This document shows, piece after piece, positions 1 to 64,000 of a DNA stretch of 64,000 nucleotides (the first letter of the stretch is position 1; each line of letters starts with the position of its first letter). A model generated the notes under the pieces. The model was not told the origin of the DNA and did not search any database. It saw nothing but the letters and a program-made list of their open reading frames with translations. The translations under genes were made by a program, and so were the position numbers. Source of the stretch: Mesorhizobium sp. GbtcB19 (GTDB taxonomy: Bacteria > Pseudomonadota > Alphaproteobacteria > Rhizobiales > Rhizobiaceae); assembly GCF_019091085.1 (NCBI RefSeq), contig NZ_JAGXJY010000014.1, forward strand, positions 1-64,000. Reading direction: 5' to 3'.

Positions 1-56
1 GGAAGCTCCTGGTCGTCCTCAACGCCATCATCAGGGACAAAATCGCATTCGCATGA
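1..56 (+). CDS. C-terminal tail of an IS110-like transposase (partial)
   Basis: A reading frame that starts left of the window ends at a TGA at 54-56. Its last 17 residues read KLLVVLNAIIRDKIAFA, which resembles the conserved end of IS110-family transposases, where a basic residue precedes a leucine-rich LNA-x-x-RD motif. Too little is present to test the catalytic DEDD domain or to know whether the element is intact. A dispersed palindrome (64-196) follows at once, so no element end can be placed. The assignment rests on this short motif only. Confidence 0.35.
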   Translation, partial: KLLVVLNAIIRDKIAFA

Positions 57-63
57 ACACAGT

Positions 64-196
64 TGCCATGCCGTGACCTTGATCGTAGAATGCAGCGGAG
101 CAGAATTCTGCACCGTCGAGGCGCGTCCAAGTCACGGCATGGATCCTCGGGTCTGCGCGCGTCGCTCCGCTCCTTGCTCCGCCCGTAGATGACGAG
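64..196. repeat. Dispersed palindromic repeat, family B, copy 1
   Basis: This intergenic copy carries the family hallmarks: GCCATGCCGTGAC at the left, a GCAGAATTCTGC core palindrome, then CACGGCATGGATCC and a CGCTCCGCTCCTTGCTCCGC arm that runs into GATGACGAG. Both halves are imperfect inverted copies of each other. Seven further copies occur in the window. With copy C1 it fills the gene-free stretch 57-364, where I see no gene. Confidence 0.8.
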
Positions 197-293
197 GTGG
201 GGAGGCTTCAGCCAATCTCCAAAGCATGCGACCTGCCAGCGCAAACATAGCCGACGGGTCAAAATTTCTGCGCTGCGGAACCAGTTCCTTGTT

Positions 294-360
294 TTGCGCA
301 ATTCCGGACGGAAGGCTACGGCGAAGTCGCCGAGCTCAACCGCTGCGCACTTTCCTGGAA
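294..360. repeat. Dispersed short palindrome, family C, degenerate copy
   Basis: The two conserved blocks TGCGCAATTCCGGACGGA and GCACTTTCCTGGAA are present, but the spacer is longer than in the intact copies near 25.0 and 33.9 kb. It abuts the stop codon of the glutathione S-transferase gene. Intact copies have the same two blocks separated by about 15 bases. Confidence 0.55.
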
Positions 361-364
361 ACGC

Positions 365-988
365 CTACGCCCACATTTCGTGCGATGCGTTCAGCTTGCG
401 CATCAGCTCGTGCTGGCGCAGCCTCGCCCACAAGCGTTCGATGTTCGCCCAGGCATTGCGCGCCTTCTCGATGTCGGGATGCCAGGCCACCAGCATGACG
501 AGGTAGATGTCGGCAAGCGAGAGCGTCTCGCCGGCCAGCCAGTCACGCCCGGCCAGCGCCCGATCGAGAATGGCAAAGCCGCGATCCATTTCGGCGACCG
601 CCGCCTGCTTCACCGGCTGCAGGCCTTCGCCGTCGACGGTGTAGCGGTGGGCGTAGTAGAGCCTCAGGATCGCCGGGTAGAGCACCGACGACATGAAGGC
701 CATCCAGCGCAGGAAATCGGCGCGGGCGGACGAGCCCGCTTCCGGGGCCAAGCCGGCCTGTGGATGGCGCTCGGCGAGCAGGATGCAGATTGCCGCCGAT
801 TCGGTCAGCGAATGACCGTCCGGCAGCGTCAGCACCGGCACCTGGTTCAGCGGGCTGATGGCAAGGAAGGCCGGATCGGGCGCTTCTGTCTTCGGCACGT
901 CGACCTGTTCGAAGGGCGCGCCGGCCATGGCAAGCGCCGCCTCGACGACGAAGCCGCCGCTGCCCGGGCGCGTATAGAGCTTGTACAT
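365..988 (-). CDS. Glutathione S-transferase family protein
   Basis: This 207-residue cytosolic protein has the usual GST length and two-domain plan. The N-terminal thioredoxin-like domain (about 1-80) begins MYKLYTRPGSGG, with the motif VPVLTLPDG near 50-59 containing the cis-proline, followed by the SLTESAAICILLAE segment that binds the gamma-glutamyl part of glutathione. The rest is an alpha-helical C-terminal domain with the conserved LSLADIYLV N-capping motif. The family conjugates glutathione to electrophiles or reduces peroxides; the substrate cannot be read from sequence. It is transcribed alone, separated from cysK by a palindromic repeat. Confidence 0.9.
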   Translation of the reverse strand: MYKLYTRPGSGGFVVEAALAMAGAPFEQVDVPKTEAPDPAFLAISPLNQVPVLTLPDGHSLTESAAICILLAERHPQAGLAPEAGSSARADFLRWMAFMSSVLYPAILRLYYAHRYTVDGEGLQPVKQAAVAEMDRGFAILDRALAGRDWLAGETLSLADIYLVMLVAWHPDIEKARNAWANIERLWARLRQHELMRKLNASHEMWA

Positions 989-1140
989 GCAAAAGTCCTC
1001 CCGCCGGCCGATTGGGGCCGGGGGTGATATGAGCTGGAAGAGCGGTTCCGCTCAAGCCAGGCTCCGCCTGCCACTGGTTCTTTTTTGAGCAGTCCAGTTC
1101 GAGGCCGCCACGTAAAGGGTTGGCAACGCCGGAGGGACAG

Positions 1141-1300
1141 CGCCCCCCTCTGTCCTGCCGGACATCTCCCCCACAAGGGGGGAGATTGGCCATCACACCG
1201 GCTTTCGCCAATCGCCGACGTTGGAAAATCGAGCTACGCGCCGAAGCTGCTAATCTCCCCCCTTGTGGGGGAGATGCCCGGCAGGGCAGAGGGGGGCGCG
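1141..1300. repeat. Dispersed palindromic repeat, family A, copy 1
   Basis: About 160 bp bounded by CCCCCCTCTG and CAGAGGGGGG. The inner stem blocks are CATCTCCCCCACAAGGGG and its complement, and the central arm contains GGCTTTCGCCAATCG. It fills the gap between cysK and the GST gene; the rest of 989-1321 shows no gene. Copies with the same central arm occur at 7.3, 29.6, 32.6 and 50.2 kb. Confidence 0.85.
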
Positions 1301-1321
1301 AAGGATCTCGGCGCTTAGCGC

Positions 1322-2302
<981 letters not shown>

Positions 2303-2490
2303 TGGTTCGCTCCCAAGGCAATGGCACAGGCAGACAGAATAGGGCTTTCAACCGCGCAAGATAGGCCGGCGACCGAAAATATCCGAGTGGAACGATTGCT
2401 CAAAACCGCGCCGCGCCGGAAATGCATTTTCCGCCGCGAGCGGTTTCAGGAATGGTTTGGCTGAAATCCGGGACGGGTTGAGATTGGAGC

Positions 2491-3108
2491 CTATTGACGC
2501 GCCGCGATCGCCGCCGCCGCGCCCATCATGAAGCCGGCGGCGGTGCGGTTCAAAAGCTTCAGCGCGCGCGGCGATTTCAGGAACCAGCGCGCCTTGGCGG
2601 CCAAAGCCAGATACGGCACCAGCACGACAAACAGCACCAGCACGGTGAGCACCGCAAGGATGGCGTAGTCGGCAAAGGTGATGGTCTTCAGATCGACGAT
2701 GGTCGGCGTGATGGCGAGATAGAAGATCATCGTCTTCGGGTTGCCGAGCGTGACCGTCAGCCCGGCAATGAAGCTCGACACCAGACCGCCCTTGGCCTTC
2801 CGCGCCTCGATGTTCTCGGGCGTGATGCCGCTGGTCCAGAAGCGCCAGGCGAGGAAGGCGAGATAGGCGACGCCGGCCCATTTGATGGCGAGGAAGACCA
2901 TGCCGAAGGTCTGGGCGACGAAGGCCAAGCCCAGCACGACGGCGGTAAGGTAGGTGAGGTCGCCGAGCATCAGGCCGAACGACATTGCCAGCGAGGAGCG
3001 GAATCCGGAGCCGAGCGCGCGAGCGACAAGCGCCGTGACGCCGGGCCCTGGAATGGCGGCGGCGACGCCGAGGGCTGCGCTGTAAGCGAGGAATCCGGTG
3101 AGTGTCAT
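2491..3108 (-). CDS. LysE/RhtB-family amino-acid exporter
   Basis: This is a 205-residue polytopic inner-membrane protein. It begins with the family's N-terminal pattern, TLTGFLAYSAALGVAAAIPGPG, whose PGPG motif lies near residues 20-23. About six hydrophobic segments follow: roughly 1-25, 38-60, 65-85, 112-135, 145-170 and 182-202. LysE/RhtB proteins export amino acids or related metabolites driven by proton motive force, but the substrate cannot be predicted. The second hydrophobic helix carries GNPKTMIFYLA, typical of the family. It stands alone between cysK and a repeat-filled gap, and no LysG-type regulator is adjacent. Confidence 0.88.
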   Translation of the reverse strand: MTLTGFLAYSAALGVAAAIPGPGVTALVARALGSGFRSSLAMSFGLMLGDLTYLTAVVLGLAFVAQTFGMVFLAIKWAGVAYLAFLAWRFWTSGITPENIEARKAKGGLVSSFIAGLTVTLGNPKTMIFYLAITPTIVDLKTITFADYAILAVLTVLVLFVVLVPYLALAAKARWFLKSPRALKLLNRTAAGFMMGAAAAIAARQ

Positions 3109-3300
3109 GGTTCTGGCCTGGCGTATGATCCCCTTAGGGACCAGTGTGGAGGGCGGCTTCTACCATGATGCCGGGTCGCTGGTAATTCCCTAGCGGCGGG
3201 ATTCGTTGCGCCAGCTCTACCGGGAAGCGTTCCTGGCACGAGCATTTGACCAGGCGCGCCAGCGAGTGCGCCTTTGGAGATTGGTCGAAACGGCCCAGCC

Positions 3301-3508
3301 TCGTCATCCACGGGCGGAGCAAGGAGCGGAGCGACGCGCGCAGACCCGAGGATCCATGCCGTTACATCCAAGAAAGGTGCCACGGTGCAGAATAAAGACC
3401 GGGCACAACAGCAGATAGTTTGCACCGTGGCATCGCCTCGATGTCACGGAATGGATTCCAGGGTCTGCGCGCGTCGCTTCGCTCCTTGCTCCGCCCTGGA
3501 ATGACGAG
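3301..3508. repeat. Dispersed palindromic repeat, family B, copy 2
   Basis: A full-length copy of about 208 bp. The left arm (GTCATCCACGGGCGGAGCAA) and right arm (CTTGCTCCGCCCTGGAATGA) are inverted. The central part contains a second inverted pair, GGTGCCACGGTGCA and TGCACCGTGGCA. It occupies most of the 508-bp gene-free stretch 3109-3617; I see nothing else there. Confidence 0.85.
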
Positions 3509-3617
3509 GTTGGGAGGCTTTCGCCAATTCCCAGCGTTTGCGCCGATTTCGCGGAAATGAACGGTGAAAGCATTGTCCATCGACAGCCGGGAGCCCGTTA
3601 AACCCTCGACCGAGGAG

Positions 3618-4958
3618 CTACCCGCCATAAGTAATGCGCCAGATCGTGCCGTTGCCGTCCTCGGTGAGGATGAGCGCGCCGTCCTTGGCCACCGCGATGC
3701 CCACCGGCCGGCCCCAGACCGCGTCGTCGGCAATGACGAAGCCGGTGGCGAAGTCGTCATATTCGCCGGTCGGCTTGCCGTCCTTGAATCTCAGCCGCAC
3801 CACCTTGTAGCCGGTGCGCACGTCGCGATTCCATGAGCCGTGCAGCGTGACGAAGGCGTCGCCCTTATAGTCGGCCGGGAAATTGCCGCCGTCATAGAAG
3901 GCTATGTTGAGCGGCGCCGAATGCGCCTGGATCAGCACGTCGGGTAGGGTGACCTTGCCGGCGAGGTCGGGACGCGCGCCCTTGTGGCGGGGGTCCTCAT
4001 TGTCGCCGATGTAATACCAGGGCCAGCCGTAGAAGGCGCCTTCCTTCACGGCGGTCGCGTATTCGAAGGGGACATTGTCGCCAAGCTCGTCGCGTTCGTT
4101 GACGACGCACCAGAGCGCGCCCGTCGCCGGCTGCACGGTCATGCCGGAACAGTTGCGCAGGCCGGTGGCGACGGTTCTGCGGTTCTTGCCCTCCGGATCG
4201 AAGGCGAGCACGTCGGCGCGGCCCTCCTCCGAACCCCAGGCGGCGCCCAACGGCTGCGATTTCGCCCAGTCCTCGACACCACCCTTCGGCTTGCCACCCA
4301 TGTCCTCGGCGGTGTTCGAGCCGGAGCCCACCGACAGATAAAGCGTCTTGCCGTCGGGCGAAAAAGCGATGTCGCGGGTCCAGTGATGGTTGGCCGGGAT
4401 CTTGGCGACGATGGTTTCCGGCTTGCCCGAAGCCTCGAGGTCGCCGTCGCGATAGGGGAAGCGGACGACGCTGTTGCTGTTGGCGACATAGACCCATTGC
4501 GGCTTGTCGCCCGGCGGATAGAAGGCGATGCCGTAAGGCCGCGTCAGGCCCTTGGCGAAGACCGTCGTCTCGGCGGGCCTGGCGCTGCCATCGGCGAGAC
4601 GATAGACGCGAACCTGGTTCGCCTGGCTGTCGGCCACGAAGAGGTCGCCATTCGGCGCCACGCGCACGACCCGGGGATTGTCGATGCCGGAAGCGACGAG
4701 CTCGGCGGAGAAGCCGGGCGGAAGCTGTGGCTTGGCGCCCTCGGGGCGATCGGCCAGGCCACCGCCATTAGCAGCGGATTCTGTCACATAGGGTTTCTGC
4801 TGATCTTCCGGCTTCAGCAGCCGGCGCACGCCCGGGCGGTCGGCCTTCCAGTCGCCGAAGGCCTTTTCGCCGCTGAGCAGGGGCTGGTCGGCCTGCTGCG
4901 CAAAGGCGCCGGTGGCGAGAACCAGCGCGAGGCCCGCAAGGCTGGCGATCCGCATCAT
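3618..4958 (-). CDS. PQQ-dependent sugar (sorbosone-type) dehydrogenase-like protein, exported
   Basis: This 446-residue protein has an N-terminal signal peptide (MMRIASLAGLALVLATGAFA, cleavage near 21), so it is likely periplasmic. The mature part is a six-bladed beta-propeller of the soluble glucose/sorbosone dehydrogenase family. Examples of its blades are GIDNPRVVRVAPNGDLFVAD, TRPYGIAFYPPG, RDIAFSPDGKTLYLSVGSG and GRPVGIAVAKDGALILTEDG. The conserved NVPFEYATAVKEGAFYGWPW segment is also typical. Such proteins oxidise sugars or aldoses using PQQ, but no PQQ biosynthesis genes are here and the substrate is unknown. A GGAGG ribosome-binding site lies close to two tandem ATG codons, so the start could be one codon later. 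Confidence 0.85.
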   Translation of the reverse strand: MMRIASLAGLALVLATGAFAQQADQPLLSGEKAFGDWKADRPGVRRLLKPEDQQKPYVTESAANGGGLADRPEGAKPQLPPGFSAELVASGIDNPRVVRVAPNGDLFVADSQANQVRVYRLADGSARPAETTVFAKGLTRPYGIAFYPPGDKPQWVYVANSNSVVRFPYRDGDLEASGKPETIVAKIPANHHWTRDIAFSPDGKTLYLSVGSGSNTAEDMGGKPKGGVEDWAKSQPLGAAWGSEEGRADVLAFDPEGKNRRTVATGLRNCSGMTVQPATGALWCVVNERDELGDNVPFEYATAVKEGAFYGWPWYYIGDNEDPRHKGARPDLAGKVTLPDVLIQAHSAPLNIAFYDGGNFPADYKGDAFVTLHGSWNRDVRTGYKVVRLRFKDGKPTGEYDDFATGFVIADDAVWGRPVGIAVAKDGALILTEDGNGTIWRITYGG

Positions 4959-5079
4959 CCTGTTCCTCCGTCGTAGTCAACCCACCTCAATCAAGCGAGC
5001 GCCACAGGCAAGAGATATTGGGTAAGTGATCTAGAAGAGAAGCTTGCGCACGCTGATTTGACGACGGAGCGCCAGGAAC

Positions 5080-5280
5080 TCAGGTCTCCTCTTCGACGTC
5101 CAGGTCGTCGTCGAGGCGCTGCTCCAGTTCGACGAGGTCGGCCGGCAAGGGCAGGCCCATGGCGCGCAGCTCCCGCAATTTCTCGCGCAGCTGCTCCTGG
5201 ATCTCGTGCTCGTCCTCGGGCTGGTTGATCATTTCCTCGAGCAGCAGGCTGATCTGGGCCTTCAACGATTCCAGCGCCAT
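5080..5280 (-). CDS. Small acidic coiled-coil-like protein of unknown function
   Basis: A 66-residue acidic protein that looks almost wholly helical, rich in Glu, Leu and Gln (for example EIQEQLREKLRELRAMG), ending in the very acidic DDDLDVEEET. I do not recognise a named family. I chose the ATG at 5280 because GGAGG sits six bases before it; a GTG two codons upstream would overlap that site. It lies 25 bp after hrcA on the same strand, the slot where grpE often follows hrcA, and is probably cotranscribed with hrcA. No signal peptide or membrane segment is visible. Confidence 0.7.
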   Translation of the reverse strand: MALESLKAQISLLLEEMINQPEDEHEIQEQLREKLRELRAMGLPLPADLVELEQRLDDDLDVEEET

Positions 5281-5305
5281 TTCCACCCTCCTTGCGGCAA
5301 GCCGC

Positions 5306-6403
5306 TTATCTTAGCATGCGCGAAATCAGCTGTGCCGTATAATCGACCATCGGCACGATGCGGGCGTAGTTCAACCTTGTCGGGCCGATGACACCGAGCG
5401 CGCCGATGACGCGGGCATCCTTGTCGCGATAGGGCGCCACGACCAGCGACGAGCCGGACAGCGAAAACAGCTTGTTTTCCGAGCCGATGAAGATGCGCAC
5501 GCCCGGCCCCTCTTCGGCGAGATCGAGCAGCTGCAGCAGCCCGTCCTGCGTTTCCAGGTCCTCGAACAGATGGCGAAGCAGTTCGATGTCGGCCTGGGCG
5601 GTGACGTTTTCCAAGAGGTTGGCACGGCCGCGCACGATGAGGCGCGCCGGCAGGCCGCTTTCGGCGCCCGCCCAGACCGCAAGCCCCTTCTCGACCAGGT
5701 CCTGCGACAGCGTGTCGAGCGCCGCCCGGGTCTCGTCCTTGATGCGGGCGATCTCCGCCCGCGCCTCGGCCAAAGTGCGGCCGCGTATATGGGCGTTGAG
5801 GAAATTGGACGCCTCATGCAGCTGCGATACGGTGGTGCCGGCCGGCAGGTCGACGACGCGGTTCTCGACATCGCCGTTCTGCGACACCAGCACGGCCAGC
5901 GCCTTGGTCGGCTCGAGCTGGATGAATTCGATATGCTTGAGGGCCACCTCGTTCTTGGAGGCAAGCACCAGGCCGGCGCCGCGCGACATGCCGGACAGCA
6001 TCTGGCTGGCCTCGGTCAGCATATGCTCCAGCGTCGCGCCCGAGCCGGAGGCGCGAACCTGCGCCTCGATGATGCGGCGCTCGTCGTCGGAAAGATCGCC
6101 AAGCTCCATGAAGGCGTCGACGAAGAAGCGCAGGCCGGTCTGGGTCGGCAGGCGGCCGGCGGAAATATGCGGCGCGTAGATCAGGCCCAGATGCTCGAGA
6201 TCGCTCATCACGTTGCGGATGGTGGCCGGCGACAGCGAGGAGGGCAGGATGCGCGACAGGCTGCGCGAGCCGACCGGCTCGCCGTCACGCAGATAAGAAT
6301 CGACAATCCGCCGGAAAATATCGCGCGAGCGCATGTCGAGTGACTGAAGCACCGGCGACTGAAGCCCGGGCGACTGCGACGTCGGATCGACTGGCTTGTT
6401 CAT
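5306..6403 (-). CDS. hrcA: Heat-inducible transcription repressor HrcA
   Basis: This 365-residue repressor of class I heat-shock genes binds CIRCE inverted repeats upstream of groESL/dnaKJ and needs GroEL to fold. The N-terminal winged helix (about 24-90) includes GSRSLSR, SPATIRNVMSDLEHLGL and the SAGRLPTQTGLRFFVD wing segment. The central and C-terminal parts are the GAF-like and dimerisation regions, ending GPTRLNYARIVPMVDYTAQL. A GGAGG box 11 bases before the ATG at 6403 decides the start over an in-frame upstream codon. No CIRCE element is visible nearby, so the gene is not obviously autoregulated. It is divergent from rph. Confidence 0.95.
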   Translation of the reverse strand: MNKPVDPTSQSPGLQSPVLQSLDMRSRDIFRRIVDSYLRDGEPVGSRSLSRILPSSLSPATIRNVMSDLEHLGLIYAPHISAGRLPTQTGLRFFVDAFMELGDLSDDERRIIEAQVRASGSGATLEHMLTEASQMLSGMSRGAGLVLASKNEVALKHIEFIQLEPTKALAVLVSQNGDVENRVVDLPAGTTVSQLHEASNFLNAHIRGRTLAEARAEIARIKDETRAALDTLSQDLVEKGLAVWAGAESGLPARLIVRGRANLLENVTAQADIELLRHLFEDLETQDGLLQLLDLAEEGPGVRIFIGSENKLFSLSGSSLVVAPYRDKDARVIGALGVIGPTRLNYARIVPMVDYTAQLISRMLR

Positions 6404-6460
6404 TCCGGCGAAAAACCTCCTGCCGAAAAGATATAGACTTAAGCCACCCCCGCGCAACCC

Positions 6461-6506
6461 GGTGCCGCGTTTGCGGTCACCCAGGTGCCGCGTTTGCGGT
6501 CACCCC
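6461..6506. repeat. Two tandem 23-bp hairpin-forming units between hrcA and rph
   Basis: GGTGCCGCGTTTGCGGTCAC occurs twice with a 23-bp period (6461 and 6484). Each unit can fold: GGTGCCGC pairs with GCGGTCACC through eight base pairs with one bulged T and a four-base loop. The units sit in the divergent hrcA/rph intergenic region, about 100 bp upstream of rph. Confidence 0.75.
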
Positions 6507-6601
6507 GACATTTGCCTTACTGCCCCTTTTCCTTTGCGACTTGCCGCGCATGCGTCTACAAGCCGGCCACGATTCCGACAAACGAGAAGAAAGCAGGCCG
6601 A

Positions 6602-7318
6602 ATGCGCCCCTCCAAACGCCAAGCCGACGAAATGCGCGCCATCTCCTTCGAGCGCGGCGTCTCCAAGCACGCCGAAGGCTCCTGCCTGGTGAAGTTCGGC
6701 GACACGCATGTGCTTTGCACGGCGAGCCTGGAGGAAAAAGTGCCGGCCTGGATGCGCAATTCCGGCAAGGGCTGGGTGACGGCCGAATATGGCATGCTGC
6801 CGCGGTCGACCGGCGAGCGCATGCGGCGCGAGGCCTCCGCCGGCAAGCAGGGCGGCCGCACGCTGGAGATCCAGCGGCTGATCGGCCGCTCCTTGCGCGC
6901 CGTTGTCGACCTGCAGGCGCTGGGCGAACAGCAGATCACCGTCGACTGCGACGTCATCCAGGCCGATGGCGGCACCCGCACGGCCTCGATCACCGGCGGC
7001 TGGGTGGCGCTTTACGACTGCCTGCGCTGGATGGAAGCGCGCCAGATGGTGAGCGTTTCCAAGGTGCTGAAGGACCATGTCGCGGCAATTTCCTGCGGCA
7101 TCCATGACGGCCAGCCGGTCATCGATCTCGATTACCTGGAGGATTCCTCGGCCGGAACCGACGCCAATTTCGTGATGACCGGCAAGGGCGGCATCGTCGA
7201 GATCCAGGGCACGGCGGAAGGCGAGCCGTTTTCCGAGGAGCAGTTTTCCGCTCTGATGGGCCTGGCGAAGAAGGGCATTTCGCGGCTGGTGAGCTTGCAG
7301 CAGATGGCGGTGGCGTAG
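6602..7318 (+). CDS. rph: Ribonuclease PH
   Basis: This 238-residue phosphorolytic 3'-to-5' exoribonuclease trims tRNA 3' ends and acts as a ring-shaped hexamer. The start [19 protein letters not shown] is canonical for the family, and the ATG is preceded by AGAAGAAAGC. The phosphate-binding region is visible as [20 protein letters not shown] near 60-80, followed by [19 protein letters not shown] and [20 protein letters not shown]. Length is exactly as expected. It is divergent from hrcA, an arrangement common in Hyphomicrobiales, and leads a rightward group with rdgB and hemW. Confidence 0.96.
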
Positions 7319-7339
7319 GGTTTCCAATGCCGAGCCTGG

Positions 7340-7500
7340 GCCCCCCTCTCTGGCCTGCCGGCCATCTCCCCCTCAAGGGGGGAGATTGGATGTCGCCTTG
7401 GCTTTCGCCAATCGCCAACGTTGAAGATTGGGCGCCGTCGGCGCAACTGCTGATCTCCCCCCTTGAGGGGGAGATGCCCGGCAGGGCAGAGAGGGGGGCC
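7340..7500. repeat. Dispersed palindromic repeat, family A, copy 2
   Basis: A complete copy: CCCCCCTCTCTGGCCTGCCG on the left, GGCTTTCGCCAATCG in the middle, and GGCAGGGCAGAGAGGGGGG on the right. It begins just after the rph stop and ends two bases before the start codon of the VOC gene. Confidence 0.85.
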
Positions 7501-7502
7501 TC

Positions 7503-7913
7503 GTGACTCCCTCTGCGATTTTGGAATCAGCTCTCTACGTCACCGATTTGGCTGAAGCCGAAACCTTCTACCGCGACATCATCCGCCTTGAGCCGATGGG
7601 CAAGGTCGAAGGCCGGCACGTCTTCTTCCGCTGCGGCGACGGCGTCCTGCTTCTCTTCAACGCCGAGGCGACCAAGATCCCGCCGGCGCCCGACGCCAGG
7701 CTGAAGGTGCCGCCGCATGGCACGGCCGGCGAGGGGCATCTCTGCTTTGCCGCAAGCGCCGTCGAGATCGCCGCATGGCGCAGGCATCTCACGGCCAACA
7801 ACATCGCCATCGAAAGCGATTTCGAATGGCCGCAGGGTGGGCATTCGATCTATATCCGCGACCCTTCGGGCAATTCGATCGAGTTCGCCGAGCCAAGGAT
7901 CTGGGGTTTCTGA
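7503..7913 (+). CDS. VOC-family (glyoxalase/bleomycin-resistance fold) protein
   Basis: This 136-residue single vicinal-oxygen-chelate domain starts with [19 protein letters not shown] and ends with [20 protein letters not shown], the paired beta-alpha-beta-beta-beta modules of the family. Metal-ligand candidates are the His in GEGHLCF and the Glu in SIEFAEP. Members act as metal-dependent lyases, isomerases or dioxygenases, or bind antibiotics; the substrate here is unknown. The start is GTG, and the only Shine-Dalgarno-like sequence is the GAGGGGGG terminus of the family A repeat. Its stop overlaps the rdgB ATG (TGATG), so the two are translationally coupled. Confidence 0.85.
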
Positions 7914-8575
7914 TGCATTCTTTGAACGGCCGGAAGATCGTCGTCGCCAGCCACAATGCCGGCAAGCTGCGCGAATTCGCCGACCTGATGGCGCCGTTCG
8001 GCTTCGAGGCGAAGTCGGCCAAGGACTACGGCCTGCCCGAGCCGGACGAGACCGGCACCACCTTCGAAGAGAACGCCTATATCAAGGCTTTCGCAGCAGC
8101 CAAGGCCACCGGCCTGCCGGCGCTGTCGGACGATTCCGGCCTCTGCGTCGACGCGCTCGACGGCGCGCCGGGCGTCTACACCGCCAACTGGGCCGAGAAG
8201 CCAGACGGCAGCAGGGATTTCGGCATGGCGATGCAGAAGACCGAAACGGCGCTTCAGGATGCCGGCGCGACCGAGGCTTCGCAGCGAACCGGCCGCTTCG
8301 TCGCCGTTATTTGTCTCGCCTTTCCGGACGGCGAGGCGGAGTATTATCGCGGCGAGGCCGAAGGCACGCTGGTATGGCCGCCGCGTGGCACGCTGGGTTT
8401 CGGCTACGATCCGGTGTTTTTGCCTAATGGTTTCGACAAGACGTTTGGCGAGATGAGCGCCGAGGAGAAACACGGCTGGAAAACCGGCCAGGCAACGGCG
8501 CTTTCGCACCGCGCCCGCGCCTTCCAGAAATTCGCCCAGGCGCGGCTGGATCTGGAGCGGCTCGGCTCAAAATGA
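7913..8575 (+). CDS. rdgB: XTP/dITP pyrophosphatase (RdgB/HAM1 family)
   Basis: This 220-residue house-cleaning enzyme hydrolyses ITP, dITP and XTP to monophosphates, keeping deaminated purines out of nucleic acids. Motifs are [14 protein letters not shown] at 9-22 for nucleotide binding, [17 protein letters not shown] with catalytic and metal carboxylates, [20 protein letters not shown], and the C-terminal [10 protein letters not shown]. The ATG overlaps the upstream VOC stop codon, and its own stop overlaps the hemW start (ATGA), so the three genes form a tightly coupled operon. Confidence 0.95.
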
Positions 8576-9750
8576 TCGGGACCGGCCAGACGATGCAGCT
8601 CGACCGCAGCCCAGGCTTCGGCGTCTATATCCATTGGCCGTTCTGCGCGGCCAAGTGCCCTTACTGCGACTTCAACAGCCATGTCCGCCACCAGCCGGTC
8701 GACCAGGAGCGTTTCGCGCGCGCCTTCGAAACCGAACTGGCAACCATGCGCGCCCGCACCGGGCCGCGCGAGGTGACCAGCATTTTTCTCGGCGGCGGCA
8801 CGCCATCGCTGATGAAGCCGGAAACGGTGGGCGCCGTGCTGGAGGCGGTGGCGAGGAACTGGACGGTGCCGGCAGGCATCGAGGTGACGCTGGAAGCCAA
8901 CCCGTCCTCGGTCGAGGCCGAGCGTTTCCGTGGCTATCGCGCCGCCGGCGTCAACCGCGTGTCGCTCGGGGTGCAGGCGCTGAACGACAAGGATCTGCGC
9001 TTTCTCGGGCGGCTGCACAATGTCGAGGAAGCCTTGCACGCAATCGGTTTGGCGCGCGAGATTTTTCCGCGCCTGTCCTTCGACCTGATCTATGCGCGGC
9101 CCGGCCAGACGCCGGAGGAATGGGGCGCGGAGCTGGAGCAGGCGATCGGCTATGCCGTCGACCATCTCTCGCTCTACCAGCTCACCATCGAGGAGGGCAC
9201 GCCCTTCCACGCGCTCTATGCGGCGAAGAAATTCTCGCTGCCCGACAACGACCACGCCGCCGACCTCTATGCGCTGACGCAAGAGGTAACGGCGGCGCAT
9301 GGGCTGCCGGCCTATGAAATCTCCAACCATGCCCAGCCGGGTGCCGAGAGCCGGCACAATCTGACCTATTGGCGCTATGGCGAATATGTCGGCGTCGGGC
9401 CGGGAGCGCATGGCCGCTTCGTCGAGAACGGCCGTCGCACGGTGACAATCGCCGAGAAAATGCCCGAGACCTGGGCCAATCTGGTCGAAGCCAAGGGACA
9501 CGGCGTTACCGGCGGCGAGATTCTGACGCGCTCCGAAGAAGCGGACGAGTTCCTGCTGATGGGGCTGCGGCTTGCCGAAGGCATTGACCTGCAGCGCTAC
9601 GAGACGTTTTCCGGGCGCAGCCTTTCGACGGATCGGCTGTCGGTGCTGCAGGAGGAAGGGTTGGTGGCACCGGTCGGCAACGCAAGGCTCCGCGCCACGA
9701 CCGCCGGCATGATCGTGCTGGATGCGGTGGTGGCGGATCTGGCCAGGTAG
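8572..9750 (+). CDS. hemW: Radical SAM heme chaperone HemW
   Basis: This 392-residue member of the oxygen-independent coproporphyrinogen oxidase-like family is now regarded as a heme chaperone. The radical SAM cluster motif is CAAKCPYC with Cys25, Cys29 and Cys32, matching CxxxCxxC. The SAM-binding GGGTPSL motif lies near 64-70, and a C-terminal HemW domain is present. It lacks the extended N-terminus of genuine HemN. The ATGA overlap with rdgB supports the first start, although an ATG seven codons later is possible. The rdgB-hemW pairing is widespread in alphaproteobacteria. Confidence 0.93.
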
Positions 9751-9846
9751 TCAACCGTCGACTGATTTTTCGATCTGTGCGTGTATGTTAGACATTCTGC
9801 TCGCTTTGGCCGAATGCCGTTGCGGTACATCCCTATAGGATCTGCC

Positions 9847-10167
9847 ATGAAGTTCCTGATCCACGAGACACTTCGAACGTTGAACACGGATGACGTTTTT
9901 GAGTTTGGATTGAGTGAGATCACCAAATCTCTGGAATACGATGATATCTACGAGGCCAAGGCTGTGTTCCGTAGAAATGGGAAAGAACGAACCCACAAAG
10001 TGCCTGGACTCTCCGAATTCGACGTGGTGCGCGGATTTATGACGTATATTGGAATAAACCTTAGGGCAGCCGCAAAGAACGACCTCGTTGAATTCGACCT
10101 AAACGGACTTACCCTGGATCAGTACATACCGCTGACCAAGACGATCCGGGAGATATGGGATGAGTAA
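9847..10167 (+). CDS. Hypothetical protein, lower G+C than its surroundings
   Basis: A 106-residue soluble protein with mixed charge (MKFLIHETLRTLNTDDVFEF at the start, PLTKTIREIWDE at the end). I do not recognise the family. By eye it is near half G+C, with many A/T-ending codons, unlike the adjoining hemW. That suggests recent acquisition. I chose the ATG at 9847 because TAGGATC lies a few bases upstream; in-frame ATGs at 9814 and 9781 are alternatives. It ends 30 bp before the small phosphatase-like gene. Confidence 0.6.
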   Translation: MKFLIHETLRTLNTDDVFEFGLSEITKSLEYDDIYEAKAVFRRNGKERTHKVPGLSEFDVVRGFMTYIGINLRAAAKNDLVEFDLNGLTLDQYIPLTKTIREIWDE

Positions 10168-10197
10168 TTGGCACTTTTGGACCGGCGATGACGGGTC

Positions 10198-10518
10198 TTG
10201 AAAAACGTCCTCTTCGTCTGCAGCCAGAACCGGCTGCGCAGTCCGACCGCCGAGCAGGTGTTTTCCAGGCGCCGCGACATCGAGGTCGAATCGGCCGGCA
10301 CCAATCACGATGCCGACAACCCGCTGACGCACGAGTTGGTGGCCTGGGCCGACATCATCTTCGTCATGGAAAAGGCGCACCGCGCCAAGCTGCAGAAGAT
10401 GTTCCGGTCGAGCCTGAAGGGCGCCAGGGTGATCTGCCTGGACATCCCGGACGACTACGAATTCATGGACCCGGAACTGGTGCGATTGCTTGAAGTCCGG
10501 GTCGGCAGATACCTCTGA
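10198..10518 (+). CDS. Short low-molecular-weight protein tyrosine phosphatase-like protein
   Basis: This 106-residue protein has the phosphatase P-loop C-x5-R as CSQNRLR (Cys8 to Arg14), followed by SPTAEQVF, which is characteristic of low-molecular-weight phosphatases. It is shorter than the usual 150 residues, and its late acidic segment is CLDIPDDYEFMDPELV, as in the compact predicted phosphatases of COG4551. Activity on phosphotyrosine is inferred from the P-loop only. The frame requires a TTG start at 10198; the nearby ATG at 10188 is out of frame. It may be cotranscribed with the hypothetical gene upstream. Confidence 0.75.
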   Translation: MKNVLFVCSQNRLRSPTAEQVFSRRRDIEVESAGTNHDADNPLTHELVAWADIIFVMEKAHRAKLQKMFRSSLKGARVICLDIPDDYEFMDPELVRLLEVRVGRYL

Positions 10519-10542
10519 AGATAGCGCGCTTCCCGGCGCGTT

Positions 10543-10689
10543 TGTCACTCTCGGGCTTGACCCGAGGATCCATGCCTTGATCTATGCGAAGGGCGCGGCG
10601 GAGCAGAATTCTGCACCGTTGGGGGCGCTTCAGTGTAACGGCATGGATTCCAGGGTCTGCGCGCGTCGCTTCGCTCTGGAATGACGAAG
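10543..10689. repeat. Dispersed palindromic repeat, family B, copy 3
   Basis: A shorter copy with CCCGAGGATCCATGCC, the GCAGAATTCTGC core and CGGCATGGATTCCAGGGTCT. The right arm is truncated (CGTCGCTTCGCTCTGGAATG). It lies between the phosphatase-like gene and a small leftward gene. Confidence 0.8.
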
Positions 10690-10705
10690 CGCGAAATCAC
10701 GAAGG

Positions 10706-10894
10706 TTAAGCGTCGTGCTTCTGGCGATGCTTGCCGCGGTTCTTCTCGCCATGCACCTCGCCATGGCGAACCTGCTTCTGGTCGGCCTTGTCGCGGCGTG
10801 CGCCGTTCTGCTCGGTGATCGGATGTGGGGGCATGCCCTCGCGGGCGGTTTTGCTTTCAAGTCGGCTGATGAAGATGTCGAAGCGATTGGGCAT
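10706..10894 (-). CDS. Small hydrophilic basic protein (hypothetical)
   Basis: A 62-residue, strongly hydrophilic and His/Lys/Arg-rich protein (tail KNRGKHRQKHDA). No known domain is visible. Support comes from a GGGAGGAGG site 12 bases before the ATG and from the lack of a better gene on either strand before rsmI. The bias towards charged, disordered residues means it could be spurious. Confidence 0.4.
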   Translation of the reverse strand: MPNRFDIFISRLESKTAREGMPPHPITEQNGARRDKADQKQVRHGEVHGEKNRGKHRQKHDA

Positions 10895-11051
10895 CGTCCG
10901 GTCCTGCCTCCTCCCGGGGAATCAGGGGTTAAATTCGCCGTTGCCGGTTTCGTTCCGCACTGTGGCAAAGGCATGGCGATTTCCTTGGCTCGACCTCACG
11001 TTTTGCAACAAGCCGTCAGCCGTGCCAAACAGGGTGAACGGAGGGTTATCC

Positions 11052-11948
11052 TTGACCGGCGACAAACGCAGCTACCTGATCGGACAGACCGAGATCGCGG
11101 CACGGCCGCTCGCGCCGGCGCTCTATCTGGTGGCGACGCCGATCGGCAACCTTGCCGATATCACGCTGCGCGCGCTGGAGACGCTGGCCGCCGCCGATAT
11201 CGTCGCCTGCGAGGACACGCGCGTGTCGCGCGTGCTGCTCGAACGCTACGGCATACGGCGGCGCACCACCGCCTATCACGAGCACAATGCGCAAGAAGCC
11301 GGGCCGAAGCTGATCGGGGCGCTGGCAGCAGGGCAGAGCGTGGCGCTGATCTCCGACGCCGGCACGCCGCTGGTCTCCGATCCCGGCTACCGGCTGGTCG
11401 GCGAGGCGCTGGAGCAGGGCATCCGCGTCGTGCCCATCCCGGGACCTTCGGCGGCGCTCGCCGCGTTGACGGCATCCGGCCTGCCATCCGACGCTTTCCT
11501 GTTCGCCGGGTTCCTGCCGGTGAAGACCGGACAGCGGTTGACCAAGCTCGAAACCTTCAAGGCGGTGCCGGCAACGCTGATCTTCTTCGAGTCGCCGCGG
11601 CGGCTTGCCGAGACGCTTGGCGCCATGGTCGAGGCGCTCGGCGGCGCACGCCAGGCCGCGATCGGCCGCGAGCTGACCAAGACCTTCGAGGAAATGCGCA
11701 CCGGCACGCTGGCCGATCTGGCCGACCACTATGCGGCGGCCGACACGCCGAAGGGCGAGATCGTCATCTGCGTCGGCCCGCCGGAAGCGACGGAAGACCA
11801 ACCCGCGGACATCGATCGCCTGCTGTTGTCGCTCGCGGCGGAAATGTCGGCGTCAAAGGCGGCGGCTGAGGCGGCGAAAATGACCGGCGGGCAGAAGCAG
11901 GCGCTTTACCGGCGACTCTTGGAACTCAAGGAAGGCGATGGTGGCTAA
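11052..11948 (+). CDS. rsmI: 16S rRNA (cytidine(1402)-2'-O)-methyltransferase
   Basis: This 298-residue SAM-dependent tetrapyrrole-methylase-fold enzyme 2'-O-methylates C1402 in the ribosomal P site. Diagnostic motifs are [17 protein letters not shown] near 20-36, [39 protein letters not shown] and [14 protein letters not shown] start at 11052 is preferred because GGAGGG sits seven bases upstream and the family start ([20 protein letters not shown]) follows. Farther upstream in-frame codons would add unrelated sequence. The stop overlaps yraN by 11 bp, the usual rsmI-yraN pairing. Confidence 0.94.
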
Positions 11949-12318
11949 ACGTTCGGCCGGCCATCGTCGAAAAGCCTATCGGCGCGGCCATCGCGGCGAG
12001 TGGCTGGCGGCGCTGGCGCTGATGCTGAAAGGCTACCGCATCCTCGCCCGCCGCCACCGCACGAAACTTGGCGAGATCGACCTGATCGCCCGGCGCGGCG
12101 ACCTCGTGCTGTTCGTCGAGGTCAAGGCACGCCGGACATTGATCGAGGCGATGGAAGCGATCGGCCATGAATCGGAGCGGCGCATCGAAGGCGCGGCGGA
12201 TTTGTGGCTGTCGCGCCAGCCTGACTATGGCAGGCTTTCGATGCGTTTCGACATGGTCGCGGTGCTGCCCTGGCGCTGGCCGGTGCATGTCGAGAACGCG
12301 TTTTATGGGCGGAATTAG
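11938..12318 (+). CDS. yraN: YraN family protein (UPF0102), nuclease-fold
   Basis: This 126-residue protein has a restriction-endonuclease-like fold: [20 protein letters not shown], then [23 protein letters not shown], which contains the E-x-D and E-x-K active-site pattern of Holliday-junction-resolvase-like nucleases. Its physiological role is not established in the family. It overlaps rsmI by 11 bp and is presumably translated from the same transcript. A family B repeat follows its stop. Confidence 0.9.
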
Positions 12319-12329
12319 GCCATGTGCTT

Positions 12330-12550
12330 CGTCATCCTAGGGTGGAGCAGCCGAGAAGCGGCGTCGCGGAAACCCTAGGATCCATGCCGTGACCTAGACG
12401 CGCTGCCACGGTGTAGAATCTGAATCAAAGAGCGTCGCGCCTGACGAGGGGCTGTTTGCGACCGCCGCGTTCTACGGTCGGCGGCACGGCATGGATCCTC
12501 GGGTCTGCGCTGCGTCGCTACGCTCCTTGCTCCGCCCGTGGATGACGAAG
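12330..12550. repeat. Dispersed palindromic repeat, family B, copy 4
   Basis: About 220 bp between the convergent yraN and uppP genes. CGTCATCCTAGGGTGGAGCA on the left and CCTTGCTCCGCCCGTGGATG on the right are inverted; internal blocks are CATGCCGTGACC and CACGGCATGGATCC. A unique central segment replaces the usual GCAGAATTCTGC core. Confidence 0.8.
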
Positions 12551-12576
12551 GCGTGGTTGCAGCGTCTGCGCTTTGC

Positions 12577-13383
12577 TCACCCCCACACCATCAGCGCCGC
12601 CAGCCCCGCGATACCCACCACCAGCCGCCACCAGCCGAACAGCGAATAGCCGTTCTTCGAGACGTAATCGAGCAGGAAGCGCACCACGAACAGCGCGGTG
12701 ACGAAGGCGGCGATGAAGCCGACGGAAATGATCGGCAGGTCGGCCGAGGTCAGCACGTTGCGGTTCTTGTAGAGGTCGAAAACGAAGGCGCCGACCATGG
12801 TGGGCATGGCGAGGAAGAAGGAGAACTCCGCCGCCGCGCGCTTGTCGACGCCCATCAGCAGCGCGCCGACGATGGTAGAGCCGGAGCGCGAGGTGCCGGG
12901 GATCAGCGACAGGCACTGGAACAGGCCGATCTTGAGATAAACGCTCAACGGGAAGCGCTCGACATCGTGATGCACCGGCTTGAAGTTGATGCGGTCGACG
13001 ACCAGCAGCACCACGCCGCCGATGATCAGCATGATGCAGATCAGCCGCGGCGATTCGAACAGGATGGTCTTGATGAAGTCATGCGCCAGCGCACCGATGA
13101 CCGCCGCCGGCAGGAAGGCAATGAGGATGCCGATGACGAAATGCCTTATTTGCGGGTCGCTGGGCAGCTTGATCAGCATCTGCCAGAGCTTGCTGAAGTA
13201 GACGCTGAGGATCGCCAGGATCGCGCCGAGCTGGATCAGGATCTCGAAGGCCTTGCCGGTGGAATGGAAGCCGAGGAAATGGCCGGCAAGCAGGATATGG
13301 CCGGTCGAGGAGACCGGGATGAACTCGGTCAGGCCCTCCAGCAGCCCAAGCAGCAGGGCTTCGACAATGGTCTGGCTTTCCAT
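12577..13383 (-). CDS. uppP: Undecaprenyl-diphosphatase UppP (BacA family)
   Basis: This 268-residue polytopic inner-membrane enzyme dephosphorylates undecaprenyl pyrophosphate to recycle the lipid carrier for peptidoglycan and polysaccharide synthesis. Both catalytic motifs are intact: [14 protein letters not shown] at 16-29 and PGTSRSGST at 162-170. About eight membrane segments are visible. The ATG at 13383 is chosen for its GAGG site and because the first residues ([17 protein letters not shown]) match the family. Loss of this enzyme typically raises bacitracin sensitivity. Confidence 0.95.
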
Positions 13384-13543
13384 GGCAACCTCAGGATTTC
13401 GGGGACAGCTGGGGACAACGGCTTGCTTGTCACGGCGCGGAAGTCCCCCTATAGGTCGCAACACCGTGACGGCCGCATGACGGGCCGCCAAGACTTACCG
13501 GCGCGGGTTACGATTCGCCAGTGCGCCCTATCATCGCGGAACC

Positions 13544-14236
13544 ATGCTGACGCTTTTCCATCATCCGATGTTCGCAACCTGCCGGTTCGTCCGCCTCGCC
13601 TTCGGCGAGTATGGCGAGGAACTGGCGCTGATCGAGGAAAAGCCGTGGACGCGGCGCAAGGAGTTCCTGGCGCTGAACCCGGCCGGCACGCTGCCGATCC
13701 TGCTTGCCGAAGGCGACGTGCCGATCGTCGGCGCCATGGTGATCGCCGAATATCTCGACGAGACGCGCGGCGTGTTGAAGCGCGACAAAAGGCTGTTCGC
13801 CGAAGACCCGATGCAGCGCGCCGAAATCCGCCGGCTGACTGACTGGTATCTGGCGAAGGCCGAGAGCGAAGTGACCCGCCATCTGGTGCGCGAGCGCGTG
13901 CTGAAGCCGGTGATGCCGGAAACCGCCGGCGGCGGCTCGCCGGACTCGGCGGCGATCAGGGCCGCGCGCGCCAATATCCGGCAGCACATGAAATACACCA
14001 ACTGGCTGGCCGGCACGCGTCATTGGCTGGCCGGCAGCAAGGTGACCTATGCCGACCTCGCGGCGGCGGCGACGCTGTCGGTGCTCGACTACCTCGGCGA
14101 GATCGACTGGCGCGAACACAGCGCCGCGCGCGAATGGTATACGCGGGTGAAATCGCGGCCATCGTTCCGGCCGCTGCTCTCCGACCGGGTGCGCGGCCTG
14201 TCGCCGGTATCGCATTATGCGGACCTCGACTTCTGA
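13544..14236 (+). CDS. Glutathione S-transferase family protein
   Basis: This 230-residue cytosolic GST-like protein starts [20 protein letters not shown], with a possible catalytic Cys/Ser region near 12-14. It continues with [13 protein letters not shown] (cis-Pro loop) and [11 protein letters not shown]. The helical C-terminal domain includes [20 protein letters not shown], the usual N-capping motif. The substrate is unknown; it is not closely similar to the GST at 365-988. It overlaps queG by 20 bp, so the two genes are cotranscribed, a common alphaproteobacterial arrangement. Confidence 0.9.
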
Positions 14237-15365
14237 GAAACTTCGCGCGCTGATCGACGCCGAGGCGCGCCGCGCCGGCTTCGAGGCGGTTGCCGTGACC
14301 AGGCCGGACGCGATCCCGCTGGCGCCCGCAAGGCTCGCCGAATTCGTCTCGGATGGTTTCCACGGCTCGATGGAGTGGATCGCCGAGACGCTCCAGCGGC
14401 GCGCCGAGCCCTCGACGCTGTGGCCCGAGGTGCGCTCGATCGTCGTTCTGGCGATGAATTACGGCCCGGATCACGATCCGCGCGACATCCTTGCAAAGCC
14501 TGACCTCGGCGCCATCTCGGTCTATGCGCAGAACCGCGATTATCACGACGTGATGAAGGGCCGGCTGAAGGAGATCGCCGGCAAGATCGTCGCGCGCGCC
14601 GGCGGCGACGTGAAGGTGTTCGTCGATACCGCACCCGTGATGGAAAAGCCGCTGGCGGAGGCTGCGGGGCTCGGCTGGCAAGGCAAGCACACAAATCTGG
14701 TCAGCCGCGCGCATGGCTCGTGGCTGTTCCTCGGCACGATCTTCACCACGGCCGAGCTCGAGCCGGACAAGGCCGAGATCGACCATTGCGGCTCCTGCCG
14801 CGCCTGCCTCGACGTCTGCCCAACCGACGCTTTCCCCGCGCCCTACCGGCTCGATTCGCGGCGCTGCATCTCCTACCTCACCATCGAGAACAAGGGGCCG
14901 ATCCCCCGCGAATTCCGCGAAAAAATCGGCAACCGCATCTATGGCTGCGACGATTGCCTCGCCGCCTGCCCGTGGAACAAATTCGCCAGCGCGGCTTCGG
15001 AGGCGAAGCTTGCCGCGCGTGCGGATTTGCGCGAGCCGAAGCTTTCGGAGTTGCTGATCCTCGACGACGCGGCGTTCCGCGCTTTCTTCTCGGGTTCGCC
15101 GATTAGGCGCATCGGGCGCGACCGTTTTGTGCGCAACGTGCTGATCGCCGCCGGCAATTCTGGCGATCCGTCACTAACGTCGCTCGTGCGCCGCCTGCTC
15201 GACGATGTCTCGCCACTGGTGCGGGGTGCGGCAATCTGGGCCCTGTCGCGACTGCTGTCCGATCGCGAATTTAGCGACCTCGCCGCCACGGCTTCGAAGA
15301 CCGAGGACGACGCATCGGTCCGCGAGGAATGGCTGGCGGCGTCAAATCTCGCAAAGGTCGATTGA
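14217..15365 (+). CDS. queG: Epoxyqueuosine reductase QueG
   Basis: This 382-residue cobalamin- and iron-sulfur-dependent enzyme reduces epoxyqueuosine to queuosine in tRNA anticodons. Two 4Fe-4S motifs are visible: [12 protein letters not shown] (Cys191, 194, 197, 201), and Cys217 with [11 protein letters not shown] (Cys244, 247, 251). The catalytic Asp is probably Asp138 in [11 protein letters not shown], and C-terminal HEAT-like repeats bind tRNA. The ATG lies inside the upstream GST gene, which argues for coupled translation. The SDR gene follows after 13 bp. Confidence 0.95.
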
Positions 15366-15378
15366 TGGGGATTCATTG

Positions 15379-16284
15379 ATGGGCGAAAGACGCTTCTTCA
15401 TCTTCGGCGCCGGCTATTCCGGCAAGGCTTTTGCGCGGGCCAACCAGCAGCGGGCGCCGGTCTCCGGCACGACCCGGGCGCCGGAAAAATTCGAGGCGCT
15501 GCGATCGGTGGGCATTGAGCCGCTGCAATTCGACGGCGCGCTGTCGCCCGAGCTCAGCGATGCGCTCGCCAAAACCACGCATCTCATCGTCTCTGTCGCG
15601 CCGGACGAGGCCGGCGATCCAGTGCTCAACGCCGCCGGCGAGGTGCTGCGAGAAAAGATGCCGGCGCTGGAATGGATCGGCTATCTCTCAACGGTCGGCG
15701 TCTATGGCGATCATGGCGGCGCCTGGGTGGACGAGACCGGCGCGTGCCGGCCGGTGTCGAAGCGTTCGGTGATGCGGGTGGCGGCCGAACAGGAATGGCT
15801 GAAGCTTGGCCGGGAGATCGGCAAGCCGCTGGCGATCCTGCGGCTTTCCGGCATTTACGGCCCGGGTCGCAACGCGCTGGTCAATCTCGAGGACGGCACG
15901 GCGCGGCGGCTCGTGAAAGCCGGCCAGGTGTTCAACCGCATCCATTGCGACGACATCGCCGGGGCGCTCTGGCATCTGGCCGACAACAATCTCGGCGGGA
16001 TTTTCAACGTCACCGATGACGAGCCGGCACCGCCGCAGGATGTCGTCGCCTATGCCGCGGGATTGATGGGCGTGGAGCCGCCGCCGGAAATTCCCTTCGA
16101 GACTGCCCAACTTTCGCCCATGGCGCGGTCTTTCTATGGCGAGAACAAGCGCGTCGCCAACAAGGCGATCAAGGCGGCAGGCTATCGTTTCCAGTTCCCG
16201 AACTATCGGGTGGCATTGGAGCGGATGTGGGCCGAGGGCGACTGGCGGGACGGAGAGCCACGCAGCCCGATGAAACGCTCGTGA
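15379..16284 (+). CDS. NAD(P)-dependent SDR/epimerase-family protein
   Basis: This 301-residue extended-SDR-like Rossmann protein has an N-terminal nucleotide-binding motif, FGAGYSGKAFARA, near 8-20. YLSTVGVYGDHGGAWVDE occupies the position of the catalytic Ser, and LAILRLSGIYGPGRN is the substrate-domain segment typical of YeeZ-like NAD-dependent epimerases. A YxxxK pair is not obvious. The substrate is unknown. The start is the ATG 13 bp after queG; an out-of-place upstream extension would overlap queG. It ends the GST-queG-SDR operon. Confidence 0.87.
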   Translation: MGERRFFIFGAGYSGKAFARANQQRAPVSGTTRAPEKFEALRSVGIEPLQFDGALSPELSDALAKTTHLIVSVAPDEAGDPVLNAAGEVLREKMPALEWIGYLSTVGVYGDHGGAWVDETGACRPVSKRSVMRVAAEQEWLKLGREIGKPLAILRLSGIYGPGRNALVNLEDGTARRLVKAGQVFNRIHCDDIAGALWHLADNNLGGIFNVTDDEPAPPQDVVAYAAGLMGVEPPPEIPFETAQLSPMARSFYGENKRVANKAIKAAGYRFQFPNYRVALERMWAEGDWRDGEPRSPMKRS

Positions 16285-16374
16285 TCGAAGCCTGGCACTC
16301 GGCGTGCTATGATTCGGGCCTGATTCATGAGGGCCAGGACGTGCGTAGCGGACGACTGGAAGGGGACCAGCCTG

Positions 16375-17472
16375 ATGAATTTGCGATCGCTGCCTGACCG
16401 CAAGCCGTTCCTGACCGCAGCGCTGGCGCTGGTGACCTTGGCCGCATTGGCGGCTGTCGCCATTTCGGCCGAGCCCCGCGCGAAAGACCTGTTCGGTGCC
16501 CGGAAACTGCCGGCCGTGGCGCCGGCGCAATCCTTCGGCTTCTATTCGAAAGGCTGCTTCACCGGCGGCGTGGCGCTGCCGATGGACGGGCCGAACTGGG
16601 AAGTGATGCGCCCGTCGCGCAACCGCCGCTGGGGCCATCCGGCGATGATCTCGCTGATCGAGAAGCTCGCGCGGGACGCCCAGGCGGATGGCTGGCCGGG
16701 CCTTCTGGTCGGCGACGTCTCGCAGCCGCGCGGCGGGCCGATGATGACCGGCCATGCCTCGCACCAGATCGGGCTCGACGCCGACATCTGGCTGACGCCG
16801 ATGCCGAAGCGGCCGCTGACCACGGCGCAGCGCGAAAACATGAGCGCGACGCTGATGGTCGACGAAAAAACGCATCTGGTGAAGGATGCGCTGTGGACGC
16901 CGGCGCACACCAGGCTGCTGAAGCGCGCGGCGAGCTATCCGGAGGTCGAGCGCATCCTGGTCAATCCCGGCATCAAGAAGAAGCTCTGCGACACCGTCAC
17001 CGGCGACCGCACCTGGCTGCGCAAGGTGCGGCCGTTCTGGGGCCATGACTATCATTTCCATATGCGCATCGGCTGCCAGCCGGGTTCGCCCTTCTGCAAG
17101 GCGCAGGAGACGACGCCGGACGATGACGGCTGCGGCAAGCCGCTGGCCTGGTGGTTCACCGAGGAGCCCTGGCGGCCAAACAAGAACCCGGATGCGCCCA
17201 AGGCGCGCGACCTGATGACGATGGCCAATCTGCCTAAGCAGTGCCAGGACGTGCTCGGGGCGCCGGACGCGCCTTCGCTCGAGGCGGTGACCTATCATGG
17301 CGGTGCGGCCGCCGCTGTCGCCGTGGCCGAGCCGCAGCCGGCCGAACCGCAACCAAGCGAGCCGGCGCAAATGATTTCGAGCGGCAACGCGTCCCTGCCG
17401 GCGGCGGCCAGCGCTTTCGCGCCGACGCCCTCGATCGGCATTCCGCTGCCAAGGCCACGACCCGGCAACTAG
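16375..17472 (+). CDS. mepA: Penicillin-insensitive murein endopeptidase MepA
   Basis: This 365-residue periplasmic zinc LAS-type peptidase cleaves D-alanyl-meso-diaminopimelate cross-links in peptidoglycan. It has an N-terminal hydrophobic signal/anchor (about 11-32). The metal motif GHASHQIGLDADIW supplies His130 and Asp137, and HDYHFHMRIGC supplies the later His. Six cysteines suggest the disulfide-stabilised family fold. The C-terminal 80 residues are Pro/Ala-rich and low complexity (AEPQPAEPQPSEPAQ), longer than in the enteric protein. The start at 16375 follows AAGGGGACC. Confidence 0.94.
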   Translation: MNLRSLPDRKPFLTAALALVTLAALAAVAISAEPRAKDLFGARKLPAVAPAQSFGFYSKGCFTGGVALPMDGPNWEVMRPSRNRRWGHPAMISLIEKLARDAQADGWPGLLVGDVSQPRGGPMMTGHASHQIGLDADIWLTPMPKRPLTTAQRENMSATLMVDEKTHLVKDALWTPAHTRLLKRAASYPEVERILVNPGIKKKLCDTVTGDRTWLRKVRPFWGHDYHFHMRIGCQPGSPFCKAQETTPDDDGCGKPLAWWFTEEPWRPNKNPDAPKARDLMTMANLPKQCQDVLGAPDAPSLEAVTYHGGAAAAVAVAEPQPAEPQPSEPAQMISSGNASLPAAASAFAPTPSIGIPLPRPRPGN

Positions 17473-17510
17473 TGCGTTTCACAGTTTCACGGAAACGGCG
17501 AAACGCCCTA

Positions 17511-17572
17511 TCTCTTTGCTTTGACGCAATTCCAGACTGAAAACCGCACACACTTTTCTGGAATTGCTCTAA
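17511..17572. repeat. Dispersed short palindrome, family C
   Basis: The sequence contains TTTGACGCAATTCCAGACTG, AAAACCGCACACACTTTTCT and GGAATTGCTCTAAG. Outer blocks GCAATTCCAG and CTGGAATTGC are inverted. It lies between mepA and glk. Confidence 0.75.
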
Positions 17573-17662
17573 GGCGCAAGCGGGCTTCCCCTTTAGGGGG
17601 TCATGCGCTAGTCAATCGATTGAAACGACGCCCGGGGCTCCGCAAAGAGGACGACCAAGAGT

Positions 17663-18679
17663 ATGGCAGGCGAAGAGACAGCGCTGCGGTTTCCTGTCCT
17701 GATCGGCGACATTGGCGGCACCAATGCGCGCTTCTCGATCGTGCTCGACGCCAATTCGGAAGCGACCGAGCCGCAAATCGTCCAGACCGCCAATTTCAAG
17801 ACCATCGACGAGGCGATCCAGGCGGCGGTGCTCGACCGTTCGTCCATCCAGCCGAATTCGGCCGTGCTGGCGATCGCCGGGCCGGTCGACGGCGACGAGA
17901 TCCCGCTCACCAACTGCCCCTGGGTGGTGAAGCCGAAGCAGATGTTTCGCACGCTGGGCCTGAGCGAAGTCGTGGTGCTCAACGATTTCGAGGCGCAGGC
18001 GCTGGCCGTGGTGGCGCTCGGCGAGGAGCATATGGAAAAGATCGGCGGCGGCACGCCCGAGCCCAATGCCGGCCGCGTCGTGCTCGGCCCCGGAACCGGG
18101 CTCGGCGTCGCCGGACTGATCTATGCCCTCAACCACTGGATCCCGGTGCCGGGCGAGGGCGGGCATATGGATATCGGCCCGCGCACGCCGCGCGACTTCG
18201 AGGTGTTCCCGCATATCGACAAGCTCGAAGGCCGCATCTCCGGCGAGCAGATCCTGTGCGGCCGCGGGCTGGTCAATGTCTATCGCGCCGTGGCCAAGGC
18301 CGACGCCAGGCCGGCGCCCCTCGCCACGCCGGCCGAGGTCACCGCGGCGGCGCTTTCTAAATCCGATCCGGTAGCCGAGGAGGCGCTGGCGCTGTTCGTC
18401 ACCTGCCTCGGCCGCACCGCCGGCGATCTCGCACTGGTGTTCATGAGCCGCGGCGGCGTCTTTCTGACCGGCGGCATCGCGCAGAAAATCGTGCCGGCGC
18501 TGAAGGCCGGCAATTTCCGCGCTGCCTTCGAGGACAAGGCGCCGCACAGCGCGCTGATGCGTGAAATGCCGGTCTATGTCATCACCCACCCGCTGGCGGC
18601 GCTGCTTGGGCTTGCCGCCTATGCCAGGATGCCGTCGCTGTTCGGCGTCAACACGGCGGGACGGCACTGGCGGGCCTGA
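17663..18679 (+). CDS. glk: Glucokinase
   Basis: This 338-residue cytosolic enzyme phosphorylates glucose to glucose-6-phosphate, feeding the Entner-Doudoroff pathway in rhizobia. Motifs of the bacterial Glk family are [13 protein letters not shown] (phosphate 1 loop, near 16-28), [39 protein letters not shown] with sugar-binding Glu and His, and [13 protein letters not shown]. Length fits the family. No PTS genes are nearby. The next gene, an ABC exporter, follows after 132 bp. Confidence 0.94.
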
Positions 18680-18811
18680 TCGCGCCCGGGTTCGGGACGG
18701 CGGTCGGCTGCCGCGACGAAGTTTCGCCATAGGCAAGCCGTAGCCGGGGCGTTAAGAGGATGCCGAAAAGCGGCCCATCTGACACGCGGACAACCACGAA
18801 GCGCCCCTGAT

Positions 18812-20683
18812 TTGACTGTTCAAACCCCACTCAAACTGAAGGTCCAGCCCACTGAGGTCAGGGCGGTGCTGCGCCGCATCCTGGCTGAGAACGGTAGCGA
18901 ATATCGCTGGACCTATGTCGTCGCCGTCGTCTGCCTGCTGATCGTTTCAGGCACCACCGCCTTCACAGCGTGGATCATGGCCCCGATGATCAATGAGATA
19001 TTCGTCGAACGGCGCGGCGACATGATCGTCTGGATCTGTGCCGGTTTCATGGGAGCCTCGGTGCTGCGCGGCTTTGCCGGTTACGGCCAGGCAGTGGCGT
19101 TGGCGAAAATCGGCAACAATCTGGTCGCGCGCTACCAGAAGCGCAGCTTCGACCATCTGATGAAGCTCGGCGTCAACTTCTTCAACGATACGCGTTCGGG
19201 CCGGCTGTCGGCGCAGGTCAACGAGAATGTCGGCGGCGTTCGCGATCTGCTGTCGCTGACGCTGACCTCCATCAGCCGCGATGCTGTCTCGCTGGTCGCC
19301 CTCGTCGGCGTCATGATCTACCAGGATCCGGTGCTGTCGCTGAGCTCGCTGCTGATCGGGCCGCCGCTGATCTGGGCGGTCATCTACATCACCCGCCGAC
19401 TGCGCAAGATCAACCGGGAATCCGTGCTGATCAATTCGCGGCTGAACGGCTCCGTGCAGGAGGCCACGCAAGGCATCGCCATCGTCAAGGCTTTCACCCT
19501 GGAGGACGAGTTGGCGCGCCGCATCGGCGCCATGGCCGACACGGCCGAGCAGCGTAACAACAAGATCGCCCGGGTCGCGGAGCGGCTGTCGCCGATTTCG
19601 GAGATTCTCGGCGGCCTCGCCATCACCGCCGTGCTCGCCTATTCCGGCTACCGTGCCCTGTTTCTTGGGCAGCCGCCCGGCGCGGTGTTTTCCTTCATCA
19701 CCGCGCTGATCCTGGCCTACGACCCGGCAAGACGCCTGGCGCGCACCCAGGTCGGCATGGAACGCGCACTGGTCAATGCGCGCATGATCTACGAGCTGCT
19801 CGACCTCGAGCCGAAACAGAGCGACGCGCCCGACGCCGTCGAGGCCAGGATCACCACGGGCGAGGTGCGCTTCGACAATGTGACGTTCGGCTACAGCGCC
19901 GACATGCCGGTGCTGCGGGAGCTGAGCTTCACAGCCGCCGCCGGCAAGGTGACGGCGATCGTCGGCGCTTCGGGCGCGGGCAAGTCGACCATGGTGGCGC
20001 TGCTGCAGCGCTTCTATGACGTCGACCAGGGCTCGATCGAAATCGACGGCCAGGACATCGCCAAGGTGACCAAGCATTCGCTGCGCAGCGCGATCGCCTA
20101 TGTCTCGCAGGCGCCCTATCTGTTCGAGGGCACGATCCGCGACAACATCCGCTACGGCCGGCTTTCCGCGACCGACGCCGAGGTCGAGCAGGCGGCGAAA
20201 CTGGCGGCGGCAGACGAGTTCATCCGCCAACAGCCGAAAGGTTACGACACACCGGTCGGCGAAGGCGGCTCGACGCTGTCCGGCGGCCAGCGCCAGCGCG
20301 TCTCGATCGCGCGCGCCATCGTGCGCCAGGCGCCGATCCTTTTGCTCGACGAGGCGACCTCGGCGCTGGACAACGAGGCCGAGGCGCGCGTCCAGGAGGC
20401 GCTCACCCATGTCATGGAAGGCCGCACGACGATCGTGATCGCGCACCGGCTGTCGACGGTTGTCAATGCCGACCACATCATCGTGCTGGAAGAGGGACGG
20501 CTGGTCGAGGAAGGCACGCATGCGACGCTGATGGCCGATCCGCACTCCATCTATGCCCGCTTCCACCGGATTCAGGGCAAGAAGGGGCTGGGGCTTGTCG
20601 ACGACGCCAAGGCAAGCCAGACTTCGGGCCAAACTCCGGCGCCGCGCAGCCGCGCCAAGAAGACCGTCAGGAGAAGCGCATGA
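18812..20683 (+). CDS. MsbA-like ABC transporter, fused permease and ATPase
   Basis: This 623-residue half-transporter would form a homodimeric exporter. The N-terminal membrane domain (about 30-320) has six hydrophobic segments, and the C-terminal nucleotide-binding domain has Walker [10 protein letters not shown] (385-393), signature LSGGQ (489-493) and Walker [13 protein letters not shown]. Similarity is to lipid A/multidrug exporters, but the substrate is unproven. The basic tail [15 protein letters not shown] is cytosolic. The frame opens with TTG at 18812; the next in-frame Met lies inside the first membrane segment, so TTG is the likely start. It overlaps dapB by ATGA. Confidence 0.92.
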
Positions 20684-21501
20684 GTGAATCCGGCGATATG
20701 GGCCTGGTGGTGGTGGGCGCCGCCGGCCGCATGGGCCAGACGCTGATCCGCGCCATCCACACCATGCCCGGCGCGTGTGTCGCCGCCGCGGTCGAACGGC
20801 CGGACTCGGCCCATCTCGGCAAGGATGCCGGTGAGCTCGCCGGCATCGGCATCATCAACGTGCCGATCGTCGACGATCCGCTGCCGGCCTTCGCCAAGGC
20901 CGACGGCGTGCTCGATTTCACCGCGCCCGCGGCAAGCGTCGAATTCGCCGGTTATGCCGCGCAGGCGCGCATCGTCCATGTCATCGGCACGACCGGCTGC
21001 TCGGCCGACGACAATGCCAAGATCGCCGCTGCCGCGCGCCATGCCACCATCGTGAAATCCGGCAATATGAGCCTCGGCGTCAATCTTCTGGCGGTGCTGG
21101 TGGAGCAGGCGGCGAAGGCGCTCGACCCGGAGGATTTCGACATCGAGATCCTGGAAATGCACCACCGGCACAAGGTCGATGCGCCGTCCGGCACGGCGCT
21201 GCTGCTCGGTGAGGCGGCGGCAAAAGGGCGCGGCATCGATCTCGGGGACAACAGCGTGCGGGTGCGCGACGGCCATACCGGGGTACGCAAGGCCGGTTCG
21301 ATCGGCTTCGCCACGCTGCGCGGCGGCTCGGTGGTCGGCGACCACAGCGTGATCCTTGCCGGCACCGGCGAGCGCATCACGCTGGCCCACAATGCCGAGG
21401 ACCGAGCGATTTTTGCGCGGGGCGCCGTCAAGGCGGCGCTCTGGGCGCGCGGCAAGAAACCCGGTCTCTATTCCATGCGGGACGTGCTCGGCCTGAGCTG
21501 A
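20680..21501 (+). CDS. dapB: 4-hydroxy-tetrahydrodipicolinate reductase
   Basis: This 273-residue NAD(P)H-dependent reductase of the diaminopimelate/lysine pathway has the cofactor motif [14 protein letters not shown] at 9-22, the E(L)[14 protein letters not shown] active-site segment with the catalytic His and Lys, and [14 protein letters not shown]. The ATG overlaps the ABC transporter stop (ATGA), and gpmA follows 35 bp later, so transcription from upstream is likely. dapB next to gpmA is a common rhizobial arrangement. Confidence 0.96.
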
Positions 21502-21536
21502 GAACGGCCCTTCCACAAAATCTCTAAGGAGCAAAC

Positions 21537-22157
21537 ATGTCGGGAACTCTCGTGCTCGTGCGCCACGGCCAGAGCGAATGGAACCTGAAGAACCTGTTCA
21601 CCGGCTGGCGCGATGTCGACCTGACCGAACAGGGCAATGCGGAAGCGCTCGCCGCCGGCGAGAAGCTCAAGGCGCGCGGCCTGAAATTCGACATCGCCTA
21701 CACATCGGCGCTGAAGCGGGCGCAGAAGACCTGCCAGCATATCCTCGACGTGGTCGGGCAGAGCGATCTCAAGACCATCCGCGACCAGGCGCTCAACGAA
21801 CGCGACTATGGCGACCTCTCCGGCCTCAACAAGGACGATGCGCGCAAGAAATGGGGCGAGGAGCAGGTGCATGTCTGGCGCCGTTCCTACGACATCGCGC
21901 CGCCCGGCGGCGAAAGCCTGAAGGACACCGGCGCGCGCGTCTGGCCCTATTACCTGCACGACGTGCAGCCGCATGTGCTGCGCGGCGAGACCGTGCTGGT
22001 CGCCGCCCATGGCAATTCACTGCGCGCGCTGATCATGGCGCTGGACGGCAAGAGCGGCGAGGAGATCGTCAAGCTCGAGCTCGGCACCGGCGTGCCGGTG
22101 ATCTACCGGCTTAACGCCGATTCGACGGTGGCGTCGAAGGACGTGCTGGAAGGCTAA
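21537..22157 (+). CDS. gpmA: 2,3-bisphosphoglycerate-dependent phosphoglycerate mutase
   Basis: This 206-residue glycolytic enzyme interconverts 3- and 2-phosphoglycerate. The phosphohistidine motif is [10 protein letters not shown] (His10), with [16 protein letters not shown] and the second His in [10 protein letters not shown]. It is shorter than the enterobacterial enzyme, as usual for alphaproteobacteria. A strong AAGGAG box lies 5-6 bases before the ATG. It ends the dapB operon; a tRNA gene with its own promoter follows. Confidence 0.95.
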
Positions 22158-22186
22158 GGCGCAGCAAGCGGGGCGCCGACGCCGCG

Positions 22187-22245
22187 GCCAGCCTCTTTCT
22201 CCCCGTTTACGGGGAGAAATGCCCGGCAGGGCAATGAGGGGCGGC
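22187..22245. repeat. Short palindrome related to family A
   Basis: TTTCTCCCCGTTTACGGGGAGAAA forms a hairpin of ten base pairs, followed by the family A phrase ATGCCCGGCAGGGCAATGAG. It lies about 30 bp after the gpmA stop and could terminate transcription or stabilise the mRNA end; there is no U tract. Confidence 0.6.
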
Positions 22246-22291
22246 GCCGACGCCGGGAACAAAGAGAGCCGGCGCCGACGAAAAAACCGCG

Positions 22292-22319
22292 TTGACACAT
22301 ATCGTTTGCCCGCTTACAT
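22292..22319 (+). promoter_or_regulatory. Predicted promoter of tRNA-Leu
   Basis: TTGACA (22292-22297) and TTACAT (22314-22319) are separated by 16 bp, a good housekeeping-sigma match. The expected start site is about 6 bp before the tRNA. Confidence 0.6.
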
Positions 22320-22331
22320 GAGCGCCCACCA

Positions 22332-22416
22332 GCCCAGATGGCGGAATTGGTAGACGCGCACGGTTCAGGTCCGTGTTCCGCAAGGAGTGGAGGTTCGAGT
22401 CCTCTTCTGGGCACCA
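22332..22416 (+). tRNA. tRNA-Leu (anticodon CAG)
   Basis: This 85-nt class II tRNA has the acceptor stem GCCCAGA paired with TCTGGGC, and the discriminator A and CCA end are encoded. The anticodon stem CACGG/CCGTG encloses a seven-base loop TTCAGGT, giving anticodon CAG, which reads CUG. A long variable arm follows (TTCCGCAAGGAGT). The T arm contains the canonical TTCGAGT loop. It decodes the most used Leu codon of this G+C-rich genome. Confidence 0.96.
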
Positions 22417-22615
22417 TCTCATCCCGACTGCCAACGGGAAGATAAGCCTTTCCAATTCATTGCGCTCGCCCTTGTGTGTTACAAAGGTGTGCAACAATGC
22501 ATTTCCGGTTGGTCAAACCCGTGAAGCGAAAAGGCACCGTCAACCAGCGGTTCGGTCGCGGTGGGCCGCGATACGCGTTATCCATCGAATGAAAGCGCGG
22601 GAGTCGAAGCAGCCA

Positions 22616-23170
22616 ATGCGCAGGACAGTTCTGATCATGACGATGTCGCTTGACGGCTTCGTCGTTGCGCCCGAGGGATTTCCAACCGGCGCTTTGCCGG
22701 AGCCTGCTGAACTCAAAAGATGGAAGCTTGATCGCATCAGCCATGCTGGCGCCCATTTGATGGGTCGCGTCAGCTATGAGGAAATGGGGCCCTACTGGCA
22801 GTCATCGAAGGACGATTATGCGGCTCCTATGAATAACATTCCTAAGGTTGTGTTCTCCAGAACCCTCAAGAAAGCCGACTGGCCAGTCACAACCATCGCC
22901 AACGGCGACCTCGCCCAAGAGATCACGGCGCTCAAGAATCAACCGGGTGGCGAACTCGTCGTATGGGGAGGCGCTGGATTCGCTCAGGCTGTTACCCGAG
23001 CCGGGCTCATCGACGAATATGCAATCATCTCCAAGCCCATTGCCTACGGCGGCGGGAAACCCTTGTTCCGCGACCTTGAACAGGCCCTGAAGCTGAAAGT
23101 CCTGGCGACAACGGCCTACGAGGGTGGCACAATTCTACGGCTATACGAGCCCGACCAACCGACACGCTAG
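22616..23170 (+). CDS. Dihydrofolate reductase-like (RibD C-terminal domain) protein
   Basis: This 184-residue protein of the DHFR/RibD-C fold starts MRRTVLIMTMSLDGFVVAPEGF, the family N-terminus. It contains HLMGRVSYEEMGPYWQ and GGELVVWGGAGFAQAVTRAGLIDEY, the nucleotide-binding and conserved late segments. Such stand-alone proteins may be NADPH-dependent reductases, but the substrate is unknown. The ATG at 22616 follows GGGAG; an in-frame ATG lies nine codons upstream. Codon use looks less G+C-rich than its neighbours, and the gene sits just downstream of a tRNA gene, so transfer is plausible. Confidence 0.85.
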   Translation: MRRTVLIMTMSLDGFVVAPEGFPTGALPEPAELKRWKLDRISHAGAHLMGRVSYEEMGPYWQSSKDDYAAPMNNIPKVVFSRTLKKADWPVTTIANGDLAQEITALKNQPGGELVVWGGAGFAQAVTRAGLIDEYAIISKPIAYGGGKPLFRDLEQALKLKVLATTAYEGGTILRLYEPDQPTR

Positions 23171-23364
23171 CCAATCTGCATCTTCGCGTCCCACCGGGCG
23201 CCAGGATCCAGCTGTCACCGACGGGGATTGATTTCAACGAGGAACAGTCCGCCGGCAGCGGTATCGGGCAAGCTGCGCGAAAGGTGGAAAGCGAAACCTC
23301 CCCTTCCGGCCAGTCCCCCAACAAAGCGCTTCAAACCCGGCGCCCCTGACGCTACGGTCGCGCC

Positions 23365-25044
23365 ATGGCCCCTTCCGTCAGCCCGACCATCACCGCGCGG
23401 CGCGACCAGATGTTTCCCGTGCTCACCGACGCGGATATCGAACGCATGCGCCGCTTCGGCGAAGCCAGAGCCTACGCCGCCGGCGAACACATCGTCACCG
23501 CCGGCACGGTTTCACCCGGGCTGATCCTCATCCTGTCTGGCAAGGTCGATATCACGCAGTCCGGCGGGATCGGGCCGCGCGAGGCGATCGTCAGCTATGG
23601 CGCCGGCAATTTCATCGGCGAGCTGGCGCAGCTTTCCAACCGGCCGTCGCTGGTCAATGCCGAGGCGATCGAGCCGGTCGAGGCGATCGTCATACCCTCG
23701 CAGCGGCTGCGCGACCTGATGGTGCAGGAGGCCAATCTCGGCGAGCGCGTCATGCGGGCGCTGATCCTGCGCCGCGTCGGCCTGCTCGAAAGCGGCGCCA
23801 GCGGACCGGTGGTGATCGGCCCGCCCGGCAATGGCGACGTGCTGCGGCTGCAGGGTTTTCTGCGCCGCAGCGGGCTGCCGCACCGGGCGCTCGATTCCGA
23901 CACCGATCCCTGCGCGAAAACGCTGATCGAGCGTTTCCATGTCGATCCGCACCATCTGCCGATTGTGCTCTGCCCGAACGGCAAGCTGATGCACAATCCG
24001 GGCGAGAACGAGCTCGCCCGCTGCGTCGGCCTGCTGCGGCCGATCGATGCCGACAAGGTCTATGACGTGGCGATCGTCGGCGCCGGCCCGGCGGGGCTGG
24101 CGGCGGCGGTCTATGCGGCCTCGGAGGGTCTGTCGACCATCGTGCTCGACTGCCGCGCCTTCGGCGGACAGGCTGGCGCCTCGGCGCGAATCGAGAACTA
24201 TCTCGGTTTCCCGACCGGCATCACCGGCATGGCGCTGATGGCGCGCGCCTATAACCAGGCGCAGAAATTCGGCGTCGAGATGGTGATCCCCGACGAGGCG
24301 AAGCTGTTGGGCGCCGCCGACGATACTTCCGGCGCCCGCTATCAACTGGCCATCGGCGACGGCGAGAGCGTGCGCACGCGTTCGGTGGTGATCGCCAGCG
24401 GGGCGCGCTACCGCCGCCTCGACATCGCCAACCTGGCGCAGTTCGAGGGCACCTCGGTGCATTACTGGGCCTCGCCGATCGAGGCCAGGCTTTGCCAAAG
24501 CCAAGAGGTGGCGCTGGTCGGCGCCGGCAATTCGGCCGGGCAGGCCGCCGTCTATCTCGCCAGCCAGGTGCGCAAGGTGACGCTGCTGGCGCGCCGCGAC
24601 AGCCTCGACGCCACCATGTCGCGCTATCTGGTCGAGCGGATCAAGGCGCAGCCCAACATCGAGGTGCTGACCGAGACCGAGGTCGCGGCGCTGGAGGGTC
24701 ATGAGGGCAATCTCGAGCGGCTGCGCTGGCGCAACCGGGTGACCGGCGAGGAGACGACGCGCGCCATCCACCACCTTTTCCTGTTCATCGGCGCCGATCC
24801 GAACACCGACTGGCTGGCGAACTGCAACGTGGCGCTGGATGCCAAGGGTTTCGTGCGCACCGGGCCGGACACGACGCCGGGACACGGGCTGATGGAAACC
24901 AGCCGCAGCGGCGTGTTCGCCATCGGCGACGTGCGCTGCGGCTCGACCAAACGCGTCGCGGCCGCCGTCGGCGAAGGCGCGCAGGTGGTCGCGGCATTGC
25001 ATGCCTATCTGGCGCGAAACGGCGCCGCCGCGGCGAACGAATAA
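23365..25044 (+). CDS. cNMP-binding/thioredoxin-reductase-like flavoprotein
   Basis: This 559-residue fusion has a cyclic-nucleotide-binding-type beta-barrel (about 20-125, with GNFIGELAQLSNRPS). A thioredoxin-fold-like linker (about 150-225, GFLRRSGLPHRALDSDTDP and LPIVLCPNGKLMHNPG) follows, then a thioredoxin reductase-like flavin domain. The flavin domain has an FAD motif IVGAGPAGLAAAVYAAS (237-253), an NAD(P) motif ALVGAGNSAGQAAVYLA (383-399) and a second FAD motif GVFAIGDVRCGSTKR. The redox CxxC between the FAD and NADP motifs is absent; that place reads VHYWASPIEARLC. It is therefore unlikely to be a true thioredoxin reductase. A zinc-finger gene follows. Confidence 0.88.
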   Translation: MAPSVSPTITARRDQMFPVLTDADIERMRRFGEARAYAAGEHIVTAGTVSPGLILILSGKVDITQSGGIGPREAIVSYGAGNFIGELAQLSNRPSLVNAEAIEPVEAIVIPSQRLRDLMVQEANLGERVMRALILRRVGLLESGASGPVVIGPPGNGDVLRLQGFLRRSGLPHRALDSDTDPCAKTLIERFHVDPHHLPIVLCPNGKLMHNPGENELARCVGLLRPIDADKVYDVAIVGAGPAGLAAAVYAASEGLSTIVLDCRAFGGQAGASARIENYLGFPTGITGMALMARAYNQAQKFGVEMVIPDEAKLLGAADDTSGARYQLAIGDGESVRTRSVVIASGARYRRLDIANLAQFEGTSVHYWASPIEARLCQSQEVALVGAGNSAGQAAVYLASQVRKVTLLARRDSLDATMSRYLVERIKAQPNIEVLTETEVAALEGHEGNLERLRWRNRVTGEETTRAIHHLFLFIGADPNTDWLANCNVALDAKGFVRTGPDTTPGHGLMETSRSGVFAIGDVRCGSTKRVAAAVGEGAQVVAALHAYLARNGAAAANE

Positions 25045-25109
25045 ATCTCTTTGCTTTGACGCAATTCCGGACGGAAAACCGTGTGACACTTTTCCTGGAA
25101 TTGCTCTAG
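25045..25109. repeat. Dispersed short palindrome, family C
   Basis: A complete copy starting directly after the flavoprotein stop: GCAATTCCGGACGGAAAACC, GTGTGACACTTTTCC, TGGAATTGCTCTAG. Arms GCAATTCC and GGAATTGC are inverted. It separates the flavoprotein from the zinc-finger gene by 93 bp. Confidence 0.8.
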
Positions 25110-25137
25110 ATCAGCCCGAACCGGCGAGGAACCAGCG

Positions 25138-25443
25138 ATGGACGAATGCAGGCACACCAGGGACATCAAAAAGGTCACGCCGAGCGCGCTGGGCTGCGAG
25201 GAATGCCTGAAAAGCGGTTCCTGGTGGGTGCATCTCAGGCTCTGCCGGACCTGCGGCCATGTCGGCTGCTGCGACGACTCGCCCAACCGCCACGCGACAA
25301 AACATTTCCACGCCACGCAGCATCCGGTGATCGAGGGTTACGACCCGCCGGAGGGCTGGGGCTGGTGCTTTGTCGACGAGGTGTTCATCGACCTCGGCGA
25401 GGACACGACGCCGCAGAGCGGGCCGATCCCCAAATTCGTTTGA
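25138..25443 (+). CDS. UBP-type zinc finger protein
   Basis: This 101-residue protein consists almost entirely of a ZnF-UBP domain: Cys4 and His6, C20-x2-C23, C36-x2-C39, Cys44/Cys45, then His52, His56, His58 and His62, in the order expected for three zinc sites. In eukaryotes this fold binds the free C-terminal Gly-Gly of ubiquitin. Bacterial versions have no settled function, and no ubiquitin-like gene is visible here. It follows the cNMP/TrxR-like gene on the same strand. The ATG at 25138 follows GAGGAACC. Confidence 0.9.
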   Translation: MDECRHTRDIKKVTPSALGCEECLKSGSWWVHLRLCRTCGHVGCCDDSPNRHATKHFHATQHPVIEGYDPPEGWGWCFVDEVFIDLGEDTTPQSGPIPKFV

Positions 25444-25477
25444 GGCTGCGCAGCGAGCCGGCGGAAGGTCTCCGGCT

Positions 25478-25660
25478 TTATCGCACCGAGCTGGTCACTG
25501 TCGGATCGACGGCGTCCGGCACGGATTTACGCTCATTGCCGGCGAAAATGCCGATGAGGAGAAGGCTGAGCACAACCGGCACAAACAGGATGGCGACGCG
25601 CGCCTGCACGTAGAAGATGGCACGCCATTCGTTTCGCTTTTCGGGGCTGTCGTTCATCAT
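25478..25660 (-). CDS. Small single-span membrane protein (hypothetical)
   Basis: A 60-residue protein with one clear membrane segment (about 22-39, ARVAILFVPVVLSLLLIGIFAG), a charged N-terminus (MMNDSPEKRNEWRA) and a polar tail. The start is one of two adjacent ATGs at 25660 or 25657; an upstream in-frame start at 25693 lacks support. The function is not recognisable. It is convergent with the zinc-finger gene. Confidence 0.55.
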   Translation of the reverse strand: MMNDSPEKRNEWRAIFYVQARVAILFVPVVLSLLLIGIFAGNERKSVPDAVDPTVTSSVR

Positions 25661-25754
25661 GCTCGCTCTGTTGTGCCGCCCAGGGCGCGGCATAGAGAGG
25701 AAGCGTTAAACATCTCCTTCCAATTCCGTTAACGGGGGGATGATCTGCTTTAAT

Positions 25755-25830
25755 CGCACAGGGCAGCGCTGCCCCCGCTCCGTCCGCTTCGCGGCCACCT
25801 CTCCCCCACTTTGTGGGGGCGAGGAAACGC
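25755..25830. repeat. Partial family A-like repeat
   Basis: GGGCAGCGCTGCCC palindrome is followed by a CTCTCCCCCACTTTGTGGGG hairpin that resembles the family A stem but without the long central arm. It lies just downstream of the DUF4336 gene end. Confidence 0.5.
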
Positions 25831-25839
25831 CAACTGAAA

Positions 25840-26532
25840 TCAGAGCAACCAGCCGAACGCTCGCCGCAGAAACGTGACGCCGTCTCCCCTGACCGGCTCG
25901 CCGTGCGACATCACCACGTTCTCCACCGGCCATGCCAGGATGCGCCCAACGGCAGCCCGAGCCGCCTGCCTGTCGATGAAGGCGAGGCGGAATTTGCGCG
26001 GCACGGATGGCTCCGCCGCGGCCATCAGATCGAGACGAGCGACGATGGCGCGCCAGCCCTTGAACCAGCCGGGGCGGAACTGCTGGATGAGGTCGGTGAA
26101 GAGCGCAGTCTGGCTCGGAAGGTGGAAGAATACCACCTCCGTGGTGATCCTGTTGCCGCGCATCGCCACCTGGTCGAGATCGTCCTTCCATTCGGCGATC
26201 GGGCTATCGCCAAGGTCGCCGTCGAAGCGGATGTCCGGGCGCTTTTCGCGCAGGCCCGGCGGCGCGTAGACTTTTGCTTCTGGATAGACGTGCTGCCAGT
26301 CGGCCAGGAAGACGTGGTGCAGCGAGTTGGGCGGGATCAGAAAGCGCACCTCGCCGAGTTCGCTCAATTCCGCACGCAGATCGTCGCTGAGCGCGACCGG
26401 CGACCAGACGAACAGGCCGCCGCCGACCAGGCGGATGACGGCCATACGTGTCGGGTAGTGGAAACCGGCCGCGGCGGTGACGACCGGTCCATCGGCAAGC
26501 CAGATTTCGGGACCAAACTGCTGCAGGATCAT
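25840..26532 (-). CDS. DUF4336 domain protein (metallo-hydrolase-like)
   Basis: This 230-residue cytosolic protein fits the DUF4336 family: MILQQFGPEIWLADGPVVTA at the start, FLIPPNSLHHVFLADWQHVYPEAKVYAPPGL in the middle, and MSHGEPVRGDG near the end. The His residues in HH and SHGEP and the Asp in FTDL resemble metallo-beta-lactamase metal ligands, but the full HxHxDH motif is absent, so enzymatic activity is uncertain. It is divergent from a TetR regulator across a 57-bp gap with palindromes, which suggests control by that regulator. Confidence 0.82.
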   Translation of the reverse strand: MILQQFGPEIWLADGPVVTAAAGFHYPTRMAVIRLVGGGLFVWSPVALSDDLRAELSELGEVRFLIPPNSLHHVFLADWQHVYPEAKVYAPPGLREKRPDIRFDGDLGDSPIAEWKDDLDQVAMRGNRITTEVVFFHLPSQTALFTDLIQQFRPGWFKGWRAIVARLDLMAAAEPSVPRKFRLAFIDRQAARAAVGRILAWPVENVVMSHGEPVRGDGVTFLRRAFGWLL

Positions 26533-26553
26533 GGTGGATAACCGCCAGCGTTG

Positions 26554-26587
26554 TTTTACACACGTGTAAATTTACACTAGTGTATAA
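26554..26587. promoter_or_regulatory. Probable TetR operator with two palindromes
   Basis: The 57-bp divergent intergenic gap contains TACACTAGTGTA (26573-26584, perfect 12-bp palindrome) and ACACGTGT (26560-26567, perfect) in similar TTTACAC contexts. Both are A+T-rich in a G+C-rich region and overlap any promoter of either gene. Confidence 0.6.
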
Positions 26588-26589
26588 AG

Positions 26590-27177
26590 ATGGCAATGCT
26601 GAAACGCACCGAACGGTCCTGCGCCTTGATCCTCGATGCCGCCGACGCGGCTTTTCGCGAGCTCGGCTTCGAAGCCACCACGATGGACGAGATCGCCCGC
26701 CGTGCCGGGCTGACGCGCAAGACCGTCTACAATCTGTTCAGTTCCAAGGAAGAGATCGCGCTGCATCTGATCGCGCAGGTGGAGGCGGCGTCCGATCCGG
26801 CCTACCGCGCCCGCATCGCCGCCAACGAAGACGTCTTCGCGCAGCTCGAAAATGTGCTCAACGACAGCGCCGGCTGGTGCCTGGCCAACCCGTCGCTGGC
26901 CAGACTCGCGCTGGCGCCGGCCGAGCGCCCATCGCTCGAGCCGCCGACCGGCCGGCCGTCGTTCCAGCGTCTGGTGCGCGACATCCTCGTGCTCGGCCAG
27001 GCCCAGGGCAAAATCCGCGCCGACGAGGACCCCAACTTCATGGCGCTGGTGCTGCTCGGCATCTATGGCCAGGCGATGCTGTCGGCGCTCGCCGGCTTCC
27101 CGTTCGGCGCGGACGACATCGGCCGGCTGATCCGTGTCGTGGTCGAGGGGATCGGCGCGCGACATCGGCCAAACTAG
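26590..27177 (+). CDS. TetR/AcrR-family transcriptional regulator
   Basis: This 195-residue one-component regulator has an N-terminal TetR helix-turn-helix (about 12-58): ILDAADAAFRELGFEATTMD, EIARRAGLTRKTVYNLFSSKEEI. The C-terminal ligand/dimer domain is all-helical and not assignable to a ligand class. It is divergent from the DUF4336 gene and presumably represses it and itself through the palindromes between them. The first ATG (26590) has no clear ribosome-binding site; an ATG two codons later is possible. Confidence 0.92.
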   Translation: MAMLKRTERSCALILDAADAAFRELGFEATTMDEIARRAGLTRKTVYNLFSSKEEIALHLIAQVEAASDPAYRARIAANEDVFAQLENVLNDSAGWCLANPSLARLALAPAERPSLEPPTGRPSFQRLVRDILVLGQAQGKIRADEDPNFMALVLLGIYGQAMLSALAGFPFGADDIGRLIRVVVEGIGARHRPN

Positions 27178-27208
27178 CCTTGAGATTGGCCGAAACGCCC
27201 ATCGCGAT

Positions 27209-27389
27209 CGTCATCCACGGGCGGAGCGGAAGCGAAGCGGACGCGCAGACCCGAGGATCCATTCCGTGACATCCAAGCTCTGCTGCGGTGCAGACGTCTG
27301 CTCCGCTGCATTCTTCGATCAGAGTCACGGAATGGATTCCAGGGTCTTCGCGACGCCGCTTCGCGGCTGCTCCGCCCAGGAATGACGAG
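27209..27389. repeat. Dispersed palindromic repeat, family B, copy 5
   Basis: A complete copy with TCATCCACGGGCGGAGCG, CCCGAGGATCCATTCCGTGA, a GCGGTGCAGACGTCTGCTCCGC-like core, CACGGAATGGATTCCAGGG and CTGCTCCGCCCAGGAATGAC. It lies between convergent TetR and racemase genes. Confidence 0.8.
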
Positions 27390-27447
27390 GTTGGGAAGGC
27401 TTCGAGCAATCTCCAGCGTTTGCGATGTGTCGACGAAACCCAGCCGC

Positions 27448-28254
27448 TCAACCGGCCTTCAGCGCAAACAGCCTGCCGCCGGCCTGCACGACGTCGTCGA
27501 TGCCGGCGAGCCGCAGGCAGTGCCAGGCCATGGCGTGGTTCGACGAGGTGACCGGAATGCCGATGCGCCGCTCCAGTTCCGCCACCGCCTCGGCGACACG
27601 CAGGCTGGTGCAGGAGATGAAGATCGCTTCCACCCCCGGCACCTCAGCCATGCGCTCTGCCGCCGCCTCGATCGAATCCAGCGAAATGCGGGCGGCCTCG
27701 CGGTCATCGCGGCGGTCGAAGGTGGCGACGGCTGATATGTCGAGGCCGCGACCGGTGAAATAGCGCACCAGCCCTTGGTTGATCTCGGGCGCATAGGGCG
27801 TCAGCAGTCCGATGCCCTTGACGCCGAGCGCCTTGAAGGCGGCCAAGGCGCCGGTGACCGGCGTGGTGCAGGCGACGCCCGGCCGCGCCTTGCGGATCTC
27901 GGCGAACACGGCCTCCTCGCCGAGCGTCATGGTGGCCGAGGTGCAGCCGAAGCCGACGACATCGAGCGGGATCGAGGGCAGGATGAGGTCGACGGTCGGC
28001 GCGATGCGCGGGCCCATGGCGCGCAGGGTTTCGGGCGTGATGTCGTTGTCGTTGAAGAGCCGCGCCTCGTAGAAGGCGACGCCCGGAATGCGCACCAGCG
28101 CGCGGAATTCATGCTCCAGCGTCTGGTCGGTGGCGAGGATCGCCAGCCCGATCGCCGCGCGCGAGGCGAGGCCGCCGTCGATCTCCGATGGCAGCACGCC
28201 GAGGTCCACGGGCCCGGAGGCGGGAAGCGGCGCGGCGGCTGAAGTGGCGGACAT
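27448..28254 (-). CDS. Asp/Glu racemase/maleate isomerase-family protein
   Basis: This 268-residue protein resembles the arylmalonate decarboxylase/maleate cis-trans isomerase branch of the Asp/Glu racemase superfamily. Two cysteines lie in family-typical contexts, VVGFGCTSATM (Cys104) and IFISCTSLRV (Cys215), and are likely the acid/base pair. The N-terminus VDLGVLPSEIDG and the late VTSSNHAMAWHCLRLAG segment also match. The substrate is not known; the neighbouring D-amino acid dehydrogenase hints at amino or hydroxy acid metabolism. dadA lies 37 bp upstream on the same strand. Confidence 0.83.
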   Translation of the reverse strand: MSATSAAAPLPASGPVDLGVLPSEIDGGLASRAAIGLAILATDQTLEHEFRALVRIPGVAFYEARLFNDNDITPETLRAMGPRIAPTVDLILPSIPLDVVGFGCTSATMTLGEEAVFAEIRKARPGVACTTPVTGALAAFKALGVKGIGLLTPYAPEINQGLVRYFTGRGLDISAVATFDRRDDREAARISLDSIEAAAERMAEVPGVEAIFISCTSLRVAEAVAELERRIGIPVTSSNHAMAWHCLRLAGIDDVVQAGGRLFALKAG

Positions 28255-28291
28255 GGCATTCCCTTTCCCGATCGAAGCGGAGACCCTGCTC

Positions 28292-29533
28292 TCAGTTCAA
28301 AAGTCCATCCATCGAAATGGCCGGCTTGCGACCGGCGATCAGGTCGGCGGTGATGCGGGCCGAGCCATGCGACATGGTCCAGCCGATATGGCCGTGCCCG
28401 GTGTTGAGATAGAGGTTGCGCAGGCGCCGCTGGCCGAATTCGGGCAGATTGTTCGGCGTCATCGGCCGCAGACCCGCCCACATCTCGGCGCGGTCGTAAT
28501 CGGCGCCTTCCGGGTAAAGGTCCTCGGTCACGCCCTTCATGAAGGCGAAGTCGGCCGGCTTGTGGCTGGTGTCGTAGCCGGCGAATTCGGCGGTAGCGGT
28601 CACGCGCAGCCGGTCGCCGAAGCGCGAGACGGCGACCAGATTGTGCTCGTCGATCGCGGCGATGGTCGGAGGGGCGGGCCGGTTGCCGATGGGAATGGTC
28701 AGCGAATAGCCCTTGATCGGGTAGATCGGCAGGCTGAGCCCGACCGTCTTCGCGATCAGCGGGCTGTAGGAGCCGAGCGCCAGCACATAGGCATCGCCCT
28801 TGACCGCGCCCTTGTCGGTCGTCACCTGGGCGACGCCGTCGTCCGAAATCTCTATGCCGGTAATGGTCGTGCCGGTGCGGATCTCGCCGCCGCGCTCGAC
28901 TACCCTGGCCGCGAGCGCCCGGGTAAACTTCGCCGGATCGCCGGTCTCGTCGGTCGGGCAATGGATGCCGCCGGCGATCTTTTCCTTCGCCGATGCCAGC
29001 GACGGATCGAGCGCGACGATGGCGTCGCGGTCGAGCACCTTGATCAGCTGGCCGTCGGATTCCAAGAGCCGCATATGCTCGACGCCTTTGTCGAGCGCCT
29101 GCTGGCTGCGATAGAAATAGAGGATGCCGCGGTCGTTGAGGTCGTATTCTATTCGCTCGTCGGCGACGACCTCGCGCAGGACCGATTGCGAATAGACGGC
29201 GAGCCGGTGCTTGAGCAGCGTGTTGCGCCGGGCCTTCTCGGCCGTGCATTCCATCAGGAACAGCCAGGACCAGCTGTAGAGCCGGGGATCGGCCGACAGC
29301 CTGAAGCGCAGCGCTTGATCCTTCAGCACCAGCGATTTCAAGAGGATCATCGGCGCCTTGGGCGACGACCAGACGAAGGAATGTCCCGGCGCGATCATGC
29401 CGGCATTGCCCCAGCTGGTCTCGGCGGCGACCTGAGGCTGGCGCTCGAGGATGACGACCTCGTGCCCGTCCTTCTGCAGCTGGTAAGCGGTGGTGACGCC
29501 GACCACGCCGCCACCCAACACGATCACGCGCAT
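28292..29533 (-). CDS. dadA: D-amino acid dehydrogenase (DadA family)
   Basis: This 413-residue FAD flavoprotein oxidises D-amino acids to 2-oxoacids, passing electrons to the respiratory chain. It begins MRVIVLGGGVVGVTTAYQLQKDGHEVVILER, a textbook FAD-binding motif, and ends with GRKPAISMDGLLN. Conserved segments include SWGNAGMIAPGHSFVWSSP and LYLNTGHGHIGWTMSHGSA. It is transcribed with the downstream racemase-family gene, and no leucine-responsive regulator is adjacent. A family A repeat lies upstream of its promoter region. Confidence 0.92.
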   Translation of the reverse strand: MRVIVLGGGVVGVTTAYQLQKDGHEVVILERQPQVAAETSWGNAGMIAPGHSFVWSSPKAPMILLKSLVLKDQALRFRLSADPRLYSWSWLFLMECTAEKARRNTLLKHRLAVYSQSVLREVVADERIEYDLNDRGILYFYRSQQALDKGVEHMRLLESDGQLIKVLDRDAIVALDPSLASAKEKIAGGIHCPTDETGDPAKFTRALAARVVERGGEIRTGTTITGIEISDDGVAQVTTDKGAVKGDAYVLALGSYSPLIAKTVGLSLPIYPIKGYSLTIPIGNRPAPPTIAAIDEHNLVAVSRFGDRLRVTATAEFAGYDTSHKPADFAFMKGVTEDLYPEGADYDRAEMWAGLRPMTPNNLPEFGQRRLRNLYLNTGHGHIGWTMSHGSARITADLIAGRKPAISMDGLLN

Positions 29534-29620
29534 GACGCCTCCGGAGATCGCAAGTTGTCACACTGTAAAGTGTAAGCTGCGGTCTGCAATGGCACACATA
29601 ATGAGATGTTGGCGGGACAG

Positions 29621-29779
29621 CACCCCCCTCTGCCCTGCCGGGCATCTCCCCCGCAAGGGGGGAGATTAGCAGCTCCGCCGGCGGCGCCCTTCCTGCAACG
29701 TCGATGATTGGCGAAAGCGGTCGCGACATCCAATCTCCCCCCTTGCGGGGGAGATGGCCGGCAGGCCAGAGGGGGGTGT
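29621..29779. repeat. Dispersed palindromic repeat, family A, copy 3
   Basis: A complete copy in the orientation opposite to copies 1 and 2, with the central phrase TCGATGATTGGCGAAAGC. The gap 29534-29808 contains nothing else. It is nearly identical over its right two-thirds to the copy at 32638-32797. Confidence 0.85.
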
Positions 29780-29808
29780 GACGGAACTCGACGACTGCCC
29801 CAAGACCG

Positions 29809-30978
29809 TCACCCCGCCAACGCGTGCTCCAGATCCGCGATCAGATCATCCCCATCCTCGATCCCGCAGGACAACCGCACCAGCGAATCGGTGATGCCGA
29901 TGGCGCCGCGTTTCTCCGCCGGGATCGAGCCGTGCGTCATCAGCGCCGGGTGCTCGATCAGGCTTTCGACGCCGCCGAGGCTCTCGGCGAGCGTGAAGAG
30001 CTGGGTGCGCTCGAGGAAGCGTTTGGTCCCGGCAAGATCGCGGTCGAGATCGACCGAGATCATGCCGCCGAAGGCGTGCATCTGCTGGACGGCGATGGCG
30101 TGCTGCGGGTGGCTGGCGAGGCCGGGATAGATGACGCGGCGGACATCTCTGCGCGTTTCCAGCCATTGCGCTATTTTCAAGCCGTTGGCGGAATGGCGCT
30201 CCATCCTCAGCGCCAGGGTTTTGATGCCGCGCAGGGCGAGAAAACTGTCGAACGGGCCGGAGATGCCGCCGATGGCGTTCTGCAGGAATTTCAATTGCGC
30301 GGCGAGGTCCTTGTTGTCGCTGACCACCGCGACGCCGCCGACCATGTCGGAATGGCCGTTGAGATATTTCGTCGTCGAGTGGACCACGATGTCGATGCCG
30401 AGCTCCAGCGGGCGCTGGATGTAGGGGCTGCAAAAGGTGTTGTCGGCGACGGTGAGCAGGCCCTTGCGTTTGGCCAAGGCGGCGAGCGCTTCGAGATCGA
30501 CGATGCGCAGCAGCGGGTTGGTCGGCGTTTCGACCCAGAGCAGCTTGGTGTCCGGGCGGATCGCGGCTTCGACGGCCGCCAGATCGGTGAAGTCGGCAAA
30601 ACTGACTTGCAGGCCGGCGGAGCGCTTGCGCACGCGCTCCATCAGCCGGAAGGAGCCGCCATAGATATCGTCGGTGGCGACGATGTGGGCGCCGCTGTCG
30701 AGCAGTTCGAGCACGGTGCCGATCGCGGCCAGGCCCGAGGCGAAAGCGAAGGCGGCCGAGCCGCTTTCGAGATCGGCCACGGCGCGCTCGAAGGCGAAGC
30801 GGGTCGGGTTCTGGCTGCGGGCATATTCAAAGCCCTTGTGCACGCCGGGCGACTGCTGGCCGTAGGTGGAGGTGGCGTAGATCGGCACCATCACCGCGCC
30901 GGTCAGCGGGTCGTGGCTCTGGCCGCCATGGATGGTGCGGGTGGAAAAGGCCAGGCGGTTCTTGCCGTTCGATGTCAT
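29809..30978 (-). CDS. Cystathionine gamma-synthase/lyase-type PLP enzyme
   Basis: This 389-residue member of the Cys/Met-metabolism PLP family has the PLP lysine in HSTTKYLNGHSD (Lys204), EYARSQNPTR near 51-60, and WVETPTNPLLRIVD. Family members synthesise or cleave cystathionine. Pairing with an upstream cystathionine beta-synthase makes reverse transsulfuration (homocysteine to cysteine, gamma-lyase activity) the more likely role, but sequence alone does not separate synthase from lyase. The start overlaps the stop of the upstream gene by four bases. Confidence 0.9.
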   Translation of the reverse strand: MTSNGKNRLAFSTRTIHGGQSHDPLTGAVMVPIYATSTYGQQSPGVHKGFEYARSQNPTRFAFERAVADLESGSAAFAFASGLAAIGTVLELLDSGAHIVATDDIYGGSFRLMERVRKRSAGLQVSFADFTDLAAVEAAIRPDTKLLWVETPTNPLLRIVDLEALAALAKRKGLLTVADNTFCSPYIQRPLELGIDIVVHSTTKYLNGHSDMVGGVAVVSDNKDLAAQLKFLQNAIGGISGPFDSFLALRGIKTLALRMERHSANGLKIAQWLETRRDVRRVIYPGLASHPQHAIAVQQMHAFGGMISVDLDRDLAGTKRFLERTQLFTLAESLGGVESLIEHPALMTHGSIPAEKRGAIGITDSLVRLSCGIEDGDDLIADLEHALAG

Positions 30979-32411
30979 TTTGCGCGGCGCCTCAGATGGT
31001 TGATCAGGTCGATACGGGTTATCAGGCCGATGAACTCCTCGCCATCGAAGACGATGGCGACCTCGTTGCGGTCGAAGACCGGCAGCAGCGCGTCGAGCGT
31101 CTGGCTGGCCTGCAGCGTGTGCAGGCTGGACGTCATGGCCGAGCGCACAGGACCGTTGAAGCGGTCCCAGCGGCCGTCATAGGGGCCGTCGACCTTGGCC
31201 AGGATATCGCTCTCGTCGACGATGCCGATCAGCTTGCCCTCGTCAAGCACCGGCAGTTGCGAGACATCGGAGCGGCGCATGCGGCCATAGGCGTTGAGCA
31301 GGCTTTCGTCCGGGCCGACGGTGACGATATCGCCGGTGCGCGGCGAGCGCATGACCAGGTCGCGCAGGTCGCCATGCTGTTCCTGGTCGGCGAGGCCCTG
31401 CTCGGCCAGCCAGATATCGTCGAACACCTTCGACAGATATTTGTTGCCGCTGTCGCAGACGAAGGTGACGACGCGCTTCGGCGTCGTCTGCTCGCGGCAA
31501 TAGCGAAGTGCGGCCGACAACAATGTGCCGGAGGACGAGCCGGCGAGGATGCCTTCGCGCGACAAGAGATCGCGCACCGCCAGCATGCTCTGCTTGTCGG
31601 GGATGGAATAGGCCTTTTTCACCAGCGACAGGTCGGCATTGGGCGGCACGAAATCCTCGCCGATGCCTTCGACGGTCCAGCTGCCGGCCTCTTCCATCTT
31701 GCCGGTCTTGATTAGCGGCGCCAGCACCGAGCCGACCGGGTCGGCCAGCACCATCTCGGTCTTCGGCGAATGTTTTGCGAAATAGCGGCCGAGCCCAGTG
31801 AGCGTGCCGCCGGAGCCGACGCCGACCACCACGGCATCGATATCGCCATTCAGCTGCGAAAAGATTTCCGGGCCGGTCGTCGTCTCATGCGCCAGCGGGT
31901 TGGCCGGGTTGGCGAACTGGTTGGCGTAGAAGGCGCCGGGCAATTCTGCGGCAATCTTTTCGGCCATGTCCTGGTAATATTCCGGATGGCCCTTGCCGAC
32001 ATCGGAGCGGGTCATGCGCACCTCGGCGCCCAAAGCGCGCAGATGCTGGATCTTTTCGCGCGACATCTTGTCGGGCACGACCAGGATGATGCGGTAGCCT
32101 TTCGGGATGCCGACCTGGGCGAGGCCGAGACCGGTGTTGCCGGCGGTCGCCTCGACGATGGTGCCACCACGCTTCAGCCGGCCATCCTTCTCCGCCGCGG
32201 CGATCATCGACAGCGCGATGCGGTCCTTGATCGAGCCGCCCGGGTTCTGGCTTTCGAGCTTGATGAACAGGCGGCATTTGCCGGTGTCGAATTTGGTCAG
32301 CTCGACGATCGGCGTCTGGCCGATCAAGTCGAGCACCGAGGCGTAAGGCGGGCGCAGCCTCGACAGATTGGTGTCCGCGCCGCCGGGCGCCGGTTGTCTC
32401 TGCTCGCTCAT
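30975..32411 (-). CDS. Cystathionine beta-synthase with C-terminal CBS-domain pair
   Basis: This 478-residue PLP enzyme likely condenses serine and homocysteine to cystathionine. The catalytic domain (about 20-330) has ESQNPGGSIKDRIALSMI with PLP Lys62, the TAGNTGLGLA loop and the VGSGGTLTGLGRYF phosphate loop. Two CBS motifs (about 345-478, VMRSPRTGDIVTVGPDESLL and AMTSSLHTLQASQTLDALL) form a regulatory Bateman module. There is no heme-binding extension. The start at 32411 follows GGAGC; in-frame upstream sequence lacks family similarity. It leads the operon with the gamma-family enzyme. Confidence 0.9.
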   Translation of the reverse strand: MSEQRQPAPGGADTNLSRLRPPYASVLDLIGQTPIVELTKFDTGKCRLFIKLESQNPGGSIKDRIALSMIAAAEKDGRLKRGGTIVEATAGNTGLGLAQVGIPKGYRIILVVPDKMSREKIQHLRALGAEVRMTRSDVGKGHPEYYQDMAEKIAAELPGAFYANQFANPANPLAHETTTGPEIFSQLNGDIDAVVVGVGSGGTLTGLGRYFAKHSPKTEMVLADPVGSVLAPLIKTGKMEEAGSWTVEGIGEDFVPPNADLSLVKKAYSIPDKQSMLAVRDLLSREGILAGSSSGTLLSAALRYCREQTTPKRVVTFVCDSGNKYLSKVFDDIWLAEQGLADQEQHGDLRDLVMRSPRTGDIVTVGPDESLLNAYGRMRRSDVSQLPVLDEGKLIGIVDESDILAKVDGPYDGRWDRFNGPVRSAMTSSLHTLQASQTLDALLPVFDRNEVAIVFDGEEFIGLITRIDLINHLRRRAK

Positions 32412-32467
32412 CTGGTTGCTCCATCGGAAGCAGACGCGGGGTGTCGGCAATCTCGCGCATCGAGCCG

Positions 32468-32504
32468 CCGGAATCCATTCCGGTTTCGCGGATCGCGCGA
32501 TCCG
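32468..32504. promoter_or_regulatory. Two perfect or near-perfect dyads in the leader of the cystathionine beta-synthase gene
   Basis: Reading leftward from the gene start, the leader contains CCGGAATCCATTCCGG (arms of seven, 32468-32483) and CGGATCGCGCGATCCG (a perfect 16-bp palindrome, 32489-32504). They lie 57-93 bp before the start codon and could be an operator or leader hairpins. The rest of 32412-32983 is a family A repeat and a short tandem repeat; no gene is seen. Confidence 0.5.
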
Positions 32505-32637
32505 TCTTTTCCAGCCCTTTGCCTTCGGAAAGAAGATAGATCGTGCCAATCCGGCGGCGAGTGGAGGAATGGAATTTCACGGCGAGCGGTCGAGGAGAAG
32601 GGGGGTTGAGGATCGATTATCTATGTCGAGTTCCTTC

Positions 32638-32797
32638 ACACCCCCCTCTGTCCTGCCGGACATCTCCCCCGCAAGGGGGGAGATCAGCAGTTGCACCGGC
32701 GGCGCCCTTCCTGCAACGTCGATGATTGGCGAAAGCCGTCGCGACATCCAATCTCCCCCCTTGCGGGGGAGATGGCCGGCAGGCCAGAGGGGGGTGC
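32638..32797. repeat. Dispersed palindromic repeat, family A, copy 4
   Basis: A complete copy in direct orientation with copy 3. It shares GGCGGCGCCCTTCCTGCAAC and TCGATGATTGGCGAAAGC with it almost without change. It lies between the divergent cystathionine operon and the 109-residue protein gene. Confidence 0.85.
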
Positions 32798-32824
32798 TGT
32801 CCCGCCGGCCTCAGAAATTTCGCA

Positions 32825-32858
32825 TCGCGAGCAGACTCAAATCGCGAGCAGACTCAAA
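32825..32858. repeat. Two tandem copies of a 17-bp unit
   Basis: TCGCGAGCAGACTCAAA is repeated twice without a spacer, with the first bases of a third unit (TCGA) following. It lies 126 bp upstream of the next rightward gene. Confidence 0.7.
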
Positions 32859-32983
32859 TCGACCAGCACAAAGGCGCTGTCAGGAGACCGGTTCAACGAA
32901 CCATGTCGTTCGTTGCCGCTGCCTTTTCCACCGTGCTAGCCGAACGCTGCACGGGGCGAACAAGCAATCTCGAGGAACGGCCG

Positions 32984-33313
32984 ATGAAGATTCTTGCCTA
33001 TGACAATTTCAAGCCCGGCGTCACGCTCGACGATTTGCAGCCCTATCTGCGCGACGAGGTTTCGAACGTCTGGCGCCTGTGGAAGGCGGGCATCGTGCGC
33101 GAGAATTACGCGCGCGCCGATGTCGGCGGCGTCATCATCGTCTTCGAGCTCGACAGCGTCGAGGAAGCGATGCGCTACACCGACGATTTCCCGCTCTCCA
33201 AGGCCGGGCTGCTGGAATGGCATTTCATCGCCTTCGATGCGCCGCTGCCGCTCGAATTCCTGTTCGACCCGAGCGTCGACATCGCCAAGCCGTGGGATCG
33301 GACGGCGGCATGA
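32984..33313 (+). CDS. Small ferredoxin-fold-like protein (muconolactone isomerase/YCII-like), hypothetical
   Basis: This 109-residue protein starts MKILAYDNFKPGVTLDDLQP and has a middle strand, GGVIIVFELDSVEEAMRYTDD. The pattern suggests a dimeric alpha/beta-barrel fold as in muconolactone isomerase-like proteins, but I cannot assign a reaction. GAGGAACGG precedes the ATG. Its stop overlaps the start of the isochorismatase-like gene (ATGA), so the two are translationally coupled and probably act in one pathway. Confidence 0.72.
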   Translation: MKILAYDNFKPGVTLDDLQPYLRDEVSNVWRLWKAGIVRENYARADVGGVIIVFELDSVEEAMRYTDDFPLSKAGLLEWHFIAFDAPLPLEFLFDPSVDIAKPWDRTAA

Positions 33314-33957
33314 TCCGGTCGCGCGAAGGCATCGAAATCCCAACCGCGCTGGCGGAATGGTGCGACCCGCGCCGCATGGCGCTGGTGGTCTACGACATGC
33401 AGATCGGCATCTGCCGTCAGGTCGAGGGCGCGGCGGCAATCGTCGAGCGCACCGGCACGGCGCTGGAAGCGGCGCGCAAGGCCGGCATGCGGGTGGCGTT
33501 CACGCGCCACCTTTCGCTGCCGAGCAAATGGATGGGCGCCACGCAATTGCGCACCGCCATGGCCTGGCAGCGCCGCGACAACCCCGATGCGGTTGAGCCC
33601 TGGTTCCCGCGCGATGCCGAAGCGACGCGGATCGTGCCCGAGCTCGCGCCGCGCGCGGACGAGGCGGTGTTCGACAAGCTGACCATGTCGGCCTTCGATG
33701 CCACCGCGCTGGGCTTTGCGCTGCGCGATTGCGGCATACGTGCCGTGGCGCTCGCCGGCATCGCCATGGAGATCGGCATCGAGCCGACGGCACGCCAGGC
33801 GACCGACAACGGCTTTGTGGCCGTCGTCATCGAGGACGCCTGCGGCTTCGGCAACAAGGACGCGCGCGACCGTTCGATGGCGACGCTGCGCTTCCTTGGC
33901 GAGGCGGTCGTCACCGATGTCGCCGGCTTTTGCGGCACGCTCGCCGGTGCGGCGTGA
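33310..33957 (+). CDS. Isochorismatase-family hydrolase with Gly at the nucleophile position
   Basis: This 215-residue protein belongs to the cysteine-hydrolase/isochorismatase superfamily. The usual Asp (LVVYDMQIGI, Asp29) and Lys (VFDKLTMSAF, Lys123) are present, but the segment that normally holds the catalytic Cys reads GIAMEIGIEPTARQA with Gly156. Amidase members need that Cys. True isochorismatases such as EntB and PhzD have Gly there and hydrolyse vinyl ethers. The substrate is therefore more likely an enol-ether or related compound than an amide, but this is inference. It is coupled to the upstream small protein. Confidence 0.85.
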   Translation: MIRSREGIEIPTALAEWCDPRRMALVVYDMQIGICRQVEGAAAIVERTGTALEAARKAGMRVAFTRHLSLPSKWMGATQLRTAMAWQRRDNPDAVEPWFPRDAEATRIVPELAPRADEAVFDKLTMSAFDATALGFALRDCGIRAVALAGIAMEIGIEPTARQATDNGFVAVVIEDACGFGNKDARDRSMATLRFLGEAVVTDVAGFCGTLAGAA

Positions 33958-33963
33958 AATGAA

Positions 33964-34025
33964 CTTTTTTTCTTTCGCAATTCCGGACGGAAAACCGCTT
34001 CACACTTTTCCTGGAATTGCTTTAA
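33964..34025. repeat. Dispersed short palindrome, family C
   Basis: A complete copy (GCAATTCCGGACGGAAAACC, CACACTTTTCCTGGAATTGC) filling the 64-bp gap between convergent genes and overlapping the HxlR stop codon. It could act as a bidirectional terminator. Confidence 0.8.
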
Positions 34026-34375
34026 GCCGCCGCTTCAATGTCGGTGCGGAAGCGCACGCCTTCAGCGCGGCCATGGATGCTGCCCCAGTCATAGAGCGCC
34101 TGGAGCGCGGCGGCGAGATCGCGGCCGCGCTCGGTCACGGCGTAGCGGTCCTTGCCGTCGGGCGATTTTTGGAGCGTGACGAAGCCGATCTCGACGAGAT
34201 CGGCGAGGCGCTGCGTCAACATCTTGTCGGAAAGCGAAGGGATCTGCCGGCGCAATTCCGAATAGCGCATCGGCCCCTGCTTGATCCGCGCCAGGATCAC
34301 CGTCTTCCACTTGCCGCCCAAAGCGTCGAGCGCGAACTCGACCGGGCAGCCATACAATCGACCGCGCTGTGCCAT
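34022..34375 (-). CDS. HxlR-family transcriptional regulator
   Basis: This 117-residue winged-helix regulator starts MAQRGRLYGCPVEFALDALG. The conserved N-terminal Cys (Cys10), GGKWKTVILARIKQGPMRYSE and QIPSLSDKMLTQRLADL follow in the family order. HxlR proteins respond to electrophiles or redox stress, often through that Cys. It is divergent from the DJ-1/PfpI-like gene across 110 bp and probably controls it. No clear dyad is visible between them. Confidence 0.92.
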   Translation of the reverse strand: MAQRGRLYGCPVEFALDALGGKWKTVILARIKQGPMRYSELRRQIPSLSDKMLTQRLADLVEIGFVTLQKSPDGKDRYAVTERGRDLAAALQALYDWGSIHGRAEGVRFRTDIEAAA

Positions 34376-34485
34376 GCGCCGATCCTAGGCAAGGGGCAGG
34401 CGCGGCGAAAGCGGAAATTGCCCCGCCATGTGGCGAGGCGACGGGCGGCAGCGCCCGGCATAGACTTCACCAGGGAGGAGCGATC

Positions 34486-35256
34486 ATGAGTGTGCGGGAT
34501 CCGAACCCGGTCGATCAACGCAAGCCGAAACGCGTGGCGATCGTCATCGCCAATCCGGCCGTCTCGACCACGACCGGATGGCCGGTCGGCTTCTGGTGGA
34601 GCGAGCTTACCCACCCCTGGTTCGCCTTCACCGAGCGCGGCTACGAGGTGGAGATCTTTTCGCCAAAGGGCGGCAGATGCGAGGCCGATGCGCTCAGCGA
34701 TCCGCGCGATCCGTCTGGCTATTCGGAGACCGACCTCATCTCGCTCGGCTTCATCTCGAGTCCAAAGCTCAGGGCGCTTGTCGACGAGACGCGGCCGGTG
34801 ATCGAGATCGATGTCGAGCGCTTCGACGCCATCGTCGTCGCCGGCGGCCAATCGCCGATGTTCACCTATGAAAGCGCAACCGGCTTGCAACAGGTGTTCG
34901 CCGCCTTTCATGAAGCCGGCAAAATTGCCGCCGCGCTCTGCCACGGCACCGCCATCCTGCGCTACGCCAAACGTGCGGACGGCACTCTGCTTGCCGCCGG
35001 CAAGACGGTGACCGGCTTTGCCAATGCCGAGGAGGATTTCGCCGACAACGCCACCTGGGCAATGGGCGCGCTGGAACGCGGCAAGCATCTGATGCCGTGG
35101 CGGATCGAGGATGAGCTCAAGGCGATCGGCGCCAATTATATCCAGGCCGGCCTGTGGCGCGGCTTTGCCGTGCGCGACGGCAACCTGATCACCGGCCAGC
35201 AGAATTTTTCGGGCGCCGAAACGGCGCGCGTGGTGTGCGAGGCGCTGGGCGGCTGA
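34486..35256 (+). CDS. DJ-1/PfpI-family protein (class I glutamine amidotransferase-like)
   Basis: This 256-residue protein has the nucleophile elbow AAALCHGTAIL (Cys152) and the upstream strand DAIVVAGGQSPM. It has the extra N-terminal WWSELTHPWFAFTERGYEV segment seen in HSP31/glyoxalase-III-like members. Such proteins act as glutathione-independent glyoxalases or chaperone-like stress proteins. Control by the divergent electrophile-type HxlR regulator fits a detoxification role. GGGAGGAGC precedes the ATG at 34486, which decides the start over an in-frame codon 39 residues upstream. Confidence 0.88.
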   Translation: MSVRDPNPVDQRKPKRVAIVIANPAVSTTTGWPVGFWWSELTHPWFAFTERGYEVEIFSPKGGRCEADALSDPRDPSGYSETDLISLGFISSPKLRALVDETRPVIEIDVERFDAIVVAGGQSPMFTYESATGLQQVFAAFHEAGKIAAALCHGTAILRYAKRADGTLLAAGKTVTGFANAEEDFADNATWAMGALERGKHLMPWRIEDELKAIGANYIQAGLWRGFAVRDGNLITGQQNFSGAETARVVCEALGG

Positions 35257-35276
35257 CGCGGCAGCTTAAACGCTCC

Positions 35277-35420
35277 AAGGTGTGTTGAGATTCAGGTCAG
35301 GCCGAGTCGAAAATGGTGGTCTCCGAGAACCGGAGCGGAGCGTACTTAAGTACGTGAGCACCGGAAGCGCAGGAGACCGCCATTTGCAGGCCGGCCTCAC
35401 CTGGAACTCGGCATACCTTA
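35277..35420. repeat. 144-bp near-perfect palindrome, family D
   Basis: Outer arms AAGGTGTGTTGAGATTCAGG and CCTGGAACTCGGCATACCTT are inverted, and inner arms AAATGGTGGTCTCCGAGAAC and CTTCCGGTGCTCACG-type sequence continue to a GTACTTAAGTAC centre. It fills the gap between convergent genes, and its right end covers the stop codon of the flavoprotein gene. Confidence 0.8.
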
Positions 35421-36758
35421 TCCCAGCAGCAGCTTGCCGAGCTTCGCGCATTGCACGCGGATGTCGGGAATGGCGTCGATCTCGAAGAAGGTGCCGCGCG
35501 TCAGCGGTCCGACGGCGAGAAGCTTCGACGACACCGCGCCGTCGGATGCGATCAGCTCGCATTTCGCCGTGACGTCGAGGCCGAGGCGCAGCGGGTCGGG
35601 CCGCGCCAGGCTGCGCTCGATCAGCGAGCGCACGACGCCGTTCGACGTCCTCGAAATGTCGCGGGCGATGCCCATGCAATCATAGAGGCGGGCGACGTCG
35701 AGGGTCTCGACCTCCTGCGTGCCGCGCGGCTGGATTTTTACGACGAAGCCGTCGTTCGGCTCGACGTTCACGACCCTGCCGGCGACGAGGCGAAGGCGAC
35801 CCGACCCGACCGCCTCGGTGACGCGCGCGTAGACCTCCGGCGCCATGCGGTGGCGGTGGATATCCCACCAGGCCTTGGTGTGCTCGACGAAACGGCGCTT
35901 GGCCGAGGACGGCCAGTTCTGCCAGATCGTCTGGTTGAAGGGCCTCAAGCCGTCGACGACGTCGCGCCAGTCGCCACCGGCCTGCTGGGTCTCGCGGATC
36001 AGGTCGCGGAACCAGCCGACGAAATAGGAAAGCTGGGTGCCCAGCGGAATGTCGGCGACATCGAGCTTGATCGGGTTGCCCTTGCGGTGCGGCGACGGCA
36101 GCAACCCGCGCCGCGACACCGCGACGATGGCGCCGCGATGGCCGCGCTGTTCCAATGACAGGAAGGCATCGACCATGCTGAGGCCGGTGCCGAGCAGCAG
36201 GACCGGAGCTTCGGGATCGAGCGTGGTGTCGGCGTCGGAGCCCATGCGGATGGCCTGGCCCTGGAACGCGCCGGGCTGCTCGTCATGGCCGGTGGCAAGC
36301 ACGGCCAGATGGCCAACGACGCTGGTGCCATTGGCGAGCACCACCTCGACGCCGGCCGGCGTCGGCGAGATCGACAGGCTCTCCTCCGCGATCAGCCGCA
36401 ACCGGCCGGTTTCGCGCTCGCGTTCCACCAGATCGTCGAGCAACTCCCTCAGGTAGCGCGCATAGAGGCTGCGCGGCGCATAGAACGGTCCCTGGTCGGG
36501 TTTGGCGAAGCCGCGCTCCAGCACCCAGCGCGCGAAGTGATTGGGGTCGTCGGCATAGGCGCTCATGCCGGAGGCTTTGACGTTCAGCACATGCGCCGAC
36601 AGCAGGGTGGAATAGGCAATGCCCTGGCCGAAATGCGGCCGCTTCTCGATCAGCGTGACGCGCAGATCGGGATTTGATGACATCAGCAGATGCGCCGCGA
36701 GCACCACGCCGCTGGCGCCGCCGCCGACAATGATGATGGAGTTGCCGCGTCCAACCAT
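35418..36758 (-). CDS. FAD/NAD(P)-binding flavoprotein of the sulfonate locus
   Basis: This 446-residue protein starts with an FAD motif (SIIIVGGGASGVVLAAHLL, near 7-25), then EKRPHFGQGIAYST, and later a second nucleotide-binding segment (VLLLGTGLSMVDAFLSLEQRG). This is the FAD-NAD(P)-binding family related to hydroxyacyl/sulfur-linked oxidoreductases. The substrate is unknown. It is divergent from tauABC-tauD across about 700 bp, so a role in sulfur acquisition is a reasonable inference. A 26-codon small reading frame lies 30 bp upstream. Its own ribosome-binding site is weak, so coupling to that frame is possible. Confidence 0.8.
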   Translation of the reverse strand: MVGRGNSIIIVGGGASGVVLAAHLLMSSNPDLRVTLIEKRPHFGQGIAYSTLLSAHVLNVKASGMSAYADDPNHFARWVLERGFAKPDQGPFYAPRSLYARYLRELLDDLVERERETGRLRLIAEESLSISPTPAGVEVVLANGTSVVGHLAVLATGHDEQPGAFQGQAIRMGSDADTTLDPEAPVLLLGTGLSMVDAFLSLEQRGHRGAIVAVSRRGLLPSPHRKGNPIKLDVADIPLGTQLSYFVGWFRDLIRETQQAGGDWRDVVDGLRPFNQTIWQNWPSSAKRRFVEHTKAWWDIHRHRMAPEVYARVTEAVGSGRLRLVAGRVVNVEPNDGFVVKIQPRGTQEVETLDVARLYDCMGIARDISRTSNGVVRSLIERSLARPDPLRLGLDVTAKCELIASDGAVSSKLLAVGPLTRGTFFEIDAIPDIRVQCAKLGKLLLG

Positions 36759-36788
36759 GGTTGCGAGCCGGATTTCTGACTTAAGCGA

Positions 36789-36869
36789 TCAGCGCGCGGC
36801 GATCGCCGCGGGCGGCTTCGGCCGCAGGCCACGAACGATCGCCGGAACGGTTTTTAGAAGGTTGCGCAT
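36789..36869 (-). CDS. Candidate 26-residue leader peptide upstream of the flavoprotein
   Basis: Reading leftward, an ATG at 36869 preceded by GAGAG opens a 26-residue frame, MRNLLKTVPAIVRGLRPKPP followed by AAIAAR and TGA. It is basic, rich in Pro, Arg and Ala, and has no Cys or Met run of the kind used in known sulfur attenuators. Its good ribosome-binding site and its position ahead of a poorly initiated gene are the only support. Confidence 0.35.
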   Translation of the reverse strand: MRNLLKTVPAIVRGLRPKPPAAIAAR

Positions 36870-37033
36870 CGTTCTCTCACTCCCAATGTTGATAAGATTA
36901 CTATACTAAGCGCACCAGGCACGAAACCAGAGTTCCAATTGGCGCGCCTTTTGAGGCATGGATTTGCCTGGATGGGCTGATTGGAGAATTTTCGTTCGCT
37001 GTGGCTGGTCGTATCGGGCCCGCATCCGCGTGG

Positions 37034-37246
37034 TCGTCATCCTAGGGCGGAGTGACGCGAAGCGTCGCGTAGACCCTAGGATCCATGCCGTGACTTGGGA
37101 CATAGAATGCAGCGGTTCAGAATGGGAACCTTGCCGACGCCTCACTGTTAGATTGTTCTGCACCGTAGCATCGCTTCTACGTCACGGAATGGATTCTAGG
37201 GTCTGCGCGCGTCGCTTCGCTCCTTGCTCCGCCCTAGAATGGCGAC
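37034..37246. repeat. Dispersed palindromic repeat, family B, copy 6
   Basis: A full copy of about 213 bp with GTCATCCTAGGGCGGAGTGA, GATCCATGCCGTGAC, a GCAGCGGTTCAGAA core, CACGGAATGGATTCTAGGG and CTTGCTCCGCCCTAGAATGG. It occupies much of the 600-bp gene-free stretch 36870-37469 between divergent sulfur genes. Confidence 0.85.
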
Positions 37247-37363
37247 GGAAGGACGGCTTCGCCAACTGCCAAGGGCGGCCGAGGCGCGGCAGCCGGCCCG
37301 CCCATCAGCGCCCCCACCACAACCGTCCTTTTGCGCCCCTTCCGCCGGTACCCGGCGACACTT

Positions 37364-37389
37364 TTCCAACAAAGTCCACTTCGTTGGAA
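37364..37389. promoter_or_regulatory. 26-bp dyad upstream of tauA, possible operator
   Basis: TTCCAACAAAGT and ACTTCGTTGGAA are inverted (11 of 12 positions) around a two-base centre, 80-106 bp before the tauA ATG. A weaker dyad, TCTACAAACCCGATAGA, lies between it and the gene. Both are A+T-richer than the surroundings and fit a regulator site or hairpin in the leader. Confidence 0.5.
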
Positions 37390-37469
37390 GGATTTAACTC
37401 TACAAACCCGATAGAATTAACCGACGATAGAAAGGCAATCCAGTTTTCAGGAGTTTATGGAGCCTTTCA

Positions 37470-38486
37470 ATGTCAATCATCTCACGACGCATTCTGCTGC
37501 TTTCGTCGGCAGCCGCTCTCGCCGGCGCCGCCCTGCTCGGCCCGGCCAGCGCCGAGGATCTCAAGATCACCATCGGCTACCAGACGGTGGTCGAGCCATC
37601 GAAAGTGCCGCAGGCCGACGGCGCCTATGAAAAGGCGACCAAGGCCGCGATCGACTGGCGCAAGTTCGATTCCGGCGCCGACGTCATCGCGGCGATCGCC
37701 TCGGGCTCGGTCGATATCGGCTATGTCGGCTCGAGCCCGCTGGCCGCGGCCGCCAGCCGCGAATTGCCGATTGAGACCATTTTCGTCGTCGGCCTGATCG
37801 GCCCGTCCGAGGCGCTGGTCGCCCGCAACGGCGCCGGCATCGAGAAGGTCGCCGACCTCGCCGGCAAGAAGGTCGCGGTGCCGTTCGTCTCGACCACGCA
37901 TTACAGCCTGCTGGCGGCGCTGAAGCATGAAGGCGTCGATCCGAAGTCGGTCCAGATTCTCAATCTCAGGCCGCCGGAGATCGCCGCCGCCTTCGCGCGC
38001 GGCGACATCGACGCGGCCTATGTCTGGGATCCGGCGCTCGGCCAGGTCAAGACGACCGGCAAGGTGGTGCTGGATTCCTCGCAGGTGGCCGCCTGGGGCG
38101 CGCCGACTTTCGACGCCTGGATCGTGCGCAGCGATTTTGCCGAAAAGCACCCCGAGGCCGTGCGCGACTTCGTCAAGGTGACCGGCGAAGCCTATGCGCA
38201 GTTCCTCGCCAGGCCCGACGCCTGGTCGGTGTCCTCGCCCGAGGCCGGCAAGATCGCCAAGCTCACCGGCGCCAAGCTGGACGAGGTGCCGGAGCTGCTG
38301 AAGGGCTATGTCTTCCCGCCGCTGGAAGAGCAGGCCTCGGACAAGTTCCTCGGCGGCGCGACCGTCAAGGCGATCGCGGCGACGTCTGCCTTCCTCAAGG
38401 AGCAGGGCAAGGTCGACGCCGTGCTGCCCGACTATTCGAAATATGTGACGGCCAAATATGCCAGCGAGGCGCTCGCCTCGAACTGA
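37470..38486 (+). CDS. tauA: Taurine/aliphatic sulfonate ABC transporter, substrate-binding protein
   Basis: This 338-residue periplasmic protein has a Tat-like or Sec signal peptide (MSIISRRILLLSSAAALAGA, cleavage after ASA near 28). The mature start EDLKITIGYQTVVEPSKV is typical of TauA. It captures taurine or related sulfonates for the permease encoded downstream. Conserved segments are GSVDIGYVGSSPLAAAASR and AAYVWDPALGQV. GGAGCC lies eight bases before the ATG. It leads the tauABC-orf66-tauD operon, with an intercistronic hairpin after it. Confidence 0.92.
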   Translation: MSIISRRILLLSSAAALAGAALLGPASAEDLKITIGYQTVVEPSKVPQADGAYEKATKAAIDWRKFDSGADVIAAIASGSVDIGYVGSSPLAAAASRELPIETIFVVGLIGPSEALVARNGAGIEKVADLAGKKVAVPFVSTTHYSLLAALKHEGVDPKSVQILNLRPPEIAAAFARGDIDAAYVWDPALGQVKTTGKVVLDSSQVAAWGAPTFDAWIVRSDFAEKHPEAVRDFVKVTGEAYAQFLARPDAWSVSSPEAGKIAKLTGAKLDEVPELLKGYVFPPLEEQASDKFLGGATVKAIAATSAFLKEQGKVDAVLPDYSKYVTAKYASEALASN

Positions 38487-38499
38487 GCTTTCTCCATGC

Positions 38500-38533
38500 A
38501 ATTCCCGGAAGGATGACCGCCTTTCCGGGGATT
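38500..38533 (+). promoter_or_regulatory. Intercistronic stem-loop between tauA and tauB
   Basis: AATTCCCGGAAGG pairs with CCTTTCCGGGGATT around a seven-base loop, 14 bp after the tauA stop and without a T tract. In transport operons such structures often stabilise the upstream binding-protein message and keep the permease genes at lower level. Confidence 0.55.
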
Positions 38534-38649
38534 GTTCGGAAGCGCGGCCTTCTTCCCTGGCCTTGCGCTTGCCTGTCCCGGAGCCGCGTACGAGGCGCGG
38601 CTTCGGGGCAGGCCCCCAGGTCCAGCGCCTTGATGCAATAGAGGCCCCA

Positions 38650-39423
38650 ATGCCGCATCTCACCCTCGACAAGGTCAGCGTCCATTATGACGGCCAGCCG
38701 GCGCCAGCGGTGGAGCGTGTCTCGCTCGACGTCGGCAGGGGCGATTTCGTCGTGCTGGTCGGACGCTCCGGCTGCGGCAAGACCTCGCTGCTCAACGTCG
38801 CCGCCGGGCTGGTGGAGCCCGCGCGGGGCCTGGCTACGGTTGGGGGCCGGCCGATCACGGGGCCCGGACCGGACCGCGCCGTGGTCTTCCAGAACGATGC
38901 GCTTTTTCCCTGGCTGACGGCGCGGGAAAATGTCGCCTTCGCACTTCGGCTGCGCGGCGTAAGCGCCGACAAAAGGGCGCGGCGCGCCGACGAGCTGCTG
39001 TCGCTGGTCAAGCTCGGCGATGCCGGCGACAAGCGCATCTGGGAACTTTCCGGCGGCATGCGCCAGCGCGTCGGTCTTGCCCGCGCCTTGGCCGCCGAAC
39101 CCGAATTCCTGCTGCTCGACGAGCCGCTCGGCGCGCTCGACGCGCTGACGCGCGAGCGCATGCAGACGACATTGCTCGACCTCTGGGCCGCAGCCCAGGT
39201 CGGCGTGCTGATGGTGACGCATGGCATCGAGGAAGCGCTGGTGCTCGCCACCCGCATCGTCGTGCTGGCACCCGGCCCCGGCCATGTGGTGCGGACCCTC
39301 GAGACCCATTTCGGACGGCGCTACGCCGCCGGCGAGCCCATCCGCGCGATCAAGGCCGATCCGGCTTTCGCCGCCGCCCGCGCGGAGCTGACCGACGCGA
39401 TCTTCGAGGGAGAGGCGGCATGA
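38650..39423 (+). CDS. tauB: Taurine/sulfonate ABC transporter ATP-binding protein
   Basis: This 257-residue ABC ATPase has Walker A VGRSGCGKTSLL (near 37-48), Q-loop VFQNDALFPWLTARENV, signature LSGGMRQR, and Walker B LLLDEPLGALD. It matches the nitrate/sulfonate/taurine ATPase family, where FPW after the Q loop is typical. It energises uptake with TauC. The ATG at 38650 gives a family-like N-terminus (MPHLTLDKVSVHYDG). It overlaps tauC by ATGA. Confidence 0.92.
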   Translation: MPHLTLDKVSVHYDGQPAPAVERVSLDVGRGDFVVLVGRSGCGKTSLLNVAAGLVEPARGLATVGGRPITGPGPDRAVVFQNDALFPWLTARENVAFALRLRGVSADKRARRADELLSLVKLGDAGDKRIWELSGGMRQRVGLARALAAEPEFLLLDEPLGALDALTRERMQTTLLDLWAAAQVGVLMVTHGIEEALVLATRIVVLAPGPGHVVRTLETHFGRRYAAGEPIRAIKADPAFAAARAELTDAIFEGEAA

Positions 39424-40283
39424 GTGTCGGCACCTACAGCGAAAGGCCCGCCGCGAAGGCCGAGGAGACCGACGGGTTTGCCGTGCCATGGTCGCGGCCG
39501 CGGCCAAGGCCGAGACGAGCGATTTCAGCCAGGCTGGTCAGCGCGATCACTATCCTCGTGCTGCTCGCCGCCTGGACGGTATCGGCCTCGCTGCAGCTGG
39601 TATCGCCGGTCTTCCTGCCCTCGCCCGCCGCCGTCTGGGCCAAGTTCGTGATCGTCGCCCGCGACGGCTTCGTCGATGCGACGCTGCTCCAGCACCTCCT
39701 TGCCTCGCTCTGGCGCGTGTTCGCGGCGCTGATCGCCGCCATCCTCGTCGGCGTTCCGGTCGGCCTCGCCATCGGCATCAGCCGGATCGGGCGCGGCGTG
39801 TTCGACCCGCTGCTCGAGTTCCTGCGGCCGATCCCGCCGCTCGCCTATCTGCCGCTGATCATCATCTGGTTCGGCATCGGCGAGCCGTCGAAGATCCTGG
39901 TGATCGCCATCGCCATGCTGGCGCCGGTGGCGCTGTCGACCGCGGCCGGCGTGCGGGGCGTGTCGCGCGAGCGCGTCGACGCGGCGCGCTCGCTGGGCGC
40001 CACCCGCGCCCAGGTCATCCGCCACGTCATCGTGCCAAGCGCGCTGCCTTCGATCCTCACCGGCCTGCGCATCGCGCTCGGCGCCGGCTGGTCGACGCTG
40101 GTCGCGGCCGAGCTGGTGGCGGCGACGCGCGGGCTCGGTTTCATGATCCAGTCGGCAGCGCAGTTCCTGGTCACCGACGTGGTGGTGATGGGCATCCTGG
40201 TGATCGCGATCATCGCGTTCGTGCTCGAATTCGTCATCCGCCGGATCGAGCGGGTGCTGGTGCCCTGGTCGGGGCGGGAATGA
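39420..40283 (+). CDS. tauC: Taurine/sulfonate ABC transporter permease
   Basis: This 287-residue inner-membrane permease has about six hydrophobic segments after a polar N-terminus of about 40 residues. The conserved cytoplasmic EAA-like loop (STAAGVRGVSRERVDAARSL followed by GATRAQVIRHV) couples it to the ATPase. FLRPIPPLAYLPLIIIWFGIG is typical of TauC/SsuC. It is translationally coupled to tauB by ATGA. Confidence 0.93.
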   Translation: MSVGTYSERPAAKAEETDGFAVPWSRPRPRPRRAISARLVSAITILVLLAAWTVSASLQLVSPVFLPSPAAVWAKFVIVARDGFVDATLLQHLLASLWRVFAALIAAILVGVPVGLAIGISRIGRGVFDPLLEFLRPIPPLAYLPLIIIWFGIGEPSKILVIAIAMLAPVALSTAAGVRGVSRERVDAARSLGATRAQVIRHVIVPSALPSILTGLRIALGAGWSTLVAAELVAATRGLGFMIQSAAQFLVTDVVVMGILVIAIIAFVLEFVIRRIERVLVPWSGRE

Positions 40284-40305
40284 ACGCGAGCCAAGGAGAA
40301 GGACG

Positions 40306-40506
40306 ATGACCCATTCCACCGCGGTGCTTTTCGCTCATGTCGGCACATGGCTGTTGCGCCTGCCGCCGGGCGACAAGCGCCTGGAGGACGGGCGGCCCGA
40401 GGGCGAAGCAAATTCGCCGACGCCCGTGCCTTTTGCCGGCGAACGCGACCGACTGCCGCCGCGTGACGAAAGCTTCTACTGGGCCTGGCAGTACTGGTCG
40501 CAGTGA
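40306..40506 (+). CDS. 66-residue protein inside the tau operon (hypothetical)
   Basis: This small soluble protein starts MTHSTAVLFAHVGTWLLRLP, has a Pro/Glu/Arg-rich middle and an aromatic tail, ESFYWAWQYWSQ. AAGGAGAAGG lies six bases before the ATG, and the gene fits the 270-bp space between tauC and tauD on the same strand, so it is likely translated. I know no function; a role in sulfonate metabolism is inferred only from position. It has no signal peptide, and the hydrophobic run (6-19) is too short to be a certain membrane segment. Confidence 0.6.
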   Translation: MTHSTAVLFAHVGTWLLRLPPGDKRLEDGRPEGEANSPTPVPFAGERDRLPPRDESFYWAWQYWSQ

Positions 40507-40554
40507 CCGATCCGGAAGCCCACCCCTCCCCGAAGAGCAACCAGGAGAAACCCC

Positions 40555-41484
40555 ATGAGCAACCCAGTCCTCGTCGACCAGATCATCCCAGCGGCCGATG
40601 TCGTTCCCCTGACCGCCCGTGTCGGCGCCGAGATCAGGGGCATTCGCCTCGGCGGCAGCCTGTCGGATGCAGCAATCGCAGCCATCAACCAGCTTCTCTT
40701 GAAGCACAAGGTCGTCTTCTTCCGCGGCCAGGAGCATCTCGACGATTCCGAGCATGAATTGTTCGCGCGGCGGCTCGGCGATCTCGTGCCGCACCCGACG
40801 CAAGGACCGGTGGCGGGCACCGCTTCGATCCTCAATCTCGATTCCAGCCGCGGCGGCGGCCGCGCCGACCAGTGGCACACCGACGTCACCTTCGTGGACG
40901 CCTATCCGAAATTCTCGGTGCTGCGCGGCGTCGTCATTCCGGCGGCCGGAGGCGATACCATCTGGTCCAACACGAATGCCGCCTATGAAAGCCTGCCGGC
41001 GCCGCTCAAGCTCCTGGCGGAAAACCTCCGGGCGATCCACAGCAATGCCTATGATTACGCCGCCGTCCGTCCGCGCGCCTCTGCCGAGGAAAGGAAGCAT
41101 TTCGAGGAGGTCTTCACCTCGACCGTCTACGAAACCGAGCATCCGGTGGTGCGGGTGCATCCGGAGACCGGCGAGCGCTCGCTGCTGCTCGGCAATTTCG
41201 TCCAGCGTTTCGTCGGCCTGTCGAAGAGCGACTCGGCGAAACTCTATGAGCTGTTCCAGAGCTATGTGACGACGCCCGAAAATACTGTCCGCTGGCGGTG
41301 GCAGGCCGGCGACGTGGCGATCTGGGACAACCGGGCCACGCAGCATTATGCGGTCAATGATTATGGCGCAGAGCACCGGATCGTGCGCCGCGCCACGGTC
41401 GACGGCGACGTGCCGGTCAGCGTCGACGGACGCCGCAGCGTCACCCACGTCAAGTCGGCCAAGCCGGCGGCAAAGGCGGCGTAA
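40555..41484 (+). CDS. tauD: Taurine/sulfonate alpha-ketoglutarate dioxygenase (TauD family)
   Basis: This 309-residue iron(II)/2-oxoglutarate enzyme likely hydroxylates a sulfonate such as taurine, releasing sulfite for sulfur assimilation. The metal triad is visible: WHTDVTF gives His108 and Asp110, and NRATQHYAV gives His264. Arg275 in EHRIVRRA should bind 2-oxoglutarate. Length is slightly above the 283-residue Escherichia coli TauD, mostly through a C-terminal tail (KSAKPAAKAA). AGGAGAAACCCC precedes the ATG. Alternative substrates of the family include alkyl sulfates and 2,4-D. Confidence 0.9.
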   Translation: MSNPVLVDQIIPAADVVPLTARVGAEIRGIRLGGSLSDAAIAAINQLLLKHKVVFFRGQEHLDDSEHELFARRLGDLVPHPTQGPVAGTASILNLDSSRGGGRADQWHTDVTFVDAYPKFSVLRGVVIPAAGGDTIWSNTNAAYESLPAPLKLLAENLRAIHSNAYDYAAVRPRASAEERKHFEEVFTSTVYETEHPVVRVHPETGERSLLLGNFVQRFVGLSKSDSAKLYELFQSYVTTPENTVRWRWQAGDVAIWDNRATQHYAVNDYGAEHRIVRRATVDGDVPVSVDGRRSVTHVKSAKPAAKAA

Positions 41485-41499
41485 GGCTGCCGGGCGGCA

Positions 41500-41528
41500 C
41501 CTCCCTTCTCCCTTGCGGAGAAGGGGTG
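41500..41528. repeat. Short hairpin related to family A/57.9-kb palindrome
   Basis: CCCTTCTCCCTTGCGGAGAA forms a stem around TTGC 16 bp after the tauD stop, followed by GGGGTGCTGTCCC. It may act as a weak terminator between convergent genes. Confidence 0.5.
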
Positions 41529-41547
41529 CTGTCCCTGCAGCGGCTGC

Positions 41548-41733
41548 TCAGACGCGCGAGCGGCTCGCCCAGCTGAGCCCGACGATGCCGATCAGCATCG
41601 TGACGAGACCGATATAGAGCCACTGCGTCTGTCCGGTCATGAAGCTGCCCTTGACGAGGCCAAGGCCCTGCAGCGACCACAGCGCCCCCAGGCCAAGTAC
41701 AATCAGCGCCAGCACAAACCTGATCAATCGCAT
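41548..41733 (-). CDS. Small two-span membrane protein (hypothetical)
   Basis: This 61-residue protein has two hydrophobic segments (about 4-23, LIRFVLALIVLGLGALWSLQ; and 39-56, WLYIGLVTMLIGIVGLSW) separated by a polar loop. It ends in the basic ASRSRV. The start at 41733 is chosen because GGAGAG lies upstream and the residues before it would be unrelated polar sequence. The function is unknown; similar small membrane proteins are common in rhizobial genomes. Confidence 0.65.
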   Translation of the reverse strand: MRLIRFVLALIVLGLGALWSLQGLGLVKGSFMTGQTQWLYIGLVTMLIGIVGLSWASRSRV

Positions 41734-42043
41734 CGGCAAGACACTCTCCGGAAGTCGATCCTGAAAGGCGATAGGGACACGACAAAAGACGCTGAGGAAG
41801 CGGAGCAGTTCCGTTCCTCTGTACTTCAAATCTCGAGGGCCGATCTTGCCCGGAACGTCCCGGATGCCGGCCCGATATTCATCGAGAATACGCCAGTCCC
41901 GCACCGGAAATATCATGACAAACTGTTTCGCGGCGACTCCAAACGTGTGCCGTTGCCATGGAACCGCCAGAAGGCTGCCGCATTTCCCGCCTCATTCGGC
42001 ACCTAACGGCGGGGTCTATCTCTAACGGAGCCCTCCCCAAAGC

Positions 42044-42406
42044 ATGAAGAAAACCAACCAGACCGCGCTTGTCGCGGTAACGATCGCGGCTGGCCTGATG
42101 GCTGGCGCCTCTTCCGCTTCCTCCGCCGCCGCGCAGTGCGGCCGTGCCTCCTGGTATGCGCTGCATTCCAGAACCGCCTCAGGGGAACGCATGAACCCCT
42201 CGGCACTGACCGCTGCCCACCGCACGCTGCCTTTCGGCACCAAGCTCAGGGTCACCAATAAGAACAATGGCCGCAGCGTCATCGTGCGCATCAACGATCG
42301 CGGTCCGTTCGTGAAGGGCCGCGTGCTCGACCTGTCGCGCGGCGCCGCGGGCCAGCTGGGTTTCATCGGTTCGGGCCAGACCGCCGTCTGCATGGCGCGC
42401 GTCTGA
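42044..42406 (+). CDS. rlpA: RlpA-like double-psi beta-barrel protein, secreted
   Basis: This 120-residue protein has a signal peptide (about 1-30, [20 protein letters not shown]) and a RlpA domain: [56 protein letters not shown]. RlpA proteins are septal-ring lytic transglycosylases in some bacteria. This one lacks the SPOR domain and any lipobox, so it is a minimal form and its enzymatic activity is uncertain. It is transcribed alone. Confidence 0.88.
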
Positions 42407-42421
42407 GCTCTCTTTAAGAAT

Positions 42422-42474
42422 AGAGCATGATGTGATCCGAAAACCGCGTCACACTTTTCGGCACCATGCTCTTG
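42422..42474. repeat. Short palindrome, family C variant
   Basis: AGAGCATGATGTGATCCGAA and TTTTCGGCACCATGCTCTTG form the inverted arms around AACCGCGTCACAC. It lies just after rlpA. The remaining gap to phaZ holds a second GACCATGATCC/GGATCATGG dyad near 42481-42520 and no gene. Confidence 0.65.
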
Positions 42475-42651
42475 CTATCGGACCATGATCCAAGGCGACC
42501 GCTGCGGTCCAGGATCATGGCCGGTGCCCGGCATGAAGGGCCGGACACATATCCTTCACATTTCGGCAGCGCACATTGAGCCGGCTCGACCGCTCAAGCC
42601 CGATTTTCAACAGGTTGAACCAAAGAAGCATTCGTCAGACAAAATGACGTA

Positions 42652-42675
42652 TTGCATCGCAACAATATCTTGTTA
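42652..42675. promoter_or_regulatory. Dyads upstream of phaZ, possible PhaR-type site
   Basis: TTGCATCGCAA (TTGC-N3-GCAA) is immediately followed by ACAATATCTTGT, another inverted repeat, about 80-100 bp before the phaZ ATG. PhaR regulators of polyhydroxybutyrate genes are reported to use TGC-rich dyads, so this is a candidate site; the link is speculative. Confidence 0.35.
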
Positions 42676-42749
42676 ACCTCGCCGGGAGACATTCAAGGCC
42701 GGCGCTGTTCGTCGTCCCTTTTGGTCGTCGGACGGCAGCGGGGTTCTCG

Positions 42750-44027
42750 ATGTTCTACCAGCTCTACGAATTGAACCATGCGGCGCTGCAGCCGGCGCGC
42801 CTCTACGCCGACGCCGTCCGGCTGTTCTATTCCAACCCGCTCAATCCGATCTCGCACACGCCCTTCGGCCGTTCGGTCGCGGCCAGCGCCGAACTCTTCG
42901 AGCGCACCACCCGCCGCTACGGCAAGCCGCAATTCGGCCTCGACAAGACGGTCGTCGACTGGAAGAGCGTCGGCGTCACGGAAAAGACCGTCTGGTCGAA
43001 GCCGTTCTGCAATCTCATCCGTTTCGAGCGCGCGCTGCCGGCCGGACGCAAGCCCGACCCGAAGCTTCTGATCGTGGCGCCGATGTCGGGCCATTACGCG
43101 ACGCTGCTGCGCGGCACGGTCGAGGCGATGCTGCCGCACGCCGACGTGCACATCACCGACTGGGTCGATGCCCGCATGGTGCCGGTGGCGCAAGGCAGCT
43201 TCGATCTCGACGACTACATCGACTACGTCATCGAGATGTTCCATGCGCTCGGCCCCGACACGCATGTGATGGCGGTGTGCCAGCCTTCGGTGCCGGTGCT
43301 GGCGGCGGTGGCGCTGATGGAAAAGCGCGGCGATCCCTTCGTTCCCTCCACCATGACGCTGATGGGCGGTCCGATCGACACGCGCCGTAATCCGACGGCG
43401 GTCAATCTGCTTGCCGAAGAAAAGGGCATCGCCTGGTTCCGCGACAACGTCGTCATGCAAGCGCCCTGGCCGGTGCCGGGCTTCGGCCGCGACGTCTATC
43501 CCGGCTTCCTGCAGCTGTCGGGTTTCATGAGCATGAACCTCGACCGCCACATCATCGCCCACAAGGACTTCTTCATGCACCTTGTGAAGCATGACGGCGA
43601 CAATGCCGAGAAGCATCGCGACTTCTACGACGAATATCTGGCGGTGATGGACCTGACGGCGGAATTCTACCTGCAGACGGTCGATACCGTGTTCGTGCGC
43701 CACGCGCTGCCGAAGGGCGAGATGAAGCATCGCGGCGAGACGGTCGATTGCACGGCGATCCGCAACGTTGCGCTGCTCACCATCGAGGGCGAGAACGACG
43801 ACATTTCCGGCCTCGGCCAGACCCAGGCCGCGCATGATCTGTGCGTCAACATCCCGGCCGACAAGCAGGTGCATTACATGCAGCCAGCCGTCGGCCATTA
43901 CGGCGTCTTCAACGGCTCGCGCTTCCGCTCGGAGATCGTGCCGCGCATCGCCGACTTCATTTCCAGCTATGGCCGTCAGCAGCGGGTGGCGGCGAAGCCG
44001 AAGCTGGTCCGTTCCGCCAAAAGCTGA
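42750..44027 (+). CDS. phaZ: Intracellular polyhydroxyalkanoate depolymerase
   Basis: This 425-residue alpha/beta-hydrolase-like enzyme degrades stored polyhydroxybutyrate granules. It starts MFYQLYELNHAALQPARLYA, the typical N-terminus of intracellular PhaZ. The nucleophile is Cys177 in MAVCQPSVPVL rather than Ser, as in the Ralstonia-type intracellular enzymes. QPAVGHYGVFNGSRF carries the late His. No signal peptide is present. No phaC or phasin gene is adjacent. Candidate regulatory dyads lie upstream. Confidence 0.93.
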   Translation: MFYQLYELNHAALQPARLYADAVRLFYSNPLNPISHTPFGRSVAASAELFERTTRRYGKPQFGLDKTVVDWKSVGVTEKTVWSKPFCNLIRFERALPAGRKPDPKLLIVAPMSGHYATLLRGTVEAMLPHADVHITDWVDARMVPVAQGSFDLDDYIDYVIEMFHALGPDTHVMAVCQPSVPVLAAVALMEKRGDPFVPSTMTLMGGPIDTRRNPTAVNLLAEEKGIAWFRDNVVMQAPWPVPGFGRDVYPGFLQLSGFMSMNLDRHIIAHKDFFMHLVKHDGDNAEKHRDFYDEYLAVMDLTAEFYLQTVDTVFVRHALPKGEMKHRGETVDCTAIRNVALLTIEGENDDISGLGQTQAAHDLCVNIPADKQVHYMQPAVGHYGVFNGSRFRSEIVPRIADFISSYGRQQRVAAKPKLVRSAKS

Positions 44028-44031
44028 GCGC

Positions 44032-44092
44032 TGGAGCAATTCCAGGAAAAATGCGCAGCGGTTTTCCGTCCGGAATTGCGCAGAAACAAAAC
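44032..44092. repeat. Dispersed short palindrome, family C, reverse orientation
   Basis: GGAGCAATTCCAGGAAAAAT and GGTTTTCCGTCCGGAATTGC are the inverted arms, reversed relative to the 25.0-kb copy. It starts four bases after the phaZ stop, consistent with a 3'-end role. Confidence 0.75.
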
Positions 44093-44280
44093 ACTTAGCG
44101 CCGCCTCTGTTCCTGCCGCCGCCGTGGCGGCCACCGGTGTTGCGCGGTTGCCTCTGTGGCGAAACTGCCGCTACGGGATCGCGCAGGTAACCATGCCGTC
44201 AAACTAGCCGCTGTCTCTAATTGACACGGACTGTAAATCGCCTTTAACGTTTCGTTAATAAAAACAGGGCGGCGGGGGCA

Positions 44281-44898
44281 ATGACTTCCTCAGCGATGAC
44301 GCGGATTCTGCGTTTGTGTGCAGTCGCAGGGCTGGCGATTTCTGCGCATTGGGCAGTTCCCGCCTGGGCGGCGGGCGCGATGGCCACGGGCGGCCTGACC
44401 TCGCAGCCGATCGGCCATTATGATTTCTGCAAGGCGCATCCGAGCGAATGCAATATCCGTCCGGCCAATCTCGAACCGGCCAAGATGACGGACGGCTTGT
44501 GGCACAGGCTGGTGAGCGTGAGCGCCAAGGTCAACGCCGCCGTCAAGCCATTGAGCGATCTCGATCACTACGGCAAGGACGAAGTCTGGGCCTATCCGGA
44601 TGACGGCTATGGCGACTGCGAGGACTATGTGCTGGAAAAGCGCCGCCAGCTCTATCGCATGGGCATGTCGCTGGCCGACCTGCTGATCACCGTGGTGCGC
44701 AAGCCCGACGGCGAAGGCCATTCGGTGCTGACGGTGCGCACCGACAGGGGCGACTACGTCCTCGACAACCTGACCGACAAGGTCAAGGCCTGGGATGCGA
44801 CCGGCTACCGCTTCCTGAAGCGGCAGGCGATCGACAACACTGGACGCTGGGTCTCGATCCGCGACGGCCAGGCGGTGCTGGTCGGCTCGGTCCAGTAG
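44281..44898 (+). CDS. Bacterial transglutaminase-like cysteine protease (BTLCP), exported
   Basis: This 205-residue protein has an N-terminal signal sequence (about 9-31, ILRLCAVAGLAISAHWAVPA). The mature part is a BTLCP domain with the predicted triad Cys113 (YGDCEDYVLEKRR), His147 (GEGHSVLTV) and Asp162 (DYVLDNLTD). In several proteobacteria such enzymes process large adhesins (LapG) and need calcium; whether this one does is not visible, and no adhesin or LapD partner is present. An A+T-rich region with TTAATAAAAA precedes it. Confidence 0.88.
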   Translation: MTSSAMTRILRLCAVAGLAISAHWAVPAWAAGAMATGGLTSQPIGHYDFCKAHPSECNIRPANLEPAKMTDGLWHRLVSVSAKVNAAVKPLSDLDHYGKDEVWAYPDDGYGDCEDYVLEKRRQLYRMGMSLADLLITVVRKPDGEGHSVLTVRTDRGDYVLDNLTDKVKAWDATGYRFLKRQAIDNTGRWVSIRDGQAVLVGSVQ

Positions 44899-44922
44899 GA
44901 ACTAGGCGCGCCAACCTAGGCT

Positions 44923-45115
44923 TCGTCATTCTGGGGCGGAGCAAGGAGCGTAGCGACGCGGCGTAGACCCTAGAATCCATTCCGTGACCTATAGGCGTTA
45001 CCGCGGTGCAGAACGACCTCTGTTCTGCACCGCTTTTACTCTTCGACCAAGGTCACGGCATGGATCCTCGGGTCTGCGCGTCCGCTTCGCTTCCGCTCCG
45101 CCCGTGGATGACGAG
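44923..45115. repeat. Dispersed palindromic repeat, family B, copy 7
   Basis: A full copy: CGTCATTCTGGGGCGGAGCA, AGACCCTAGAATCCATTCCG, a GCGGTGCAGAACGACCTCTG core with its inverted TTCTGCACCGC, CACGGCATGGATCC and CCGCTCCGCCCGTGGATGAC. It occupies most of the 316-bp gene-free stretch between the BTLCP gene and the small secreted protein. Confidence 0.85.
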
Positions 45116-45214
45116 CGATGGGCCTTCGAAAATTTTTGCACGACTCCATGAACCGTTTGCGTCCGGCTGGCGACACACAGCCGTAGACGACAAACCCAAC
45201 CATGGAGACTTCAA

Positions 45215-45445
45215 ATGACTGCTTTCTTGCGAAACACCCTGCTTGCCGTCGCCGCGGTGTCGGTCTTGACCGGATCGGCCCTTGCGGACCAGACCGACAT
45301 AAGCTGCGCCAAGACCAAGACCAACGATCTGTGGGCCGGCCGCTGCTGCAGCTATAGCTCCGCGAATTGTCTTGGCGGCGGTGGCCGCGACCATCACGGC
45401 AATGGCGGCCGCGGCGGCAGCACCAACGGCGCCGGCAAGCAATGA
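45215..45445 (+). CDS. Small secreted Cys- and Gly/His-rich protein (hypothetical)
   Basis: This 76-residue protein has a clear signal peptide (MTAFLRNTLLAVAAVSVLTG, cleavage after ALA at about 24). The mature part, about 50 residues, has four Cys (ISCAKTKT, GRCCSYSSANC) then a Gly/His/Asn-rich low-complexity tail (GGGGRDHHGNGGRGG). GGAGA lies six bases before the ATG. The composition suggests a metal-binding or structural exported peptide, but there is no recognisable family. Confidence 0.6.
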   Translation: MTAFLRNTLLAVAAVSVLTGSALADQTDISCAKTKTNDLWAGRCCSYSSANCLGGGGRDHHGNGGRGGSTNGAGKQ

Positions 45446-45523
45446 TCTTCACAGCCGCTGGCTGCCTGTGTCGCTTCAGGCGAAGCGAACGCAGGCACCA
45501 GCGGAAGAATCTCGGCGACCAGT

Positions 45524-46093
45524 CTACCTTTGCGACCTCAACAGCGCTGCTCGTTCCGCGGCAAAGAGGCTGCTCCAGCGTGACAGGGTGTCGTAAAAGA
45601 CATCAGCGTCGACGCGCTCTTCCACGATCGAGGCCGCCAAATCGGATTCGGACCCCGTGTCAACGAGACCAATCAGGCGAACGCCGCTACCGACATCGAA
45701 TTGGAGCACATGGCTTCCATCGTCGAATGCTTCGTCGCCGTCCGGCGCCCAGACTATCGAATTGCGGCGAAGTGCCTGCGAGAACTCGCCGTGCGACAGC
45801 CCGAAGTAATCAGCTCGTGCGGTTTCTCGATAGAAGGCGTCGAGATAGGCCTGCGCGATCTCGGTCGCGTCAAAGGCCGAAAGGTTCGCGGCCTGGTGCG
45901 TTCCGCGCCGACGTAACCGGTCGCTCACCGCGTCCACCGAACACGCCAGCAGCGAAGCATCCGGCTCCTTGACCCCATGCATCTTCGCGCGGATGTGAAT
46001 GATGAAATACCCCAAGGCAAACTGCCCGGGATTCGCAAAGGCCTGCGTGATGCCGCTCTCTATCGCAAAGGACGAAGGGTCGCCGACAATCAT
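45524..46093 (-). CDS. Imm42-family immunity protein (orphan)
   Basis: This 189-residue protein starts MIVGDPSSFAIESGITQAFA, closely resembling the MI-x-GDP-x-x-FAI N-terminus of Imm42 immunity proteins from polymorphic toxin and contact-inhibition systems. It continues with FALGYFIIHIRAKMHG. Such proteins bind and block a cognate toxin in the cytosol. No toxin, secretion-system or Rhs/CDI gene is visible within the window. Its ATG overlaps the XRE gene stop (ATGA), so it is translationally coupled to that regulator. Confidence 0.65.
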   Translation of the reverse strand: MIVGDPSSFAIESGITQAFANPGQFALGYFIIHIRAKMHGVKEPDASLLACSVDAVSDRLRRRGTHQAANLSAFDATEIAQAYLDAFYRETARADYFGLSHGEFSQALRRNSIVWAPDGDEAFDDGSHVLQFDVGSGVRLIGLVDTGSESDLAASIVEERVDADVFYDTLSRWSSLFAAERAALLRSQR

Positions 46094-46461
46094 TTTGTCC
46101 GGCTCCCAAGCGCGGCGCGGATCGACGCGCTGAGGCGTCGCAGTTCCGCTTCGTCGAGCTTCTCGATGCTTTCGGCCAGAAGATTGGCCAGTTCGGTGGC
46201 CGCCGGCGACAGGCCCGACGTGTCGATCCTGACCCTCGGATGCGAATTCTCGGCGAGGCGGGCAAGGTCCTCGGCATCGTCCCAGATGATGTTGAAATAG
46301 CCGATGATCTTCTGGATCAGCGTCCAGGTCGGCGCACCGCGGCGGCCATGCTCGAGCGCCGACAGATAGGCGGCGCTGACGCCGATCGCCTCGGCCATCG
46401 CCTTCTGGCTGACGCCGCGCTCGGCGCGCAGCGCCCTGAGCTTCTCGCCGAACGGGGTCAT
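46090..46461 (-). CDS. XRE-family helix-turn-helix regulator
   Basis: This 123-residue protein has an N-terminal lambda-repressor-type helix-turn-helix (about 1-60): MTPFGEKLRALRAERGVSQK, AMAEAIGVSAAYLSALEHGR and RGAPTWTLIQKI. The C-terminal helical tail (LSPAATELANLLAESIEKLD) may dimerise. The start at 46461 lies 10 bp after smr, with no strong ribosome-binding site, so read-through translation from smr is likely. This regulator next to smr-mltA is common in Hyphomicrobiales; the immunity gene after it looks like an addition. Confidence 0.9.
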   Translation of the reverse strand: MTPFGEKLRALRAERGVSQKAMAEAIGVSAAYLSALEHGRRGAPTWTLIQKIIGYFNIIWDDAEDLARLAENSHPRVRIDTSGLSPAATELANLLAESIEKLDEAELRRLSASIRAALGSRTK

Positions 46462-46471
46462 AGGGGCCTGC

Positions 46472-46993
46472 TCACGAGCGTATCCGCCGCAGCCGCACAT
46501 AGAGCGCGCCGGAGCCGCCATGGTTGCGCGCGGCATGATCGTGGCTGGAGACGAGATGCCGGAAAGCCGGCGTCGACAGCCAGGCCGGGACGGCGCGGCG
46601 CAGGATGCCGGCGCCGCCGGAGGACGAGCCCTTGCCGGTGATGATGAGCACGTAACGGATGCCGCCGGCATGCGCACGGTGCAAGAAGGTGAGCAGCAGC
46701 GAATAGGCTTCGTCCTGCGTCATGCCGTGCAAGTCGACCCGACCTTCGATCGGCAGCCGGCCCTTTTTCAGTTTCTGCAATGTCTGGTCGTCGAGCGCAT
46801 GCGAGACATGCGGCGTCTTCGGCTTTGCGGCAGCCGGAACGCCATTGACCGGTGCGGCAGCCGGAACCGGTTTCGGCTCGATGATGTCGGGAATCTCGAC
46901 GGCGGTCTTGCCTTTCAACGGTCGGGCCGACCGCGCGACCAGATTCCACAGGATGCGGTCGTCGTCGCTCAGATGATCGTCGCGGCGGCTCAC
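46472..46993 (-). CDS. Smr/MutS-family DNA-binding or nuclease domain protein
   Basis: This 173-residue protein has a Pro/Ala-rich linker (about 40-70) followed by a C-terminal Smr domain: GRVDLHGMTQDEAYSLLLTF, YVLIITGKGSSSGGAGILRR and the GSGALYVRLRR end. LDLH-type (here VDLHG) and TGxG motifs are intact. Stand-alone Smr proteins have nicking or RNA-processing endonuclease activity in some species; the role here is unknown. It overlaps mltA by ATGA. Confidence 0.9.
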   Translation of the reverse strand: MSRRDDHLSDDDRILWNLVARSARPLKGKTAVEIPDIIEPKPVPAAAPVNGVPAAAKPKTPHVSHALDDQTLQKLKKGRLPIEGRVDLHGMTQDEAYSLLLTFLHRAHAGGIRYVLIITGKGSSSGGAGILRRAVPAWLSTPAFRHLVSSHDHAARNHGGSGALYVRLRRIRS

Positions 46994-48096
46994 CGGCGCG
47001 CTCCCTCGAACAGCGCGCGCGGCACCAGCGCGTAGAAGTCGGCCGCGTTGCGCACCACCCCGGCGATCTCGCCGGCGGCCTCGCCGGAGCCGGCGAAGAG
47101 ATCGCCGCGCGCCGGCCCGGTGATGGCCGAGCCGGTGTCCTGCGCGATCATCAGCCGCCGGAACGGTTTTTGGTCGAAAGCGGTGAGCGTCGGCGCGTCG
47201 ATATAGAAAGGCGTGCCGAACGTGTGCAGCAGGCGGTCGACCGCGACCGAGCGTCCCGGCGTCAGCGGCACCTTGGCGGCGGCGATGGGCCCAAGCGCCG
47301 GGTCGTCGACCGCGGCTTCGCGGAAAAAGATGTAGGAGCGGTTCTGCCAGAGGATCTCGTCGACTCGGTCCGGATGCGCCCTGAACCAGGCGCGGATCGA
47401 CTGCATCGTCACCTTTTCGAGCGGGATTTCGCCGAGATCGCTCAAGGTCCTGCCGGGGCCGCTAAAACGCTGGCCCGACTTCGCGGCATAGGTGACGCGC
47501 TTCAACTTGCCGCCGGGCATCTTCAGCCGCGCCGCGCCCTGGACATGGATAAAGAACGCATCGACCTTTTCGGCGAGCCAGGCGATTTCGAGATTTTTGC
47601 CGGCGAGCGCGCCGCGCTCGATTTCGCCGCGGTCGAAATATTCGACCGGAGCACCATCCGTCCGGCGGGCGAAGGCCAGATAGGTGTCCATGCCAGCCGG
47701 CCGGTTGCCGTCGTCTATGTCGATCAGGTCGGCGGGGCGGGACAGCAGCGGCACGGTGAACCGATCGGTCCTGACCGGCGAGGCTTCGACTTCCGGTTCG
47801 TAGAAGCCGGTCACCAGGCCGGCGGCGCCATTGTCGGGCGCGACCAGAGCGGGGGCAAAATGCCGTTCGAAGAAGGATCGCGCCTCGGACCGATTCGGCG
47901 CCGAAACGGCACGCGCCTTGGCATAAGCCTCGGCAAAGGCATTGAAATCGACGCCGAGCGATCCGGTGCGATAAGGTTTTACCGGCGCGTGGTAGGCCGA
48001 GCGGCGAAAGGCGGCGAAGGCCGCAAGATGGTCATCCTCGCCCCAGCCGGGCAAGTCGCTGAAAGATGTCTCGATGAATGTGGGAGAGAGCGGCAC
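46990..48096 (-). CDS. mltA: Membrane-bound lytic murein transglycosylase A
   Basis: This 368-residue peptidoglycan lytic transglycosylase has a central MltA domain (about 95-260, GLVTGFYEPEVEASPVRTDR, VQGAARLKMPGG). The C-terminal 3D domain is LMIAQDTGSAITGPARGDLF, where the catalytic Asp is expected. No lipobox or signal peptide is visible at the N-terminus (MPLSPTFIETSFSDLPGWGE). Export therefore may rely on an alternative start, or the annotated start is too far downstream. smr follows with an ATGA overlap. Confidence 0.92.
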   Translation of the reverse strand: MPLSPTFIETSFSDLPGWGEDDHLAAFAAFRRSAYHAPVKPYRTGSLGVDFNAFAEAYAKARAVSAPNRSEARSFFERHFAPALVAPDNGAAGLVTGFYEPEVEASPVRTDRFTVPLLSRPADLIDIDDGNRPAGMDTYLAFARRTDGAPVEYFDRGEIERGALAGKNLEIAWLAEKVDAFFIHVQGAARLKMPGGKLKRVTYAAKSGQRFSGPGRTLSDLGEIPLEKVTMQSIRAWFRAHPDRVDEILWQNRSYIFFREAAVDDPALGPIAAAKVPLTPGRSVAVDRLLHTFGTPFYIDAPTLTAFDQKPFRRLMIAQDTGSAITGPARGDLFAGSGEAAGEIAGVVRNAADFYALVPRALFEGARR

Positions 48097-48119
48097 GACT
48101 GGGGCCCCGCCGCTTTATC

Positions 48120-48830
48120 TCAATCTTCTTCTTCGGTGGCGACCAGCTTCCAGTTCGGGTCGCGCGAGCGGGTGTCGCGGGCGAAGGTCCAGACATCCTT
48201 GACCTCGGCCACGGTTTCCGGGTCGCCGTCGATGACGGCGCCGGCCTTGTCGCGGGTTGCCGAGATCAGCTCGGAGACGACGCGCAGCGTGATATGCGCT
48301 TCCGAGCCTTTCATTTCGGCCGAGACGATATCGGCCTTGTCGATGCCGACGAAGGACGACTGGATCTTTTCCGACTTCGCCTCGCGCTCGCCGATCGCGG
48401 CGACGAAACCGTCATAGACCTCGCGCGACAAAAGGTTCTTCAGCGTCTTACGGTCGCCGTCGGCATAGGCCATGACGATCATCTCATAGGCCATCTTGGC
48501 GCCGTCGACGAAGGTCTTCGGTTCGAAGGAGGCGTCATTGTCCTTGATGGTGCGCAAGCCCTTGTTGAGATCGGTGTCCGGCTTGGCGAAGGCGTCGATG
48601 TCGGCATAGGTCTCGGCCGCGGTTTCGCCAGGCATGCGCTTGCGCGGCAGCGACACCACATTTTCCGGCTTCTGCGCCGCATCGGCGGCCTCGCGCGTGC
48701 GGCTCGCCGAATAGGGATCGAAGGGCGGGCGCTCGTTTCCGGTGCGACGTCCAAGCACGTTGCGCAGCTGGAAAAAGATCACAACCGCCGCAATCAGAAA
48801 GAAAATCGTGCCGAAGTCGAAGAAACCCAT
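48120..48830 (-). CDS. Tim44-like domain membrane-anchored protein
   Basis: This 236-residue protein has an N-terminal membrane segment (about 3-22, FFDFGTIFFLIAAVVIFFQL), a polar linker and a C-terminal Tim44-like domain (about 95-236, MAYEMIVMAYADGDRKTLKN, AEVKDVWTFARDTRSRDPNW). Alphaproteobacterial TimA-type proteins are relatives of the mitochondrial import subunit Tim44. I chose the ATG at 48830 because GGCGGA lies just upstream; a TTG four codons earlier would overlap it. It lies 23 bp from mltA and is probably cotranscribed. Confidence 0.88.
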   Translation of the reverse strand: MGFFDFGTIFFLIAAVVIFFQLRNVLGRRTGNERPPFDPYSASRTREAADAAQKPENVVSLPRKRMPGETAAETYADIDAFAKPDTDLNKGLRTIKDNDASFEPKTFVDGAKMAYEMIVMAYADGDRKTLKNLLSREVYDGFVAAIGEREAKSEKIQSSFVGIDKADIVSAEMKGSEAHITLRVVSELISATRDKAGAVIDGDPETVAEVKDVWTFARDTRSRDPNWKLVATEEED

Positions 48831-49033
48831 ATTTTCCGCCAACTCGAACCCTGTTCTTGCCGGACCGTCCTGACCCCGTCGGGGACCGCGGTCGCATAGC
48901 GTTCAACATTCAAAGCATATAGAACGGCAGGCGCAATCATTCAAATCAAAGGCAGCCATACCTATCTAAGAGCGCCAAGGCCAGTGGCGATTGTCCGCCG
49001 GGCCGCAAAAGAAGAAAGCGATCGGTCAAAGAC

Positions 49034-49528
49034 TTGCGCATTTCGTTCATCCCGCTGTTCCTGCTTCTGCTGCCGCTGCTGGAGATCGCCGGCTTCGTCA
49101 TCGTCGGCCGCGAAATCGGCGCTTTGGCGACGGTCGGGCTAGTCATCCTGTCCAGCGTCGCCGGCAGCCTGCTGCTTCGGCATCAGGGTTTGGGCGTCAT
49201 GACGCGGGTGCGGGCCGAGATGGATGCCGGGCATGATCCCAGCCGCCAGCTCGCGCATGGCGCGATGATCGTACTGGCGGCGATCCTGCTCATCATCCCG
49301 GGCTTCATCACCGATATTTTCGCCATTCTTCTGTTGCTGCCGCCGGTGCGCGACTTCGCCTGGCGCCTGCTCAAGAACCGCATCGTCATGGCGACCAGCT
49401 TCAGCAGCGGCTTTTCGGCCCGCCGGCGCGACACTGTCATCGACCTCGACGACAGCGACTATTCGCGCGACGATTATCCGAACCGCCCGGATCACAATTC
49501 GCCGTGGCGGCGGCTGAAAAACGACTAG
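49034..49528 (+). CDS. fxsA: FxsA family membrane protein
   Basis: This 164-residue inner-membrane protein has three or four hydrophobic segments (about 5-25, 28-50, 77-105), with the conserved ALATVGLVILSSVAGSLLLR and GAMIVLAAILLIIPGFITDI. A polar acidic C-terminus (RDTVIDLDDSDYSRDDYPNR) follows. In Escherichia coli FxsA overproduction relieves F-exclusion of phage T7; its normal role is unknown. The start is a TTG at 49034 and the ribosome-binding site is weak. It is divergent from the Tim44-like gene and followed by secB. Confidence 0.88.
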   Translation: MRISFIPLFLLLLPLLEIAGFVIVGREIGALATVGLVILSSVAGSLLLRHQGLGVMTRVRAEMDAGHDPSRQLAHGAMIVLAAILLIIPGFITDIFAILLLLPPVRDFAWRLLKNRIVMATSFSSGFSARRRDTVIDLDDSDYSRDDYPNRPDHNSPWRRLKND

Positions 49529-49646
49529 TCCTGGGCCTGCCGCCCGACGGAGGCGGCAAAACTTGTTTTGTCCAGCCGAGCATGGTAGCGAACCCGCGAT
49601 TTCAATCCGGTCAGCAGTGCTGCCCAGGCAAAAGGACTAAAGGCTC

Positions 49647-50147
49647 ATGGCCAGCAATGATGACGCCGCGACCGGCGCCGCCAACGGCAACGGCACCCAG
49701 AACCAGCCCTCGCTCAATGTGCTTGCCCAGTATGTGAAGGACCTGTCCTTCGAAAGCCCCGGCGCGCCGAATTCGCTGCGCGGCCGCGACAAGGCTCCCG
49801 GCATCGCCATCAATGTCAACGTCAATGCCAACCCGCTTTCGGACAAGCAGTTCGATGTCAATCTGACGTTGAACGCCAAGGCCTCCTTCGACCAGGAAGT
49901 GCTGTTCAATGTCGAGCTGGTCTATGGCGGCGTCTTCGCCATCTCTGGCTTCCCGCAGGAGCACATGCTGCCGATCCTGTTCATCGAATGCCCGCGGCTG
50001 CTGTTCCCGTTCGCCCGGCAGGTCATCGCCGACGCCACCCGCAATGGCGGCTTCCCGCCGCTGATGCTCGATCCGATCGATTTCGCGCAGATGTTCCAGC
50101 AGAGGATTGCCGAGGACCAGGCGGCGAGCAAGGTCCAGGTGAGCTGA
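49647..50147 (+). CDS. secB: Protein-export chaperone SecB
   Basis: This 166-residue cytosolic tetrameric chaperone delivers precursor proteins to SecA. The core (about 22-150) contains [38 protein letters not shown] and [20 protein letters not shown], all typical. The N-terminal [18 protein letters not shown] extension is low complexity. AAAGGACTAAAGG precedes the ATG. A strong intrinsic terminator lies 25 bp after the stop. fxsA, secB and dnaQ together form a conserved alphaproteobacterial neighbourhood left of the origin. Confidence 0.96.
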
Positions 50148-50171
50148 GGCTACGCCTCATCGAGTTAGGAA

Positions 50172-50198
50172 AAGCCCGGCACTTAGCCGGGCTTTTTT
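50172..50198 (+). terminator. Rho-independent terminator after secB
   Basis: AAGCCCGGC pairs with GCCGGGCTT (nine base pairs) around ACTTA, followed by TTTT after the stem's own TT. It is the only textbook intrinsic terminator I found in the window. Confidence 0.9.
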
Positions 50199-50220
50199 GT
50201 TGGAGACGCCGGCGGGACAG

Positions 50221-50376
50221 CGCCCCCCTCTGGCCTGCCGGCCATCTCCCCCACAAGGGGGGAGATTGATGTCGCGCAGGCTTTCGCCAATCTCGAAGGT
50301 TGCAGGATGAGCGAGGCGCCGAACCGCTAATCTCCCCCCTTGTGGGGGAGATGCCCGGCAGGACAGAGGGGGGCGC
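50221..50376. repeat. Dispersed palindromic repeat, family A, copy 5
   Basis: A complete copy between the secB terminator and the dnaQ end, with GCCCCCCTCTGGCCTGCCGG, GGCTTTCGCCAATCT and GGCAGGACAGAGGGGGG. Its orientation matches copies 1 and 2. Confidence 0.85.
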
Positions 50377-50405
50377 GAACGATCGCCGCCTACGTGGCTA
50401 ACCGC

Positions 50406-51113
50406 TCAGCCCGCAGCCGCCATCTTCAGCCACAGCGCCTTTTCGCCCAGCGTCGAGACCAGCCCGGCATGCGCCGCGCGGTCCGCTTCGCTCAAGCGCG
50501 GCGGCAGGGCGATCGGCCTGGCGCCGATCGAGATGTCGATGTCGGCCACCTCGCCGGAGCCGTTCATCTGCACCGCCACGGCCTCGAGCACCAGCGCCGC
50601 CTGCTTGCCGCCGATGAGCTCGATATAGACTTCGGCCAGCAGCTCGGAGTCGAGCAGCGCGCCGTGCTTGGTGCGGCGGGTGTTGTCGATGCCGTAGCGG
50701 CGGCAGAGCGCGTCGAGCGAGTTCGGGCCCATCGGGTGCTTGCGGCGCGCCAGCGCCAGCGTGTCGATGATGCGGCCGGGGTCGATGGCCGGCTGGTCCA
50801 GCCGGCTATATTCGAGATTGAGGAAGCCGAGGTCGAAGGTGGCGTTGTGGGCGATCAGCTTGGCGCCGTCGGTGAAGGCCAGCCACTCCTCGACGATTTC
50901 GGCGAAGGTCGGCTTGCCGACAAGATCGGCGGCGCTGATGCCGTGCACGGCCTGCGCCTCGGCATGGATGGCGCGGCCTTGCGGATTGATGAATTTGTGG
51001 AAGGTGCGGCCGGTCGGGAAGCGGTTGACCAGCTCGACGCCGCCCAGCTCGATGATGCGGTCGTCGCGCAAATCGAGGCCGGTGGTTTCCGTATCGAAGA
51101 TGATCTCACGCAT
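50406..51113 (-). CDS. dnaQ: DNA polymerase III epsilon subunit (proofreading exonuclease)
   Basis: This 235-residue DnaQ-like 3'-to-5' exonuclease has Exo I FDTETTGLD (Asp7, Glu9), Exo II HNATFDLGFLN and the Exo III region HGALLDSELLAEVYIEL. It provides proofreading in the replicative polymerase core, and its C-terminus contacts the alpha subunit. The ATG at 51113 gives the canonical MREIIFDTETTG start; GAGGAG lies about 13 bases upstream. It runs with coaE, aroE and maf in a leftward group beside the origin. Confidence 0.95.
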   Translation of the reverse strand: MREIIFDTETTGLDLRDDRIIELGGVELVNRFPTGRTFHKFINPQGRAIHAEAQAVHGISAADLVGKPTFAEIVEEWLAFTDGAKLIAHNATFDLGFLNLEYSRLDQPAIDPGRIIDTLALARRKHPMGPNSLDALCRRYGIDNTRRTKHGALLDSELLAEVYIELIGGKQAALVLEAVAVQMNGSGEVADIDISIGARPIALPPRLSEADRAAHAGLVSTLGEKALWLKMAAAG

Positions 51114-51186
51114 CGAATCAGTTTGCTCCTCAGAGCACAATCATGGACCGGAACAAAATGGCAATGGGCTATGCTGACAACAAGAG

Positions 51187-51792
51187 TCAGGAGCGCGGCT
51201 TCGCCGGCTTATCCCCTGCAAGTTCAGCGATGATCATTTCGACCGCTTCTCGCGCGGCCTCGAAGCCGTGGCCGGTGTCGATGATGAAATCGGCCTGGCG
51301 GCGCTTTTCGGCATCGGGCACCTGCTTGGCGAGGATCGACAGGAATTTCTCCTCGCTCATGCCCGGCCTGGCGAGCACGCGGGTGCGCTGGATTTCGGGC
51401 GAGGCGGTGACGACCACGACCTTGTCGACGCGGTTGCGGCCGCCGGTTTCGAACAAGAGCGGGATGTCGAGCACGGCGACCGGCGCCCCGGCGGCGCGAT
51501 GTTTTTCCAGAAACGCATCGGCGTCAGCGCGCACCAGCGGGTGCACGATCGCTTCGAGCTTCTTCAGCGCGGCAGGATCGGCGAGCACGTGCTGGCCAAG
51601 CTTCACGCGGTCGACCACGCCCGCTTCCGTCGTGCCGGGAAAAGCCGCCTCGACCAGCGGCGCGGCCTTGCCGGAGTAAAGCCGATGCACGGTCTCGTCG
51701 GAATCATGCACCGCCACGCCCGCCTCGGCGAACATCTTTGCCGTGGCCGACTTGCCCATGCCGATCGATCCGGTGAGGCCGAGCACGATCAT
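51187..51792 (-). CDS. coaE: Dephospho-CoA kinase
   Basis: This 201-residue P-loop kinase catalyses the last step of coenzyme A synthesis. Walker A is [12 protein letters not shown] near 5-16, followed by [14 protein letters not shown] and [14 protein letters not shown], typical of CoaE. It lies only 4 bp downstream of aroE and 73 bp upstream of dnaQ on the same strand, the classic maf-aroE-coaE-dnaQ order of alphaproteobacterial origin regions. Confidence 0.95.
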
Positions 51793-51796
51793 GCCG

Positions 51797-52630
51797 TCAG
51801 TGGCCTTCGATGTCGGCGACGATCATGCGCCGCAGCTCGGGTGTGACCTCCGGCTTCCGGCCGAACCAGCGTTCGAAGCCGGGTGCGGCCTGATGCAGCA
51901 GCATGCCTAGCCCATCGACGGTCTTCAGCCCGCGCGCCCTGGCGGCGGCAAGCAGAGGCGTCTCCAGCGGCACATAGACGATGTCGGTGACGATGGCACC
52001 GTCCGGCAGCCCGGCCGGATCGGCGGAGAGCGTCGCGTCGCCATGCATGCCGAGCGAGGTGGTGTTGACGAGCAGGCCGGCGTCGGCAAGCAGCTCGCCC
52101 ACGGCATCCGCGCCATGCGCGGAAACGCCGGCGCCGAAACGGTCGGCGAGTTCGCGCGCCCTCGGCAGCGTGCGGTTGACGATGTGGATGTCCTTCACGC
52201 CGCGCTCCTTCAGCGCGTGGATGACGGCGCGCGACGCGCCGCCGGCGCCAAGCACCACGGCCGGCCCATTCGCCGCCCAGCCCGGCGCATATTGATCGAG
52301 ATTGCCGGCGAAGCCGAGGCCGTCCGTGTTGCCGCCCCAAAGCAGGCCGTCTTCCAGCCAGAGCGTGTTGACCGCGCCGATCGCTTCGGCCGCCTCATCG
52401 CGGCGATCGACCAGGGCGAAAGCCGCTTCCTTGTGCGGAATGGTGACATTGCCGCCGCTGAGACCGCTTTGCCCGAGCGATCCCAGGAACGCGGCGAGAT
52501 CTTCCGGCCGCACGTCGAGCGCCTGGTAGCTGCCGTCGATACCGTATTTCTTGAGCCAATAGCCATGGATCCTGGGCGAGCGCGAATGCGCGATCGGATG
52601 TCCGGTGACAAAAGCTTTCGTCTCAGCCAT
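51797..52630 (-). CDS. aroE: Shikimate dehydrogenase
   Basis: This 277-residue NADP-dependent enzyme reduces 3-dehydroshikimate in aromatic amino acid synthesis. Shikimate-binding motif [16 protein letters not shown] is near 10-25, the catalytic Lys lies in [13 protein letters not shown], and the nucleotide motif is [16 protein letters not shown]. It overlaps maf by 8 bp at its start, and coaE follows after 4 bp. The start at 52630 gives the family N-terminus; upstream in-frame sequence lies inside maf. Confidence 0.95.
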
Positions 52631-53222
52631 CGATCGCCCCCAGCGCGCGCAGTTCCTGCAGCACCGGCAGCAGCGGCAGGCCGACAATGGTGAAATAGTC
52701 GCCTTCGATCTTCTCGAACAGCTGGATGCCTTCGCCCTCGATCTGATAGGCGCCGACGCTGGACAGCGCCTGGGCGCCGACGCGCGCCAGATGCCTGCCG
52801 ATGAAAGCAGGATCGAGCTTGCGCATGGTAAGGCTGGCGACGCCGACATGGCGCCACAGCAATTCGCCGTCGCGGCAGAGCACGGCGGCGCTGTTCAATT
52901 GATGCGTCTTGCCGGAGAGCGCGAGCAGATGGCGACGGGCGCCTTCCATGTCGGCGGGCTTGTGAAAGATCTCGTCGCCCAGCGACAGGGTCTGGTCGCA
53001 GCCGAGCACCAGGGCGCCGGGCCTGCGCTCACTGACCTCGGTCGCCTTGGCCTCGGCCAGGATCGAGGCGACATCCTCCGGCGAGGCGCCGCTGTCCTTC
53101 AGCGGAGCCTCGAGCGCGCGCTCGTCGACATCGGCCGGCACCGCCTCGACGTCGAGGCCGGCGTTGACGAGCATGGTTTTTCGGAATGGGCTGCCGGAGG
53201 CGAGGATGATCTTTTCGGCCAT
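52623..53222 (-). CDS. maf: Maf-family nucleotide pyrophosphatase
   Basis: This 199-residue protein hydrolyses non-canonical or specific nucleoside triphosphates and has been linked to division control. It has [19 protein letters not shown] at 5-23 (the usual SxR-R is SPFRK here), [34 protein letters not shown] with the catalytic Asp, and the [18 protein letters not shown] end. It overlaps aroE by 8 bp. A family B repeat separates it from ppsR. Confidence 0.93.
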
Positions 53223-53289
53223 GATGTACTACCTGATTAGGTCCTTCACGCTGTTGATCCGGCAAGTTGAAAGCGAAGCCCTTACGAAC

Positions 53290-53475
53290 GTCGTCATCCT
53301 AGGGCGGAGCAGGAGCGAAGCTCCGTCGCGGAGACCCTAGGATCCATTCCGTTCCCTCAGTCGAAGAGCGCAGCGAAGCAGAATTCTGGACCGTCGCAAT
53401 ACTTCGGCGTCACGGCATGGATCCTAGGGTCTACGCTGCGTCGCTCCGCTCCTTGCTCCGCCCTAGGATGACGAA
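53290..53475. repeat. Dispersed palindromic repeat, family B, copy 8
   Basis: A full copy: CGTCATCCTAGGGCGGAGCA, CCTAGGATCCATTCCGTTCC, GCAGAATTCTGGACCGTCGC, CACGGCATGGATCCTAGGG and CTTGCTCCGCCCTAGGATGA. It fills much of the 348-bp stretch between ppsR and maf; no gene is visible there. Confidence 0.85.
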
Positions 53476-53570
53476 GCGATGGGCGTTTCGGCCAATCTTC
53501 AACGCATGCGATCCGTCGTGACTTTTCGATCTCCTCGGCGGCGGTAGCTCTTCATCCCGCTTGGTCTCCG

Positions 53571-54392
53571 TTAGCGCGTCTTGCCCCGCAGGGCAACGAT
53601 CGCCGCCGCCGTTTCCTCGATCGAGCGGCGGCTGACGTCGATCATCGGCCAGCCATGCCGCGTGCAGAGCTGGCGCGCATAGGCAAGCTCCTCGTTGATC
53701 GCGGCGCGGTCGATATAGTCGGTCGGCACGAAGGCGGCGCTGTTGCCGAGGATACGGTTTTGCCGGACATGCGAGATGCGCTCGGCCGTGGCGATGAGGC
53801 CGACGACCAATGGCTTCTTGGCCTCGACCAGGCTTTCGGGCAGCGGCACGCCGAGCACGATCGGGATGTTGGCGGTCTTGTGGCCGCGGTTGGCGAGATA
53901 GATGCTGGTCGGCGTCTTCGAGGTGCGCGAGATGCCGATCAGCACGATGTCGGCATCGTCCATATTGGCCGGCAGTTGGCCGTCATCATGCTCCATGGTG
54001 AAGTTCAGCGCATCGATGCGGCGGAAATATTCGGCATCGAGCACATGCTGGGCGCCGACGCGGCGGCCGGCCGGCGTGCCGAGATAGGACTGGAAGACGG
54101 CAAGCACCGGCTCCAGCACCGAGACGCAAGGCAGGCCCATGGCGGCGCAGCGTTCGTCGATCGAGCGCGCGAGCTTCTGGTCGACCACCGTATAGAGGAT
54201 GATGCCGGGCTCCTCCTCGATGTCCTCGAAGACCTTGGCGACCTGCTTTTCGGTGCGGATCAGCGGATAGATGTGCTCGATGGCGCGCGCGTCCTTGTAT
54301 TGCGCGGACGCCGCGCGGCCGGCCGCCAGCAGCGTTTCGCCGGTGGCGTCGGAGATCAGGTGCAGGTGGAAGAAGCTCTGAGGTTTGTTCAC
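53571..54392 (-). CDS. ppsR: Pyruvate, phosphate dikinase/PEP synthase regulatory protein (DUF299)
   Basis: This 273-residue bifunctional ADP-dependent kinase and phosphorylase regulates pyruvate,phosphate or water dikinase. Conserved segments are [20 protein letters not shown], the P-loop-like [18 protein letters not shown], and [10 protein letters not shown]. The GTG start at 54392 gives the exact family length; upstream in-frame sequence runs into the origin region and has no similarity. The start codon lies within a DnaA-box-like 9-mer. This is the RP001-type gene that borders oriC in many alphaproteobacteria. Confidence 0.93.
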
Positions 54393-54794
54393 AGGGGATG
54401 GGTCCAGGCTGTGGGCAATTGTGGACAAGGCTGGATGGGAAGGCCTTGGATCAAAAGCTGAGTGTATCAGATGGCCGGTTGTCCACAATTCGCCCCGCTG
54501 TAGGCTTTGTCGCGGCGCTGGGGACAAAACTGGGGATCAACTTTTCTCGGCCGGTTTCATCCACAGCGCGGCGTTCGGGACGGGAAAGCCAAGCTTTTGA
54601 CTCCAAAGCCTGAATCCGCGTCGTCCCCAGATCCCTCCAAATTGCGAAAGTGAGTACGCGACAATATGCTGACTGGCCTTTTCGGCCCGCAGGCTGGACA
54701 GGTCGCAACCATCACAACCAACAGACTCTTAGAATCAGAAGACTCTTTTAAAATAGATATTTGATTTAAGAGAACTGGAGAGGGCAGGCGCTGG
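54393..54794. other. oriC: Putative chromosomal replication origin (oriC)
   Basis: This 402-bp gene-free region lies between divergent ppsR and hemE, the standard alphaproteobacterial origin site. DnaA-box-like 9-mers are TTGTTCACA at 54385, TTGTCCACA on the minus strand at 54420-54428 and on the plus strand at 54479-54487, and TCATCCACA at 54557. Weaker relatives TTGTCCCCA and TTGATCCCC lie around 54516-54545. An AT-rich stretch (54741-54770, TTTTAAAATAGATATTTGAT) could be the unwinding element. Five GANTC sites cluster at 54599-54745. Confidence 0.8.
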
Positions 54795-55823
54795 ATGGCT
54801 GGGAAACGGATGATGCTGGACGTCCTCAAGGGCGAGACGGTTTCACCGCCGCCGCTCTGGATGATGCGTCAGGCGGGCCGCTATCTTCCCGAGTATAGAG
54901 AGACAAGGAAGCGGGCCGGCTCCTTCCTCGATCTCTGCTACGATCCGGACCTTGCCGTCGAGGTGACGCTGCAGCCGATCGAGCGCTTCGGCTTCGACGC
55001 CTCGATCCTGTTCTCCGACATCCTCGTCGTGCCCAATGCCCTGGGGCGTGAGGTTCGTTTCGAAGAGGGCCGCGGACCGATCCTGAAGCCGATCACGGCC
55101 GCCGAGATCGCGGCGCTGGACGGCGATATGTTTCACGTGAATCTCGAACCGGTCTACGAGACCGTGCGCCGGTTGCGCGCGAAACTGCCGGGTGAGACGA
55201 CGCTGATCGGCTTCTGCGGCGCGCCCTGGACTGTGGCGACTTATATGATTGCTGGACACGGCACACCGGATCAGGGCCCGGCCCGGCTTTTCGCCTATCG
55301 CGAGCCCGAGGCCTTCGCGCAGCTCTTGAAGACGCTGGCCGATCATTCGGCCGCCTATCTCATCCGCCAGATCGAAGCCGGCGCCGACGTGGTGCAGATT
55401 TTCGATTCCTGGTCCGGCGTATTGGACGAACCGTCCTTCGAGGCTTTCTGCGTCGAGCCGGTGGCCGAGATCGTCCGGCGGGTGAAGGCCGTGCACCCTG
55501 ACGTGCCGGTGATCGGTTTTCCAAAGGGCGCCGGCGAGCGCTATCGCGATTACCGGAGGAAGACCGGCATAACCGGTCTCGGGCTGGACTGGACAGTGCC
55601 CTTGTCGATGGCAAGGGAGCTGCAGCGCGACGGGGCGGTGCAAGGCAATCTCGATCCGCTGCGTCTGGTCGCCGGCGGCAAGGCGCTGGCTGATGGCGTC
55701 GATTCTATTCTGAAGACTTTGGGTGGCGGGCCTCTGATCTTCAATCTCGGCCACGGCATCACGCCGGAAACGCCGGTGGCGCATGTCGAGGCGATGGTGA
55801 GAATGGTGAGGAGCCACCGATGA
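54795..55823 (+). CDS. hemE: Uroporphyrinogen decarboxylase
   Basis: This 342-residue cytosolic enzyme decarboxylates uroporphyrinogen III to coproporphyrinogen III in heme synthesis. Signature 1 [17 protein letters not shown] lies at about 19-35, with [20 protein letters not shown] and [20 protein letters not shown] following. GGAGAGGG precedes the ATG. It borders the origin as in Caulobacter and relatives. A parS-like 16-mer with two mismatches lies inside its coding sequence at 55129. Its stop overlaps hemJ (ATGA). Confidence 0.96.
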
Positions 55824-56356
55824 GCGATGCAGGCAATGACAACAGCACCGGTCAGGCGATGAAACGCATGGCGATCGGCATTGTCGTTCTCGTGGTGGCG
55901 ACCGCGCTGCTCTATTTCGTGGCGGGCGACGGTTTCTATTCCTGGGCCAAGGCGATCCACGTCGTCGCCGTCATCGCCTGGATGGCGGGCATGCTCTATC
56001 TGCCGCGGCTCTTCGTCTATCACGTCGACGCCGAGAAGGGGTCGGTGCAGTCGGAGACCTTCAAGGTGATGGAACGCCGGCTTCTGCGGGGGATCATCAA
56101 TCCGGCGATGATCGTGACCTGGGTGTTCGGCCTCTGGCTGGCCTGGAAAGGCTTTGGCTTCCAGGGCGGCTGGCTGCACACCAAGATCGCCCTGGTGCTC
56201 GTCCTGTCGGGCTTGCATGGCTACCTCGCCGGCGCGGTGCGGAAATTTGCCGAGGACAAGAACGAAAAACCGGCAAGGCACTGGCGGATCGTCAACGAGA
56301 TCCCCACATTGCTGATGATCGCCATCGTCATCCTGGTCATCGTGAAGCCGTTCTAG
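55820..56356 (+). CDS. hemJ: Protoporphyrinogen oxidase HemJ
   Basis: This 178-residue inner-membrane protein has four predicted membrane segments. The HemJ signature is [26 protein letters not shown] near 50-75, whose His may bind heme. It oxidises protoporphyrinogen IX in bacteria lacking HemG/HemY. Translation is coupled to hemE by ATGA. Unlike in several relatives, no hemH lies between hemE and hemJ. Confidence 0.94.
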
Positions 56357-56360
56357 ACGA

Positions 56361-56405
56361 GGAGCATGATCTCCTCCGAAAATCGCTTCGGGATCACGCT
56401 TTAGG
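56361..56405. repeat. Short palindrome, family C variant
   Basis: GGAGCATGATCTCCTCCGAA and CTTCGGGATCACGCTTTAGG resemble the 42.4-kb variant. It starts four bases after the hemJ stop, consistent with a transcript-end role. Confidence 0.55.
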
Positions 56406-56469
56406 CTTCCCTCCGATCCAGCAAGAAGGCCCAGCAAAAGGCGGCTTGCTCTTTCAGACGACCGACGAT

Positions 56470-56579
56470 ACAAGACGGGTCTTCCTTCCCGTCATGCGCC
56501 GCCCCTTTACTCGCTTTCGGCCGCGCCCGGCATTTGTCGTATCCAGCCGATTTTTCTCCCCAAAGCCTACCCAGAGTCT
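56470..56579 (+). promoter_or_regulatory. C-rich, G-poor leader of rho, candidate rut-type autoregulatory segment
   Basis: Across these 110 bases I count 43 C and 22 G, with runs such as TCTTCCTTCCCG and TTTTTCTCCCCAAAG. C-over-G segments are typical Rho-utilisation sites, and rho genes are commonly autoregulated by premature Rho-dependent termination in the leader. Confidence 0.4.
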
Positions 56580-56584
56580 ATCTA

Positions 56585-57850
<1,266 letters not shown>

Positions 57851-57865
57851 TTGGTGGAGTGCTTC

Positions 57866-58014
57866 CCCTTCTCCCCTTGTGGGAGAAGGTGTCGCCGAAG
57901 GCGACGGATGAGGGGTGCTCCAGGGAAAGCCGACGTTCCACTCCGCTGGAACACCCCTCATCCGTCTCGGCGCTATCGCGCCGATCCACCTTCTCCCACA
58001 GGGGGAGAAGGAAG
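57866..58014. repeat. 149-bp palindrome between rho and the opposing gene
   Basis: CCTTCTCCCCTTGTGGGAGA on the left and CTTCTCCCACAGGGGGAGAAGG on the right are inverted, and inner arms GATGAGGGGTGCTCCA and TGGAACACCCCTCATC extend the pairing almost to the centre. It lies between convergent stop codons and could terminate transcription from both sides. Confidence 0.8.
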
Positions 58015-58017
58015 GCG

Positions 58018-60033
58018 CTATCGCCGCAACAACTTCTCCAATTCTTCTGGCTCCGTGACCACCGGCAGGCATACCTGCCCGGTGCAAAACCAGGCGCCTG
58101 CCCTGTCCGTTGGCGGCAGCACGCCGCCCGGTAGGAGCGCTCGATTCGCCTCCGAACCAATCGGAACGACGATGTCGACCCGGCGCGGATCGGGATTCCG
58201 ATTCGCAACCGGAACAAGACTTGGATTCTCTACTGAGTCGACCAGAACAAGTTTCAGCGGTTCGAGCGCCTGCGCGCAGGCGTTGACGATGCCGGCCTGG
58301 CCATAGGCCTGTTGCGCGGTGCGCCCCATGGCATGCTCGGCGGTCGCCCAGGCCTTTTCCCAGAGTTGGAGATCGCCGGTGAGCGATGACAGCCGCACCA
58401 GCGCCTCGACGATCTGGCTGGTGGCCGAGGGGATGGCCTCGTCGACATCGCCGCGGATGCGGATCGGCACGTCGCCGCTGTCCGAGGCCGTCAGCCAGTA
58501 GCCGGTCTTTTCGCTATCCAGGTGCCAGCGGTCGAGTTCGTCGATGAAATGTCTCGCCTGTGCCGAATAGGCCTGATCGCCGGTCGCTTCGAAGAGCGCG
58601 ATCGCCGTGTTGGTCATGGCGGCATAGTCGCTGGACAGCGCCGGGAAAAGCTTCTTGGCGCCGAGCATGGAATGTGGCATCCGGCCGCCCTCACTGGCCC
58701 CGACAATATGAGCGAAGGCTTTTGCCGCGGCGTCGACCCAGTCACGCCTGCCAAGCGAACGGCCGGCCTCAGCGAGCGCCGTAATCATCAGCCCGTTCCA
58801 GTCGGTGAGCGCCTTGGCATCGCGGCCAGGCCTGATCCGGTGCTCGCGGGCGGCCAGGAGTTTTGCCTTCATAGGCGCGAGCTGCGTGTAGTCGGCGATG
58901 CCCTGAGCTTGCTGCGTTTCGTGCTGACGGATGATCGGCTTGCCTTCCCAGCCATGCGGCGCGGCGAGCTCGAAGTAGCGGAAGAAGGTCGAAGCATCGC
59001 CGCCGAACGCACTTTCGACCTCTTCGCGGCTCCACGTATAAAAGAGCCCCTCCTCGCCGTCGCTGTCGGCATCGAGGCTGGCGGCGAAGGCGCCACCATC
59101 GACCAACATTTCGCGCAGCAGCCAGGCGACGGTCTCTTCGATTCGTACCCGGAACAAGCCGTTGCCCGTAGCCGAGTAGGCCCAGTTGCACAGACGGACC
59201 AGCTGGGCGTTGTCGTAGAGCATCTTTTCGAAATGCGGCACCAGCCATTCGGCGTCGGTGGAATAGCGGCTGAGGCCGCCGCCGACATGATCGTAGATGC
59301 CGCCGGCGAGCATTTTTTCCAGGCTGGTGAGCACGGCGTCGCGATGGGCGGCCTGGCCGTCGCGCAGCCAGGACAGCCACAAGGTGTGCATGAAGGGCGC
59401 ATTGGGGAATTTCGGCGCGCCGCGCAAACCGCCGAGATCGCGGTCGATCATGCCGTCGATGCGCCCGGCGAGATCGGCCAAGGTGTCGCGGTCGAGCACC
59501 GCCTTGCCCTTGGCGCCGGCAAGCCGCTGCTCGACATGTGCGGTCAGCCCGTCGGCGCTTTCGGCGAGGCTCTGCTGCTTTTCGCGCCAGGCCTTGTCGA
59601 CCGCTTCAAGAACCTGGATGAAACCCGGCCGGCCGTAGCGCGCCTCGCGTGGGAAATAGGTGCCGCCCCAGAAAGGCTTGCCGTCGGGCGTCAGGAACAT
59701 GGTCAACGGCCAGCCGCCCTGCTCGCCCATGGCATGGAGCGCGGCCATATAGATCTGGTCGATGTCGGGCCGCTCCTCGCGATCGACCTTGATATTCACG
59801 TAGAGCCGGTTCATGACGGCCGCCACGGCGTCGTTCTCAAAACTTTCATGCGCCATGACATGGCACCAGTGGCAGGCGGCATAACCGATGGAAAGCAGGA
59901 TCGGCCGGCCCAGTTCCCTGGCTTCGGCAAGGGCGGCAGGCGACCAGCCCCGCCAATGCACGGGATTGTCGCTGTGCTGCTGCAGATAGGGGCTGGCCTC
60001 TTCGGCAAGCAGGTTACGCGCGGGCAAGGTCAC
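58018..60033 (-). CDS. Thioredoxin-domain/six-hairpin glycosidase-like protein (YyaL/SPATA20 family)
   Basis: This 671-residue protein has an N-terminal thioredoxin-like domain (about 1-165) with YAACHWCHVMAHESFEND, where CHWC (54-57) is the redox motif, and GGWPLTMFLTPDGKPFWGGT. A long alpha/alpha-barrel-like region follows, with ASLDADSDGEEGLFYTWSREE and ALTDWNGLMITALAEAGR. Its molecular role is not established. The start is GTG at 60033 and its ribosome-binding site is weak. It opposes the surrounding rightward rho and mnmE genes. Confidence 0.92.
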   Translation of the reverse strand: MTLPARNLLAEEASPYLQQHSDNPVHWRGWSPAALAEARELGRPILLSIGYAACHWCHVMAHESFENDAVAAVMNRLYVNIKVDREERPDIDQIYMAALHAMGEQGGWPLTMFLTPDGKPFWGGTYFPREARYGRPGFIQVLEAVDKAWREKQQSLAESADGLTAHVEQRLAGAKGKAVLDRDTLADLAGRIDGMIDRDLGGLRGAPKFPNAPFMHTLWLSWLRDGQAAHRDAVLTSLEKMLAGGIYDHVGGGLSRYSTDAEWLVPHFEKMLYDNAQLVRLCNWAYSATGNGLFRVRIEETVAWLLREMLVDGGAFAASLDADSDGEEGLFYTWSREEVESAFGGDASTFFRYFELAAPHGWEGKPIIRQHETQQAQGIADYTQLAPMKAKLLAAREHRIRPGRDAKALTDWNGLMITALAEAGRSLGRRDWVDAAAKAFAHIVGASEGGRMPHSMLGAKKLFPALSSDYAAMTNTAIALFEATGDQAYSAQARHFIDELDRWHLDSEKTGYWLTASDSGDVPIRIRGDVDEAIPSATSQIVEALVRLSSLTGDLQLWEKAWATAEHAMGRTAQQAYGQAGIVNACAQALEPLKLVLVDSVENPSLVPVANRNPDPRRVDIVVPIGSEANRALLPGGVLPPTDRAGAWFCTGQVCLPVVTEPEELEKLLRR

Positions 60034-60142
60034 GATGAGCGGCTCGGCATTTGATTGGCAAAGACTGGGGCACGATGCCGAGACGTGTGAGCGGTTTCGG
60101 CCGTGCTTTATCTTAATCTAGGCGGTTCGGCAGGTCCGGCAA

Positions 60143-61465
60143 ATGGTTTCCCCAATGGCTTCGAAGGATTCGATCGTAGCGCTGTCGAGCGGCCGCCTGC
60201 CCGCCGGCATTGCCGTCATCCGCATTTCCGGCCCGACGACTCGATTCGTTGTCGAAACAATTGCCGGGCCGGTTAAGGATCGTTTAACCACGTTGCGCAG
60301 GCTCAAGGCGGTGGACGGCTCGGTCATCGATCACGGCGTTGTTCTGTTCTTTCCAGGTCCCGGCAGCTTCACCGGCGAGGATGTTGCCGAATTCCAGGTC
60401 CATGGCAGCCGTGCCGTCGCGGCCAAGGTGCTGCAGACGATCACCAGCTTCGAAGGCGTCAGGCATGCGGAGCCCGGCGAGTTCACGAGGCGCGCCTTTC
60501 TCAATGGCAGGCTGGATCTGGTCGAAACCGAGGCGCTTGCCGATCTGGTCAATGCCGAGACCGAGGCGCAGCGCCGTTTCGCGCTCAGCAATGCGGAAGG
60601 GGCGCAGAGCGAGCTTTATTCGAGCTGGCGGCGCCGGCTGATCCACGCCCGGGCGATGATCGAAGCGGAGATAGACTTCGCCGATGAGGACGACGTTCCG
60701 GGCTCCGTTTCGGAGGCGGTCTGGTCCGACGTGGCGGCGATGATCGGCGAGATCGAGCGGCATGTCGAAGGGTTCAAGGCGGCGGAGATCATCCGCGACG
60801 GTTTTGAGGTCGTCATCCTGGGCGCGCCGAACGCGGGCAAGTCCAGCCTGTTCAACGCCTTGGCCAGGCGCGAGGCGGCCATCGTCACCGACGAGCCTGG
60901 CACGACGCGCGACCTGCTCGAGGTCGCTATGGACCTGAACGGGCTGAAGGTGCGCATCGTCGACACCGCCGGCCTGCGCGACGCCGCGGGCAAGGTCGAA
61001 TCGATCGGCATCGAGAGGGCGCGCGCCAAGGCGGGAGCGACGGATCTGGTGCTGCTCCTCGAGGATATGGCCGACCCGGTGGCCGTGAGCGATGTCCCAA
61101 ATGAGGTTCCTCTGCTGAGGATCGGGACGAAGTCGGACATTGCTCGGGCCGGCGCGGGTGACGGCTACGATCTGGTGATCTCTACCAAGGTTGGTGCGGG
61201 GATCGAGCGCCTTCTCAAAGAGATTGGAGACCGCGCCGCTGCGGCGGTGAGGAATGCAGGTGACGTCCTGCCGTCGAGATTGCGTCACGTCGAGCTTCTT
61301 AGCGAGACGCGGGATTTTCTGAGGGCGGCGTTGTCGGGGCAGAGCCAGGAATTGCGCGCCGAGGAATTGCGGCTCGCGGCGGATCGTCTTGGCCGCATCA
61401 TTGGCGCGGTCGACGTCGAGGACCTGCTCGACGTCATCTTCTCGCAGTTCTGCATTGGTAAGTGA
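60143..61465 (+). CDS. mnmE: tRNA modification GTPase MnmE (TrmE)
   Basis: This 440-residue GTPase installs, with MnmG, the cmnm5 group on wobble uridines. The N-terminal folate-binding domain (about 5-120) is followed by helical and G domains: G1 GAPNAGKSSLF (228-238), the switch I region TDEPGTTRDLL and G3 DTAGLRDAAGK. The C-terminal CIGK motif, essential for modification, is intact. A second possible start is the ATG at 60155. Its stop codon lies within a parS-like site. Confidence 0.96.
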   Translation: MVSPMASKDSIVALSSGRLPAGIAVIRISGPTTRFVVETIAGPVKDRLTTLRRLKAVDGSVIDHGVVLFFPGPGSFTGEDVAEFQVHGSRAVAAKVLQTITSFEGVRHAEPGEFTRRAFLNGRLDLVETEALADLVNAETEAQRRFALSNAEGAQSELYSSWRRRLIHARAMIEAEIDFADEDDVPGSVSEAVWSDVAAMIGEIERHVEGFKAAEIIRDGFEVVILGAPNAGKSSLFNALARREAAIVTDEPGTTRDLLEVAMDLNGLKVRIVDTAGLRDAAGKVESIGIERARAKAGATDLVLLLEDMADPVAVSDVPNEVPLLRIGTKSDIARAGAGDGYDLVISTKVGAGIERLLKEIGDRAAAAVRNAGDVLPSRLRHVELLSETRDFLRAALSGQSQELRAEELRLAADRLGRIIGAVDVEDLLDVIFSQFCIGK

Positions 61466-61478
61466 TTCACGTGAAACA
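61463..61478. other. parS: parS-like site 1
   Basis: TGATTCACGTGAAACA matches the alphaproteobacterial parS consensus (TGTTTCACGTGAAACA) at 15 of 16 positions. It overlaps the mnmE stop codon. ParB-CTP clamps would load here for chromosome segregation. Confidence 0.75.
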
Positions 61479-61496
61479 CGGGGCGACCCTCCGCAC

Positions 61497-61512
61497 TGAC
61501 TCACGTGAAACA
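61497..61512. other. parS: parS-like site 2
   Basis: TGACTCACGTGAAACA matches the parS consensus at 14 of 16 positions, with an intact right half TCACGTGAAACA. It lies 34 bp from site 1, suggesting an array. Confidence 0.6.
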
Positions 61513-61534
61513 CTCTGTGGAATACGCCGATTTA

Positions 61535-61550
61535 TGTTTCACGTGAAACG
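61535..61550. other. parS: parS site 3 (perfect 14-bp palindrome)
   Basis: TGTTTCACGTGAAACG contains the perfect palindrome GTTTCACGTGAAAC at 61536-61549 and differs from the consensus at one outer base. It is 78 bp before the mnmG start. Confidence 0.85.
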
Positions 61551-61627
61551 ATACGGGTGTTCGTCCTTGACAGGGAGGTGGCGCGGGGACATGTGTCGGG
61601 CAATCTCTGAAAGCGGATTCTTGGATA

Positions 61628-63502
61628 ATGACCAGTCACTATGATGTGGTGGTGGTGGGCGGCGGCCATGCCGGATGCGAGGCGGCAAGTGCTGCCGCGC
61701 GCGCCGGCGCCAGGACGGCGCTGGTGACGCTGCGTTTCGACACGATCGGCGTCATGTCCTGCAATCCTGCGATTGGCGGTCTCGGCAAGGGACATCTCGT
61801 GCGTGAGATCGACGCGATGGATGGGCTGATGGGACGCATCGCCGACGCCGCCGGCATCCAGTTCCGCCTGCTCAATCGCCGCAAGGGTCCGGCCGTGCGC
61901 GGTCCGCGCACGCAAGCCGACCGCAAGCTCTATCGGCTTGCCATGCAGGAAGCGATTCGGCAGCAGAACGATCTTGACGTTATCGAGGGCGAGGTTCTCG
62001 ATTTCGAAATCGCAGATGGGCGCGTTGCAGCGGTGCTGGTTTCAGGTGACCGGCGGCTCGCTTGCGGCGCCGTCGTGCTGACCACCGGCACCTTCCTGCG
62101 CGGACTGATCCATATCGGCGAGAAGAAGATTGTCGCCGGCCGCATGAACGAGCAGGCGAGCATGGGCCTGTCGGCGACGATGGCGCGCGCAGGCTTCAAG
62201 CTCGGGCGGCTGAAGACCGGAACGCCCCCTCGCCTCGATGGCCGTACCATCGACTGGGCGTCGCTGGAAAGCCAGGCGGCGGACGAGGATCCAGTGCCGT
62301 TCTCGCTGATGACCGATAGGATCGCCAATCCGCAGATCCATTGCGGCATCACTCGCACCATGCCGGCGACGCATGAGCTGATCCGCGCCAATCTCGGCCG
62401 CTCGGCGATGTATTCCGGTTCGATCGAAGGCGTCGGCCCGCGCTACTGCCCGTCGATCGAGGACAAGATCGTCAAGTTCGGCGACCGTGAAGGCCACCAG
62501 ATCTTCCTGGAGCCGGAAGGGCTCGTTGACGACACGGTCTACCCGAACGGCATCTCGACCTCGCTGCCCGAGGACGTGCAGCTCGCGATCCTGAAGACCA
62601 TTCCCGGGCTGGAAAAGGCAACGATGCTGCAGCCGGGCTACGCGATCGAATACGACCATGTCGATCCGCGCGAATTGAAGACGACGCTGGAGACGAAGCG
62701 CGTCGATGGCCTGTTCCTTGCCGGACAGATCAACGGTACGACCGGCTACGAAGAGGCTGGCGCGCAAGGCCTGCTTGCCGGCATCAACGCCGCGCGCAAG
62801 GCGGCGGGCGACGACGATGTCGTGCTCAGCCGCACCGAAGCCTATATCGGCGTGATGGTCGATGATCTCACCAGCCGCGGCATCGCCGAGCCCTATCGCA
62901 TGTTCACTTCGCGCGCCGAGTTCCGGCTTTCGCTGCGCGCCGACAATGCTGACGAGCGGCTGACGCCACTCGCCGAGAAGCTCGGCATTGTATCGCCGGA
63001 GCGGTTGCAGCGGTTCGGCGATATGGCACAGAAGCTCGACGTCGCCCGCGCGCTGGCCAAATCCGTCACCTGGACGCCGAATGAAGCGGCACGGCATGGG
63101 CTGGAGATCAACAAGGACGGCGTGCGCCGCTCGGCCTATGAGCTGCTGGCGCATCCGGGCGTAGACATGGCTTGGCTCAGCCGCGTCGAGCCACGCTTTG
63201 CCACGCTCGACAGCAAGACGGCGGAGCGTCTTGAAACGGAAGCGAAATATTCTGTCTACCTGGATCGACAGCAGGCCGACGTCGCGCAGATCAGGCATGA
63301 AGAAGCGCGGCTTATCCCGGAAGCCATCGATTTCTCGGATGTGCCCGGCCTCTCGAACGAGCTGAAGCAAAAGATGAAGCTGCGCCAGCCGCGTTCGATA
63401 GCCGACGCGCAGCGCATGGAAGGCATGACGCCGGCGGCGCTGGCGATCATCGTCGCGCATGTCCGCAATGCCGAGCTTGCCGCGCGAAGGTCTGTGGCGT
63501 GA
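61628..63502 (+). CDS. mnmG: tRNA uridine 5-carboxymethylaminomethyl modification enzyme MnmG (GidA)
   Basis: This 624-residue FAD enzyme forms the MnmE-MnmG complex that modifies wobble U34. The FAD motif [20 protein letters not shown] lies near 7-26, followed by [20 protein letters not shown]. GidA signatures include [18 protein letters not shown] and [17 protein letters not shown], and the C-terminal helical domain ends RNAELAARR. Length is standard. The stop overlaps the rsmG GTG by three bases, and three parS-like sites lie upstream. Confidence 0.97.
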
Positions 63503-64000
63503 GCGCGGATGCCTGGGCGGACCTGCAAAAAGCAGCAGGTCCGGTTTCACGTGAAACATTCGAGCGGCTGCAGGCCTTCGAACAGCTGTTCCTGAAATGG
63601 AATCGCAGCATCAATCTGGCGGCGCCGTCGACACTGGACGATGTCTGGCGCCGTCACATCTTGGACAGCGCCCAGCTCGCGCGAATCGCGCCCGCCGCCA
63701 CACGCTGGGTCGACCTTGGTTCCGGCGGCGGCTTTCCCGGATTGGTGCTTGGTTTTCTGCTTAAAGAGCGTTCCGGCGCGTCGATCGATCTGGTCGAGAG
63801 CAACCGCAAGAAAGCTTCGTTCCTGCAATCCGTCATCGGTCAGTTCGCTTTGCCGGCGCGCGTCGTGGCGAAGCGCATCGGCGACAGCTATGCGCTTGTT
63901 TCGACACCGGAAATCGTTACGGCGAGGGCGCTTGCGGCGTTGCCGGATCTGCTCGATCTCGCGGCGCCGTGGCTGACCACAGGGGCGCGCGCGCTGTTCC
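63499..64000 (+). CDS. rsmG: 16S rRNA (guanine(527)-N7)-methyltransferase RsmG (partial, runs off window)
   Basis: The first 167 residues of RsmG (GidB) are present; the 3' end lies beyond the window. The enzyme methylates G527 of 16S rRNA with SAM; loss confers low-level streptomycin resistance. [20 protein letters not shown] and the SAM motif [19 protein letters not shown] are clear, followed by SRKKASFLQ-like [12 protein letters not shown]. The GTG start overlaps the mnmG stop. Codons 15-20 (PVSRET) are written by a parS palindrome. Confidence 0.95.
63544..63557. other. parS: parS site 4 inside rsmG
   Basis: GTTTCACGTGAAAC is a perfect palindrome; with flanks the 16-mer is GGTTTCACGTGAAACA, one mismatch to the consensus. 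It encodes Val-Ser-Arg-Glu-Thr in the RsmG N-terminus, so protein and partition-site constraints overlap. Confidence 0.85.

Follow-up and report, generated by a model that had tools for sequence, protein, structure and literature searches.

A very probable hemE-type chromosomal origin in a draft Mesorhizobium genome

Among the described relatives of the locus presented here is Cori, the origin of Caulobacter crescentus, which lies between hemE and a COG1806 gene and carries five DnaA boxes, five CtrA sites and one IHF site (PMC1914354). The hemE/ppsR-type gene order is described as an origin in Caulobacter, and for Rickettsia and Mesorhizobium loti it has been drawn as one (PMC1914354, PMC2443382). 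In particular, a figure of the Azorhizobium genome paper depicts the origin gene cluster of M. loti, Brucella and other rhizobia, and the authors of that work confirmed the Azorhizobium origin by the polarity of GGGNAGGG (PMC2443382). The origin of Sinorhizobium meliloti, in the published account, lacks CtrA motifs and is unbound by CtrA (PMC4433202). A literature search by title and abstract returned no paper devoted to the Mesorhizobium origin, a result that is not proof of absence because subscription papers were mostly out of reach.

The locus considered here belongs to Mesorhizobium sp. GbtcB19, whose draft genome amounts to 6.72 Mb in 687 contigs; the window, i.e., the whole stretch of DNA that was analysed, is bases 1-64,000 of contig 46 (160 kb). 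An earlier note on this DNA had placed a likely chromosomal origin in a 402-bp gap between divergent ppsR and hemE genes. The gap is indeed there, bounded by the GTG start codon of ppsR at 54392 (minus strand) and the ATG of hemE at 54795, and the proposal is well supported: the gap is very probably the oriC of the main chromosome, of the DnaA-dependent, hemE type. This call rests on the cluster of DnaA boxes, the parS cluster with parAB, the polarity of four relatives, the conservation of box positions and the published gene order. What the sequences show directly are the boxes, the AT-rich element, parAB with the parS-like sites, the conservation of these features and the polarity switch in the relatives; the origin is predicted from them.

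With regard to the flanking genes, the name hemE given in the earlier note holds at equivalog level (Table 1), while ppsR is a loose name, because the protein falls below the cut-off of the NCBIfam PpsR equivalog (137 vs 350 bits); it does pass the NCBIfam subfamily "pyruvate, phosphate dikinase/PEP synthase regulator" (339 vs 225 bits). Profiles name the genes around the gap as a PF03618 kinase/pyrophosphorylase, hemE, hemJ, rho, mnmE and mnmG, and an Rfam search of 53400-55900 gave no match. The gap beside hemE with a COG1806/DUF299 gene opposite, the ancestral form of this arrangement, had been regarded as the established alphaproteobacterial oriC neighbourhood, and rightly so. Both genes occur in 98 of 143 genomes of the class (own included), and in 88 of these 98 they are divergent within 5 kb (86 within 1.5 kb); in the other ten they lie on different contigs (nine) or far apart on one contig (one).

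Table 1. Positions of the predicted origin and its associated features in the 64-kb window.
Feature	Position	Strand	Remarks
Predicted oriC, gap between divergent ppsR-like gene and hemE	54393..54794		402 bp
ppsR-like flanking gene (PF03618, COG1806/DUF299-type)	53571..54392	-	profile match
hemE flanking gene	54795..55823	+	TIGR01464 equivalog, 417 bits vs cut-off 303
DnaA box TTGTTCACA	54385..54393	+	overlaps first 8 nt of ppsR
Weak DnaA-like box TTGCCCACA	54410..54418	-	10 bp from box A
DnaA box A, TTGTCCACA	54420..54428	-	
DnaA box B, TTGTCCACA	54479..54487	+	
Weak off-consensus box TTGTCCCCA	54519..54527	-	conserved
Box C, TCATCCACA	54557..54565	+	
Two GANTC sites	54599..54616 (54599, 54612)	.	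kept in 73 and 67 of 81
Three-GANTC cluster beside AT-rich element	54724..54745 (54724, 54732, 54741)	.	kept in 81, 79, 78 of 81
AT-rich element, candidate DNA unwinding element	54747..54776	.	sequence composition
parS-like site inside hemE	55129..55144	.	2 mismatches
parS-like site	61463..61478	.	1 mismatch
parS-like site	61497..61512	.	2 mismatches
parS-like site	61535..61550	.	1 mismatch
parS-like site	63543..63558	.	1 mismatch

The DnaA-box-like motifs listed in the earlier note were all recovered: two identical copies of TTGTCCACA in opposite orientation (boxes A and B, with 50 bp between them and 59 bp from start to start), TTGTTCACA at the ppsR start, and TCATCCACA (box C). To these can be added the two minus-strand boxes at 54410 and 54519. 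Is this more than chance would produce? In the window, TTGTCCACA occurs only as these two copies, against 0.14 expected, and a count of two was reached in 1 of 100 shuffles. When one mismatch to TTATCCACA is allowed, the window holds five sites against 2.67 expected, and 16 of 100 shuffles reach five; this total is unremarkable, so that the unusual feature is not the number but the clustering, three of the five sites falling in the gap. The same emerges when TTRTYCACA is sought on both strands and up to one mismatch is accepted: of the 11 sites of the window, six lie in the gap or across its left edge, the window figure being 0.07 per 402 bp, and no 402-bp stretch at a distance of more than 800 bp has more than one. 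The gap contains the DnaA-box cluster expected of a hemE-type origin. Against the call, strict boxes are few (two, plus TTGTTCACA).

On the scale of the genome, TTRTCCACA is not enriched (23 sites in the draft vs 38 for the reversed control), and consequently only its clustering counts. Boxes A and B are the sole pair of such sites within 1 kb in the draft. The four complete Mesorhizobium genomes contain 29, 33, 29 and 41 sites, and in each of them the sole pair within 1 kb adjoins hemE, with starts exactly 59 bp apart. A separate observation concerns the strands of this motif, which are strongly biased in G003 (NC_014923; 24 forward, 5 reverse) and near balance in the three other complete genomes (16/13, 14/19 and 19/22).

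How well are these positions kept? Close relatives were represented by the best 80 of 318 ppsR-like loci, 77 of them titled Mesorhizobium and three bearing broader names; these were aligned with the window, and none of the 81 rows was dropped. Box B is identical in all 81. Box A reads TTATCCACA in 51 rows, TTGTCCACA in 29 and TTTTCCACA in one, and its variation stays within the DnaA consensus in 80. The box at the ppsR start is TTGTTCACA in 79 rows and TTATTCACA in two, a conservation to which coding constraint may contribute, and TTGTCCCCA at 54519 is also kept in 79. In box C the first three letters vary, while the eight commonest variants, which account for 79 of the 81 rows, have the TCCACA core. 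Off-consensus boxes ending in CCCCA instead of CCACA recur and are conserved (54519-54527 and 54621-54629), and are possibly low-affinity sites. Two further blocks of the gap, 54657-54676 and 54695-54742, are strongly conserved and have no DnaA boxes; it is possible that they belong to the hemE promoter or are sites for another initiation protein.

The family was covered by 61 genomes, own included, of which 44 have a ppsR-like gene; loci were taken from the best 30 of these 44, and 26 of the 30 could be anchored on hemE (four could not). A slot was counted as filled when a box lay within 3 bp of its position in the window. In the 25 anchored genera other than the window's own, the slots at 54479, 54385, 54420, 54519, 54410 and 54557 are filled in 23, 19, 14, 12, 6 and 2 cases, respectively, against a chance level (mean over all offsets) of 0.7-1.0. 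For the class, the best 30 matches were fetched and one unpaired locus was left out, leaving 29 gaps, own included. In these the TCCACA core averages 2.07 per gap vs 0.21 expected from the flank, a strict box is present in 16 and absent in 13, and six are without even a relaxed box. The two genomes of the same order and another family (G055 and G145) have zero and one relaxed boxes and no strict one. As counted by slot within the family, the positions of the putative boxes are, accordingly, a family-level feature.

Seventeen of the family genomes (loci L266-L282) gave no ppsR-like gene, whereas hemE turned up in all 61. In 15 of them Maf is located 438-630 nt upstream of hemE instead, and in the other two neither Maf nor AroE was seen in the 2 kb read. 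All 17 have at least one near-consensus box within 480 nt, 12 of them two or more, and in ten a plus-strand box stands at -345 to -305, vs 1.7 for bins elsewhere. As boxes are kept upstream of hemE in these genera, the predicted origin gap appears to outlive its ppsR neighbour.

Another component expected of a hemE-type origin is an AT-rich element, and the one that the earlier note had seen beside hemE is confirmed as a candidate for unwinding. No 30-mer of the 64 kb has a higher A+T content than the one from 54747 (25 of 30 A/T), which shares the top value, and the 15 richest all start within 54731-54749. The distance from anchor to anchor is 469-474 bp in 66 of the 80 relatives and longer in 14, and in all 14 the extra DNA sits just after the AT-rich element (window position 54775), before hemE. 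It measures 91-94 bp in 11 relatives, and 114, 345 and 355 bp in three. This common insertion point suggests that the functional core of the putative origin ends at about 54775. The 91-94-bp insert (L003, L004, L006, L007, L012, L015, L021, L023, L024, L036 and L043) looks palindromic by eye; L056, L060 and L073 have different, longer inserts at the same site.

GANTC sites, the target of CcrM-type methylation, are present five times in the gap. A first-order simulation gives a mean of 1.7 and a P of 0.024 for five or more, and the density of the gap is equalled once in the window, around 57823-58544; for these reasons the count alone is modest evidence. The dense stretch there, 58143-58235, is as rich in GANTC as the gap. 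Conservation of the sites in the gap is stronger evidence than their number (Table 1): in the third site of the cluster beside the AT-rich element (54741), for example, N is C, A or T in 34, 24 and 20 rows. In the family, a zone of 60 nt at the same place contains two or more GANTC in 24 of 26 genera, own included. In the corresponding zone of the genera without ppsR, at least one is found in 15 of 17, and at least two in 9 of 17. Less expected than the rest of the locus is that the GANTC cluster keeps its distance from hemE, and does so in most of the genera in which no ppsR was found as well. As for the enzyme, a protein with a RAMA domain, which we take to mark CcrM, is encoded in the window's genome and in G003; of 14 control genomes, Caulobacter alone gives a match.

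Partitioning sites also point to this region. The whole draft genome was scanned for palindromic parS sites with at most two mismatches to TGTTTCACGTGAAACA, and its five parS-like sites are all on contig 46, at 55129-63558, while the reversed control gives one; in the window 0.06 would be expected from shuffles, even with up to three mismatches. The parA and parB genes follow just beyond the window (contig 46, 64137-64955 and 65022-65915), so that parS-like sites and parAB are found together near the gap. The four complete relatives have 4, 4, 5 and 4 parS-like sites, all about 10 kb or less from the homologous gap, and reversed controls give 0, 0, 0 and 2.

A whole-chromosome skew, the check that the earlier note had proposed, is not computable for a draft of 687 contigs. 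Within the window, GC skew does not change sign at the gap, being positive to its left (0.015) as well as to its right (0.031). Cumulative G-C reaches its minimum at base 631, and the FtsK-orienting motif, GGGNAGGG, occurs only 3 times, too few for its polarity to be informative. Because the contigs cannot be put in order and no sign change is seen in the window, four complete Mesorhizobium chromosomes were sampled instead, by 20 stretches of 20 kb each, evenly spaced from the gap, at a resolution of ∼0.3-0.4 Mb. On the rising half, the counts of GGGNAGGG (+/-) are 20/2 in G003, 27/1 in G002, 29/11 in G004 and 23/3 in G001; on the other half they are 0/18, 5/20, 3/19 and 6/17. The totals are 99 (+) and 17 (-) against 14 (+) and 74 (-), and the permutation p is ≤0.0008 in all four. 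For GC skew, which is weak in these relatives (in three of the four, one half hardly departs from zero), p is 0.005 in G003, 0.0004 in G002, 0.049 in G004 and 0.0004 in G001. By both measures and in all four chromosomes, the origin offset that fits best differs from the gap by no more than one sampling step. The switch in polarity is located there to within 0.3-0.4 Mb, on the evidence of relatives only, and at that resolution the proposed check turns out in favour of the call. Contiguous 20-kb stretches, spanning 380 kb in G003 and 400 kb in G001, had too much noise to single out the gap, and the local cumulative minimum falls to its left, at -178 kb and -125 kb, respectively. Given these distances, skew supports the region only and not the gap itself.

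Could the origin lie elsewhere, with the gap being a promoter region regulated by DnaA? The dnaA gene is one candidate; oriC adjoins it in many bacteria, and DnaA boxes are known to regulate promoters as well. The local skew, which does not pick out the exact gap, leaves room for such a reading, and both G003 and the window's genome have single strict boxes at a distance of 6-9 kb from dnaA; within the ∼3-kb loci around dnaA in three genomes, by contrast, TTRTCCACA is absent. In the two complete relatives G003 and G002, dnaA (near positions 1400 and 1,640,900) is 0.91 and 0.82 Mb away from the gap, and in both the gap beats it on skew contrast (0.186 vs 0.035 in G003, 0.214 vs 0.109 in G002) and on motif contrast (36 vs 14 and 41 vs 33). 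As the parS clusters are also located at the gap, an origin at dnaA or in another place is highly improbable.

Even less credible is that the gap is an ordinary divergent promoter region, in which the boxes would be there by chance and the conservation would come from the ppsR and hemE promoters. The promoters of both genes must indeed sit in the gap, and GANTC is common in alphaproteobacterial promoters; the number of sites in the gap is only modestly unusual and is equalled elsewhere in the window. What such a region does not account for is the excess of near-consensus boxes over the window average, nor the fact that the variants of box A keep to the DnaA consensus in nearly all close relatives. 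Moreover, the genera without ppsR retain boxes, and mostly the GANTC zone too, upstream of hemE.

If the gap is the origin, its operation may be pictured as follows. DnaA would bind at 54385, 54420 and 54479, with weaker binding to the three off-consensus boxes (54410, 54519 and 54557). The resulting complex would then open the AT-rich element beside hemE, the order of opening being the presumed one, and two forks would depart in opposite directions when the origin fires in this strain. The new origins would subsequently be captured by ParB at the parS-like sites, 0.3-8.8 kb to the right.

What might the GANTC sites do? Methylation beside the candidate unwinding element probably has one of two roles, to signal that the origin has been replicated or to act in the hemE promoter, and the cluster could equally be there for the promoter. 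A more daring idea is that in Rhizobiaceae the position-fixed cluster is selected for CcrM methylation, and that the hemimethylated DNA left behind by the fork influences re-initiation at a DnaA-dependent origin. Such control would be the GANTC equivalent of Dam/SeqA, in contrast to the situation in Caulobacter, and we consider it unlikely. In Caulobacter, as reported, the origin contains GANTC sites and CcrM is dispensable for the control of initiation (PMC3973325). In Agrobacterium, according to the account of CcrM depletion, duplication of the DnaA-dependent ori1 proceeds without obvious change and that of ori2 is delayed (PMC11514494). Both results count against methylation control of the Mesorhizobium origin.

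What is gained from this analysis? An origin can be assigned in a draft Mesorhizobium genome, together with a box-level map that is valid across close relatives and partly across the family, for use in replication studies and in genome ordering. The conserved GANTC cluster also makes a role of CcrM in initiation at rhizobial DnaA origins directly testable. The find itself is an ordinary one, because the origin neighbourhood of M. loti is already in print and the group is known to have its origin at this place; what the box-level map and the position-fixed GANTC cluster add to this is modest.

Compared with the systems described at the outset, the gap resembles Caulobacter Cori in its flanking genes, its several DnaA boxes, its AT-rich stretch and its GANTC sites (PMC1914354, PMC3973325). 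However, Cori is described with CtrA sites and an IHF site (PMC1914354), whereas the Mesorhizobium gap contains no TTAA-N7-TTAA, and thus not the CtrA pattern of the Caulobacter subtype. A strict form of the IHF consensus finds no match in the gap or anywhere in the window; IHF sites are loose. The S. meliloti origin, as described, shares the absence of CtrA motifs with the Mesorhizobium gap (PMC4433202). With the M. loti origin region, as drawn, the likeness is at the level of the gene cluster (PMC2443382).
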